A stretch of 45,588 nt of DNA from assembly GCA_007131175.1 (NCBI GenBank), contig SLRC01000130.1, positions 1 to 45,588 of the forward strand, in the 5' to 3' direction. Position 1 is the stretch's first letter. Each line of letters begins with the position of its first letter. The DNA is from Syntrophomonadaceae bacterium (GTDB lineage Bacteria; Bacillota; Dethiobacteria; DTU022; UBA8154). Below the pieces are notes generated by a model. The model ran no database searches. It was not told the origin of the DNA and was given only the letters and a program-made list of their open reading frames with translations. Made by a program: the position numbers and the translations under genes. This document shows, piece by piece, positions 1 through 45,588 of this stretch.

Positions 1-473
1 ATTATTTGATCCAATAGATCGCCTGTATTATGACCATGGGCTGCAGAAATGGGAAGAGGATCGGCGATTCCGAAGCTGTAGAATTCACTTACCTCTTCTC
101 TCCCCGATTCCATTTTATTGACAACCAGCATAACAGGCTTTCCCTGGCGGCGCAGAATATGGGCTATTTCCTCGTCCAGGGCAGTAATACCCTGACGCCC
201 ATCCACTACAAAAAGGATCACTGAAGCCTCTTCGATAGCAAGGAGGGCCTGCTTACGCACCTGGGTATCCACTTCCCGTTCCGGAATGATAATCCCACCG
301 GTGTCAATCACCATGAATTCGCGGTCCAGCCATATTACTTTACCGTAAAGGCGATCACGGGTTACTCCGGGTGTCTTTTCGGCGATAGCATGTCTGCCTC
401 CAACCAAACGGTTAAAAAGAGTGGATTTTCCCACGTTAGGACGTCCGACAATAGCAACTACAGGTGCAGACAA
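1..473 (-). CDS. der: Ribosome-associated GTPase Der (EngA), N-terminal part
   Basis: Double-domain GTPase that acts in maturation of the 50S ribosomal subunit in the cytoplasm. Only the first 157 codons are inside the window; the gene runs off the left edge. The translation begins MSAPVVAIVGRPNVGKST, which is the Walker A motif GRPNVGKST of the first G domain. It is followed by the G2 threonine in TPGVTRDR, the G3 motif DTGG and the G4 motif NKME (canonical NKxD, here ending in E before SG). The chosen start is a TTG at 471-473 preceded by a GGGAGG ribosome binding site about 10 bases upstream. No ATG lies at this place. It follows the DUF512 gene by 82 bases, an arrangement known in many Clostridia. 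Family assignment is certain; the C-terminal half cannot be seen. Confidence 0.93.
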   Translation of the reverse strand, partial: MSAPVVAIVGRPNVGKSTLFNRLVGGRHAIAEKTPGVTRDRLYGKVIWLDREFMVIDTGGIIIPEREVDTQVRKQALLAIEEASVILFVVDGRQGITALDEEIAHILRRQGKPVMLVVNKMESGREEVSEFYSFGIADPLPISAAHGHNTGDLLDQI

Positions 474-555
474 TAACTTTATTCCTCCCTCTTATTAGGC
501 CAAATTATATTTTAAGATTAATAGTCAAAGGATACCTAAAACGAACTGTGATGCC

Positions 556-1863
556 CTATGACTGTTGCAGAAAATGGGGAAGCTCCAGCAGCGAATCCAA
601 CGGGACAATTTTTGTATTTAGCACGCTTGAAACCTCTTTTAAAGTATACCCGTCTAAAAACAGGTCTGATCCTTCTTTTAACATAACAGCAGGAATAAAC
701 AGGCTATCTCCCAGGGGCTTTTCATTAAGTTCCCCTATAAGATCGCCGCCTGTTAAAAGGCCGGCTACATTTACATTACCTCCCCAAAAATTGTTTGCCA
801 ATGGATAAAGATAACTGGTTAAGCCGCTTATATTTTCCAACTCCTGCATAAACATATGCATAAAAGGTGCAGCAGCCTTACTGGTGATCAGGGAAATTGT
901 ATTTTTACCCTCAACAGCAGGAACAGAATTTTGTTTCCATTTGTCAAGTTCGTTTAAAAAAAGTCTCACCAGCCCCACACCGTTTTCTATTTGCTCGTAA
1001 TCTCCGTAATGATAGTGTGGTGGAATAGGCATACCGGCAAGAAGATAAAACTCATCGGCCAGATAGATAAATGGTGTACCGCAAGTGTCTGAAAAAAGGT
1101 TCTGTTGGTGTGTGCACGTTTCCACGATTGCCCTGGCAGCTCCGGGCGTGAGGGGCTTTAAGGGGTTCAACCCCTTTCGATAACGGGTAAGCCCTACTGG
1201 AACGATTGCCACAGTTTTTAAGTTAGGATAAAATTGAACCAGCTCCGTAATCGTTTTTTGCAAAACTGAACCGTCATTATATCCGGGGCAAATTACTACC
1301 TGGCCATGCATCGTTATCCCCGATTTTTGAAGAAATGACAGTTGGCTCATTATTTTTGTTGCAGCTTTGTTTCCCATCATGGCACATCGAACGTTGGGAT
1401 CAGTTGCATGAACGGAGATGTAAAGAGGAGAGATGCCGCGTCGAACAATTCGCTTTAACTCTCCTTCGGCTACATTGGTTAAACTGATATAATTGCCATG
1501 TAAAAAAGATAGACGGTAATCATCATCTTTTTGATAAAGGGTACTGCGCAAGTGTGTAGGTTGCTGGTCGATAAAACAGAAAATACAGTTGTTATGACAG
1601 CGGCGCAGAGGGCCAATAGTGGGGTTGAAAAATTCAAGGCCAAGCGGTTCATCATATTTTTTGTTAACTTTTCGCCTGGCCGAAGTGCCATTTTTCTTAA
1701 TAATGGATAGATCAAGCTGATTGTCGGCACATAGATAATAGTAATCCAATAGATCATAAAAGCAGGAACCGTTTATTTTAAGCAAACGATCCCCTTCTTC
1801 CAGACCCGCCCGGTGAGCCGGGGAATGCTTGCGTACTGTCGCGACACTAAAGCCCTCTGGCAT
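556..1863 (-). CDS. DUF512 family protein with PDZ and radical-SAM-like domains
   Basis: 435 residues. Residues about 1-50 form a PDZ-like segment (SPAHRAGLEEGDRLLKING). Then come three cysteines spaced C89-x3-C93-x2-C96 (CHNNCIFCF), the spacing that binds the radical-SAM iron-sulfur cluster, and the C-terminal DUF512 domain containing GGDLIGEL. Known family: conserved in Clostridia and some other anaerobes, usually just upstream of der, with no settled biochemical function. The start is the ATG at 1863. A sigma-A-type promoter lies 42 bases upstream, so DUF512 and der may form a unit. The reaction is unknown; assignment to the family is firm. Confidence 0.9.
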   Translation of the reverse strand: MPEGFSVATVRKHSPAHRAGLEEGDRLLKINGSCFYDLLDYYYLCADNQLDLSIIKKNGTSARRKVNKKYDEPLGLEFFNPTIGPLRRCHNNCIFCFIDQQPTHLRSTLYQKDDDYRLSFLHGNYISLTNVAEGELKRIVRRGISPLYISVHATDPNVRCAMMGNKAATKIMSQLSFLQKSGITMHGQVVICPGYNDGSVLQKTITELVQFYPNLKTVAIVPVGLTRYRKGLNPLKPLTPGAARAIVETCTHQQNLFSDTCGTPFIYLADEFYLLAGMPIPPHYHYGDYEQIENGVGLVRLFLNELDKWKQNSVPAVEGKNTISLITSKAAAPFMHMFMQELENISGLTSYLYPLANNFWGGNVNVAGLLTGGDLIGELNEKPLGDSLFIPAVMLKEGSDLFLDGYTLKEVSSVLNTKIVPLDSLLELPHFLQQS

Positions 1864-1904
1864 TCAGTATTTTCCCCCTGCCCTGTCAGCTCTAAATTTA
1901 CATC

Positions 1905-1934
1905 ATTATCCTACATCTGTTCCCTCCCTGTCAA
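1905..1934 (-). promoter_or_regulatory. Sigma-A-type promoter of the DUF512-der unit
   Basis: Minus strand: -35 TTGACA (1929-1934), spacer of 18 bases, -10 GATAAT (1905-1910). The -35 is perfect and the -10 has one mismatch. It lies between the DUF3189 stop and the DUF512 start. This is read from sequence only. Confidence 0.6.
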
Positions 1935-2019
1935 GATTATAAGCTAAAAGTTGGATTGTAATATTCTTAAAACGAAAATCCTATAAGATCAAGGTTTCGT
2001 CTGACAATTGGTATGAGGC

Positions 2020-2481
2020 TTATTGTTTTGCGAGATCCTGCTTCACATGCAGTACTAAATTTATAAAGCTTGGATATGCCAGTCGTATTCCCCGGTACAA
2101 AAAAAAGCGCCCCATTGCGGTTAAACCAATCCGTCGTGAAAGAAAACCTCCAATTTTTATTAAATAGTTTAAAGCTGGTTTGCTATCGATCAGGATCACC
2201 TCATTTCTGTTGATTCCCATGATGCGTTGGACATCCCTGGTGGTATTTTCCACCAGGGGACCACAGTTGCGGCAACCCAGGATATATATATTATTTCCCT
2301 GTTCGTCACGACCCATATGGAATATTTTGCCTACCTGGGTGCTGGGTACCTTGTCGAAATAAGGTAAATTAATTAGATCCTCCATGCTTGGCAATCGTTG
2401 CTCAGTTATAATACCAAGGTGCAATGCTGCACAAAGAACGGAAGAATGGGTGCCTCCATAACAGTGATATATTATCTTCAT
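2020..2481 (-). CDS. DUF3189 family protein
   Basis: 153 residues, cytoplasmic. It begins MKIIYHCYGGTHSSV, the typical start of DUF3189, with a P-loop-like YGGTHSS turn, and contains GCRNCGP further on. The function of the family is unknown; it is common in spore-forming Clostridia. It starts 9 bases after the capping-subunit gene and is probably the last gene of the DUF1614-spoIIP-YIEGI operon. The neighbourhood suggests a sporulation-linked role, but this is inference. Confidence 0.82.
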   Translation of the reverse strand: MKIIYHCYGGTHSSVLCAALHLGIITEQRLPSMEDLINLPYFDKVPSTQVGKIFHMGRDEQGNNIYILGCRNCGPLVENTTRDVQRIMGINRNEVILIDSKPALNYLIKIGGFLSRRIGLTAMGRFFLYRGIRLAYPSFINLVLHVKQDLAKQ

Positions 2482-2490
2482 CGATTATCC

Positions 2491-2679
2491 TTAATGTTTA
2501 ACGAGGATAAAAACTCCGTTTTCCAAATCATGAATAACTCCTTCAGTTATACGTGCCAGGGTGACGGCAATTTTTTCCAGTTCCTCTTTGTCTGATGCAA
2601 AAAAAATGGGGGCTCCGCCTGCACTGACTTTTTCCCGGTTCATGGTAATTACTGCTAAAATATACTTCTCCAGATTCAA
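2491..2679 (-). CDS. Small YIEGI-partner protein (capping complex subunit for YIEGI)
   Basis: 62 residues, no membrane segment. The sequence MNLEKYILAVITMNREKVSAG and the region around APIFFASDKEEL match the small soluble protein that accompanies YIEGI membrane proteins in spore formers. That family has been named the capping complex subunit for YIEGI; no mechanism is established. It begins 23 bases after the YIEGI stop, consistent with co-translation and a two-protein complex. The protein is short, so the call rests on recognition of the family and on its position. Confidence 0.78.
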   Translation of the reverse strand: MNLEKYILAVITMNREKVSAGGAPIFFASDKEELEKIAVTLARITEGVIHDLENGVFILVKH

Positions 2680-2702
2680 ATAGTATCAACCCTTTATACG
2701 AC

Positions 2703-3581
2703 TTAATCTGCTGCTTTTCGGCCAATGGTAGTTTTTAGAGGAAGGCGCAGTGCACTTTCCAAAACCGGGACCCTTTTTACCGCTTCAATCAGATATTCCA
2801 TATCCTGCTCAATTGGTACGATAACGAGACCTGCCCTGCCTGTGTCAAGGTGCCTTCTCACAATGGGCATAAATTCTGCCGTATCCACGTCCCTGTACAC
2901 ACCTAACAGGGCTGCAGCATCATGTGCAATAGCCATGCGCTGCCCGTTGTTGGCAAGGGTGGCACGTCCATTATCACTAAGAGGTTCTATTACAACACCC
3001 AGCGCACGTTTAAGATAGATTTCTTTAGCCCCCTGGGAACCAAGATTCATAAAATGTATATTATCTACAAAAAGGTTTGCTCCATCAAAATATAACTTTC
3101 CCTCCCGCACATTGGCAATTTGTCCCAGTGTTTTCCCTTTCATCATTATACCGGTCAATACAACGGCCAGCACGCCGATTAGCACACCGTAATATAAATT
3201 GCCCCAAAATGTTGCTCCCCCTACCAGCAGGGAAGTGAACATGACCAGGTAATTGCGTGATTCAAAAACGCGGGCGATACCTTCAATATATTCTTGACCG
3301 CGGGGAACCAGCTGCATATTATCCAGATTTAATAACATTTCCCTTTCCATGTTACGAACTTCCCGAAACTGAGTGGCCGCAAGGGCAAGAAAAGTAACCG
3401 CCGTAAACTCTTTTTCTGCCAGTGCCGGTATGGCTACTGCTCCAATTACAGCAGCAATAAAGCCAAGGGACAGGTTGGTAATAACACCGTGGGGATAGCT
3501 TGGGTATTGCCGATAATCCCTGCGCAGGAGGTAATATCGTGTTAGTGTGCCAAAAATGACCCCGGCAAAGGCAGCCTGCAT
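2703..3581 (-). CDS. YIEGI family membrane protein
   Basis: 292 residues from the ATG at 3581. It carries the name-giving motif YIEGIARVFE near residue 97, preceded by TQFREVRNMERE. Hydrophobic stretches lie near residues 2-18, 35-58 and 108-145, followed by a soluble C-terminal half. The family is restricted to spore formers and has no defined function. It sits between spoIIP and its small partner. Start choice is uncertain: the ATG has no ribosome binding site, whereas an in-frame CTG at 3612-3614 lies 9 bases after a GGGGAG directly behind the spoIIP stop and would add 11 residues. Confidence 0.85.
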   Translation of the reverse strand: MQAAFAGVIFGTLTRYYLLRRDYRQYPSYPHGVITNLSLGFIAAVIGAVAIPALAEKEFTAVTFLALAATQFREVRNMEREMLLNLDNMQLVPRGQEYIEGIARVFESRNYLVMFTSLLVGGATFWGNLYYGVLIGVLAVVLTGIMMKGKTLGQIANVREGKLYFDGANLFVDNIHFMNLGSQGAKEIYLKRALGVVIEPLSDNGRATLANNGQRMAIAHDAAALLGVYRDVDTAEFMPIVRRHLDTGRAGLVIVPIEQDMEYLIEAVKRVPVLESALRLPLKTTIGRKAAD

Positions 3582-3628
3582 GAATGGGTCTATTTGTTCA
3601 AATATTTTTTCCAGTTGTATTAACTCCC

Positions 3629-4804
3629 CTATTCGTCGTTTCCTGAATCTCCTCTTCTTCTTCCTTTAAATTCAGCAAATTCTTTTTGGAAGAAATGACT
3701 GATCTTGGCACGTGCCTCCTCAATACCCCCGGTGCTGATAATCAAGTATAAGCCGGTAGCCAACAGGGCAATAAGGATTACCCAGAGTATGGTTCTAAGA
3801 GCGGTTCCTCCCACAGCTTCCTGGGCTCTTTGTGCTTCCGGACCCGCAAAGTAATAATTAACGGCATCGGCGAACAAGGCAACTGATTCTTCCGCACCTT
3901 CCCGTGTATTTTCGTGCGTGCCTACTTCCAACAACAGGGCAAGGGGGGTTATATCCTGGTTATAACTGCCCCGGGCCATAAATATTCCCTTGATCAAATC
4001 GGGATAAAGCTTATCGGTGGCATTTTTTAAGCTTTCGGCAAATTGGCGGTTAACCTCCACATTCTGGTTCTGGCGTCCTACTACAAATTGTATTTGGACG
4101 ATTTGATCATCATCCACAACAGCTTTGTACTCTTCAGCAGGCACGGCATCACGGTGAACATCGAAAAACACATTGGCATTATCTTGCATCAATTCCTCCA
4201 CGGTTCTCCGTGACCTGTTATATGCGCCGGCATCGTGGGGCACATGTGTTTCTGGGCTGTGTTTTACTTCAAGACCGTTTTCTTCCAGCGCTTCCACAAA
4301 AGCTTCTCCCACATCCAGGATTCCTCCGCCTTCAGGTATACTTTCAGTACCATCACTTGGCACATAGGACTCAGCACCATGAGAATGATAAACGGCTATT
4401 GTAAAATCACGATTTTCCGCCTGTGTCAATTGGGATAGCATGCCACTTTTAAAAATGCCCCCCAGTATGTCAGGGGGCTGGGAAAGGTCTATGTCACCAA
4501 GGGAACGGGCCCATGCAGTATTACCTTCCACCCTTTCCACAATGTAATGGGTATTATTGCCCGTAATATATTCATCATCCACATGGATCAAGCGGGCTGT
4601 CATCATGATCACACTTCCATCATCCACATCTTTCATTATAAAATATCCGGAGTCTGCACAGTGATCGTGAAATTCCAGGATTGTTTCTCCTTGCACTGCC
4701 TCGGCAGAGCAATCTGCTGTTATTGGAATTAACAAGAGAAATGTAAGGCACAGGATGGTACTTCCTAATAACCAGAGTAAATTTATATGTTTATTCACCT
4801 TCAT
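3629..4804 (-). CDS. spoIIP: Stage II sporulation protein P (SpoIIP)
   Basis: 391 residues from the ATG at 4804. An N-terminal membrane anchor (about residues 7-28) is followed by an extracytoplasmic amidase/endopeptidase domain. The motif AVYHSHGAESY carries the zinc-binding histidine, and VFFDVHRD and LLLEVGTHEN give further metal and catalytic residues. A second membrane segment lies near the C terminus (residues about 345-368). Known role: SpoIIP works with SpoIID and SpoIIM to thin septal peptidoglycan and drive forespore engulfment. Longer in-frame starts overlap the DUF1614 gene by more than 100 bases, so the start giving only a 14-base overlap is preferred. A second membrane segment is not standard for SpoIIP. 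Confidence 0.92.
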   Translation of the reverse strand: MKVNKHINLLWLLGSTILCLTFLLLIPITADCSAEAVQGETILEFHDHCADSGYFIMKDVDDGSVIMMTARLIHVDDEYITGNNTHYIVERVEGNTAWARSLGDIDLSQPPDILGGIFKSGMLSQLTQAENRDFTIAVYHSHGAESYVPSDGTESIPEGGGILDVGEAFVEALEENGLEVKHSPETHVPHDAGAYNRSRRTVEELMQDNANVFFDVHRDAVPAEEYKAVVDDDQIVQIQFVVGRQNQNVEVNRQFAESLKNATDKLYPDLIKGIFMARGSYNQDITPLALLLEVGTHENTREGAEESVALFADAVNYYFAGPEAQRAQEAVGGTALRTILWVILIALLATGLYLIISTGGIEEARAKISHFFQKEFAEFKGRRRGDSGNDE

Positions 4805-5477
4805 TTCCTTCTTCTTCCCTCCCTTTCCCTTTGTCATCTTCATCCATACCTTCCTCACTCCGTGTTTTAGCACCAAAAAAAGGGGCCAATCTTTCTGCAG
4901 TTTCACCAAATATTTCCGCAAGGCCCAATGCAATAAAACCGGAAATTACCACGGCATCAAAGAATCCTGCACCTCCGATTACGGTTGATGCAGTTACACC
5001 CATAAGGGAATTTTCCACGAAAGCAAGCAGGTCACTTAAAATAATCGCCATCACACCTGCGATAAATGCGCCTCTCCTGCTTCGCCCGGCCAGATATGCA
5101 ATCAGCCCGGCAACAATGGCAATGAGATAAAGGGGATCGATAAACAAATTATAGGTGGGTTCAAGTGGTAAAATTTTCATAGCGCCGTATGCTACAGCTG
5201 TGGCAATAAAGATAGCCAAAACAGTTCTGCCGATCTCCCAGCTTTCTGCTTTACTAAATAAATATCCCACCAAAATAAGTGGAATTAAACCCCCTCCAAT
5301 ATTAATACCGAAGTTAGCTCCCAGGGGGACGTCGGGTAAAAACCCCCCCAGCAACATGGCCACCAAAAAAAGAAGTGCTGCTTTATCACTTAAGCGAAGG
5401 CGGTCCAGGGCCCTTTCGGCAAAGCCGGCATAAACAATTACGGCAACCGCCAGGAGAATAATGATCCCCGTATTCAA
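4791..5477 (-). CDS. DUF1614 family integral membrane protein
   Basis: 228 residues with about six or seven hydrophobic segments and a highly charged tail (residues about 200-228, rich in E, G, K and D). It belongs to DUF1614, an uncharacterised membrane family common in Clostridia near sporulation genes. The start is a TTG 8 bases after an AGGGGG ribosome binding site. It is the first gene of an operon with spoIIP (14-base overlap), YIEGI and partners. A sporulation-sigma-like promoter lies 53 bases upstream. Function unknown; a membrane role during sporulation is inferred only from context. Confidence 0.8.
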   Translation of the reverse strand: MNTGIIILLAVAVIVYAGFAERALDRLRLSDKAALLFLVAMLLGGFLPDVPLGANFGINIGGGLIPLILVGYLFSKAESWEIGRTVLAIFIATAVAYGAMKILPLEPTYNLFIDPLYLIAIVAGLIAYLAGRSRRGAFIAGVMAIILSDLLAFVENSLMGVTASTVIGGAGFFDAVVISGFIALGLAEIFGETAERLAPFFGAKTRSEEGMDEDDKGKGREEEGNEGE

Positions 5478-5529
5478 TCCATATACCCCCTATTGCAACA
5501 TTATGTTTTCTCTGTGATTCAGCCTTATC

Positions 5530-5559
5530 TAGCATAACCGACAGGCATAAAAATATTCC
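5530..5559 (-). promoter_or_regulatory. Sporulation-sigma-like promoter (sigma-G or sigma-E type) before DUF1614-spoIIP
   Basis: Minus strand: GGAATA (5554-5559), 17-base spacer, TATGCTA (5530-5536). Compared with the sigma-G consensus TGAATA-17-CATACTA this has one mismatch in the -35 and two in the -10. Sigma-E promoters look similar. It lies between the aro terminator and the DUF1614 start, where a promoter is expected. Confidence 0.45.
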
Positions 5560-5566
5560 GTCATGT

Positions 5567-5600
5567 AAAAACACATCCGCTTTTTACGCAGATGTGTTTT
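5567..5600 (-). terminator. Terminator of the aromatic amino acid operon
   Basis: Inverted repeat with arms AAAACACATCTGCG and CGGATGTGTTTT (one G-U/mismatch inside), 6-7 base loop, ending in a T-run on the minus strand. It begins 35 bases after the aroH stop. Confidence 0.85.
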
Positions 5601-5634
5601 TATACATAATCCCGCCATAACGGAGTCGAAATAT

Positions 5635-6018
5635 TTATAAAGTATCCAGCAAGTCCTCTCGCAGCTGTGCGGCACCGGACAGGTAGATGTGTTTTACCTG
5701 TTTTTGTGATTTTGATGTGTTTACCAACACAAGTACACGAATACAACGGGGTAAAGAGCCTGGAACGGCCATTTCAGTGGCGCACATCAGGGGAACATAC
5801 TGCCAGCCCAATTCACGTGCTGCCCTTGCTGGAAAAGCAGCGGTCAGGTCTGGTGTGGCAGTGAAAAGAATGGCACTAATATCTTCTTTGCAAATAGCGT
5901 TTTGATCTCTAATTTCCAGCAACAGTTTCTTTGTTGCTTCCACAATTTCTGTTTCATCATCGACAGGCACATCAATTGCTCCCCTAATCCCCCTTGCATT
6001 TCCCATTGGCTCAGGCAA
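5635..6018 (-). CDS. aroH: Monofunctional chorismate mutase, AroH class
   Basis: Converts chorismate to prephenate, the entry to phenylalanine and tyrosine. About 127 residues, the same size as Bacillus AroH. Landmarks are RGIRGAIDV with the catalytic arginine, FTATPDLTAAFPARAAR, GWQYVPL and CIRVLV with the second active-site arginine. The chosen start is a TTG at 6016-6018 lying about 10 bases after a GGAGGTG ribosome binding site within the end of aroQ. A longer reading starting at 6177 would overlap aroQ by 150 bases and has no family counterpart. It is the last gene of the aro operon and supplies prephenate to TyrA, encoded first in the same operon. Confidence 0.92.
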   Translation of the reverse strand: MPEPMGNARGIRGAIDVPVDDETEIVEATKKLLLEIRDQNAICKEDISAILFTATPDLTAAFPARAARELGWQYVPLMCATEMAVPGSLPRCIRVLVLVNTSKSQKQVKHIYLSGAAQLREDLLDTL

Positions 6019-6025
6019 GGTTGCT

Positions 6026-6478
6026 TCACCTCCAATATCCTTCAGCTGCCAGAGCTCCCAACGCAAGCAGATAACTGTATTTCCCCAGTCCGCTGATCTG
6101 GCCCAGCACAACCGGGGCAATAACGGAGTGATGGCGAAACTCTTCCCGGGCATATATGTTGGAGAGATGTACTTCAATGGCCGGCAAATCTACCGACGAC
6201 AGGGCATCACGCAGGGCAACGCTGTAGTGAGTCAGGGAAGCGGGGTTGATGACAATTCCCCTGTACTGTCCCGGGGCATTGTGAATTGCATTAATTATAT
6301 CCCCTTCGCTGTTTGACTGAAAACAATCTACCGAAACCTTGAGTCTTTTTGCCTCATCATAAATAATTTGATTCAGCTCATCCAAAGTTATGCTACCATA
6401 GATCTCCTTTTCCCTTGTTCCCAGTAAGTTAAGATTGGGACCGTGCAATACCAGGAATTTAATATCTCCAACAGCCAT
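6026..6478 (-). CDS. aroQ: Type II 3-dehydroquinate dehydratase
   Basis: 150 residues; dehydrates 3-dehydroquinate to 3-dehydroshikimate (third shikimate step), as a dodecamer in the cytoplasm. Visible family marks are HGPNLNLLGTRE with the loop arginine, NPASLTHYSVALRDA, and EVHLSNIYAREEFRHHS carrying the catalytic histidine region. It starts 4 bases after the aroE/K gene. Nothing in the active site appears altered. Confidence 0.96.
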   Translation of the reverse strand: MAVGDIKFLVLHGPNLNLLGTREKEIYGSITLDELNQIIYDEAKRLKVSVDCFQSNSEGDIINAIHNAPGQYRGIVINPASLTHYSVALRDALSSVDLPAIEVHLSNIYAREEFRHHSVIAPVVLGQISGLGKYSYLLALGALAAEGYWR

Positions 6479-6482
6479 TTAA

Positions 6483-7871
6483 TCACATCCTAAACTGTAA
6501 TAAATCAAATATTTCCTCCGCTACCCTGCGGGGAGTTTTCCCGTCAGTATTAATACAAAAATGGGCTTTCTGATAATAAGGTATCCTTTCCTGCAAAAGC
6601 TCACTAATTCTGGTTTCTGGATCTGTTACATCCAGCAGGGGGCGGTTTGCGTATTGCTGCAATCGTCGAAAGGCCTCTTTCGCTGAAACTTCAAGGTAAA
6701 TAACCAGACCACTTTCCAACATAACGGTCCTGTTTGCTTCCTGCAGCACTGCACCACCGCCGGTAGAGACCACACATTTATCCTGTGTTTGTAGTGCGAT
6801 CATTTTTATTACTTCCGCTTCTCTGCGGCGGAAATATTCCTCCCCCTTACTTTTAAATATTTCCGTAATTTCAGTGCCTTGTGCAGAGACAATTAACTCG
6901 TCACAATCATAAAATGATATGCCCAGCATTTTTGCCAAAACCCACCCTGTAGTGCTTTTACCAGAGCCCATAAATCCTGTGAGAAACACTTTAGCCCTAT
7001 TATCCATCTCTGACGATTCAGTAAGAGTTTTTTTCATCACTGCACGGGGTGCGCTGACCCCGGTAATAATTTCAAAAGTCCTAATCCCCTGCCCTAGCAA
7101 CATATCAAGTCCATTCACCGCTGGACGGCCACAAGATTTGGCTGCCTGCAAAAAAGTGGTGGTGGGTGGGATATAACGGAGATCAACAGCAGCATGAATA
7201 TGTTGCAGTGCCCCGGAGGTAATAATACCCATTTCCACCGGATCTGCACTGAGTGTGTTTATGAGCAGGGATTTTTTTGCAGCCAGGGAAACTTCATTGC
7301 TGTCTAAGTTGATAACCTCAACCTGTCCCCCTGAAAAAAACCCCTTATCACGAAGTTGCTTGACAAAAACCACAGCACGTTTCACGGTACGGTTTGCAAT
7401 TGTGATCTTTTTAATTCCAGAGCGGACAAGGGCCAGCACTACAGCACGGGCTGCACCTCCTGCTCCAAGCAGGACAGCTTTTTCATATGGAACAGTAAAA
7501 CCGTTCTCAAGCAGGTAAATAAACCCGTCCACATCTGTGTTATAACCGGAAAGTTTCCCCCCGTTGTTTTTAACAATATTTACTGCATTTAAGATAGTAG
7601 CATCGGTTGAAAGCTCATCTAAAATGTTGACTGCTGACTCCTTGTGTGGTGCAGTAATATTAACCCCTGCCATTCCCAGGGCCTTAATTGCCTGTATGGC
7701 TGCGGGGAGAGCTTCTTTGCTTATTTGAAAAGGCAGGTAACAATAATTCAACCCCAGTTCAAAAAAAGCAGTATTGTGCATCTTAGGAGAAAGGGAATGA
7801 ATTACCGGGTCACCAAAAAGACCCACGATATTTGTTTTACCGTTTATTCTTAGAACATGCGGGGGTATCAT
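6483..7871 (-). CDS. aroE-aroK: Shikimate dehydrogenase-shikimate kinase fusion
   Basis: 462 residues holding two consecutive steps of the pathway in one chain. Residues 1 to about 282 are AroE: substrate-binding SLSPKMHN, catalytic lysine 77 in NITAPHK, aspartate 113 in YNTDVDGF, and nucleotide-binding GAGGAAR at 136-142. Residues about 293-462 are AroK: P-loop GFMGSGKST at 299-307, DCDELI, FRRREAEV, STGGGAV and the lid arginine in NRPLL. The usual separate lengths are about 280 and 170, so both halves are complete. A start ATG at 7871 has an AAGGGG site 8 bases upstream. The fusion should pass shikimate directly between the domains; whether it channels is not shown. Confidence 0.96.
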   Translation of the reverse strand: MIPPHVLRINGKTNIVGLFGDPVIHSLSPKMHNTAFFELGLNYCYLPFQISKEALPAAIQAIKALGMAGVNITAPHKESAVNILDELSTDATILNAVNIVKNNGGKLSGYNTDVDGFIYLLENGFTVPYEKAVLLGAGGAARAVVLALVRSGIKKITIANRTVKRAVVFVKQLRDKGFFSGGQVEVINLDSNEVSLAAKKSLLINTLSADPVEMGIITSGALQHIHAAVDLRYIPPTTTFLQAAKSCGRPAVNGLDMLLGQGIRTFEIITGVSAPRAVMKKTLTESSEMDNRAKVFLTGFMGSGKSTTGWVLAKMLGISFYDCDELIVSAQGTEITEIFKSKGEEYFRRREAEVIKMIALQTQDKCVVSTGGGAVLQEANRTVMLESGLVIYLEVSAKEAFRRLQQYANRPLLDVTDPETRISELLQERIPYYQKAHFCINTDGKTPRRVAEEIFDLLQFRM

Positions 7872-7891
7872 ATTTAATCACCCCTTTACCG

Positions 7892-8995
7892 TTATTTATC
7901 CATAATATTCAAGCAATAAGCTATTGACTCATGGATCTTTTCCTGGGGCACCGACTTATAAAACCCAACTCTTCCCAAAGCTTCCGGTAAGACGAAGATT
8001 AATTCATTCCCTTCTTTCTTTTTATCATAGTAGAGTGCGTCTTTAACAAGAGCCGTGTTTAAAAACGGGGGTGGGGGTGGTGGGTTTAGCTTTTCCACAA
8101 GTTCAGCAATCCGCCTTGCAGTCTGACAATCCAGAATTCCCAGCTTTTCAGCCATCACTGTTGCCATTTGCATACCCACTGCCACTGCTTCACCATGCAG
8201 GTAATGCTTAAAACCGGTGGCCGCTTCCAAGGCATGGCCAAAAGTATGCCCTAAATTCAAAATACGCCTGTGAGCATGGTCTTTTGCATCACGGGCAACC
8301 ACCATACCCTTCAATTGGACGGTACGGGAAATAATGTAAATAAGTTCTCTGCCAGAGGGACGCTGCAAGTTAGTTTTTTCAAGAGCTTCCAAGCGGGAAA
8401 AAAGATTTGCATCTTTAATAACGCCGTATTTTATTACCTCGGCCATTCCGGCCCGCCATTCTCTGGGGGGCAATGTTTTTAAAAATGTCGTATCACTAAT
8501 CACAACAGAAGGATGATGGAAAGCGCCAATTAGGTTTTTGCCCAGGGGGTGGTTTACTGCTACTTTTCCTCCCACACTACTGTCCACCATTGCTAAAAGG
8601 GAGGTGGGTATCTGGACAAATGGTATCCCCCGCAGGTACGTTGCTGCCACAAAGCCGGCCAAATCTCCAATGACTCCGCCACCGAGGGCAATAATGGATG
8701 AATATCTGTCCAGTCCTGATTCAAGGGCTCTACGATAAAGCATATCTGCAAATGCAGGAGTTTTTATCTTTTCTCCCCCATCCAAAACTTTCAAATGGGG
8801 TTTAAAACCTCCTTTTTGCAGGTTGTGGCTTATTTTATTGTAATAAAAAAGCACATTTTGATCAGTGACAACCAAACAGGGACCTGGAGGTAATATTTCA
8901 CCCATCAGATGTCCAATATTTTGAGCGATGTTACGACCGATATAAACAGGATAACATGCCTTAGCCGCATCCGTTTGCAAGGTAATTTTAATCAT
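7892..8995 (-). CDS. aroB: 3-Dehydroquinate synthase
   Basis: 367 residues; NAD- and metal-dependent conversion of DAHP to 3-dehydroquinate. NAD-binding GGGVIGDLAGFVAATYLRG and the metal-ligand segment LNLGHTFGHALEA are intact. The start ATG (MIKITLQT) at 8995 follows a AAGGGAG ribosome binding site by about 10 bases; a longer reading to 9025 lacks such a site. A run of six prolines (residues about 315-320, KLNPPPPPPFL) replaces the usual short loop, made by a G-rich triplet stretch. It lies between aroC and aroE/K in the operon. Confidence 0.95.
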   Translation of the reverse strand: MIKITLQTDAAKACYPVYIGRNIAQNIGHLMGEILPPGPCLVVTDQNVLFYYNKISHNLQKGGFKPHLKVLDGGEKIKTPAFADMLYRRALESGLDRYSSIIALGGGVIGDLAGFVAATYLRGIPFVQIPTSLLAMVDSSVGGKVAVNHPLGKNLIGAFHHPSVVISDTTFLKTLPPREWRAGMAEVIKYGVIKDANLFSRLEALEKTNLQRPSGRELIYIISRTVQLKGMVVARDAKDHAHRRILNLGHTFGHALEAATGFKHYLHGEAVAVGMQMATVMAEKLGILDCQTARRIAELVEKLNPPPPPPFLNTALVKDALYYDKKKEGNELIFVLPEALGRVGFYKSVPQEKIHESIAYCLNIMDK

Positions 8996-9047
8996 CTTTA
9001 AAATCTCCCTTACTTTATATAACACACCATCTTAATCGGCATTATTC

Positions 9048-10214
9048 TTATTCGTTTGCCATGTAGGAGTCTCTGAGTTGAAGGTAGTGATGATAGGAGT
9101 GCTCCAGCTCAGCCAGGGAATCACCGGCAAACTTTTCACGAAAGGCCCGTGCTAACTCCCAGGCAACAGCCGCTTCTCCCACCACAGATGCTGCGGGTAC
9201 GGCACAAATATCTGAACGTTCCACGACGGCAGTAGTATTTTTTTGTTCTTCCAGGTCCACACTGGGAAGGGATTGCAGCAGTGTGGGGATGGGTTTCATA
9301 GCTGCACGCAGTACCAGATTTTCCCCGTTGCTAATACCCCCTTCAAGACCTCCCGCACGATTGGAAGTGCGTAAAATTTGCCCATTTTTAAGGGTAATAG
9401 GGTCGTGTACTTCCGAGCCCCTTTTGGCTGCTGCAGCAAAACCCAAACCAATTTCCACTCCCTTGATTCCGGGAATGCTCATAAGTGCAGCGGCAAGACA
9501 TCCATCAAGACGGCGATCCCAGTGGACATGGCTTCCCAGGCCCACTGGAAGACCGGAAACAGCAACCTCGAAAACTCCTCCCAGCGTATCGCCTTTTTCC
9601 CGCGCTTCGTCTATACGTTTACACATCAATTTTTCCGCTTCCCCGTCCAGGCAAAAGAGAAAAGAACGATTGGTCTTTTCACGTACTTCTTTCAGGGAAT
9701 CAATGTGGGGCAACTTTGCTGCCCATACATCCCCGATTGAAACAACATAAGAAACAACATCGATACTGAAAAAGGATAGCATTAAAGCAGCTACCGCACC
9801 TACAACTGTACGCATGGCCGTTTCTCTGGCACTGGCACGTTCCAGCACATTGCGCAGATCTTTATGCTGGTATTTTATTCCTCCCGCCAGATCTGCATGG
9901 CCGGGGCGCGGTCTTGTTATTGTCTTTTCTGGCGTTCTCGCTTCAATACACATTATTTCCTGCCAGTTTTCCCAGTCCCTGTTCTCCACAAGAAGGGTGA
10001 GGGGAGTACCCAGCGTCTTACCATGGCGGATACCAGAAAGGACTCGTACCTGATCTTTTTCAACAGTCATACGACCGCCACGCCCGTAACCTTGTTGCCG
10101 CCGTTTAAGCATACGATTAATGAATTCCGTGTCAAACTCCATTCCTGCCGGTAAACCCTCAATGATACCGACTAATGAAGGACCATGGGACTCACCTCCT
10201 GTTAAAAAGCGCAT
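9048..10214 (-). CDS. aroC: Chorismate synthase
   Basis: 388 residues; FMN-dependent trans-elimination of phosphate from EPSP to give chorismate. It starts [17 protein letters not shown], the standard N-terminal signature, and contains [21 protein letters not shown] and the C-terminal segment that binds FMN and EPSP ([17 protein letters not shown]). Start ATG after AAAGGGGGATGG. Its substrate would normally be made by AroA, whose gene immediately upstream is broken, so AroC depends on another EPSP synthase or is idle. Confidence 0.96.
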
Positions 10215-10248
10215 TTACCATCCCCCTTTAAAATAATTTAAAATATTT

Positions 10249-10838
10249 TTACACTTTCAATTCCGCAAGCGTTTTATAAAATTTGGGATAAGAGATATAC
10301 GTACATTCCGGATCTTCTATAATTGTTTCCCCATGGGCAAACAGTGCTGCAATGGCAAGGGACATGGTAATGCGATGGTCTCCATGGCTATGGCAGCGGG
10401 TGCCCGTAATATGGCAATTACCTTCAATGTTCAGTGCGTCCGCCTTTAAGACCGATTGACTTTTCACAAGCTGCTCGGCCAACGGCTCATGCCCGTATTT
10501 ACGTCTATTGGCTATAGCTATCTTTGCCCCCATCTTTGCAAGTATTTCCAAAAGACCGTTCCTTCCTGGATTCATTCCCACACCTTCCAGGAAAATCTCA
10601 GCCCTTTGGGCAAGAACTCCTGCTACCAGAAAATAATGAAGCAGCAGAAAAGTCGCCGGGAACCCTGATATTATTACCTTTCAGGATCTGTCTTCCCGGT
10701 AATGATGCTAAAAAAAGGTTGTCCTGACAGCATCATGCCCATCAAGCCCAGGATTAATGCCTGGTGGGAAACAGATTTTTCCCCTGGAACCTTGACCCTT
10801 CCATAAAGTCTCCTTCCCGGTGTAAACTTCATGTCCAT
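10249..10838 (-). pseudogene. aroA: Remnant of EPSP synthase gene (aroA) with three internal deletions and frameshifts
   Basis: About 590 bases remain of an expected 1290. From the ATG at 10838 (AAGGAG site 8 bases upstream) the reading gives MDMKFTPGRRLYGRVKVPGEK, then SVSHQALILG, which is the family N terminus. It jumps directly to GMMLSGQPFFSIITG, which normally lies near residue 95-110, and stops. Another frame resumes with IRVPGDFSAAS (normally near residue 227), shifts again to LVAGVLAQRAEIFLEGVG, and the last open part (10249-10581) runs from MNPGRNGLLEILAKMGA to SVLK. It then skips about 62 residues to ADALNIEG and SHGDHRITM. By comparison with Bacillus AroA about 62, 107 and 62 residues are missing. 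The active-site arginine after SVSH is also Q. The product cannot be functional. Confidence 0.93.
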
Positions 10839-10879
10839 ACTATAAACTCCTTTTCCTTTTCCAAGCCGAAACCCAGCTT

Positions 10880-11767
10880 TTATAAGTTCAACTGTTTACG
10901 CAAAGCTGCTGCCCGGCGTAATCTCCTTTTACTTTCAGTTTCGTCTTCTTGCTCCAGATAATTATACAGTAAATCTAATTCGTTCTGAAATTTATTTAAA
11001 AATTTTTTTAGATAAACCTTGTTGCTTAAAAATATATCATACCAAATGGATTCATCTCCCATGGCAATGCGGGTGGTATCCTTAAACCCATTGCCCACAA
11101 GGTTTCGAAGCAGATCATCATCCTCGTCACAGTGATGCAACATGGCGCTTAAGGCGGTTGCTACAAGATGAGGAAGATGGCTGAGCAAAGCCGCAAAATA
11201 ATCATGCTTATTCGCTTCCATGATAAAGGGACGGGCATGTATAACCCGAATCATTTTAATCATTTTTAATACCAAGCGGTGTGGGGTACTTTTAACTGGT
11301 GTTAAAATATAAACGGCGTTTTCCAGCAATTTAGAATCAGCAAAAGCTATGCCGGACTGCTCTGAACCGGCCATGGGATGACCTCCTATACCCCATATTT
11401 TTGCTGGCAGGTACTGATTCATGGCCCGGATAATTTCTTCCTTCGTACTACCGAGGTCCGTAACAAGTGTTCCAGGCTGCAGTTGAGGCCCAATGGACTG
11501 AAGGCATTTCAAGATACTGCGTACGGGCAAAGCCAGGATAACCAGTTCTGACCCGTCAAGACAGTGACAGAGGTCACCGGAATAATCAATGGCTCCCCGT
11601 TTCAGCGCCATTTTAGCAGTTTTTGGATTAATGTCGTAGCCCCAGCGATTCCGTACTGCCCCGTATTTCCCCAGGGCAATACCCATGGAGCCACCCATCA
11701 GGCCCATTCCCAGAATACAGCATTTGTTAAAAAGTGGTTTAGATAGACCGGTCAACGTCTTTTCCAC
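10880..11767 (-). CDS. tyrA: Prephenate dehydrogenase
   Basis: About 291-295 residues; oxidative decarboxylation of prephenate to 4-hydroxyphenylpyruvate, the tyrosine branch. The NAD-binding motif CILGMGLMGGSMG lies near residue 17, followed by VTDLGSTKEEI and the conserved GGHPMAGSEQSGI with the catalytic histidine; the C-terminal helical dimerisation domain is complete. Two starts are possible: the GTG at 11767, which overlaps the AAGGAG site, or a TTG at 11755 about 11 bases after it; the latter looks better placed. First gene after the T-box leader, so its position agrees with tyrosine control. Confidence 0.94.
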   Translation of the reverse strand: MEKTLTGLSKPLFNKCCILGMGLMGGSMGIALGKYGAVRNRWGYDINPKTAKMALKRGAIDYSGDLCHCLDGSELVILALPVRSILKCLQSIGPQLQPGTLVTDLGSTKEEIIRAMNQYLPAKIWGIGGHPMAGSEQSGIAFADSKLLENAVYILTPVKSTPHRLVLKMIKMIRVIHARPFIMEANKHDYFAALLSHLPHLVATALSAMLHHCDEDDDLLRNLVGNGFKDTTRIAMGDESIWYDIFLSNKVYLKKFLNKFQNELDLLYNYLEQEDETESKRRLRRAAALRKQLNL

Positions 11768-11820
11768 TCCTTCGCTTCAGCCGTCCTTTCTTCCTATTCT
11801 ATTTTTAGCAGATAAGTTAA

Positions 11821-11856
11821 ATAAAAAGCTTCCATCCCCTTAGGGACGGAAGCTTT
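11821..11856 (-). terminator. Intrinsic terminator of the T-box leader
   Basis: Arms AAGCTTCCGTCCC and GGGATGGAAGCTT with a 4-base loop and a following TTTTTATTT on the minus strand, directly after the T-box core. It is the off-state structure of the riboswitch. Confidence 0.92.
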
Positions 11857-12121
11857 AAGCTTCACGCGGTACCACCCTGGTTGAGCACAAAGTGCTCCCA
11901 TTTTTTGGGTACGTGCCGGCAGTCATGGGCATTATACCCCCTTCCTTTTAACGTTGGAAGTATCCGTCAGAGCCTACAGGCCTTGCCGGCTTTCGGTCTG
12001 CTGCTTTAGAGTGTATTTCCACGCACATTGACACCGGGTTTCACCGCCCCCCGGCTCTCTATAGTCAAGATGTATCGTGTACTTCTCCCTATCATCGCTT
12101 TTGCTTGTATTATTAGCTACA
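11821..12121 (-). promoter_or_regulatory. T-box leader, probably tyrosine-specific, controlling the tyrA-aro operon
   Basis: The minus strand carries the 14-base T-box core AGGGTGGTACCGCG (11865-11878), whose UGG sequence pairs with the acceptor end of uncharged tRNA. It is followed by a strong terminator that competes with the antiterminator. Upstream are typical stem I parts: GGGAGAAGTAC, AGAGAGCCGGG with GGTG and CCCGG, and the pair TTGAC/GTCAA. In the specifier region GGAAATACACTC, a UAC tyrosine codon (12013-12015) followed by A is the best reading. This fits tyrA as the first gene. AUA in another register cannot be excluded by eye. The mechanism is established for T-boxes: uncharged tRNA lets transcription continue. 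Confidence 0.93.
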
Positions 12122-12127
12122 AAGCCC

Positions 12128-12157
12128 ATTCTAAATGCGCTGCCGTATATTTGTCAA
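12128..12157 (-). promoter_or_regulatory. Sigma-A-type promoter of the T-box aro operon
   Basis: Minus strand: perfect -35 TTGACA (12152-12157), 18-base spacer, -10 TAGAAT (12128-12133). Transcription would begin near 12121, just before T-box stem I, and the promoter lies immediately after the ispH/S1 stop codon. Confidence 0.8.
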
Positions 12158-12174
12158 GGGAAATATAGCGCCAC

Positions 12175-14274
12175 TTATTCTTTCATTTCTTTATCATTAA
12201 ATAAATCACCAAACACATCCCCCAGAGTAACCCCCTGATTTTCCTCTTTCTGGGTTGATTGGACGGAAAAGTCACGTGGAGCGGGGCGGGCATCCTTAAT
12301 ACTGAGGCTGATTCGCTTATTATTCATGTTTGCATCAATTATTTTCACTTCTATTTCCTCACCTTCCTGGACAATCTCGGAGGGGTGTTTTACGTGAAAG
12401 TCTGCCATCTGAGATATGTGTACCAATCCTTCCACACCGGGTAGAAGCTCCACAAAAGCACCAAAGTTCACCACACGAGTGACTCTGCCTTTAACTATAT
12501 CCCCTGCGGCTAATTCCTGCTCCGCCACACTCCAGGGATCAGGTTGAGCCTGCCTAATACTCAGGCTGATTCGCTCCCTTTCCGGTATTACTTCAAGAAC
12601 TTTAACCGGAATTTCTTCCCCAACTTTTAGAACATCGCGGGGATGGCCAACCCTCTGCCAGGAGACCTCAGAAATATGAACAAGGCCGTCGATGTTGCCA
12701 ACATCCACAAAAGCACCAAAATCTGTGAGACGCTTTATCACACCGTTGATAACATCTCCTTCTTTAATTTTTTCGATGGTTTCCTGTTTTTTAACCTCCA
12801 ATTCATCTTCCAGGTATTGTTTGCGGGAGAGAATTACTTTATCACGTTCACGGTTCAGCTCAAGAACCTTAAATGTAAAGTTTTCGCCACGAAATTGTTC
12901 AAAATCAGGAATATAGCGAACATCCACAAGTGAGCCGGGCATAAAACCCTCCACGCCGCTACCCAAATCTATAATAATTCCCCTGGGAACAACATTCTTC
13001 ACAAACCCCTGCATGTTTGTACTAGCTTCCATCGCTTCCTCCAGCTCTTTCCAGCGACGCTCCCGCTGCAAACGCTTGCTTGAAACAATGATTTTGTCGT
13101 CCTGTTCTACAATTTTTAAAACGAGTACATCAATAGGATCTCCTGCGCTAAGCTGTTCTTTTAAAGAATTATCCCCTCCCAGAAATACCTCCCCCCGGGG
13201 CAGAAAAGCTTCCGTTTTATAACCAATATCGATCAAGGCCTGCTCATCATCGACCATGACGACCGTGCCGGTTACAATATCCCCAGGCCGGTACTCTTTA
13301 ACCTCATCCTGGACTGACATTACTTCTTCCTGAGAAATTTCATCGCTTTGGCTTGTAGGTTCATCCTGTGGGGATGCTGTTACTTCTTCCTGTGTTGAAT
13401 TTTTTTCATCCTCTTCTAATTGTTCCTGTTCCATCTTTTCCATTTCTTCCATCTTCTCTTTGACCTCCTTAATCTTCCAGTGGGGAGTTGATGCTCCAGC
13501 AGTTATCCCCAAATTTTCAACGCCTGTCAGCCAGTCCCGACTAATATCTTCTGCAGCAGTTACCTGGTAGGTTGTTGTTATTTCCTGGCAGACTTGTGTC
13601 AGCTTTCGGGTGTTGGAACTATTTTTATCCCCCACCACTATCATCAAATCCACCAAAGCTGCCAGAGTAGCTGAAGCTTCCTGGCGCAGGGCGGTCGCCC
13701 CGCAAATAGTCCGGATAATTTTTAAGTCGGGGCATTGTTCTTTAAGCTTTTCCGCAAGTTCTAAGAAATATTTTTCCCGTTGCGTGGTTTGTGATAACAA
13801 TACTGTTTTTGGGGAGAGAAGCAAAAATATTTCCTCATTATCTTTGTCCGGCTCAACTACCCTTGCCCCTCCTTTAGCCCATCCTAAAAGGGCTTGTACT
13901 TCCGGATGCTGATAATCTCCGTAAATTATAATATCATGCCCTTTTTGTGAAGCGTTGCGGACAATTTTCTGTACCCTGCGTACATAAGGGCATGTAGCAT
14001 CGATTACCTCCAGATCCTCCCTTTCCTGTAAATATTTAAGGACATCCGGAGTTACGCCGTGAGTGCGAATCACAACCGTTCCCCCAGGCAATGCCTGGGG
14101 TGTTTTTACAACTGAAACATTTTGGGATTCAAGATATTGCTGCACATCTTCGTTGTGTACCAATGGCCCCAGAGTAGATACCCTTTTGCCCGTACCAACC
14201 TGTGCCAGGGTCATGTCAATTGCATTCCGCACACCATTACAGTAACCTGCATGATCTGCCAGAAATACCGGCAT
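12175..14274 (-). CDS. ispH-rpsA: Fusion of IspH (HMBPP reductase) and ribosomal protein S1-like domains
   Basis: 699 residues. Residues 1 to about 270 are IspH, the iron-sulfur enzyme of the last MEP isoprenoid step; the cluster ligands C12 (AGYCNGV), C95 (DATCPYVRR) and C191 (CGATALRQ) and the HPEV motif are present. An acidic, glutamate-rich linker (about 275-327) follows. Then come four S1 RNA-binding repeats at about 329-402, 415-483, 500-571 and 587-658, of which the last two have the classic GAFVxxxxxxxGLVHIS core. Such fusions are known in Clostridia, where the S1 part stands in for a separate S1-like protein. Third gene of the cmk-plsC-ispH/S1 unit. Confidence 0.96.
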   Translation of the reverse strand: MPVFLADHAGYCNGVRNAIDMTLAQVGTGKRVSTLGPLVHNEDVQQYLESQNVSVVKTPQALPGGTVVIRTHGVTPDVLKYLQEREDLEVIDATCPYVRRVQKIVRNASQKGHDIIIYGDYQHPEVQALLGWAKGGARVVEPDKDNEEIFLLLSPKTVLLSQTTQREKYFLELAEKLKEQCPDLKIIRTICGATALRQEASATLAALVDLMIVVGDKNSSNTRKLTQVCQEITTTYQVTAAEDISRDWLTGVENLGITAGASTPHWKIKEVKEKMEEMEKMEQEQLEEDEKNSTQEEVTASPQDEPTSQSDEISQEEVMSVQDEVKEYRPGDIVTGTVVMVDDEQALIDIGYKTEAFLPRGEVFLGGDNSLKEQLSAGDPIDVLVLKIVEQDDKIIVSSKRLQRERRWKELEEAMEASTNMQGFVKNVVPRGIIIDLGSGVEGFMPGSLVDVRYIPDFEQFRGENFTFKVLELNRERDKVILSRKQYLEDELEVKKQETIEKIKEGDVINGVIKRLTDFGAFVDVGNIDGLVHISEVSWQRVGHPRDVLKVGEEIPVKVLEVIPERERISLSIRQAQPDPWSVAEQELAAGDIVKGRVTRVVNFGAFVELLPGVEGLVHISQMADFHVKHPSEIVQEGEEIEVKIIDANMNNKRISLSIKDARPAPRDFSVQSTQKEENQGVTLGDVFGDLFNDKEMKE

Positions 14275-14290
14275 TATTCCCTCTCCAGTT

Positions 14291-14872
14291 TTAGGATGAC
14301 TTTAACAGTAACTCGATCTCACCCATAATTTTAGTGCTTACTTTTTGCAAAAGATCTTTTTTTATTTTTCCCTGTACTTCAAAATATAACAGTTTGCCAA
14401 ATTTAACATTAACAGGTCGAAATAACCTGTCCGGCCATCTAACAGCAACCGGCAAAACAGGTTTTTTACTTAAAAGGGCAATTAAAGCCGGCCCATGCAA
14501 TGGTTGTCCTAACTCCCCTCCTTTTACTCTCGTTCCCTCGGGGAAAAGGCCGATTATTTTGCCTTCATTTAGTAACTGTATGGCTTTTTTTATGGCTTTT
14601 CGATCAGCTGTGTCTCTTTTTACTGGGAAAGCTCCCAGTTTCTTGAGAATCGTGCCAAATATGAAAATTTCAAAGAGCTCTTCTTTCGCCATAAAATGAA
14701 CGCGTACTTTTGGAACAATAGATCCAACAAGCGGTGGGTCAAACCAACTTGTGTGGTTAGCACAAATGATGTATGAGCCGTTTTCCGGCATATTATCCCG
14801 TCCAGAAAGACGATATGGATACATTAATTTAAAAAATACCCTGAAACAAAAGGTAATAATTTTATAAGTCAT
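14291..14872 (-). CDS. plsC: 1-Acyl-sn-glycerol-3-phosphate acyltransferase
   Basis: 193 residues; transfers an acyl group to lysophosphatidic acid to form phosphatidic acid at the membrane. Motif I is HTSWFDP (HX4D) and the glycerol-phosphate-binding motif is FPEGTR; an N-terminal hydrophobic segment anchors it. It stands between cmk and the ispH/S1 fusion, a known clostridial order (cmk-plsC-ispH). The length is slightly short but normal for the clostridial branch. Confidence 0.93.
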   Translation of the reverse strand: MTYKIITFCFRVFFKLMYPYRLSGRDNMPENGSYIICANHTSWFDPPLVGSIVPKVRVHFMAKEELFEIFIFGTILKKLGAFPVKRDTADRKAIKKAIQLLNEGKIIGLFPEGTRVKGGELGQPLHGPALIALLSKKPVLPVAVRWPDRLFRPVNVKFGKLLYFEVQGKIKKDLLQKVSTKIMGEIELLLKSS

Positions 14873-14940
14873 CTTTTTTAAGCTCCCTGGCAGCTAATAT
14901 ATGTTGTGCACGTTTCAGCCCATATGGGGTCCCGTTTTGT

Positions 14941-15609
14941 TCAATGGGTGGTGTGGGAAACAATGGACAGTATTTTAGTTACTACTTCAGCCAGAGAATA
15001 TGGCGTGGTATCAATTACATATGCATCGGGTGCTATACATAAGGGTGAATCTTCCCGTTTTTGGTCAAGCTGATCCCGCATCGATATTTCATCAAGCAAT
15101 TCATCAAATGGAACATTCATTCCCTGTTCCGTCATTTCCAGCCAGCGTCTTTTTGCCCGCGCTTCCACGGTGGCTGAAAGATAAAACTTAAATTCAGCAT
15201 CAACAAGGACATTGGTACCAATATCCCGACCCTCCATCACAATATTACCGCTATTTAAAGACGTTTTGCGTTGGAGGTTTACCAGTTCTTTACGGACTCC
15301 TGGAACAGCAGCCACAATAGAAACATATTTGTTAACAATGGGCTGACGTATTGCCCTGGTTATATCCCTGCCGTTTAAAAGGATAAGATTACCATTTTGA
15401 TCGTCGCTTTTAACCTCCAATTCAGAACGTCGTGTCAAATCCACCAATGCATCTTCATCCTGCATATCCACGTTTTTTTCCAGCGCCTGAACTGTAATTG
15501 CCCGGTACATTGCTCCCGTATCCAAATATCTAAACCCAAGGCGGCGGGCAACTTCCCTGGCAGCACTGCTTTTTCCCGCCCCTGCCGGGCCATCAATAGC
15601 AATTTTCAT
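14941..15609 (-). CDS. cmk: Cytidylate kinase
   Basis: 222 residues; phosphorylates CMP/dCMP with ATP. The P-loop is GPAGAGKSS near residue 7, with the family motifs YLDTGAMYRA, GRDIGT and the CMP-binding insert. The start ATG (MKIAIDGPAG) at 15609 follows a GGGGAAAA site; a longer reading to 15681 would add 24 residues not found in the family. A promoter lies about 210 bases upstream, leaving a long untranslated leader in which I see no gene. Confidence 0.95.
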   Translation of the reverse strand: MKIAIDGPAGAGKSSAAREVARRLGFRYLDTGAMYRAITVQALEKNVDMQDEDALVDLTRRSELEVKSDDQNGNLILLNGRDITRAIRQPIVNKYVSIVAAVPGVRKELVNLQRKTSLNSGNIVMEGRDIGTNVLVDAEFKFYLSATVEARAKRRWLEMTEQGMNVPFDELLDEISMRDQLDQKREDSPLCIAPDAYVIDTTPYSLAEVVTKILSIVSHTTH

Positions 15610-15815
15610 CACTTTTCCCCATTCCGTATCTCTTCGGACGCTAAAAAAATACGCCGGATTCATACACATGCCCAGTTTCAAATAAAAAAACTGAACATTG
15701 CTTGAAATTCCGGCTATTTATTTAATACAAGTATAAATCCACTGTCCCGTCCCCTCACACAGCAACCCTGCAATTCCCTGCCTCATTATTACACTGAAAA
15801 AGCCATTCTTATGAC

Positions 15816-15844
15816 ATAATATAATATTATACAGCGTTTGACAA
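15816..15844 (-). promoter_or_regulatory. Sigma-A-type promoter of cmk-plsC-ispH/S1
   Basis: Minus strand: -35 TTGTCA (15839-15844), spacer of 17, -10 TATTAT (15816-15821). A second TATAAT-like hexamer lies inside the spacer. The leader between it and cmk is about 200 bases and contains no ORF I can support. Confidence 0.6.
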
Positions 15845-15868
15845 CCCTAAAACTTAAAATTTATGAAA

Positions 15869-16378
15869 TTATGGAATAATCCAGGTTACTAACTCTTTAT
15901 CGCCGAATGTGGTGATCTCCCTGCCTTCCCGCGGAGCTCGTAAATCACCGTAAACATCTGTTATCCGGATAACTGCCGGTATGTTACCGTAAACATTACC
16001 CTCAACTTCGATGAGATCGCCAGGGAATACAGGAAGATAAAGCTTTTCTTCACCCAGATGCGCTTGTGGCACTCCATTTACAATAATCTTCAACTCAGGT
16101 GGGGTTACACCAGGCGGAGAAATTAGTTCAAGCGAAACAGCCAGTTCTTTAAATCCGTTATTTTCACTCCTTCCCCCATTCACGGCAATAACTTTTTGTA
16201 GATCTTCCAGCAATGCCCGTCCTTCAAACCTGTCCGTGTAGTTGAGGTAAGGCCTTAAATGATCATTTAGGAGCACAGCCTGGGTAAGAAAGAGAACTAC
16301 GACAAACGCCAAAGCCAGGCGGTATACAATTTTTTCCACCCTCCCCGTGAATCGTTGCAGCCATTTATCGTAATCCAT
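15869..16378 (-). CDS. Conserved single-pass membrane protein of unknown function
   Basis: 169 residues, not recognised. A short cytoplasmic N terminus (residues 1-20) is followed by one membrane helix (about 21-40, ALAFVVVLFLTQAVLL). The extracytoplasmic part is probably beta-rich (two stretches with EVEGNVYGNIPAVIRITDVYGD and LELISPPGVTPPELKIIVNG), which resembles a small immunoglobulin-like or adhesion-type domain, without a firm match. It starts with an ATG just downstream of a terminator-like hairpin whose 3' arm contains the AAGGGGG ribosome binding site. It is followed by the cmk promoter, so it may be transcribed by read-through only. Confidence 0.72.
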   Translation of the reverse strand: MDYDKWLQRFTGRVEKIVYRLALAFVVVLFLTQAVLLNDHLRPYLNYTDRFEGRALLEDLQKVIAVNGGRSENNGFKELAVSLELISPPGVTPPELKIIVNGVPQAHLGEEKLYLPVFPGDLIEVEGNVYGNIPAVIRITDVYGDLRAPREGREITTFGDKELVTWIIP

Positions 16379-16384
16379 ATATAA

Positions 16385-16426
16385 AAAGCCCCCTTTACCC
16401 TAATGTTATGCTGAAAAAGGGGCTTT
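16385..16426 (-). terminator. Hairpin that ends the rluB unit and contains the ribosome binding site of the next gene
   Basis: Arms AAAGCCCCTTT and AAAGGGGGCTTT (one bulged G) with a loop of about 19 bases, followed by T-rich TTTTTATAT on the minus strand. It starts 29 bases after the stop of the 163-residue gene. Its second arm provides the only ribosome binding site for the following gene, whose ATG lies 6 bases beyond the hairpin. Confidence 0.75.
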
Positions 16427-16454
16427 CATACCTTTATGAGAAGGACAAAGATAG

Positions 16455-16946
16455 CTAGCCCTTACCTGTTGGTGTAATATTTTTTCCCATGATTTCATTT
16501 ATGCGAAAAAGCAATTTTTCCACATCTTTGCTCTTTAAAGTAAGTGTGGAAGGCTCCATAATTTCAATACGGCGAAATTCATCCCGCATAATAAAGCGGA
16601 GCAGGTCTTCAAGTGTATCGGCTAGTACAATAAGTTCTAAAGGAGCATAAGCTACTTCATCGTCCAAATCTTCGTCATACAAGTTATATATCTCGCCCAG
16701 GTCTATCCCCTCCACGTAAATACCCTGCAGGGGAAGATTACGCCAAAGGGTTACCTGCTGTTCTCTTATTTCCTGTGCCACATCTTCCGTCTTACGGCCA
16801 CCAAAGAAAAAGCGGGCCGGTTTTGGCTTGCCCCTGTAATCAAAGCGTACCCGGAATTTAATGTGTCTGCTTTCTGTTAATCCACGATGCTCGTTAGGAT
16901 ATTCAGCCTTATCTTTTTCCCGGGTTTTCAAATCCGGCTTTGACAT
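16455..16946 (-). CDS. Conserved hypothetical soluble protein
   Basis: 163 residues, not recognised. The basic N-terminal part contains HIKFRVRFDYRGKPKPARFFF, after which a region rich in acidic residues (YNLYDEDLDDEVAY) and a helical C terminus follow; no membrane segment or signal peptide is visible. The chosen start is the ATG at 16946 (MSKPDLKT), about 11 bases after GGGAGG; an upstream reading adds 14 hydrophobic residues and has no site. It lies behind a histidine phosphatase gene and before a terminator. Function cannot be deduced. Confidence 0.7.
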   Translation of the reverse strand: MSKPDLKTREKDKAEYPNEHRGLTESRHIKFRVRFDYRGKPKPARFFFGGRKTEDVAQEIREQQVTLWRNLPLQGIYVEGIDLGEIYNLYDEDLDDEVAYAPLELIVLADTLEDLLRFIMRDEFRRIEIMEPSTLTLKSKDVEKLLFRINEIMGKNITPTGKG

Positions 16947-17048
16947 TTTTAACAGTCCTCCCAGATACATCAATATCAGTAGCGGCATTTTGCTAAAATC
17001 AGTAATTAAAAAAATTCGTTAAATAATTTAATATTCCTGCATGAATCG

Positions 17049-17663
17049 TCAGGTATTACCGTTTTGCAAGTAGCAGGAATCATTAAATAGTTCCAGATAT
17101 GGGTTATTCCAGTCATCATAGAGCAAAACTGTCAGGGAAGCCGGTGAGAGCCTGAGGCGGGTGATATTAGCAGCAGGTATATCCAGCACGTCCATCATAA
17201 TAACCCGTATTACTCCGGCATGAGTTACTACCGCCATGTTTTTATGCCCTTGCTGAATACGCCTGTATACAGCAAGGGCCCTTTCTTTAAATACAGAGTA
17301 GGGTTCGCCCCCGGGAATGGAAATTTTGTCAGGGTTAAAGAACCAGCGTTCAGCAAAATCCTGCTCTTCTTTCTTTAATTCATTGAAATTGCGTCCTTCC
17401 CATTTACCAAAGTCAATTTCCATCAGATCAGGTTCAATACAAATATCCAGGCAATGTTTTTCAGCAATCAGGGAAGCTGTTTTTTGAGCACGTTGCAGTG
17501 GACTTGTATAAACCTTTTCAATCTTTTCAGGGGCAAGATTGTGGGCAATACAAGTGGCCTGCTTTAAACCCTCCTCACTAAGGGGTATATCCCGCTGACC
17601 CTGGTAACGCATTTCGGTGTTCCAGTTGGTTTCTCCATGTCTGACTAAATATACTTTTTGCAT
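17049..17663 (-). CDS. Histidine phosphatase (phosphoglycerate mutase superfamily)
   Basis: 204 residues, cytoplasmic. The catalytic motif LVRHGETNWN is at residues 5-14, the second histidine is in VVTHAGVIRV, and a third signature is YTSPLQRAQKTA. This family includes CobC/alpha-ribazole phosphatases and broad phosphosugar phosphatases; I cannot assign the substrate. Start ATG at 17663 with AAGGAG 6 bases upstream; a longer reading to 17711 is unlikely. It follows rluB by 52 bases. Confidence 0.9.
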   Translation of the reverse strand: MQKVYLVRHGETNWNTEMRYQGQRDIPLSEEGLKQATCIAHNLAPEKIEKVYTSPLQRAQKTASLIAEKHCLDICIEPDLMEIDFGKWEGRNFNELKKEEQDFAERWFFNPDKISIPGGEPYSVFKERALAVYRRIQQGHKNMAVVTHAGVIRVIMMDVLDIPAANITRLRLSPASLTVLLYDDWNNPYLELFNDSCYLQNGNT

Positions 17664-17715
17664 ATTAAACTCCTTTATGTTTTCTAATCTGCTAAATAAC
17701 TGGCAATACAAACTC

Positions 17716-18462
17716 CTACAGACGATTGTGAGTGGCCATATGTAGCCCTGCCAAACGGATAAGTTTATTTACTTCTTCCTCCGTTAGATAGCGATACGCT
17801 CCTGGCTTTAATCCCTTCAGGGTAAGGAAAGCAAACCCAACCCTTTTTAGTCCAATAACTGGATGCCCTATGGCAGAACACATGCGTTTGACCTGGCGCT
17901 TTTTTCCTTCATGAATGGTTATCATCAGTAAGCTGTTTTCACCGTGCTGTTCCACTAATTTTACTCGTGCCGGGGAAACACTGCCTTCTTCAAGGGTCAC
18001 CCCTTTTCGCAGAAGTCTTAGCTTTTCCTCAGTGGGGGTTCCCCTTACATAAGCAAGGTATTTTTTTTCAACCTTATAGCGGGGATGGGTAAGGCGATAG
18101 GTCAATTCTCCATCATTGGTGAGTATTAGCAATCCTTCCGTATCCTGATCAAGCCTTCCCACGGGAAATACATCGCGGTGCGGCAGTAACTCCATTACTG
18201 TTGCCCTGCCGAATGGATCACTTACGGTGGTAAGAGTGCCCTTGGGTTTGTACAAAAGAATATATTGCTTTGTGGTTTTTGCACGTATTGGTTTATCGTC
18301 AAGTTCAACCTTGTCTGCTGCAGGGTTTATAGTAAATCCTGCAGTGGCAATTATTTCACCGTTAACTTTAATCCTGCCTTCAGCAATCATCTTCTCTGCA
18401 GCTCTTCGTGATGCCAGACCATTGGCAGCTATATATTTATGCAACCTGACTTTAACTGTCAA
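17716..18462 (-). CDS. rluB: 23S rRNA pseudouridine synthase (RluB family)
   Basis: 248 residues; isomerises a uridine in 23S rRNA, or 16S for the RsuA subset. An S4 RNA-binding domain occupies residues 1-60 (LHKYIAANGLASRRAAEKMI). The catalytic domain carries the essential aspartate in GRLDQDTEGLLILTNDG. The start is a TTG with AGGAGC about 8 bases upstream. In Bacillus rluB also follows the dacB-spmA-spmB operon; here a universal stress gene has come between. The exact target is inferred. Confidence 0.92.
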   Translation of the reverse strand: MTVKVRLHKYIAANGLASRRAAEKMIAEGRIKVNGEIIATAGFTINPAADKVELDDKPIRAKTTKQYILLYKPKGTLTTVSDPFGRATVMELLPHRDVFPVGRLDQDTEGLLILTNDGELTYRLTHPRYKVEKKYLAYVRGTPTEEKLRLLRKGVTLEEGSVSPARVKLVEQHGENSLLMITIHEGKKRQVKRMCSAIGHPVIGLKRVGFAFLTLKGLKPGAYRYLTEEEVNKLIRLAGLHMATHNRL

Positions 18463-18600
18463 AGATACCAGCTCCTGTTCAAATTCCTCATTAACTATGC
18501 TTTGGTTCGCTGCGCTCAGACACTTGGCATGTAGAACCCCCGGCCAGGTTTGCCTTTCACATCACTGCGGGATGAAAATGTTAACTGAGCAATTACAGGC

Positions 18601-18630
18601 ATTATATCATATAACAAATGCTTAGTCAGA
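18601..18630 (-). promoter_or_regulatory. Probable promoter of the rluB unit
   Basis: Minus strand: -10 TATAAT (18601-18606) with a weak -35 TCTGAC (18625-18630) at 18 bases. About 130 bases of leader separate it from rluB. The rest of the gap 18463-18756 holds no gene I can see. Confidence 0.45.
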
Positions 18631-18678
18631 TCCACCGCAAAGTAACAAAGCGTGGTTGGAGGAGAGTGTAAGCAAAAT

Positions 18679-18725
18679 TTAGGGCGGTGCCATTTGCGCT
18701 ATTACACAAATTGTTACCGCCCTAA
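18679..18725 (-). terminator. Terminator after the universal stress gene
   Basis: Ten-base perfect arms TTAGGGCGGT and ACCGCCCTAA with a 27-base loop, ending in AAATTTT on the minus strand. It lies 32 bases after the uspA stop. The T-run is short. Confidence 0.7.
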
Positions 18726-18756
18726 ACATATAATGGTTGTATATTGGCCCTTATTT

Positions 18757-19182
18757 TTATTTAACGATCAAAACGCTTGCTTCAGTTTCCTGTATTACTG
18801 CATTGCTCACACTTCCCAGAATTAGCTTTTTAAGGCCCCCAAGCCCCCTGTTGCCCAACACTATCAGATCAAAGTTCTCTTTGGATGCCATCTCCACAAT
18901 GGTTGAAGCCGGGTGCCCTTGCCCCAGTGAAACGTCAGCTTTAATATTTTTTTCCTCAAAGATTTTTGCCGCCTCTGCTATAACTCTTTTGTGCTCTTCC
19001 TCTAATCTCTTATGTCCTTCCGGAGAATGTTCCGCGCTTGGAATTTCGTATGGATGGGAGATGGATTCTTCTACGTGGAGCACAGTAACTTGTGCATTTT
19101 TATTATCTGCCACAATATCCACAGCTTTTCGTACTGCTCTGAGACTCTGTTCCGAACCATCCGTGCATACTAAAATCTTCAT
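18757..19182 (-). CDS. Universal stress protein (UspA family)
   Basis: 141 residues, a single Usp domain. It begins MKILVCTDGSEQSLRAV and ends with the ATP-binding pattern G-x2-G-x9-G-S (GNRGLGGLKKLILGS), so it is probably an ATP-binding member. Good ribosome binding site (GGAGGGG). It has its own promoter and terminator, so it is a separate unit placed between spmB and rluB. The role is stress-related, but the partner is unknown. Confidence 0.93.
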   Translation of the reverse strand: MKILVCTDGSEQSLRAVRKAVDIVADNKNAQVTVLHVEESISHPYEIPSAEHSPEGHKRLEEEHKRVIAEAAKIFEEKNIKADVSLGQGHPASTIVEMASKENFDLIVLGNRGLGGLKKLILGSVSNAVIQETEASVLIVK

Positions 19183-19225
19183 AATATCCCCTCCTGTGGA
19201 AATAAATTATTTCAATTAAGGTATT

Positions 19226-19254
19226 ATTCTATAAAATACACAAAAGTCCTGCAA
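19226..19254 (-). promoter_or_regulatory. Sigma-A-type promoter of the universal stress gene
   Basis: Minus strand: -35 TTGCAG (19249-19254), 17-base spacer, -10 TAGAAT (19226-19231). It lies about 45 bases before the start codon. Confidence 0.6.
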
Positions 19255-19269
19255 GTTTTGCCTAAATAA

Positions 19270-19285
19270 TTGCATAAATATGCAA
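19270..19285. repeat. Short palindrome between spmB and the stress gene
   Basis: Perfect 7-base arms TTGCATA and TATGCAA with two central bases. It could be an operator just upstream of the -35 of the stress gene or a weak structure ending the spmB message. Confidence 0.5.
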
Positions 19286-19315
19286 ATTTCCAGTTTAATT
19301 CTCGTTAATTAAGAT

Positions 19316-19849
19316 TTAGCCGAAAACCATACGGCATACCAGAACTGCAGCTAAAATTCCTGCCGCATCTGCTATTAACCCCACGTTTAGGGCATGTCTC
19401 GTTTTCTTTATGCCAACGGCACCAAAGTATAAGGTAAGAACAAATAGGGTAGTATCTGTGCTTCCCTGCATTGTTGCAGCCATACGGCCAATCAGTGAAT
19501 CGGGACCAAAAGTGTTCATTAATTCGGTTGTTATTGCCAAGGCACTGCTTCCGGAAACAGGCCGCATGATGGCCAGCGGCAGAAGATCTGCCGGTATTCC
19601 AATTATATTTAATAAAGGTATTAACAGGTTGCTTAATAGCTCCATGGCACCGCTTTCACGAAACAGCCCGATGGCTACGATCATTCCTACAAGAAAGGGA
19701 ATGAGGCGAACGGACATGCCAAAACCTTCCCTTGCCCCTTCAATAAACGTGTCGAATATTTTAACACGGCGATAAGATGCGTAAAGTAAGGCAAACAAAA
19801 TAAGACCGGGTACAACCCAAAGTGTAATCTGGTTAATAAAATCATACAT
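19316..19849 (-). CDS. spmB: Spore maturation protein SpmB
   Basis: 177 residues, membrane protein with several hydrophobic helices and the nucleoside-transporter gate-like region (RESGAMELLSNLLIPLLNIIGIP, read in parts). The SpmB signature MRPVSGSSALAITTELM is present. With SpmA it is needed for spore core dehydration in Bacillus. It is last in the dacB-spmA-spmB operon and lies 22 bases after spmA. Confidence 0.95.
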   Translation of the reverse strand: MYDFINQITLWVVPGLILFALLYASYRRVKIFDTFIEGAREGFGMSVRLIPFLVGMIVAIGLFRESGAMELLSNLLIPLLNIIGIPADLLPLAIMRPVSGSSALAITTELMNTFGPDSLIGRMAATMQGSTDTTLFVLTLYFGAVGIKKTRHALNVGLIADAAGILAAVLVCRMVFG

Positions 19850-19870
19850 GCTTGGCTTCCTCCCCTTACT

Positions 19871-20473
19871 CTAAAGGGTACTTGACCTGTTTTTCCAACG
19901 GTTGTAGTTGCGGTATAACCGGTCGCAAAAGATAGCTGTAAGGGTGGAGCAAAAAGTGGCAACAATCGTTGTGCCGATTATGTCAGTGGGGTTTTGTGCA
20001 CCAGTCGCTGTCCTGATCGCAATAATAGTGGTTGGGATAAGCGTTAAGCTTGCTGTATTAATGGCAAGAAAGGTACACATATCATCTGTGGCAGTATCGG
20101 GACGGGGGTTTAATTTTTGCAATTCATCCATTGCTTTAATTCCAAAGGGTGTAGCAGCATTGCCCATACCCAGTAAGTTTGCACTTATGTTCATTAACAT
20201 GGCATTCATAGCCTTATGATTGCGGGGCACCCCAGGAAAAAGCCAATGTGCTGCTGGCTTTACAATAAATATTACGAAATTAATGAATCCTGACCGTTCT
20301 ATTATCTTCATGATACCAAGCCAGAAAGTCATTATACTGATGAGACTAAAGGCAATACCAACTGCTTTTTCCGCAGAATCGAAGATAATTTGGGTAACCG
20401 ATCCGATATTGCCGTTAATTGCGGAAACAATGATAGCTGAGATAATCATTACTGACCAGATCAGGTTCACCAT
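19871..20473 (-). CDS. spmA: Spore maturation protein SpmA
   Basis: 200 residues, membrane protein. Signatures GMGNAATPFGIKAM and FLAINTASLTLIP are those of SpmA and of the gate domain of nucleoside transporters. It acts with SpmB and DacB in the mother cell or forespore envelope to produce a dehydrated, heat-resistant core. The dacB stop is 3 bases upstream of its start, so translation is probably coupled. Start ATG with AAGAGGAG. Confidence 0.95.
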   Translation of the reverse strand: MVNLIWSVMIISAIIVSAINGNIGSVTQIIFDSAEKAVGIAFSLISIMTFWLGIMKIIERSGFINFVIFIVKPAAHWLFPGVPRNHKAMNAMLMNISANLLGMGNAATPFGIKAMDELQKLNPRPDTATDDMCTFLAINTASLTLIPTTIIAIRTATGAQNPTDIIGTTIVATFCSTLTAIFCDRLYRNYNRWKNRSSTL

Positions 20474-20475
20474 GC

Positions 20476-21618
20476 TTAAACTCCTCTTCCTAACATTCGT
20501 TTAACACGCTGCCAGATATTAATTTTATTTGCATCCTCAGCAGCCAGTAATTCTACCATACCAATTAATTCATGATCAAAATTAATTTCCAGTTCCCCCA
20601 CCCTTTCCCCGGCCTTTAAAGGAGCGTAAAGGGGATCGGTGACGATAAACCGGTATGTAACATTTTTTGTTTCGCCTTCCTGCATGGGAAATAAAAAAGA
20701 TTTGCCGGCACTAATGGTAATTCTCTTTCTGGTGCTGTTTAAAACAGGGACTGTCTTCAATGTTTGTCCCTCAATGATGAGAGGTTTATAGGAATACTGG
20801 TTAAAGCCATAATCCAATAATTGTACCGCATCTTCCCACATTGCCGGTGCGTTTAGCAGCACCACAATCAGTCTTCGCCCGTCTCTTGCCGCTGCACCGG
20901 CAAAACATCGGCCAGCAGGCGTAGTCCATCCCGTTTTTATTCCCTCCGCTCCGGGATAAAGTTCCAACAACCTGTTCTGATTATATAAATGTCTTTCCCA
21001 CGGATGTCCGGGCCAGGATATGATGATATGTTCTGTTGCAATAATTTCCCTGAATTTGCTTATTCCCATGGCATGTGCTGAGATGCGGGAAAAGTCATAA
21101 GCAGTTGTGTAATGATCAATGTGATGAAGCCCATGCGGATTTTTAAAAGAAGTGTTTCTGGCCCCCAAATCATACGCCCTGCGTGTCATAATTTTTGCAA
21201 AAGATCTTTCATCTCCGGCGATATGCTCAGCAATAGCTACTGCAGCATCATTTCCGGAACGAAGCATTAAACCGTACAATAATTCCTCCAGTGATTTTTG
21301 CTCACTCTCCTCCAACCATATGGAAGAACCCCCTGTTGTAGCAGCGCGGGGACTTGCTATCACCATATCGCCAAGGTTTCCTTTTTCCAGGGCCAGGACT
21401 GCAGTCATTACTTTGGTAATACTTGCCATTGGCTTTGGTAGGTGGGCATTTCTGGCATAAAGTATCCTTCCGGTGTTCCAATCCAGCAGGACAGCCCCTT
21501 CCGCAGAAATGGAAACCATGTTTTCTGCTGTTGCAAAACAGTTTGCCGGCAGGAGAATTACGATAATAATTAGCATAGCTGCTTTAAAGAGGTATTTTTT
21601 GAGGTATTTTTTAAACAT
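20476..21618 (-). CDS. dacB: D-alanyl-D-alanine carboxypeptidase of the DacB sporulation type
   Basis: About 380 residues. A signal peptide (residues about 1-30, KYLFKAAMLIIIVILLPANCF) is followed by the S11 peptidase domain: SITK (SxxK), SGN and KTG motifs are all present. The C-terminal extension resembles PBP5. It trims peptidoglycan side chains, and with SpmA/B belongs to spore cortex maturation. The start ATG at 21618 follows AAGGGG by 7 bases; the longer reading to 21669 lacks a site. The DacB call, rather than DacF or DacA, follows from the operon. Confidence 0.93.
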   Translation of the reverse strand: MFKKYLKKYLFKAAMLIIIVILLPANCFATAENMVSISAEGAVLLDWNTGRILYARNAHLPKPMASITKVMTAVLALEKGNLGDMVIASPRAATTGGSSIWLEESEQKSLEELLYGLMLRSGNDAAVAIAEHIAGDERSFAKIMTRRAYDLGARNTSFKNPHGLHHIDHYTTAYDFSRISAHAMGISKFREIIATEHIIISWPGHPWERHLYNQNRLLELYPGAEGIKTGWTTPAGRCFAGAAARDGRRLIVVLLNAPAMWEDAVQLLDYGFNQYSYKPLIIEGQTLKTVPVLNSTRKRITISAGKSFLFPMQEGETKNVTYRFIVTDPLYAPLKAGERVGELEINFDHELIGMVELLAAEDANKINIWQRVKRMLGRGV

Positions 21619-21663
21619 ATCAAATCCCCTTGTTTTAATCTTTAAATGTTTATTCTTTCTCTG

Positions 21664-21684
21664 TTTCATTTATGATAAATGAAA
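21664..21684. repeat. Perfect palindrome upstream of dacB
   Basis: Arms TTTCATTTA and TAAATGAAA, 9 bases each, with a central TGA. It lies 45 bases before the dacB start and touches the T-run of the gerW terminator. It may be an operator or an mRNA hairpin. Confidence 0.6.
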
Positions 21685-21711
21685 AAAGGGCTTATAAGCT
21701 TGTAAAGCCCT
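21682..21711 (-). terminator. Terminator after gerW
   Basis: Arms AGGGCTTTA and TATAAGCCCT with a short loop and a TTTTTT run on the minus strand, 75 bases after the gerW stop. Confidence 0.8.
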
Positions 21712-21785
21712 CGCCCTTTGAATATACTTTTATGTCTCCTTCTAACCCTTGAGAGTTCTCATGTTAGACTAAATTTATACAAACG

Positions 21786-22205
21786 CTACGGGTATGGATA
21801 CCTGTCATCTTTAGCTCCCCGTTCTGAAAGCAATTCTTGTATCTGTTGAAATAACTTAGGTGCAGCATCAATAAGTCGATCAAAAACAGCACCACGATCA
21901 ATGGGTAGCAATCTAATTTCTCCAGTGCCAACAACAAGAAAAGCAACAGGTCGTAATGACACTCCGCCACCACTGCCCCCACCAAAAGGAAAACCCTCTT
22001 TGCCTGCTTTTTTTAAATCATCTACACTACCTTCAAATTCTGATCCTCCTGCAACAAACCCAAAGCTGACTTTGGAAACGGGAATAATTACCTGTCCATC
22101 CGGAGTCTCCACAGCATCGCCGACCACTTTATTTACATCAATCATTTCTTTCAGGTTTTCCATAGCAGTTTGCATCAGCGTTTGAATTGGATGTTCTTCT
22201 GCCAC
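21786..22205 (-). CDS. gerW: Spore germination/sporulation protein GerW (YtfJ family)
   Basis: 139 residues from a GTG at 22205, after AAGGAGGTGA; Bacillus YtfJ also begins with an acidic turn followed by HPIQxLMxTAMENLKEMID, as seen here. A glycine-rich stretch GGGSGGGVSLRPVAFLV follows. It is a small sporulation protein, linked in Bacillus subtilis to L-alanine-stimulated germination and widespread in spore formers. A longer reading to 22280 has no site. It overlaps the DUF2953 gene by 31 bases, so translation is coupled. This DUF2953-gerW pair is seen in other Clostridia. Confidence 0.94.
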   Translation of the reverse strand: MAEEHPIQTLMQTAMENLKEMIDVNKVVGDAVETPDGQVIIPVSKVSFGFVAGGSEFEGSVDDLKKAGKEGFPFGGGSGGGVSLRPVAFLVVGTGEIRLLPIDRGAVFDRLIDAAPKLFQQIQELLSERGAKDDRYPYP

Positions 22206-22801
22206 CGACGTTTCACCTCCTTGTTTGTTTGCCCGGGTAAAAAGATTCGATATAAAAGGGGGGCAATACCCGCACTGCACTCAACAATAATATGAAATGT
22301 AAGTTTTTTTTGTAGAAAGTAGGGATAACTAAGAATAAGGGGATCTTTATCTCTGAACCTCCAATGTTTCTGTAACATGTGTGTTATAATTCCACACAAT
22401 GAGCGAATCATTCCCATACTTATCCCTGTTGACGCAGCATCGCCCGTTCCCACTTTAAGAAGCACCGTCATTTCATGCCAGTTAAGTGCACCCCCGACAC
22501 GAAGAAGGTAATACCCAATATGTCCCAATAGTTTATGAGAGGACAAATATATTTCAGGATCAAGTATTCCCTTAAACAAGACGTTAAAAGGAAATGCCTT
22601 CTTTTTTTCCCCTGCCTCTTCTCCCAATCTCTTTTGGGTGGCATATACGGGTACACTTCTAAACAGCATCAGCCTAAATGTTAAAAAGATATTATTATCA
22701 TCCCGCAGGTTGTGCAGTTTTATGCGCACCGTCAAGGGCAGAAAAAGAACAGAAATGAGTAAAATGGTAATAAAAAAAAGAAACCATCCGGAGAAAGACA
22801 T
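22175..22801 (-). CDS. DUF2953 family membrane-anchored protein
   Basis: 208 residues. The N-terminal membrane helix (about residues 5-24) is followed by a basic segment and the DUF2953 fold, with the signature TGDAASTGISMGMIRSLCG near residue 118. Family function unknown; it is found directly before gerW in many spore formers. The start ATG has a GAAGAGG site. Its role in sporulation is inferred from this recurrent pairing. Confidence 0.85.
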   Translation of the reverse strand: MSFSGWFLFFITILLISVLFLPLTVRIKLHNLRDDNNIFLTFRLMLFRSVPVYATQKRLGEEAGEKKKAFPFNVLFKGILDPEIYLSSHKLLGHIGYYLLRVGGALNWHEMTVLLKVGTGDAASTGISMGMIRSLCGIITHMLQKHWRFRDKDPLILSYPYFLQKKLTFHIIVECSAGIAPLLYRIFLPGQTNKEVKRRWQKNIQFKR

Positions 22802-22879
22802 ATTAACCTCTTCATGGTAGTATTTGCCTTCTCTTTAGTTTCTCCTGTTTATGGTAAATAAATCATAACCGTTATTTTA

Positions 22880-23449
22880 TTATTTATCTTTCACTTCTTC
22901 GTCCGGTTCTAACATCCACTCCAGTTCACCTGGATCCTTTAAATTAAAATATTGGAGAAATAATTCCGTTGTTACGTAAAGGTGTGGGCGGCCAAGCCCT
23001 TCTCTTCGTCCTGATATTTTAATTAAATTTCGCTTTAGCAGGTTTTCCACCACACCGTCCACATTTACACCGCGGATCTTTTCAATCTCAATGCGTGTAA
23101 CCGGTTGTTTAACGGCAATAATTGCAAGTGTTTCCAGTGCAGCCTGGGAGAGAACGGTACTTATCTGCTCTTCGTCCCACAGCTTGTCCAGGTATGGAGC
23201 CAGTTCTGGTTTTGTACCCAAGCGATACCCTGCAGCAGTGCTCATGAGAACCAGGCCCCGATCCTTTACCTCCAAAGAACAGTACAACACTTTAAGGGCA
23301 TCAACGATCTCCTGTTTAGCAGCACCACTTATTTTCTGTAACTTTTGCAGTGTCAAAGGTTCACTGCTCAGAAACAGGGCCGCTTCCAATATAGCATTAA
23401 GAGATAGCTGACTTGTCTGGACTTCATCCCCAGAATAAACAGCCGTCAC
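22880..23449 (-). CDS. scpB: Segregation and condensation protein B
   Basis: 189 residues; regulatory winged-helix subunit of the SMC-ScpAB condensin that organises and segregates chromosomes. Landmarks are LEAALFLSSEPLTLQKL and SQAALETLAIIAVKQPVTRIEIE, and RREGLGRPHLYVTTELFL near the end. The GTG start overlaps the scpA stop by 4 bases (GTGA), the usual coupling. Confidence 0.96.
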   Translation of the reverse strand: MTAVYSGDEVQTSQLSLNAILEAALFLSSEPLTLQKLQKISGAAKQEIVDALKVLYCSLEVKDRGLVLMSTAAGYRLGTKPELAPYLDKLWDEEQISTVLSQAALETLAIIAVKQPVTRIEIEKIRGVNVDGVVENLLKRNLIKISGRREGLGRPHLYVTTELFLQYFNLKDPGELEWMLEPDEEVKDK

Positions 23450-24225
23450 CCCCCATAGGTTGATGATTTCCTTTTATCAAAAGAAAATGAAACTCGAATG
23501 GGATCAAACAACTTTTTTTGTTCAAGGGTAAGCCTTCCCCGTCTCGCTAACTCCAGAAAGGCAAAAAACGAAACTACCAGCTCACCCTTGCTCTTTCCAC
23601 ATAAAAATTCATCCAGGTAACGGAATACATTGCCAGCCTTTCGCACAGCAGTAAGTATATTACGCATAACAGAACGGAAAGAAAGTTCTTCCGGCAGCTT
23701 TATCAGGTCTTCATTATTAGAAATGTTTCTTTCCTTAAGGTTTTTTAAAGCATTTACCAATCTTTCGGGAGAGTGTGGAAAAAGACTGGACTGCATCATA
23801 TTAACGGTAATTACTCTTTCTCCATGTGGTGTCCGAAAATAAATGCCCTGCTGTAACCTTTCCCTGCGCTGCAATTCTCCGGCTATCAGTTTAAAACGCC
23901 TGTACTCTAAAAGGCTGCGCACCAGGTCTTCTTTTGAACCAAAATAGAAAGCCTCTTCTTCACTTTCCCGGAGCCTGGCAGGTAAACGGGGCAATAGTAA
24001 GCGCGACTTTAACTGTAATAACGAAGATGCCATAACCAGAAATTCTCCGGCCATGCTCATATGCATTTGCTCCCGCATTGTGGATAAATACTGAATATAC
24101 TCGTCCACTATCTGGGCAATGGATATTTCCCATATATTAACTTCTTCCCGGGAAGCCAGGTGACATAGAAGGTCAAAAGGACCTTCAAATCCGGGAACTA
24201 TTACATGATACTGATCTGTTAGCAT
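23446..24225 (-). CDS. scpA: Segregation and condensation protein A
   Basis: About 259 residues; kleisin subunit that bridges the SMC heads. The N-terminal signature FEGPFDLLCHLASREEVNIW and the C-terminal winged-helix region (VVSFFAFLELARRGRLTLEQ) are both present. Start ATG at 24225 (MLTDQYHVI) lies about 8 bases after GGAG; a longer reading to 24261 adds a cysteine-rich stub without a site. It follows trpS. Confidence 0.95.
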   Translation of the reverse strand: MLTDQYHVIVPGFEGPFDLLCHLASREEVNIWEISIAQIVDEYIQYLSTMREQMHMSMAGEFLVMASSLLQLKSRLLLPRLPARLRESEEEAFYFGSKEDLVRSLLEYRRFKLIAGELQRRERLQQGIYFRTPHGERVITVNMMQSSLFPHSPERLVNALKNLKERNISNNEDLIKLPEELSFRSVMRNILTAVRKAGNVFRYLDEFLCGKSKGELVVSFFAFLELARRGRLTLEQKKLFDPIRVSFSFDKRKSSTYGG

Positions 24226-24265
24226 AATATCGTCTCCACAGTGACAAACAGGAGAAAGCAATGAT

Positions 24266-25255
24266 TTACAATCCGATCAGCGCCCGTACCTCAGCCATAG
24301 TAGTGCGGGCAACCTGTACGGCTTTTTCCCGCCCGTGCTCCAAAACTTCCGCCACCCTTTTAGGGTTGTTTTCCAGTTCGCGGCGGCGCGTGTGAACTGG
24401 TTCCAGATACTGTAACATTAATTCTGAGAGGTTATTTTTACATTCCACACAACCCCTCTCGCCAAGGCAGCAACTTTGTTCCACAACATCCAGATTGTCC
24501 TGGTTAAAAATACGATGAAAAGAAAAAACGGTACAAACCTCGGGATTGCCGGGATCATCCTTACGGATACGGGCCGGATCAGTTATCATCATCCGCACTT
24601 TTTTAGGAATTTTCTCCGGAGCACATGCAATGTCTATGGTATTTTCGTAGCTTTTACTCATTTTACGCCGGTCCAAGCCGGTGACAACCCTGTATTTGTT
24701 GAGTATGGTCTCCGGTTCGGGAAACAATTTTCTGCCGTAGATATAGTTGAAACGTCGCACAATCTCGCGGGTAATTTCAAGGTGGGCGGCTTGGTCTTCT
24801 CCCACAGGAACGGCATTTGCTTTGTAGAGGAGAATATCTGCAGCTTGTAAAACGGGATAACCAATGAACCCATATGTTGCCAAATTACGTCCTTCAATTT
24901 GTTGTAATTGATCCTTGTAGGTTGGACAACGTTCAAGCCAGGATAGTGGAGTTACCATGGATAGGAGAAGGTGTAATTCTGCATGCTCCTTTACATCAGA
25001 CTGGCGAAATACGACAGCCCTATCAGGATCAATGCCGCAACTCATCCAGTCCATAACCATTTCCCTTACGTTTTGCTTAATGTTACCAGGATTTTCATAA
25101 TCAGTTGTCATAGCATGCCAGTCCACAAGACAATAAAAACAATGATATTCATCCTGAAGCCTTACCCAATTTTCCAGGGCTCCAAACAGGTTTCCCAAAT
25201 GGAGCCTTCCCGTGGGTCTCATACCACTGAATATGGTTCCTTTTTTTCCTGTCAC
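24266..25255 (-). CDS. trpS: Tryptophanyl-tRNA synthetase, probably with an iron-sulfur site
   Basis: About 329 residues; attaches tryptophan to its tRNA. Class I signatures GRLHLGN (HIGH) and KMSKS are intact. The start is a GTG at 25255 (VTGKKGTIFSGM), 8 bases after GAGGAG. The C-terminal anticodon-binding part has cysteines spaced C-x20-C-x6-C-x2-C (in EVCTVF, SCCLGERGCVEC). This closely follows the C-x22-C-x6-C-x2-C pattern of the Thermotoga-type enzyme, which binds a 4Fe-4S cluster. Presence of the cluster is inferred. Confidence 0.96.
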   Translation of the reverse strand: MTGKKGTIFSGMRPTGRLHLGNLFGALENWVRLQDEYHCFYCLVDWHAMTTDYENPGNIKQNVREMVMDWMSCGIDPDRAVVFRQSDVKEHAELHLLLSMVTPLSWLERCPTYKDQLQQIEGRNLATYGFIGYPVLQAADILLYKANAVPVGEDQAAHLEITREIVRRFNYIYGRKLFPEPETILNKYRVVTGLDRRKMSKSYENTIDIACAPEKIPKKVRMMITDPARIRKDDPGNPEVCTVFSFHRIFNQDNLDVVEQSCCLGERGCVECKNNLSELMLQYLEPVHTRRRELENNPKRVAEVLEHGREKAVQVARTTMAEVRALIGL

Positions 25256-25303
25256 TCCATCATCTCCTCGTTTGCGGGTGCAAATCAACATTATGCCGGT
25301 CTG

Positions 25304-25906
25304 CTAAAACACTAGAAAGCTTGCCAGGAAGAAAAAGATATCCCTGATAAAAAAGGCAATGGGCCTTAGAAATAAGGGCAGTATACCCGTTAATAAAAGC
25401 GCAATAAAAAGAACCGGGGCGTACGGCTCCACTGCATAATAATGACGCTGGTAATTTTTGGGTAAAATGGAGACCAGTATCTTTGAACCATCTAGGGGAG
25501 GTATTGGCACCATATTGAAAACTGCTAAAAATACATTGATTAAAATGATGTTAAACATCAAAGTTTGATAGATAGGCCCTAATCCTTGGAAATTCAGAAG
25601 TAAAATCGTTGCCAATAATCCAATTAGCAGGTTCATTCCCGGTCCTGCCAACGAGACCCAAAAAAGGCCTTGTCGTTGGTCCCGGAAGTTTGCTGGATTA
25701 ATGGGAACAGGCCTTGCCCAGCCAAAACGCACAACCAAAATCATAAGGGCACCTAAGGGGTCAAGGTGTGAAATGGGATTAAGCGTCAATCTGCCTGCAT
25801 TTTTTGCAGTTGGATCACCCCAGGCGTATGCCATACGGGCATGAGCATATTCATGAAAAGTGATGGCAATCAAAAGGGCGGGAATTAGAAATAAATAATC
25901 CTGCAT
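25304..25906 (-). CDS. Site-2 protease family zinc metalloprotease (M50)
   Basis: 200 residues, integral membrane protein. The zinc motif HEYAH lies in the first helix (about residues 18-22) and the third ligand region in NMVPIPPLDGSK. This is the small YwhC/Rip3-like branch without PDZ or CBS domains. It precedes trpS and follows the nucleotidyltransferase-like gene by 8 bases. Its substrate is unknown; M50 proteases cut membrane-embedded regulators. Confidence 0.92.
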   Translation of the reverse strand: MQDYLFLIPALLIAITFHEYAHARMAYAWGDPTAKNAGRLTLNPISHLDPLGALMILVVRFGWARPVPINPANFRDQRQGLFWVSLAGPGMNLLIGLLATILLLNFQGLGPIYQTLMFNIILINVFLAVFNMVPIPPLDGSKILVSILPKNYQRHYYAVEPYAPVLFIALLLTGILPLFLRPIAFFIRDIFFFLASFLVF

Positions 25907-25914
25907 TTTTAAAA

Positions 25915-26961
25915 TTACCTTCCTTCCCCGGCGTATTGTTTTACAAGGAAGGAAACCACCCTGTTTTCATCTTCTTCCGTATTGGTAGCATTAGCATGGC
26001 TTTGCCTAGCAGCTGTAAGGATCTCCATTAATTCCATTACCTCCAGCCTTTCCTTCCGCTTGAGCCGCAGGACATGAGTGAGATACTGGATATCATGTCT
26101 TGACAGCCCATAAAACAAAATGCAAATTGAAATAATAAAATTATTATAACGATATGTGCGATTATTCTCAAACTGATATCTGTTAAATATTTTCTCCAGT
26201 CTTTGCAAGCGTGGCAATATGGTTTCTTTGAACGTTAGACGGGGAAAAACCTGATGCCACAAACCTAATTCCTGCAATCGTTGTAATACCTTGGAAGGAT
26301 TGGGTTCATAAAATATCAGGCGTAGCTCCCGCCCTATACTTTCTCTGCTCACTTTCTGCAGTACATTGCCTGCAATTGCTGTTTGCATAAGATTTGCCGT
26401 CTCATCATTGATCACAAAGCCATATCTTTGCTCCAGCCTTAAAGCTCGTAACAGGCGCAGCGGCTCATTGACAAAGCTGAGGCTATAAAGAACGCGGAGT
26501 GTTCTTTCATTTATATCATGTTTCCCTCCGAAGAAATCATAAATCTTACAAAAGTTCCGTGGATTCAGTTCCATAGCCAGGGTATTAATCGTGAAATCCC
26601 GATGGTAAAGCTCATTTTTCAGAGAAGTTTGGGAATCAGGTTCCTCTGAGAGGACATATACTTCATTTTTTATGGTACTCATCTGGATATTGAAATGGCC
26701 GGGAAGTTGCAGACTTGCAGTCCCCAGAGGTTCTGCGTAATGAATTTTACCTGGCAGAAAATATTGGAGGTTGCGCGCATACGATACCATGTCCCCATCT
26801 ACAAGGATGTCTAGTTGCTGGCTTTCTTTTTCAAGAAGCATATCACGGACAAAACTGCCTGCTGCATATACATTACAAAAATCTTTTTGTGCCTGGTAAC
26901 CCAGAAGATAGAGGAGCGTTTCCGTTTCCCGGGAAAAAAATCCTGTAGTTTCACTGGCCAT
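25915..26961 (-). CDS. tRNA nucleotidyltransferase (CCA-adding)-like protein with an altered active site
   Basis: 348 residues from the ATG at 26961 (AGGA site). The family fold is visible: GSFVRDMLL (35-43), LDILVDGD, HRDFTINTLAMEL (120-132) and EPLRLLRALRLEQRYGF (166-182). Class II CCA-adding enzymes and poly(A) polymerases need the pair DxD after the VRD motif and a third acid in a strand of the form hDh. Here the DxD is Q49-L50-D51 and the third position reads IQM (Q93), so two of three metal ligands are glutamine. The RRD motif is H-R-D and the strand ends in K rather than R. It may be a non-catalytic tRNA-binding relative. The family is certain; loss of activity is inference. Confidence 0.85.
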   Translation of the reverse strand: MASETTGFFSRETETLLYLLGYQAQKDFCNVYAAGSFVRDMLLEKESQQLDILVDGDMVSYARNLQYFLPGKIHYAEPLGTASLQLPGHFNIQMSTIKNEVYVLSEEPDSQTSLKNELYHRDFTINTLAMELNPRNFCKIYDFFGGKHDINERTLRVLYSLSFVNEPLRLLRALRLEQRYGFVINDETANLMQTAIAGNVLQKVSRESIGRELRLIFYEPNPSKVLQRLQELGLWHQVFPRLTFKETILPRLQRLEKIFNRYQFENNRTYRYNNFIISICILFYGLSRHDIQYLTHVLRLKRKERLEVMELMEILTAARQSHANATNTEEDENRVVSFLVKQYAGEGR

Positions 26962-27017
26962 TATTTTTCCTGTCCCCTCACACGGGCAGATCAAAACTCT
27001 TTGTTTATTCCCGGATT

Positions 27018-27023
27018 ATTATA
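27018..27023 (-). promoter_or_regulatory. Possible promoter -10 of the nucleotidyltransferase-M50-trpS unit
   Basis: A TATAAT hexamer on the minus strand, 57 bases before the start codon of the nucleotidyltransferase-like gene. No convincing -35 could be seen at 17-18 bases, only an AT-rich stretch. Offered as weak. Confidence 0.3.
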
Positions 27024-27087
27024 CCATAATATAACATAATAAAAAAGTATGCTGGATAATAATTACAAAATACCGTGTGCTTGCCGA

Positions 27088-28578
27088 CTATTCGTCTTTT
27101 TGTTTTTTAGGAGGTGCCAAATCAGCATCAGCCGTATCTAAAAAAGCAGGCCTGAACCGTTTCATGGGAACGGGCTTACGTAGTATAACAGTCAAAAGAG
27201 CAAAAAAGTTAAAAGGTATAAGGGGCCACAAATAGGGGACTCCGAAAGAACGGGATACCAGAAGTTTTATCATCAAAAGCAGTAATCCCCCAAGCAACCC
27301 AATATACCCGAACAATCCGGTTAAAACAAGAAGCATTAAATGAACAAGGCGGTTGGCAAGACTCAACTCCCAACTGGGCGTGGAAAATACACCGATTGCC
27401 ACCAAGCCTATATAGAGTAAAACCTCTGGTACAAAAAAACCCACATCCACAGCGATCTGGCCAATTAAGATGGCTCCCACCAATCCAAGGGCTGTTGCCA
27501 GTGGGGATGGGGTGTGAATGCTGGCCAGACGGAGCAAATCCAAACCTATATTGGCAAAAATAAACTGTATAAACAGGGGAATACTGGGTTCTTCCTCCGG
27601 TCCGATAAAAGCAAGCGATTCCGGTAGTATATGCTGGTTTTTTGCCAAAAGCAACCAGATGGGGACCAGAAATACGGATAAAAAAATACCAAAAGCCCGT
27701 ACCATACGGATATAAGCACCGACAATGGGGTTATGGCGAAATTCCTCCGCATGCTGGATATGGTGAAAAAGGGTTACAGGTGCAATCATTACTGCAGGAG
27801 AAGTATCTACGATCAGGCATACATGCCCCTCCAACAAGTGTACCGCCGCCACATCGGGTCTTTCGGTGTAGCGTACCAGGGGAAATGGATTCCACGTTCC
27901 ACCCGTAATAAATTCCTCCACTGATTTTTCTGCCATGGGCAAACCATCCACATCGATGGTTGCCAGTTTATGCTTCATCTTTTCCACGATGGAGGGATTT
28001 ACTATATCTTCAATATAAACCAATGCAACCTCCGATAATGAGCGGCGGCCAATACGAAAAATCTCCGTGCGCAATCCCGGATCCCGGATTCGTCTTCTAA
28101 TTAATGTCACATTAAAAACAAGTGTCTCCACAAAGCCGTCCTGTGAACCACGGGTAACTTTTTCAATATCCGGCTCTTCAGGGCTGCGTGCAGGGTACTG
28201 TCGGATATCCACAACAATAGCTTTTTTTTCTCCGTCAATAAACAGCAGGCTTGGTCCTGATAAGAGCTCCCCAATAGCTTCCTCCAATTCATCAACGGGA
28301 GTTATATCTCCGTATGGCAACAATTTCATTATCACTTTGTCCAGGGTGTTGGGAACGATTTGCTCCTGTTGTGCATCTAACAAGTTACGCATTATTAAAA
28401 TAAGATTGTCTCCATTTGCAAAACCATCAACAAAAACAAAGGCAGCCTGTTTACGGCCTATTCGAAACTTCCGAATCAATATATCAAAACTGGTACCCAC
28501 GCCCAGCCTCTGACTTAAATATTGCAGGTTTTCCTCCAGTTTCGCGGATACGGCTTTCGTTATTACTGATTTATACAA
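27088..28578 (-). CDS. spoVAF: Stage V sporulation protein AF
   Basis: 496 residues. A soluble N-terminal GerA-type domain (about 1-290) is followed by a membrane region with about four or five helices. It ends with a charged tail (PPKKQKDE). Markers include DGFANGD and SLLFIDGEKKAIVVDIRQYPAR. SpoVAF belongs to the GerA germinant-receptor subunit A family, but sits in the spoVA operon, forms a complex in the spore inner membrane with FigP in Bacillus, and speeds germination. Start TTG with GAGGTG 7 bases upstream. It is the last gene of the operon. Confidence 0.95.
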   Translation of the reverse strand: MYKSVITKAVSAKLEENLQYLSQRLGVGTSFDILIRKFRIGRKQAAFVFVDGFANGDNLILIMRNLLDAQQEQIVPNTLDKVIMKLLPYGDITPVDELEEAIGELLSGPSLLFIDGEKKAIVVDIRQYPARSPEEPDIEKVTRGSQDGFVETLVFNVTLIRRRIRDPGLRTEIFRIGRRSLSEVALVYIEDIVNPSIVEKMKHKLATIDVDGLPMAEKSVEEFITGGTWNPFPLVRYTERPDVAAVHLLEGHVCLIVDTSPAVMIAPVTLFHHIQHAEEFRHNPIVGAYIRMVRAFGIFLSVFLVPIWLLLAKNQHILPESLAFIGPEEEPSIPLFIQFIFANIGLDLLRLASIHTPSPLATALGLVGAILIGQIAVDVGFFVPEVLLYIGLVAIGVFSTPSWELSLANRLVHLMLLVLTGLFGYIGLLGGLLLLMIKLLVSRSFGVPYLWPLIPFNFFALLTVILRKPVPMKRFRPAFLDTADADLAPPKKQKDE

Positions 28579-28606
28579 AATTGTTCACCTCGTTACTTTG
28601 AGTCCC

Positions 28607-28960
28607 TTAGCCTTTCGGTTTAAAAATAAGGGCCATAAAAAAGCCGAAAATAATTGCTGCGGTTATACCTGTGGAAGTTAACTCAAACATCCCTGTAAGG
28701 ACACCCAGAATGCCACTGCGGGAGGCTTCTGACATTGCCCCTTTAACAAGGGCGTTACCAAAACTGGATATTGGTAAAAGGGCACCTGCCCCTGCAAATT
28801 GGATTAAATCGTCATAAAGGCCAAAAGCTCCCAGGACGCCACCTGCTACAGTAAAGCCTGAAAGTATATGTGCCGGGGTATACGGAGTCAGATCAAACAA
28901 AAGTTGACCTATCACACAAATGAGCCCACCGATCAGGAATGCGGTAAAGTAAGTGCCCAT
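28607..28960 (-). CDS. spoVAE: Stage V sporulation protein AE
   Basis: 117 residues, four hydrophobic helices, a small membrane subunit of the SpoVA dipicolinic acid channel. Segments GTYFTAFLIGGLICVIGQL and GAGALLPISSFGNALVKGA define the family, and the same fold appears in SpoVAC. The chosen start ATG (MGTYFTAF) follows GGAG by 8 bases. Confidence 0.95.
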   Translation of the reverse strand: MGTYFTAFLIGGLICVIGQLLFDLTPYTPAHILSGFTVAGGVLGAFGLYDDLIQFAGAGALLPISSFGNALVKGAMSEASRSGILGVLTGMFELTSTGITAAIIFGFFMALIFKPKG

Positions 28961-29007
28961 ATTTTCAACTCCATTTCTCACAGGGGTATGACTTTTTATA
29001 TTTTATC

Positions 29008-30036
29008 CTAGTTCATTTCCAGGGAAACGGCATGGGCAATGGCAGGCATGCTCTCACCCTGTAGATAAGTAGTGGGACTGTGCAGGGAACCGGTGGCAAC
29101 CAGAAGAATGCGATGCAACTCTTTTTTAAGCATAAGCGGGTAAAAATGCCCAAAAAAGCCCAGGGCTGAACATGCACAGCCACTTGCTCCTGCGTCAACC
29201 TGCTGATGGGGATAATAGATAAGCATTCCACAATCAGCATAATTTGGAGCGATCCTTATGCCGTTACGTTCCAGGATCTCTTCATTAAGCTTCTTTCCCA
29301 CTCCTCCCAAATCACCGGTAAGGATCAGGTCATAATAGGAGGGGTCTCTTTGCAGATCGGATAGATGGGTATAAATGGTGTGGGCAGCTGCCGAGGCCAT
29401 TGTAGATCCCATGTCATATGGTTCCTTAATAATACCTGTATCCACAACCCTGCCTGGTGTCAGAGATTCCAGGCAGGGTCCTTCACCGGATGAACCCAGC
29501 AAAGCAGCTCCCGCCCCCGTAACTGTCCATTGAGCATAACCGGGACGTTGGGAGCCATATTCAGTGGGAAAGCGGTATTGCCGTTCTGCACTGCTATTAT
29601 GGCTGGAAACAGCAATTAAAATATAACGTGCAAAACCCCCATCGATCATCATTCCACCCAGACACATGGTTTCACACAACGTGGAACAGGCATTAAAAAC
29701 TCCAAAAAATGGAATAGCCAGTTTGCGGGCACAAAATGTTGCGCTGATATTCTGGTTCAAGATGTCGCCAGCGAAAAAATAATCAATATCTTCTGGAACC
29801 AGTCCCGCCTTTCCCATGGTAAGAAAACAAGCCTCTTCCATCATAAGGCATTCAGCACGCTCGAAGCTCTTTTCTTTTAAGATAGTATTATCATAAGAGT
29901 GGTCAAAAGAAGAGGCCAGGGGTCCTAAACCTTCCTTAGGACCGGCAACTGTTGCTGGGGCGAGCAGAATCGCCCTTTTATTAAGGACAATGCTCTGCTC
30001 ACCCACTCTTTTTTCAACTAGTAACTGCTCTGTCAC
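29008..30036 (-). CDS. spoVAD: Stage V sporulation protein AD
   Basis: 342 residues; soluble subunit with a thiolase fold that binds dipicolinic acid at the forespore membrane during uptake. Family marks are SFDHSYDN, GDILNQNISATFCARKL, NACSTLCETM with the thiolase-like cysteine, and DCGMLIYYP near the C terminus. It begins with a GTG, GGAGGG 6 bases upstream. Lies between spoVAC and spoVAE as in the standard order. Confidence 0.96.
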   Translation of the reverse strand: MTEQLLVEKRVGEQSIVLNKRAILLAPATVAGPKEGLGPLASSFDHSYDNTILKEKSFERAECLMMEEACFLTMGKAGLVPEDIDYFFAGDILNQNISATFCARKLAIPFFGVFNACSTLCETMCLGGMMIDGGFARYILIAVSSHNSSAERQYRFPTEYGSQRPGYAQWTVTGAGAALLGSSGEGPCLESLTPGRVVDTGIIKEPYDMGSTMASAAAHTIYTHLSDLQRDPSYYDLILTGDLGGVGKKLNEEILERNGIRIAPNYADCGMLIYYPHQQVDAGASGCACSALGFFGHFYPLMLKKELHRILLVATGSLHSPTTYLQGESMPAIAHAVSLEMN

Positions 30037-30065
30037 CGGTTTCCCTCCTGGATTGCTGGATTTAT

Positions 30066-30533
30066 TTAAATCAGGGCAGAGATAATCCCAATGACAAATG
30101 CGGTTACCACCCCAAAAACTATAATTGAGCCCGCAAGGGAAAACATTTTTGACCCGGTGCCCAGAACCAGCCCTTCCCTGCGAAACTCTATAGCCATAGA
30201 TGTTACAGAATTGGCGAAACCGGTCACCGGCACAGCCAAACCTGCACCACCATGACGGGCCAGGTTGTCGAATACCCCAAAGCCGGTCAGTAAGGCGGCC
30301 ATAAATATAATGGTGGCCACAGTTGGATTACCAGCCTGCTCAGAAGGTACACCGAGAGCAGTATATGTGTTTAAAATAAATTGTCCCAGCACACAAACCA
30401 GTCCTCCGACCAGGAAAGCCATTACAATATTCTTGACCAGGGGGGGACGGGGCTTTTTAGCCTTGTGCCAACTTTTTAGCCACACCTGGTCAATTAAAAC
30501 AGCTTGTTTTTTTTTAAATTCGTTTGTATTCAA
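30066..30533 (-). CDS. spoVAC: Stage V sporulation protein AC
   Basis: 155 residues, four hydrophobic helices; in Bacillus SpoVAC is a mechanosensitive channel for dipicolinic acid release. The N-terminal basic soluble segment and AFLVGGLVCVLGQ are diagnostic. Start is a TTG. SpoVAA and SpoVAB are absent upstream, so the operon has the minimal AC-AD-AE-AF form common in Clostridia. Confidence 0.95.
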   Translation of the reverse strand: MNTNEFKKKQAVLIDQVWLKSWHKAKKPRPPLVKNIVMAFLVGGLVCVLGQFILNTYTALGVPSEQAGNPTVATIIFMAALLTGFGVFDNLARHGGAGLAVPVTGFANSVTSMAIEFRREGLVLGTGSKMFSLAGSIIVFGVVTAFVIGIISALI

Positions 30534-30569
30534 CTTTTTTGCTGCTCCAATCCACTTGACATTCTGTCA

Positions 30570-30782
30570 TTATTTTCTGTTTACACCAAAAGCCAGTTTT
30601 ACATTAACCTTATATTCCACCAGTTCACCGTTGGAAATATCTGCAGTTTGATTAAGCACCTCTACTCCCGTAATGTTATCTACCGTTTGAGAAGCCCTTT
30701 GTACGGCATTTCTAACAGCATCATCCCAGCTGTTAGTGGATTGACCGATTAGCTCAACAACCTTGACAACATCTGTCTCCAT
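30570..30782 (-). CDS. Dodecin, flavin-binding protein
   Basis: 70 residues with the dodecin fold; pattern KVVELIGQSTNSWDDAVRNAV and GVEVLNQTADI with the flavin-stacking region, ending in VNVKLAF. Dodecins assemble into 12-subunit shells that store riboflavin, FMN or related compounds. It lies in the putative spoVA operon, directly before spoVAC with 36 bases between them, and has an AAGGAGGG ribosome binding site. Why a flavin store is placed there is unknown. Confidence 0.92.
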   Translation of the reverse strand: METDVVKVVELIGQSTNSWDDAVRNAVQRASQTVDNITGVEVLNQTADISNGELVEYKVNVKLAFGVNRK

Positions 30783-30857
30783 GATTCTTTTCCCTCCTTT
30801 CCGTCCCTACTGCTGTTAAAGACTGCCTGTTTACCTTTGTTACAATTAGTGAAGCCC

Positions 30858-31028
30858 TCAATCCAACTTGTACCCGTCGTTGGTCAGAACCGCAATAACG
30901 GGACGTGAACGGCGTGGCGTATCTTCTTTCTCAGGAGGCAGAATCGAAGTAGTTAGGAAAAACGTAAGCAAAGTAGTCATTAACAGAATAAACATCAGGA
31001 CTATGATAAAATAGCGTGCGTCTCTAAT
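30858..31028 (-). CDS. Small 56-residue membrane protein, apparently starting with AUU
   Basis: Reads as M(ATT)RDARYFIIVLMFILLMTT and continues through LLTFFLTTSILPPEKED to end VLTNDGYKLD. One membrane helix spans about residues 7-27, followed by a charged tail. The frame is closed by TAA two codons before the ATT. A GGGAGGT lies 8-9 bases upstream of that ATT (31026-31028), an ideal distance. The first ATG in frame is codon 12, inside the helix, and has no ribosome binding site. It sits between sigF and dodecin/spoVA, behind two terminator-like hairpins. No family was recognised. A sporulation role is inferred from position only. Confidence 0.65.
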   Translation of the reverse strand: MRDARYFIIVLMFILLMTTLLTFFLTTSILPPEKEDTPRRSRPVIAVLTNDGYKLD

Positions 31029-31085
31029 AACGGTTTACCTCCCACCGTTTTTTATATTATCCCTTTAAGATAAGGTTTTTATAAC

Positions 31086-31105
31086 AAAAAAAAGGCCTCC
31101 TTTTT
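31086..31105 (-). terminator. Short hairpin with T-run before the 56-residue gene
   Basis: Arms AAAAAGG and CCTTTTT with a 3-base loop, continuing into an uninterrupted T-run of eight on the minus strand. It lies 58 bases upstream of the 56-residue gene, so it would isolate it from sigF. Confidence 0.5.
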
Positions 31106-31148
31106 GAGACCTAACTGGTAAATATAGCTATAGTTTTACCACGCTTTG

Positions 31149-31175
31149 AAAAATGCACACCTCTTGTGCATTTTC
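31149..31175 (-). terminator. Terminator of the spoIIA operon
   Basis: Ten-base perfect arms AAAATGCACA and TGTGCATTTT with a 5-base loop and a following T on the minus strand, 64 bases after the sigF stop. AT-rich, so moderate strength. Confidence 0.6.
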
Positions 31176-31238
31176 ATTTATCTGATGGTGCCGCTGTTAT
31201 TGGGGCGGCATGGCCGTCTGCCCTTTAATATTCTGCTC

Positions 31239-31949
31239 CTATAAACCATTTTTTTCATCTTTTATTTGTTGCAACACTTTTCGTTCAATACGGGACACAT
31301 GAACCTGTGAGATACCGAGGAGGGATGCTGTCTCTTCCTGAGTTTTTTCTAGAAAATAGCGCAGAACGATAATCTGCCTTTCACGCCGGGGCAGATTTTT
31401 AACCCTTTCCACAAGTATAAGTGCTTGCAAATATGTATCTGTGGCAAAATCTTCCGTTTCCGTCCTTTCTGTAATGCTATCTTTGGCATCCAAAGGTATT
31501 GCCGGTTGATTAAGATCTAAAAGCCAAACTATTTCTTCTTTTGGCATCCCCAACTCGTTAACCAGCTCTTCAAGTTGTGGATTACGCCCCAGCTTTTGTT
31601 CTAAATAAGTTACTTTCTTTTGTAAGCGGAGACGGAGTTCGTGAAAGGAGCGTGATACTTTCAGGAGGTGTCCACTGCGCCTGAGGAAGGAACGAATTTC
31701 TCCAAGTATATAGGGAACGGCATATGTGGAAAACTTTGTTCCATGCTCCAAATCATAATTCTCCACGGCTTTAAGTAAGCCGATGCAGCCTTCCTGAAAT
31801 AAATCGTCAATGTCTGAAATATCTCGGGCAAAGCGTCCGGCTACATGCCGTACCAGGGGCAGGTTTTCCAGAACAAGTTTATTCCGGGCGTCCGGATCAC
31901 CATTTTTTAAACTTTTAAATAGGGCAGCATTTTTTGCTTCCTGATCCAT
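31239..31949 (-). CDS. sigF: RNA polymerase sigma-F factor
   Basis: 236 residues; forespore-specific sigma factor, held inactive by SpoIIAB until SpoIIAA is dephosphorylated. Region 2 contains FQEGCIGLLKAVENYD and TYAVPYILGEIR; region 4 contains ETASLLGISQVHVSRIERK. Also called spoIIAC. ATG preceded by AAAGGAG about 9 bases upstream. Co-transcribed with spoIIAA and spoIIAB, 14 bases after the latter. Confidence 0.97.
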   Translation of the reverse strand: MDQEAKNAALFKSLKNGDPDARNKLVLENLPLVRHVAGRFARDISDIDDLFQEGCIGLLKAVENYDLEHGTKFSTYAVPYILGEIRSFLRRSGHLLKVSRSFHELRLRLQKKVTYLEQKLGRNPQLEELVNELGMPKEEIVWLLDLNQPAIPLDAKDSITERTETEDFATDTYLQALILVERVKNLPRRERQIIVLRYFLEKTQEETASLLGISQVHVSRIERKVLQQIKDEKNGL

Positions 31950-31963
31950 CTCCCTTGGCTCCT

Positions 31964-32401
31964 TTAATGGTTTTCCCAGGATTTTTTACCAAAAGTACGG
32001 AACATTTTAATCCGGGTCCCCTTACCCGGTGAGGATTCAACATATAATTCGTCCATAAAGTTTTCCATAATGGAAAAACCCATACCAGCCCTTTCCAATT
32101 CGGGCTTGTCTGTGTACAGAGGTTCCCTGGCACGTTCTATATCAGCGATACCTTTACCACGGTCCTCGATTTCCACAGATAATTTGTTACCTTCAAGCAT
32201 TGCAATTATCCATACTATACCTTCTTCCGAACAATCATAGCCATGCAAGATGCAGTTGGTTACAGCCTCTGAAACTGCTGTTTTCACTTCATTTAACTCT
32301 TCGAGAGTGGGATCGATGCGCGCCACAAAAGCAGCCACAACAACCCGGACAAAACTTTCGTTTTCTGATCTAGCCGGTATTTCCATTTTCATGTAGTTCA
32401 T
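31964..32401 (-). CDS. spoIIAB: Anti-sigma-F factor and kinase SpoIIAB
   Basis: 145 residues from ATG 32401, the same as other SpoIIAB. GHKL kinase fold: N box EAVTNCILHGYD, G1 box DRGKGI, G2 box GMGFSIMENFMD. It binds sigma-F and phosphorylates SpoIIAA. AGGAGG is only 3 bases before this ATG; the ATG three codons later is 12 bases away, so the exact start is open. A longer reading to 32440 is not supported. Confidence 0.96.
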   Translation of the reverse strand: MNYMKMEIPARSENESFVRVVVAAFVARIDPTLEELNEVKTAVSEAVTNCILHGYDCSEEGIVWIIAMLEGNKLSVEIEDRGKGIADIERAREPLYTDKPELERAGMGFSIMENFMDELYVESSPGKGTRIKMFRTFGKKSWENH

Positions 32402-32464
32402 CGACCTCCTGGCCTTTAGAAACTGCCAGCCAGTCAACACCTCCTTATTTGTTGTTGTCCTGCT

Positions 32465-32803
32465 TTACATTAGACTTGCCAGTGCCTTGTTTTCGTCACT
32501 GCAAATTGCGATAATAGTAAGCAAACCTCCCAACTGCAATATCTTCCTGATATGTTTACTCACACCACAAAATACCATCTTTCCCCCTTTTGCTTTTACC
32601 AGACGGTAACGTCCCAAGATTGCTCCTATTCCGGAGCTATCCATAAAGGTAAGGTTATCGAAATTTATAACAAGGTTTTGCACCAAATTTTTTGCCAGTT
32701 CCTTATCAACCACATCCCGAAAAACAGTTGCCGTATGGTGATCAAGTTCTCCGTCCAAGCGAACAATGAGTCCATTTTTCCTGCGAATTAGTTTTACCTG
32801 CAT
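32465..32803 (-). CDS. spoIIAA: Anti-anti-sigma factor SpoIIAA
   Basis: 112 residues, STAS domain. The phosphorylatable serine is S57 in FMDSSGIGAILGR. When dephosphorylated by SpoIIE it binds SpoIIAB and frees sigma-F. ATG with GGAGG 6 bases upstream. First gene of the spoIIA operon, with a sigma-H-like promoter upstream. Confidence 0.97.
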   Translation of the reverse strand: MQVKLIRRKNGLIVRLDGELDHHTATVFRDVVDKELAKNLVQNLVINFDNLTFMDSSGIGAILGRYRLVKAKGGKMVFCGVSKHIRKILQLGGLLTIIAICSDENKALASLM

Positions 32804-32852
32804 GAGCGCCCTCCTTTCACCAGCACCAGTAGTAAATACCTATACTGGCAAA

Positions 32853-32879
32853 TACTTCTGCATATATCATTTATTTCCT
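32853..32879 (-). promoter_or_regulatory. Sigma-H-like promoter of spoIIA
   Basis: Minus strand: AGGAAAT (32873-32879), 11-base spacer, GCAGAAGTA (32853-32861). Sigma-H consensus is RnAGGAWWW with a downstream RnnGAAT; the -10 fits in part (GAAG for GAAT). The position matches the Bacillus spoIIA promoter. No convincing 0A box was seen beside it. Confidence 0.5.
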
Positions 32880-32882
32880 GCA

Positions 32883-32907
32883 ATAAAAAAAGCCCTAACG
32901 GGCTTTT
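32883..32907 (-). terminator. Terminator after dacF
   Basis: Perfect arms AAAAGCCC and GGGCTTTT with a 4-base loop and T-run on the minus strand, beginning at the dacF stop codon. It separates dacF from spoIIA transcription. Confidence 0.9.
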
Positions 32908-34111
32908 AGTTTATTTTTTTTCGTCCAAAATTTAACCAGCTATCAAGATAGCGCCTGAACAGCAGGTGAAATGTTGCGTTTTCCACATCCTGAGCCACTT
33001 CTAATCCAACTGTTTTAACAATGCGGTCTCCATGAAAAACTGTAAAAGTGCCTACAACTTCTCCGGCAACAAGAGGGGACTTAAGGGAGGGGGGAAGTAC
33101 CACATCTGTTTTATAATTTGCTTCTTCACCTTTTTTTAGCAAAAAGCTTACCTTTTGGGTGGCAACTATATTCACTTCCGTAATGTTACCCTTTTCCACC
33201 GGCAGGGAGGCAATTATTTCTTTATCATCCTTTAGTGAAACACTTACAAAATTAGCAAAAGCATAGTCTAATAGGGTAGTAGCTTCGGCATACCTTGTAT
33301 CACTATCAGGCGCACCAAGCACCACGGCGATAAAGCGCGTTCCGTTACGCTTTGCTGTTGCGGCAATATTATGCCCTGCTTCCCGTGTATATCCCGTTTT
33401 GATACCGTCACACCCACGGTAAAAACGAACCATACGGTTTGTGTTACTTAAAAAAACCTTACCACTGCGAATTTGCCCCTCTAAAAAGTTTTCGTCCATC
33501 CAAATTGTACTCCACCGGAAAAACAGCTCGTGGTTTAACAGTTCACAACCCATTAGAGCTATGTCGTAGGCCGTGGAGTAATGTTCATCATGATGTAATC
33601 CTGTGGGATTAATAAATTTTGTATTGTTCATGTTCAATTCTAATGCACGCTCATTCATCAGATTTACGAAAGCACTTTCACTGCCGGAAATGTATTCCGC
33701 CACCGCAACGGAAGCATCATTGCCTGATCCTACGGCAATACCGATCAGGAGAGACTCCATATCAACAACATCGCCCTGGCTTAAAAAAAGTTGCGATCCC
33801 CCCATTCCTGCTGCGTTGTATGTGATCGGAACCTCATCATGCAGAGATATGTCTCCCCTTTCCAACGATTCAAACGCCAGCAAAAGGGTCATGATCTTGG
33901 TAGTGCTTGCAGGAAATAGTTTTTCATTTTCATTACGGGAATAAATAAGTTCTCCACTGTCATAATCCATTAACAAAGTCGCCTTGGAATTGAACTCTAC
34001 GCTCTCCAGGGTAATTACCGCTTCACCGGTGGGCATGCTGCACACGCTAAAAATAATAACAATTGTTAACACGGCAACTAAAGACCTGAGAGCATTAATT
34101 GTAAACTTCAT
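32906..34111 (-). CDS. dacF: D-alanyl-D-alanine carboxypeptidase DacF
   Basis: 401 residues. Signal peptide (about residues 1-30), then S11 peptidase motifs STTK (SxxK), SGN in VGSGNDASV and KTG in GIKTGYT, and a C-terminal domain of the PBP5 type. Named DacF because it stands directly upstream of spoIIAA as in Bacillus, where sigma-F drives it in the forespore. A second S11 enzyme in this window (dacB, near 21 kb) is placed with spmAB. A sigma-F-like promoter lies upstream. Confidence 0.95.
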   Translation of the reverse strand: MKFTINALRSLVAVLTIVIIFSVCSMPTGEAVITLESVEFNSKATLLMDYDSGELIYSRNENEKLFPASTTKIMTLLLAFESLERGDISLHDEVPITYNAAGMGGSQLFLSQGDVVDMESLLIGIAVGSGNDASVAVAEYISGSESAFVNLMNERALELNMNNTKFINPTGLHHDEHYSTAYDIALMGCELLNHELFFRWSTIWMDENFLEGQIRSGKVFLSNTNRMVRFYRGCDGIKTGYTREAGHNIAATAKRNGTRFIAVVLGAPDSDTRYAEATTLLDYAFANFVSVSLKDDKEIIASLPVEKGNITEVNIVATQKVSFLLKKGEEANYKTDVVLPPSLKSPLVAGEVVGTFTVFHGDRIVKTVGLEVAQDVENATFHLLFRRYLDSWLNFGRKKIN

Positions 34112-34133
34112 TATATCATCCCCCTCATGCCCC

Positions 34134-34162
34134 TATTATCTCCAGCGTTTTAAAAAAAATGC
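34134..34162 (-). promoter_or_regulatory. Sigma-F-like promoter of dacF
   Basis: Minus strand: -10 GGAGATAATA (34134-34143) matches the sigma-F consensus GGnnAnAnTR at every fixed base; -35 GCATT (34158-34162) matches GYATA in four of five, with a 14-base spacer (usual 15). In Bacillus dacF is also a sigma-F gene. Confidence 0.6.
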
Positions 34163-34188
34163 GAGTTAACCGGGTTATTAAACAAGAT

Positions 34189-34224
34189 AAAGCACGAAAA
34201 AGAAGTAAATATATTTCGTGCTTT
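34189..34224 (-). terminator. Terminator of the deoB-pdp unit
   Basis: Arms AAAGCACGAAA and TTTCGTGCTTT with a 13-14-base loop, 53 bases after the pdp stop. A short T-rich tail follows. Confidence 0.85.
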
Positions 34225-34276
34225 TTACCTGTTTATGGTTTAGTTAATTTTTGACAACCGGTTGGCAGAAGTGTAT

Positions 34277-35593
34277 CTAACTGGGAAACGGTGGAACCAC
34301 ACCAAGTATTATGGAGGCAGTTTCTACCTTTTTATCCCCGATTGAAAAGGCGTTGAGCAGCTCACGGCAGGCTGTTTCACGAATATTTTCTTTGTTATGG
34401 TAAATGCACGCAATCAAATCATTTTCCGATACCCGGTCACCTACTTTATATTTAAGAACCACACCCGCTCCCGGATCGATCTCCTCACCTTTGTACGAAC
34501 GACCAGTACCGAGGGATAGGGCAACCTTTCCCACTATACGGGCATCAATCTCCCTAATATAGCCAGCCTTGGGTGCACGTAACTCATCAGTGAAAGTTGC
34601 TTGTGGCAGCAGTGTTAAATCATCCAGGCATTCGGGTCGGCCACCCTGAGAGATAACCATTTGACGAAACTTTTCCAGGGCAGCACCACTTTCCAGCAAA
34701 CGCCTCAGCTGCTCCTGTCCTTCTTCCGGATTCCTGACACGCCCGCTAAGGGCAAGGATATAGCCTCCCAACACAATACAAAGTCGTTCCACATCTACCG
34801 GGCCTTCACCCTTTAGCACTGCTATGGCTTCCTTCACCTCCAGGGCATTGCCCACCGTATAACCCAGGGGCTGGTTCATATCAGTTACCACAGAAACAAT
34901 GCGCTTTCCCATATCTTTGCCGATGCGTACCATTATCTCTGCCAGATGAAATGCCTCCTCCCTGCTTTGCATAAAAGCACCCCGCCCCGTTTTTATATCA
35001 AGCAAAATGGCACAGGCTCCACCGGCGATCTTCTTGCTCATGATCGAAGCAGCGATAAGTGAGATATTTTCTACTGTTCCCGTAACATCCCGCAGTGCGT
35101 ATAATTTTCCGTCTGCAGGAGTAATACTTTCCGTTTGAACCATAATTGCCAGGTTGTTTTTCTTTACCAGCTCCATAAAAAAAGCGGTAGTTAATTCTGC
35201 ACTAAAGCCGGGGATGCTCTCCAGTTTATCGATTGTACCGCCTGAAAATCCAAGCCCCCGCCCGGAAATTTTAGCAACAGGAACACCGGCAGCAGCAACC
35301 AGTGGAACGAGCACAAGGGTTACCTTATCACCAACTCCGCCGCTGCTGTGTTTATCCACCACCATATTGTCAAGGGAACTAAAGTCCAACGTTTCTCCCG
35401 AAGCGGCGAGGGCAGCAGTGAGGGCATTGGTTTCTTTGTTATTAAGTCCCTGGAAATAAATAGACATAAGCATTGCTGACATCTGGTAATCAGGGATACC
35501 CCCGTTGTTGTACTCATGAACAAGAAAATCAATTTCTTCTGGTGTAAGGCTCTGTCCATCTCTTTTTTTTGTTATTAATTCCAGGATGTTCAT
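34277..35593 (-). CDS. pdp: Pyrimidine-nucleoside phosphorylase
   Basis: 438 residues; phosphorolysis of thymidine, uridine and deoxyuridine. Phosphate-binding and hinge motif KHSSGGVGDKVTLVLVP, then ISGRGLGFSGGTIDKLESIPG, are the family signature. The length is normal (about 433). The start ATG overlaps the deoB stop as ATGA. It supplies (deoxy)ribose 1-phosphate to DeoB. Confidence 0.96.
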   Translation of the reverse strand: MNILELITKKRDGQSLTPEEIDFLVHEYNNGGIPDYQMSAMLMSIYFQGLNNKETNALTAALAASGETLDFSSLDNMVVDKHSSGGVGDKVTLVLVPLVAAAGVPVAKISGRGLGFSGGTIDKLESIPGFSAELTTAFFMELVKKNNLAIMVQTESITPADGKLYALRDVTGTVENISLIAASIMSKKIAGGACAILLDIKTGRGAFMQSREEAFHLAEIMVRIGKDMGKRIVSVVTDMNQPLGYTVGNALEVKEAIAVLKGEGPVDVERLCIVLGGYILALSGRVRNPEEGQEQLRRLLESGAALEKFRQMVISQGGRPECLDDLTLLPQATFTDELRAPKAGYIREIDARIVGKVALSLGTGRSYKGEEIDPGAGVVLKYKVGDRVSENDLIACIYHNKENIRETACRELLNAFSIGDKKVETASIILGVVPPFPS

Positions 35594-36780
35594 AGCTGAG
35601 AGACTCTCCTTCCAAAAATATCCCCGGCAAAACTATTCCCCGCAGGAGAAGTTCCACAGTTTAATACTTCAGCAACTGTAGCAGCAAGGTCGGCGAAAGA
35701 TTCCCTTATGCCCAAATTCGTTATTTTCACATCATGACTGTAGGCCAGCAAGGGAACAAATTCCCGCGTATGGTTTGAACCATGAAAGGTGGGATCACAG
35801 CCGTGGTCTGCAGTAATGAATAAAAGATCATCATTTCTAATATTATTGAGTAAACTGTTAAGAAACTGATCAAATAGCTCCAGTTCCCTGGCAAAGCCCC
35901 CAATATCATTGCGATGTCCGTAAATCATATCAAAATCAACCAGCGTAGCCCAAAAAAGTCCGTTAAAATTGGAGCTGACACCTGTATTTATCGCTTCCAT
36001 TACTCCTGTATTACCAGATGCAGGCAGGTGCCGCGTAATTCCCCGACCGGCGAATATATCCTTAACTTTACCCGCAACCCATACCTCATCTCCCTTTTCC
36101 TGTATCAAATCAAGCACTGTCTTGCCTGGAGGGATAAGTGAAAAATCACGCCGTCCTGCAGTGCGCTTAAAATTTCCGGATGCGCCGTTAAAAGGCCTTG
36201 CAATTACCCGACCCACAGCATGCTCTCCAACAAGGATGTGGTTTCTGGCAATGCGGCACCAGTCGTACAGTAATTCCTGGTTTACAACTGCTTTATGTGC
36301 GGCAACTTGAAATACACTGTCGGCAGAAGTATATACAATAGGAGCACCGCTTTGCAAATGTTCAGTTCCAAACTGCTCAATGATCTCCGTTCCGGAGGCG
36401 GCCACGTTTCCCAGGACTGGACGTCCAATAGCCTCCGTAAAAGCGTTGATTAGTCCGGAGGGAAATCCATTTGGGTAGAGGGGAAAGGGCTTTTCGAGCA
36501 CCAGTCCTGCCAGTTCCCAATGTCCCGATGTGGTATCCTTTCCTGGGGAGAGGGCAGCCATTTTTCCAAAAGAACCCCTGGGTAATAATGAATTTAGTTT
36601 CATTTGGGGAACTATTTCACCAAGACCGAGACTAAGCAGATTGGGTAGCTGCCAATTACTTGTTTTAAGAGCAATATGTCCCAGTGTATTGCTGCCCACA
36701 TCTCCATAGTTTTCTGCATCAGGCAGCGCTCCCACTCCAGCCCCATCTAAAACTAATATAAAAACCCTCTTTATTTCCAT
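35590..36780 (-). CDS. deoB: Phosphopentomutase
   Basis: 396 residues; interconverts (deoxy)ribose 1- and 5-phosphate with a Mn-dependent alkaline-phosphatase-like site. DGAGVGALPDAENYGD carries the first metal ligand and GKDTTSGHWEL the catalytic threonine; ITADHGCDPT and SNHTREFVPLL hold the remaining ligands. The xerD-deoB-pdp-dacF-spoIIA order matches Bacillus (ripX-drm-pupG-dacF), with pdp in place of the purine phosphorylase. Confidence 0.97.
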   Translation of the reverse strand: MEIKRVFILVLDGAGVGALPDAENYGDVGSNTLGHIALKTSNWQLPNLLSLGLGEIVPQMKLNSLLPRGSFGKMAALSPGKDTTSGHWELAGLVLEKPFPLYPNGFPSGLINAFTEAIGRPVLGNVAASGTEIIEQFGTEHLQSGAPIVYTSADSVFQVAAHKAVVNQELLYDWCRIARNHILVGEHAVGRVIARPFNGASGNFKRTAGRRDFSLIPPGKTVLDLIQEKGDEVWVAGKVKDIFAGRGITRHLPASGNTGVMEAINTGVSSNFNGLFWATLVDFDMIYGHRNDIGGFARELELFDQFLNSLLNNIRNDDLLFITADHGCDPTFHGSNHTREFVPLLAYSHDVKITNLGIRESFADLAATVAEVLNCGTSPAGNSFAGDIFGRRVSQL

Positions 36781-36907
36781 CTAAATTGAACCATCCCTGA
36801 TGGGCAAACTGGATGTCTGCCCTTCAATTGTAAATCATTTCATGCTGTTAGGCTCGATTATCCTCTGGCCAAACTCAAGCCGTACCCAACTATTGGCTGT
36901 CAACTTT

Positions 36908-37795
36908 TCAAGCTCTTGGATGTGTCTGGTTATAAATATCTTTAATCTTCTGCCGGTTAAGATGAGTATATATTTGGGTTGTGGAGATATCCGCATGTCC
37001 CAGCATTTCCTGCACGGAACGTAAATCCGCTCCGTTTTCCAAAAGGTGAGTTGCAAAAGAATGGCGCAGGGTGTGGGGGGTAATCTCCCCGTTTATACCC
37101 GCTTTACGGGAGTATTTTTTTATGATCTTCCAAAATCCCTGCCGGGTCAGGCGTTTACCCTGTTGATTTAAAAAGATTGCCTTTTCCTCTTTGTTTTTGA
37201 TCATCTTCTCGCGACCATTTTTAAGATATTCCTGCAGACTTTTTATGGCAATGGATCCCAGGGGAATCATTCTTTCCTTGTTTCCTTTACCGGAACAACG
37301 TAAAAAGCCCATCTTTATATTAACGTTATTAATGTTAAGTGAAACAAGTTCAGAAACCCTAATCCCGGTGGCATATAGCATTTCTAACATTGCCTTGTCC
37401 CGCTTTCCGGCAGCTTTTCTGCATTCTGGTTGTTCCAAAAGCAGTGCCACATCATTGCAGGAAATAACCTGGGGAAGATGTTTTTCCGCACGGGGTGTTT
37501 CCAGTTCTTTTGCAGGATTAACTTCTATGATCTGCTCTTTCAGTAAAAATTGATAAAAAGAGCGTAGTGCAGCTAAACTGCGAGTAACAGAGGCTGGAGA
37601 AAGCCCCTTTTCCCGCTGTACGCCAAGAAAACGGGAAATTTCCTCACGATCTGTTTCGCCAAACTCAGTGATCCCGTTTTCTTTTAGATAATGTAAATAT
37701 TTATTTAAATCCCGCCCATACGAATCAAGTGTATTGGCCGCAAGACCCTTTTCCACTGACAGATAGTATATAAAATCGTGTACCAGCTTTTCCAT
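36908..37795 (-). CDS. xerD: Site-specific tyrosine recombinase XerD
   Basis: 295 residues. An N-terminal core-binding domain (about 1-90) precedes the catalytic domain with all active-site residues: R in YATGIRVSEL, K in CSGKGNKER, H-x-x-R in HTLRHSFATHLL, H in LGHADI and the tyrosine in QIYTHL. It resolves chromosome dimers at dif. Start ATG at 37795 is about 10 bases after AAGGGG; an upstream TTG (37828) has no better site. Between spoIIM and deoB as in Bacillus. Confidence 0.95.
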   Translation of the reverse strand: MEKLVHDFIYYLSVEKGLAANTLDSYGRDLNKYLHYLKENGITEFGETDREEISRFLGVQREKGLSPASVTRSLAALRSFYQFLLKEQIIEVNPAKELETPRAEKHLPQVISCNDVALLLEQPECRKAAGKRDKAMLEMLYATGIRVSELVSLNINNVNIKMGFLRCSGKGNKERMIPLGSIAIKSLQEYLKNGREKMIKNKEEKAIFLNQQGKRLTRQGFWKIIKKYSRKAGINGEITPHTLRHSFATHLLENGADLRSVQEMLGHADISTTQIYTHLNRQKIKDIYNQTHPRA

Positions 37796-37894
37796 CCAAT
37801 AATATCCCCTTAGGTTAAAATACAGCAATATCTATAAATTATTCCACACTTGAAAGAAAAACCCTCTCCATAATCAACATTTTTTCCAATGTAG

Positions 37895-38527
37895 TTATAA
37901 GACAGGCAGAACAAGACGTATAAAAACGGGGGTAATAAAGGATTCAACCAACACTCCCAATGTTGCCACGACCATTACCAAACTCATATACAAACAGTAC
38001 TGGGTAAAAAATGTAAGCTTTGTTTTACCTCTGTCATAGCGGTTCTTAAAAAGATAAAAAGAGTATGCGAAAGCAAATGCTGTTCCCACTATATAAGCGG
38101 GTACCAGCAAAAGATTATGGGGCAAAATAGCAGCCAGGCAAAAGAGAGCACCTCTTACTGAGTAACGATGAATTAATACCCCAATGGTAAATCCAAGGGA
38201 AATGCCTTTTAAAAAAAGGACAGATAAAACCATCAAAAAACCTGCCGGGAATAATCCTAAAACCCATATTAAAATTAATAAGGCACAGTTCCTATAAAAA
38301 GAAATCCGGAAAAGCTCCGGGGCTGCCAAAATTTCATTCTCATATTCATTTAGATTATCAAAAAAGTGATTAAGAGCTTTTGTTATCTCAGCAACAGGTT
38401 CTTCATCCAGGAAACGAACCAAAAGGGATCCACTTATAACCCCGGTAAAGATTACCAGGATCATAAAGACAAATATGCCCGGATTTTCACGGAAGTATGT
38501 ACAAATACCCTTGAAGTAGTATTTCAA
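37895..38527 (-). CDS. spoIIM: Stage II sporulation protein M
   Basis: 210 residues with about five membrane helices; scaffold that recruits SpoIIP and SpoIID for septal peptidoglycan thinning and engulfment. The pattern FLMVLSVLFLKGISLGFTIG and FCLAAILPHNLLLVPAYIVG is the family signature. TTG start, GGGGCGGG site. SpoIIP, its partner, is encoded 33 kb away in this window. Confidence 0.95.
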   Translation of the reverse strand: MKYYFKGICTYFRENPGIFVFMILVIFTGVISGSLLVRFLDEEPVAEITKALNHFFDNLNEYENEILAAPELFRISFYRNCALLILIWVLGLFPAGFLMVLSVLFLKGISLGFTIGVLIHRYSVRGALFCLAAILPHNLLLVPAYIVGTAFAFAYSFYLFKNRYDRGKTKLTFFTQYCLYMSLVMVVATLGVLVESFITPVFIRLVLPVL

Positions 38528-38554
38528 CGTTTCCCGCCCCTTATGGGTTGTCCT

Positions 38555-39670
38555 TTACAGGTATTTTATGCCACTTTGGGCGGGTATATGTTTTATTTGT
38601 TTATTGATCAATTCCTCTGTGAAAAAGGCACATGCACACGTTGTAGCAAAAAAGAAAGGGTCTGCTTGCAGGTTTCTCCCCATGGTGCTACAGTTACTGC
38701 AGCAGTCTTCCAGATATTTGTGAAAGCGTTTGCTGCTGATCAGAACAATACTGTGTTTTTTAATTAAGCCGGAGACGGATAGTTGTTTGAACAAGTAACG
38801 CATCTTTCCTTTGCTGCAGGCGGGTAAAGGAAAATAACAGCTTTTAGTAGTTAATTCACCAAGGGCTGTCAGGGTATGGTGGCTGATGCCCCGGTGCCTT
38901 GGTCTTGGGTCGGCGAAACTAATGCGAGGAATAACCAAAGGAATTCCTTGCATTTTATGGACCCTTTCAACATGCTCCCCTTGTTCCACACCACTGTAAC
39001 CATAGCGGGTTCCTGTCCCCACAACACCCGGTCCGGGTGCAATGACAGCCACATCAGCTTTTAACTCATCTCGGGCGGCTAGGAGTGCAGTATACATATT
39101 AACACATTCCACATCACCGCCAAAAGCGTGGCCTGTTGTAATGCTTCCAGCCAAGACCCCATTTTCTTTTAATGAACGGACGGTACGGCTGAATGAGAGA
39201 GGAAGAGAAGCGCTGTCACTCATAATATAAACAATTCTGCATGTGCTGTTTATTTTTTTAAGTGTCTGGGCAAAAGGGGCCAGCATGCTATGCAGTTCCC
39301 CAATCACTACAGGAAAATTGAGCCCATTATCCTTTGGGTAGAAATTGTTAACAGCTATACCACACCGTTCTTCCCAGGTCATTACTTTATGCTGCAATGG
39401 CGTATAACGCAGCTTAATGATATGACCGGCGTGGTTTGTATAAGGTATCGATTCCGTATTCACAATAACGAAGTGATAACCACCGCTGCCAAGGTTGAGT
39501 CGTACTGCCGTTGTATTCAGATACACCTTGTTTCCCGGCGAAGCGGCACCGCTCAAATCCAAGTAATTGATTGCTTTTTCTTTTTTTTCCCCGATCTTCA
39601 CTTCCAGGTATTGTAGCTTGTTATTTGACCAAATAACCCTTTCCACCGTTCCCTCTTCTACATTGATCAT
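38555..39670 (-). CDS. DUF3866 family protein
   Basis: 371 residues, cytoplasmic, no membrane segment. The N-terminal beta-barrel-like part (NVEEGTVERVIW, VNTTAVRLNLGSGGYHFV) is followed by a nucleotide-binding-like region with GAPGPGVVGTG-type glycines (VIAPGPGVVGTGTRYG) and a SHHTLTALGEL segment. The family is unstudied and occurs between the glycosyltransferases and spoIIM in Clostridia. ATG after GGGGTGAA. Function unknown. Confidence 0.85.
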   Translation of the reverse strand: MINVEEGTVERVIWSNNKLQYLEVKIGEKKEKAINYLDLSGAASPGNKVYLNTTAVRLNLGSGGYHFVIVNTESIPYTNHAGHIIKLRYTPLQHKVMTWEERCGIAVNNFYPKDNGLNFPVVIGELHSMLAPFAQTLKKINSTCRIVYIMSDSASLPLSFSRTVRSLKENGVLAGSITTGHAFGGDVECVNMYTALLAARDELKADVAVIAPGPGVVGTGTRYGYSGVEQGEHVERVHKMQGIPLVIPRISFADPRPRHRGISHHTLTALGELTTKSCYFPLPACSKGKMRYLFKQLSVSGLIKKHSIVLISSKRFHKYLEDCCSNCSTMGRNLQADPFFFATTCACAFFTEELINKQIKHIPAQSGIKYL

Positions 39671-39673
39671 TAA

Positions 39674-40516
39674 TCATTCACCCCGCCTTTTTAAAAGGGA
39701 AACCTGTTGCCAGTTAAAATGCAGGGTTTTATCCCACATGATTTTACTTAGAGAATACTTCTCCAGAAGCATATGGAGTACTAAAAGAAAAAACAAAACA
39801 ATATATAGCAGAAGTGGTGAAAAAGAGACAACAGCAAAATATGCGATGATACCTCCCAGCAGGTAAGCCCCCGTATCTCCAAGCATTATTTTTCGGGAAA
39901 GTTCCCAGGGAAGATAAACATAAAGGGAAACCCAAAAGATTAAAAATATAAACTCTACTATGCCAAAAAGAATAAAAATAATGGATATAATATAAAATGC
40001 CTTAATTGCCATAGCCGGACGTGTATCCAAAAGGTTAAAAAAGTTGGCAAACAGTGCTACAAAAATACCTTTTGCCAGCCAATCAGTGTTTGATGTAACA
40101 CCTGTTCCAACAGCAACAAGCATGGCGAGAACAAACCCCCCTCCAGCCTTCAATAATCCTGTGGATACTTTCTTTTCCCGTAAAAATAACCAAATATGCC
40201 CACGAAAACCTTTATGTTTTTTATCTCCCTGCAAATCATCCACAAGTCCCATTAGAAGCATTCCTGCCAAAAATATAAAATATATTATGGCATCATAGGT
40301 GCTGCCATATGTGTGGTAATAGTAATATGCAGTAAGAAACACTGCAGGCAGAAGTACGATTCCCCCTGCAGTTACAATCTTCTTTCCTTCATAGTTTGTT
40401 GCTGTAAAAACGCTGTCACCCCCTTCTAGCATTTTTATATAACGGGTTAACAAAAAAAACGTAAACATTAAGGAAAAAAGCAACAGAATCGCTAAAAACA
40501 GGCTATTATCAATCAA
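39674..40516 (-). CDS. Glycosyltransferase family 4-like (MraY/WecA-type) membrane protein
   Basis: 280 residues with about eight membrane helices. The pattern GLVDDLQGDKKHKGFRGH is the conserved acidic loop of polyprenyl-phosphate GlcNAc-1-phosphate transferases, and NFFNLLDTRPAMAIK occupies the place of the MraY/WecA NxxNxxDG motif but is altered. It may transfer a sugar phosphate to undecaprenyl phosphate, perhaps with a changed substrate. TTG start overlapping the stop of the family 2 glycosyltransferase by 4 bases. Confidence 0.82.
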   Translation of the reverse strand: MIDNSLFLAILLLFSLMFTFFLLTRYIKMLEGGDSVFTATNYEGKKIVTAGGIVLLPAVFLTAYYYYHTYGSTYDAIIYFIFLAGMLLMGLVDDLQGDKKHKGFRGHIWLFLREKKVSTGLLKAGGGFVLAMLVAVGTGVTSNTDWLAKGIFVALFANFFNLLDTRPAMAIKAFYIISIIFILFGIVEFIFLIFWVSLYVYLPWELSRKIMLGDTGAYLLGGIIAYFAVVSFSPLLLYIVLFFLLVLHMLLEKYSLSKIMWDKTLHFNWQQVSLLKRRGE

Positions 40517-41193
40517 CGTTCTCCCGCTCCGGCTATCTTATGGTTTCCTACGATTAGTTTCAGTAAATCATAAAACTGTTGCCCCCGATGCATAAAAGAA
40601 TGAAAATCGTTTCCATAAAAACGGTGACTCATTTGTAGGGGTATTTCTTTCACACGAAAACCACGCTGTAAGCTTTCTACCGTTAAAGCCACTTCTGCTG
40701 CATATCCATCTGCAGAAAAATGAAGGCTCTCAAAGAGAGCCCGTTTCAACACACGCTGACCGGAAAGGGGTGCCGACATTTTTCTTCCCGTATACATATA
40801 AATGGTCCAAAATGCCAATGATTTTGTTAAACCAAGACCGGCTCGCCGTTTTGCTTTTAATCCTGCAATTACCATATCTGCTTCATCGTTTATAACAGCA
40901 TCAATTAACCACTTAAATTCCTGTGCAGTTCTTTGCAAATCTGCATCCACAAACGCCAAAATTTCTCCCCTGGCTAAACTGGCACCTTCGCGCATCGATT
41001 CACTTTTACCACCATTAATGCTGCGGCGGCAGATTATGGCTCCGGCTGTCCAGGCTTCCACAGCAGTACGATCAGTTGACCCGTCATCAACCACGATTAT
41101 TTCATCTAACGAGGGAATTTTTTTTAAAGCCCTTACTGTATTTCCGACCCGACCTTCCTCATTGTAAGCTGGTATGACGGCAGAAACAAGCAT
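40513..41193 (-). CDS. Glycosyltransferase family 2
   Basis: 226 residues, soluble. Nucleotide-sugar binding VIPAYNEEGRVGNTV at the N terminus, IVVDDGSTDRTA, and metal-binding DxD in FVDADLQRT; no C-terminal membrane helices, as in dolichyl-phosphate mannose synthase-like enzymes. Probably charges a polyprenyl phosphate or extends a lipid-linked sugar together with the following gene. AAGGAGGAC site. The donor and acceptor are unknown. Confidence 0.88.
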   Translation of the reverse strand: MLVSAVIPAYNEEGRVGNTVRALKKIPSLDEIIVVDDGSTDRTAVEAWTAGAIICRRSINGGKSESMREGASLARGEILAFVDADLQRTAQEFKWLIDAVINDEADMVIAGLKAKRRAGLGLTKSLAFWTIYMYTGRKMSAPLSGQRVLKRALFESLHFSADGYAAEVALTVESLQRGFRVKEIPLQMSHRFYGNDFHSFMHRGQQFYDLLKLIVGNHKIAGAGER

Positions 41194-41215
41194 TTTAGTC
41201 CTCCTTAAAATACTT

Positions 41216-42028
41216 TTAATTTCCTTCAGATATTTGTATTAATGTTTCCCAGAGTTCAATTTTGCTAAAAAAAGTTTCTTCAAGATTAATGATTGTCCAA
41301 TTGTCTGGTAATTGGACCCTTTTATTAACATCCTCCGGATCCCCCACGTTAAGTATAATCCATGAATAATCCGTTTCCCTTTGCAGGATACCTTTTTTTA
41401 GAATGTTGGACACAAAGGGAATATCCCCCGTAAGCAGGAATATATTTTCATACCTTTTATCTGCTTCACTGTTAACAGGATAATATCTTTTAAATTCGAG
41501 GAGGCCATGATTTGCCATCATTGCTAACAATTCAGATCCTTTTGTTTCCCTGCTTCTTATGGCCTCCCAAATGATCTCCCCATAAGCATAATCATAAATT
41601 CTTTCCCCCTTAAATTCTTCATTTTTGAAAAGATTCATATTGGAATCAGGCCATTGTTCTGGCGGTGTTAAATAGAATGCATGATAAGCACACCCGCTTT
41701 GCTCCAGAAAGTCTAGAAGTTCCATGGGAAAATTATCGCCGGCAATAATTGTTAAAGAGATTTCATTAAGTGTATCCCTAAAAATTGGCTGTACATATCT
41801 TTCATTTATTACATTCCATTGGTCCAATTCATGCTGAAGTATGCTGATTTGGTGAGTTGTTTCCTCGTTTTGCTGCCTGTAGCTGTGTATCTTCCCCTCC
41901 AGTTCTTCAATAACAGCAATCTGGTTAAAAACCAATGCACTGTCCCCCATGGAAATTCCCACTAAAATACCTATACCCAGTGCCATAAAAACAGCTATCA
42001 ATGATAAAAGGTGGTGTTGCTGATCGAT
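41216..42028 (-). CDS. steB: SteB-like protein (copper-transporter MctB/SteB family), probable AUC start
   Basis: About 270 residues. A membrane helix (HHLLSLIAVFMALGIGILVG) at the N terminus is followed by a long coiled coil and an extracytoplasmic domain. In Corynebacterium SteB partners SteA in daughter-cell separation. The reading is open as far as 42151, but that overlaps steA by 98 bases and gives an atypical leader. Family members start immediately before the IDxxHHxxSLIA-type helix. There ATC (42026-42028) follows AAAGGGGG by 8 bases and no ATG, GTG or TTG exists, so an AUC start is proposed. The steA stop lies just upstream. Confidence 0.85.
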   Translation of the reverse strand: MDQQHHLLSLIAVFMALGIGILVGISMGDSALVFNQIAVIEELEGKIHSYRQQNEETTHQISILQHELDQWNVINERYVQPIFRDTLNEISLTIIAGDNFPMELLDFLEQSGCAYHAFYLTPPEQWPDSNMNLFKNEEFKGERIYDYAYGEIIWEAIRSRETKGSELLAMMANHGLLEFKRYYPVNSEADKRYENIFLLTGDIPFVSNILKKGILQRETDYSWIILNVGDPEDVNKRVQLPDNWTIINLEETFFSKIELWETLIQISEGN

Positions 42029-42053
42029 GTTAACAGCCCCCTTTATTTTCTCT

Positions 42054-43184
42054 TTAATATATACCGAATTTCCAGGATAATAGGAAAAATAAATGACGGG
42101 CCAGCGGTGAAACAGATGATATAATAAGGATCGGAAAAAAAGCGGCAGCAAGTAGTGCAGAGAGGTAATGCCATCTTATTTTGCTTCGATATAAATGGTT
42201 AACTCCCCGGGCATCCACAAGCTTTTCCCCCACTCTCATCCGTACAAGAAATGTGGACGACATTCCTTTTCTTCCTTTTTCCAGGAAATCTGTCATATGG
42301 GAATGTGCCCCCACAACAACAATTAAAAGAGCTTTATTTTCATAAGCCATCAACAAAGCCAAATCTTCACTGGTTCCCGGTACAGATGCTATCTTTGCAT
42401 TCAACCCCAGCCTGGAAACACGGGCATATCCGGGGGCTTTTCCGTCCTGATAGGCATGAACAATAATTTCACCGGCTTTTCTCAGTGTCTCGTCGCCAAT
42501 ACTGTCCATATCCCCGATGACCAGATCTGGCGTTAACTTCATTGCACAAAGGGCGTCTGCCCCTCCGTCAACACCAATTAGTACGGGTCTCATTTCCCGG
42601 ATGTAAGCCTGGATCGTATGAAGGTCCTGTTTATAATTTTTTCCCCGCACCACAACCAATACATGCTTTGCCGCCATTTTAGTTTTAATTTTTGGCAGAG
42701 CAATTGTCCCCAGGAGCAAATTTTTTTCCCGTTGTGCGTATTCAAGAGTATTCTCCACAAAAAGATCCAGTTGATTTTGAAGGTTCTGTTCAGCTCTAAT
42801 CATGTTATCCTGCAGAATACGTGCAGTAATCAACCTTCCTTTTCCCAGCACCGTTCCGCCACAAACCACCGTATCTCTGTGAATTTCTATTTGATCCCCT
42901 TCCTCAAGGGAATTGAATAGTTCCATTCCCAAATTATCAAGAAGCAGAATCCCTTCATTGAACAAGATTTGAGCACCTGACACAGGGTATTCCCCGTTAA
43001 AGCTATCACAAGTATTAAGCACAGCTTTTACTTTTTTTTCAACCAGCTCCTGGGCTGCTACAGTGTCAAGGTTCTCATGAGCCAGAAGAGCCATATCCCC
43101 GGGAGCAAGCCTTTTACACAGATTCTTTGTTCGCCTGTCTTTTTTGATATTTCCCTTTAAAAAAGTGTTTTGCATTACTAGCAC
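42054..43184 (-). CDS. steA: SteA-like cytokinetic protein
   Basis: 376 residues. The thiamin-pyrophosphokinase-like fold is recognised by IGVDGGADALCAM, VIGDMDSIGDETL and the nearby GTSEDLALLMAYE. A C-terminal membrane helix (about 345-366, YLSALLAAAFFPILIISSV) anchors it. It is the partner of SteB in septal peptidoglycan control in actinobacteria; the role in Clostridia is inferred. It begins at GTG 43184 or ATG 43175. It lies after the spo0A terminator. Confidence 0.92.
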   Translation of the reverse strand: MLVMQNTFLKGNIKKDRRTKNLCKRLAPGDMALLAHENLDTVAAQELVEKKVKAVLNTCDSFNGEYPVSGAQILFNEGILLLDNLGMELFNSLEEGDQIEIHRDTVVCGGTVLGKGRLITARILQDNMIRAEQNLQNQLDLFVENTLEYAQREKNLLLGTIALPKIKTKMAAKHVLVVVRGKNYKQDLHTIQAYIREMRPVLIGVDGGADALCAMKLTPDLVIGDMDSIGDETLRKAGEIIVHAYQDGKAPGYARVSRLGLNAKIASVPGTSEDLALLMAYENKALLIVVVGAHSHMTDFLEKGRKGMSSTFLVRMRVGEKLVDARGVNHLYRSKIRWHYLSALLAAAFFPILIISSVSPLARHLFFLLSWKFGIY

Positions 43185-43269
43185 CCGGTTTCAAGCATAT
43201 TTCTTTACATTAAAAATATATGTACCGTTAGTATGCTTAAATTGATGAAATAATATAAAGTAAAAATAA

Positions 43270-43306
43270 AAAAGAAACGCCAACATTATGAAATGACGTT
43301 TCTTTT
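43270..43306 (-). terminator. Terminator after spo0A
   Basis: Arms AAAAGAAACG and CGTTTCTTTT with a 17-base loop followed by a T-rich run on the minus strand, 31 bases after the spo0A stop. Confidence 0.85.
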
Positions 43307-43337
43307 AAAAAATATTTCAAACAAGCGCAGCCCTTAT

Positions 43338-44141
43338 TTAGAGAACTTTATATTCATATCTTTTATTTTTCAGGCGTATACGGTCAGCAACGAGGGCAAT
43401 AAATTCAGAATTGGTGGGTTTGCCCTTTTCCGTATTTATTGTATAACCAAAGAATTTTTTAATCGTATCAATATTATTGCGCGACCAGGCAACCTCAATT
43501 GCATGACGTATTGCCCGTTCCACACGACTGGGCGTGGTTTCGTATTTTTGTGCAATACGGGGATAAAGTATTTTTGTTACGGAGCCCAGGAGCTCAATTT
43601 CTTCAATTACCATTGAAATGGCGTCTCGCAGATAAAGATATCCCTTGATATGGGCAGGAATACCGATTTCATGTATTATCTCGGTTATTTCTTCTATATA
43701 ATCTCCATTTTTCTTTTTAGCTGGTTCGCTATTTTTATTCGATGGCGAGCCATGCTCGCTTTTTGGCATACGGTCACCGCTGAGTTGACGAAGCCGATCC
43801 GCAAGGGTTTCCAGTTTAAACGGTTTTAATATGTAATAAGATGCACCCAGCTCAACAGCGCGCTGTGTAATATTTTCATGACCAAATGCTGTGAGCATTA
43901 CCACCCGGGGTTGATAAGAGAGCTCCATCCTATTCATTTCCTCCAGGACACTAATTCCATCCAGGTGGGGCATGATGATATCAAGAAGAATAATATCAGG
44001 CATTACTTCAGGGAGCATTTCGAGGGCATCACGGCCATTATAGGCATTTCCCACTACCTCAATATCCCCTTCTTTGTTAAGGAACTCCGTCACAAGGTCA
44101 TTAAATTCCCTGTTGTCATCCGCCACCATTACTTTCAACAT
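43338..44141 (-). CDS. spo0A: Sporulation master regulator Spo0A
   Basis: 267 residues. The receiver domain (1-120) has acidic pocket ADD and the phosphorylation aspartate in [15 protein letters not shown] in VVMLTAF, K in YILKPF. The C-terminal effector domain (about 150-267) contains the recognition helix [18 protein letters not shown]. Phosphorylated by a phosphorelay or orphan kinases, it binds 0A boxes (TGTCGAA) to start sporulation. ATG with GGAGG, 9 bases. Confidence 0.98.
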
Positions 44142-44201
44142 AATTTTACCTCCTTCTCAATAATTATTTAAAAAACATTAATAATTTGTTCTTGTAATAT
44201 T

Positions 44202-44228
44202 ATTCGACATTGCAGGTAGAATTCTCCT
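44202..44228 (-). promoter_or_regulatory. Sigma-H-like promoter with overlapping 0A box upstream of spo0A
   Basis: Minus strand: AGGAGAA (44222-44228), 13-base spacer, GTCGAAT (44202-44208), similar to the sigma-H consensus. The sequence TGTCGAA (44203-44209) is a perfect 0A box and overlaps the -10, suggesting autoregulation by phosphorylated Spo0A. Confidence 0.65.
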
Positions 44229-44298
44229 TCTTTTCCAATAAAATATTTTTTTTTATTGCATGCATGCATTTGTCTTATCTTATTATAGAATAACTTTC

Positions 44299-45588
44299 TT
44301 ATGAAGAAGGAAAGATACCACTTTCTTGAAGCATCCACTCTGCGTAAATTGCGTACCCCCGCGCGGGATCATTTACAAAAACGTGGGTTACTGCACCCAC
44401 AATTCTGCCATTTTGGATAATTGGGCTGCCGCTCATTCCCTGAACAATCCCCCCTGTTAATTCAAGCAAATGTTCATCCACAATACGAATAACCATTCCC
44501 TTGTCGCCAGCTTTATTTTGAATGCTCGCCCTTTCAATTTGGACCATAAAGCTTTGTATTCGATTACCCTCCAGAACAGTTAGCATTTCAGCGGGTCCAT
44601 TTTCCACCTGAAATGCTAATGCTACAGGTAAGGGCTCAGTATGGGGAGTCATAAATGTACCCAAATTATCTATGTCTTTAAGCTGACCATAGATTCCGCT
44701 GATTGTATTTTTTTGAATTGATCCCAGGATATTTTGTCCCTCTCTGAATATTCCTGCTTTCTCACCGGGTTGGCCACGTTGTGCCATTTTTATGTTAACC
44801 ACATCCGCCTGGACGATAACCCCTTCGTTAATTTCCAGGGCAACATTTGTGTCTATGTCAGTAATTACGTGTCCCAATGCACCGTAAAATCCTGTTTCAA
44901 GGTCATAGAAAGTAAGCGTTCCCACCCCTGCAGCAGTGTCCCTAATATATAATCCAATACGGTATTCCAAAGCTTCCGGACACAAATGAGGTTCAAGGGT
45001 AAGACGAAAGGTTTCATGTTTTCTTTTTATCATCAGGTGTAATGGTCTATTGGATGCCGCTTCCCGCTTAATAATTGAGGCGGCCCTGTCAATGTCTTTT
45101 AATGTTTGACCGTTAAGGGAAAGGATAATATCACCAACCTTAACACCTGCAAGTTCCGCAGGTGAGAAATAATCATCGCCATCACCCTGTTCTTCTTTGA
45201 TGTAATAATAACCGGCAACAATAACTCCCTCTTCATGTAATTTTATGCCAATTGAATGTCCACCGGGATAAACCTGCTTTTCTGGTAATACATTAACAGT
45301 TAGTTCACGAATGGGAATCAAGCCGTTAAAAAGACTGAATTCAAGGTTTACTATACCGCTGGTTAAACCTGAAAGGGAGAGATCGTTGCGCAGTAAAAGA
45401 CGGCTATACTCATCGATACTTACCGGCGATCCATTGATACTGATTATCCCCGCCTTATCAGCCTTGATATAAATATTTATTGGTAATTCCAGTGACAACA
45501 AATGCTCCTGTCCTTCGAAAAGGCGAATATCATGGCTCAGTTTGCTCCTTATATTAAGGGGCATTGAAATCGACAGAAGCAAAAGCAA
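44299..45588 (-). CDS. spoIVB: SpoIVB serine peptidase (5' end cut by the window)
   Basis: At least 429 residues are in the window; the reading is open to its right edge. A signal-anchor segment may lie further upstream. The PDZ domain is at about 120-190 (SPAELAGVKVGDIILSLNG). The S55 peptidase domain has histidine 240 (YGALGHVITD) and the active serine in VQGMSGSPI (384-389). Secreted from the forespore, it triggers sigma-K activation by cleaving SpoIVFA. It precedes spo0A as in all spore formers. Confidence 0.95.
   Translation of the reverse strand: MLLLLSISMPLNIRSKLSHDIRLFEGQEHLLSLELPINIYIKADKAGIISINGSPVSIDEYSRLLLRNDLSLSGLTSGIVNLEFSLFNGLIPIRELTVNVLPEKQVYPGGHSIGIKLHEEGVIVAGYYYIKEEQGDGDDYFSPAELAGVKVGDIILSLNGQTLKDIDRAASIIKREAASNRPLHLMIKRKHETFRLTLEPHLCPEALEYRIGLYIRDTAAGVGTLTFYDLETGFYGALGHVITDIDTNVALEINEGVIVQADVVNIKMAQRGQPGEKAGIFREGQNILGSIQKNTISGIYGQLKDIDNLGTFMTPHTEPLPVALAFQVENGPAEMLTVLEGNRIQSFMVQIERASIQNKAGDKGMVIRIVDEHLLELTGGIVQGMSGSPIIQNGRIVGAVTHVFVNDPARGYAIYAEWMLQESGIFPSS

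Follow-up and report, generated by a model that had tools for sequence, protein, structure and literature searches.

A relic of aroA in an otherwise intact, T-box-led shikimate operon and its probable replacement by a second EPSP synthase

Background

The question raised by this locus is whether the EPSP-synthase gene (aroA) of a shikimate operon is truly dead and, if it is, where the cell obtains its EPSP. The locus lies in a contig of a Syntrophomonadaceae bacterium (SLRC01000130.1, assembly GCA_007131175.1, referred to here as G000), and the window is the whole stretch of 45,588 nucleotides that was analyzed. The original prediction, made from the sequence of the window, described aroA as a pseudogene inside an otherwise complete operon and offered uptake of aromatic amino acids, a replacement enzyme or a second aroA as possible reasons for its loss. 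We followed this up with a comparison of 23 genomes of the family.

Incomplete shikimate pathways have been described in 11% of 147 free-living bacteria, mostly one or two enzymes short (Zucko et al. 2010, PMC3018139). The present case is like those in that one enzyme is absent from an otherwise complete set, but here the relic is visible in place and the family comparison offers a reason for the loss. Our literature search found nothing on point for shikimate operons that contain an aroA pseudogene, for control of aroA by a T-box or for AroA pseudoenzymes.

Lesion map of the aroA remnant

The remnant was mapped by reading the three frames of the minus strand and aligning them to the intact operonic AroA of relatives, which gave the following pieces:

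10838-10249, minus strand: aroA remnant as a whole, an EPSP-synthase gene broken into five pieces that occupy three different frames
10743-10838, minus strand: piece 1, N terminus, frame 0, reading GEKSVSHQ (K22 and S23 kept, R27Q)
10677-10742, minus strand: piece 2 (LSGQPFFSIITGK; MGMMLSGQPFFSIITGKTDPER), frame 0, past a gap of ~66 codons and terminating in stops
10631-10678, minus strand: piece 3 (NNIRVPGDFSAAS), shifted frame, past a gap of ~106 codons
10429-10632, minus strand: piece 4 (FLVAG...EPLAEQLVKSQSVLK), third frame and thus the second frame change
10249-10428, minus strand: piece 5 (SHGDHRI...), C terminus, past a gap of ~63 codons that took DEIP and KETDR

The codons absent relative to the 424-residue AroA of G014 number ~66, ~106 and ~63 by alignment, so that the 62, 107 and 62 missing residues counted by the original prediction were right within a few residues; its two frame shifts and its glutamine in place of the arginine following SVSH were likewise found, and the alignment with intact relatives that it had proposed is the source of the five-piece map. 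That last position of the GEKSVSH- motif is arginine in every intact homologue compared. The first frame runs for 54 codons before it meets a stop, no open piece is longer than 110 codons (10581-10249), and the single open frame of about 420 codons that would be typical of an EPSP synthase is lacking.

The identity of the remnant is clear in spite of this damage. Piece 4 is 48% identical to the AroA of G005 (E = 5e-16), a profile search matched the C-terminal part to PF00275 with E = 9e-14, and the AroA of a relative, used as query, recovered the middle at 5e-16 and the C-terminal part at 7e-13; these values place the assignment far above chance. The remnant shares its site, its motif order and its C-terminal similarity with the EPSP synthases (AroA, PF00275/TIGR01356) of other tyrA-aroA-aroC-aroB operons, and intact orthologues occupy the matching operon position in G001, G004, G009, G010 and G014. 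It differs from them in having lost over half of its codons, in its two frame changes and in falling far below the family cut-off, the longest frame reaching 67 bits in NCBIfam TIGR01356 (the aroA equivalog), for which 287 are required.

We take the active site of EPSP synthase to comprise, in E. coli numbering, K22, S23, R27, N94-T97, R100, R124, S169-Q171, D313, K340/E341/R344 and H385/R386. In the remnant R27 is replaced by Q, the segments holding N94-R100, R124, S169-Q171, D313 and K340-R344 are deleted, and the motifs NSGTTAR, RxRPM, SAQ, DEIP and KETDR are all absent. This loss of the catalytic motifs rules out, as far as sequence can tell, that the remnant works as an EPSP synthase, and such activity is not to be expected from it.

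Loss of constraint

The pieces that remain have also ceased to be conserved. Of 47 columns in which 25 intact AroA sequences do not vary, the remnant is changed at 8; leaving out each intact AroA in turn as a control gave 0-2 changes for the intact genes. In matched trees we related the G000 tip length to the remaining tree and obtained 0.525 for the aroA remnant, compared with 0.206 for TyrA, 0.224 for AroC and 0.267 for AroB, which corresponds to an evolution ~2.3x faster than that of the operon neighbors. Relatives hold an intact full-length aroA between tyrA and aroC, and the same shortened gene under selection was absent from the close relatives tested, which had either full-length aroA or other types of loss. 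A conserved, compact short gene was ruled out because the relatives carry full-length aroA or differing relics. We thus confirm, at the level of lesions and substitutions, the prediction of a pseudogene: what is left of the operonic EPSP-synthase gene is a genuine relic, predicted to be catalytically dead, that decayed selectively among intact neighbors.

The remainder of the operon

The other features of the operon are:

11839-12104, minus strand: T-box leader (RF00230) at the operon head, 112.7 bits against a gathering score of 93
10880-11767, minus strand: tyrA, prephenate dehydrogenase, intact (PF02153 and PF20463)
9048-10214, minus strand: aroC, chorismate synthase, intact (PF01264 over residues 1-357, 393 bits)
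7892-9025, minus strand: aroB, 3-dehydroquinate synthase, intact (PF01761 and PF24621)
6483-7871, minus strand: aroE-aroK fused frame, shikimate dehydrogenase and shikimate kinase (PF08501, PF18317 and PF01202 in one frame of 462 residues)
6026-6478, minus strand: aroQ, type II dehydroquinase, intact (PF01220)
5635-6177, minus strand: aroH, AroH-class chorismate mutase (PF07736 at frame residues 62-176)

With the aroH domain starting near 5994, translation probably begins inside the listed frame. The Pfam matches uphold the prediction that all the flanking genes are intact, with the refinement that aroE and aroK form one fused frame, and the leader upholds that of a T-box-led operon. It carries the antiterminator GGGUGGUACCGCG and a UAC specifier for tyrosine (specifier loop GAAA-UAC-A). 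Tyrosine T-box leaders of this family (RF00230) stand at the head of the window's operon and of those of relatives, and also precede several orphan aroA genes. In several relatives aroF lies between the T-box and the remaining operon, but in the window the T-box leads straight to tyrA; the genes at L081:1287-2300 and L020:6225-7238 are such aroF-type DAHP synthases, and the aroF of the window's genome sits with pheA on contig C193. As both of these are intact, aroA is the sole missing step of the main pathway. The window tyrA is 46-56% identical to that of relatives.

A second X-aroQ-aroEK-aroB stretch is present in the bin on contig C30 (L141, 3866 bases), which ends inside aroB. Its aroB is ~73% identical to that of the window and aroH was not seen on it; C30 may represent a congener contaminating the bin or a duplicated segment or second operon. 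The fusion of aroE and aroK is found in the window and on C30 (L141:1413-2867), and relatives such as G015 and G007 have a stop or frame change between the two genes.

Comparison of the window with C30 gave dN/dS values of ~0.12 for aroB, ~0.18 for aroEK and ~0.15 for aroQ, which are rough as the synonymous sites are near saturation, and relative-rate counts over conserved columns that are balanced (10:11, 8:9, 11:14 and 12:7). The operon genes other than aroA show 0 lesions in about 1790 codons, where simple Poisson reasoning at the lesion density of aroA would predict ~21. Decay of the whole operon was ruled out by the intact frames, the low dN/dS and the balanced relative rates.

aroA genes across the family

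The AroA sequences of the family fall into two clades of ancient paralogues, of which clade B (16 sequences) has a support of 100/100. Clade A consists of the operon copies of G001, G004, G009, G010, G012 and G014, and clade B contains orphan copies at varied places together with the operon copies of G006, G011, G017 and G020. The remnant could be assigned to neither with certainty, since its branch (1.05) is too long for a sure position in the tree. Directly upstream of five orphan aroA genes (L015, L017, L019, L023 and L025) lies a T-box that reaches the gathering score, and a T-box antiterminator motif lies upstream of four more (L016, L021, L093 and L094).

Loss of aroA from the operon has occurred elsewhere in the family. 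The operonic aroA of G005 is a stub of 47 codons that overlaps the end of tyrA, G007 and G015 have no aroA between their tyrA and aroC genes, and in G019 it is missing together with tyrA. Each of these four genomes retains a clade B AroA of full length in which the catalytic residues are kept (4/4). This pattern shows that the operonic aroA can be lost where there is a second copy, and the simplest view is that the window adds one more such case. The situation resembles pseudogenes that arise from divergent loss of duplicated genes, with two paralogue clades of which either copy has been lost or altered according to lineage; it differs in that the surviving copy of G000 would lie outside its incomplete assembly.

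The tryptophan branch appears to be lost patchily across the family, as judged from gene content: no TrpE/PabB-type enzyme was found in the near-complete genomes G011, G017, G006, G019 and G010, and the shikimate-operon genes are kept there.

Source of EPSP in the window's organism

The genome search that the original prediction had called for was carried out. The assembly of G000 is a MAG of 219 contigs and 76.9% completeness, and in it the PF00275 profile and the AroA of a relative (E up to 10) match the remnant and, apart from it, only two MurA genes. These two intact proteins of PF00275 were rejected as AroA because they score 535-544 bits with TIGR01072 (MurA), which is above its cut-off, and only 64-83 bits with the aroA model, which is below that of aroA. 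The proposed second aroA is found in 4/4 relatives without an operonic aroA and is not found in the G000 assembly. The original prediction made an interruption of the pathway at step six depend on the lack of another aroA; the assembly has none, but given its incompleteness we judge such an interruption unlikely in the organism.

In our view the operonic aroA, a dead relic, decayed under continued selection on the rest of the operon probably because a second AroA was present in the same cell, encoded in an unassembled part of the genome. By analogy with the four relatives, another AroA would supply the conversion of S3P and PEP to EPSP; the operonic aroA would then be free to decay, and the remaining operon genes would stay under selection. 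One candidate for the replacement is an orphan clade B aroA, which in this family often stands alone behind its own T-box leader. The other is an aroA belonging to a second shikimate operon, of which the truncated stretch on C30 would be an example. Either would be located in the ~23% of the genome outside the assembly. Counting against this explanation, 9-12 of 17 active-site residues are lost in the clade B copies seen in the window's genus (G001, G003 twice and G004), so that an intact clade B gene in G000 is not guaranteed and the second operon is an equal candidate.

The pathway may instead be truly cut; the cell would then import aromatic amino acids or products of the chorismate pathway, and the remaining genes would have stayed intact only owing to the short time since the loss. 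We consider this unlikely, even though the remnant and the two MurA genes are the only matches in the assembly and no TrpE/PabB chorismate-binding enzyme (PF00425) was found in G000, the presence of which is patchy in the family. The assembly of G003, the closest relative by IspH, is 88% complete and shows neither aroC nor aroB, and all of its AroA are altered in the active site; this counts against a second AroA and would also fit an erosion of the pathway in the lineage. With at least five lesions and many substitutions in the aroA remnant, however, its loss is not very recent, and the ~1790 other operon codons are free of lesions. The uptake option is further disfavored by aroB, aroE-K and aroQ, which experience strong purifying selection and evolve no faster than their counterparts in the sister operon of C30. 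From general pathway knowledge, no use of aroC and tyrA is known in the absence of EPSP. Aromatic auxotrophy in G000 is unproven.

It is very improbable that another enolpyruvyl transferase makes EPSP, for example either MurA protein or an AroA-like enzyme whose active site has been remodelled. The MurA of the liverwort Marchantia does make EPSP from S3P and PEP (PMC11588093) and G000 has two MurA genes, but both are ordinary by the bit scores given above and their number is not above that of relatives with a working aroA. We give hardly any weight to an assembly or binning artefact, in which the organism would have an undamaged gene or the window would be a mixture of strains. The fragmentation of the MAG and the presence in the bin of the 73%-similar operon piece C30 speak for it. 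Substitutions at invariant residues within the retained pieces, though, are not what deletions made by an assembler alone would leave, the flanks are intact, G005 has a different relic at the equivalent operon position, and the bin lacks a sister copy of the neighboring 20 kb.

Site and origin of the operon

The features that define the site of the operon are:

5561-12186, minus strand: operon-sized block without counterpart in G003, G004, G006 and G010, where ispH-S1 and the DUF1614 gene lie without it
12175-14274: ispH-S1 flank
4791-5477: DUF1614 gene flank

By blastn the flanks are collinear and the operon is absent in L130, L131, L135 and L136. With the site empty in these four genomes, the operon of the window lies at an unusual site, which it shares with C30. 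The window falls outside the other family members in the AroC tree, and in the AroB tree it forms with C30 a long stem apart from the window's genus; both trees suggest that the operon may be of separate origin or have been transferred within the family. At the empty site of G004 there is a 33-base hairpin that is 94% identical to the T-box terminator of the window and is possibly a scar. Elsewhere in the window (31154-31224) there is a short hairpin-forming sequence with ~20 copies in the genome at 78-93% identity and a folding z-score of -3.7, which looks like a small dispersed element.

Altered AroA paralogues

The family comparison also brought to light a set of AroA proteins with replaced active sites:

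L015:1126-2418, L016:239-1534, L017:2107-3387, L019:8574-9869 and L027:7538-8833: AroA paralogues of full length, each carrying replacements at 9-12 of 17 active-site residues

These clade B proteins belong to G001, G003 (two copies) and G004, all of the window's genus, and to G010. K22 is changed in every one of the five, and the active-site columns are hit more often than equally invariant other columns when compared with an intact clade B protein (p = 5e-5 to 6e-4). All five frames are open over ~425 codons, the pairwise dN/dS is ~0.07-0.23 where computable, as would be expected of a protein conserved without catalytic function, and a T-box or T-box antiterminator motif precedes four of them. 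In G001, G004 and G010 the altered copy coexists with an intact operonic aroA and therefore need not make EPSP; the other two are in G003, where the operon was not seen in the 88% complete assembly.

From these patterns it is conceivable, at somewhat less than even chances, that the altered AroA is a dead EPSP-synthase paralogue kept as a pseudoenzyme with a new non-catalytic role, usually behind a T-box leader of its own, in two genera, one of them that of the window. The window's species has lost the working operonic copy too, and EPSP would need a non-canonical source there if the unassembled part of the genome contained no other aroA; this last step is much less likely than the pseudoenzyme reading. 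The altered paralogues are a more novel lead than the remnant, which is a case of ordinary gene decay.

Implications

Where a MAG is incomplete, one broken gene is unsafe ground for calling aromatic auxotrophy. Pathway reconstruction would also be misled by the altered AroA proteins that pass the annotation cut-off for aroA, as three of the five score above the NCBIfam value. The family offers natural cases in which an essential gene is lost from its operon and a second copy carries on.
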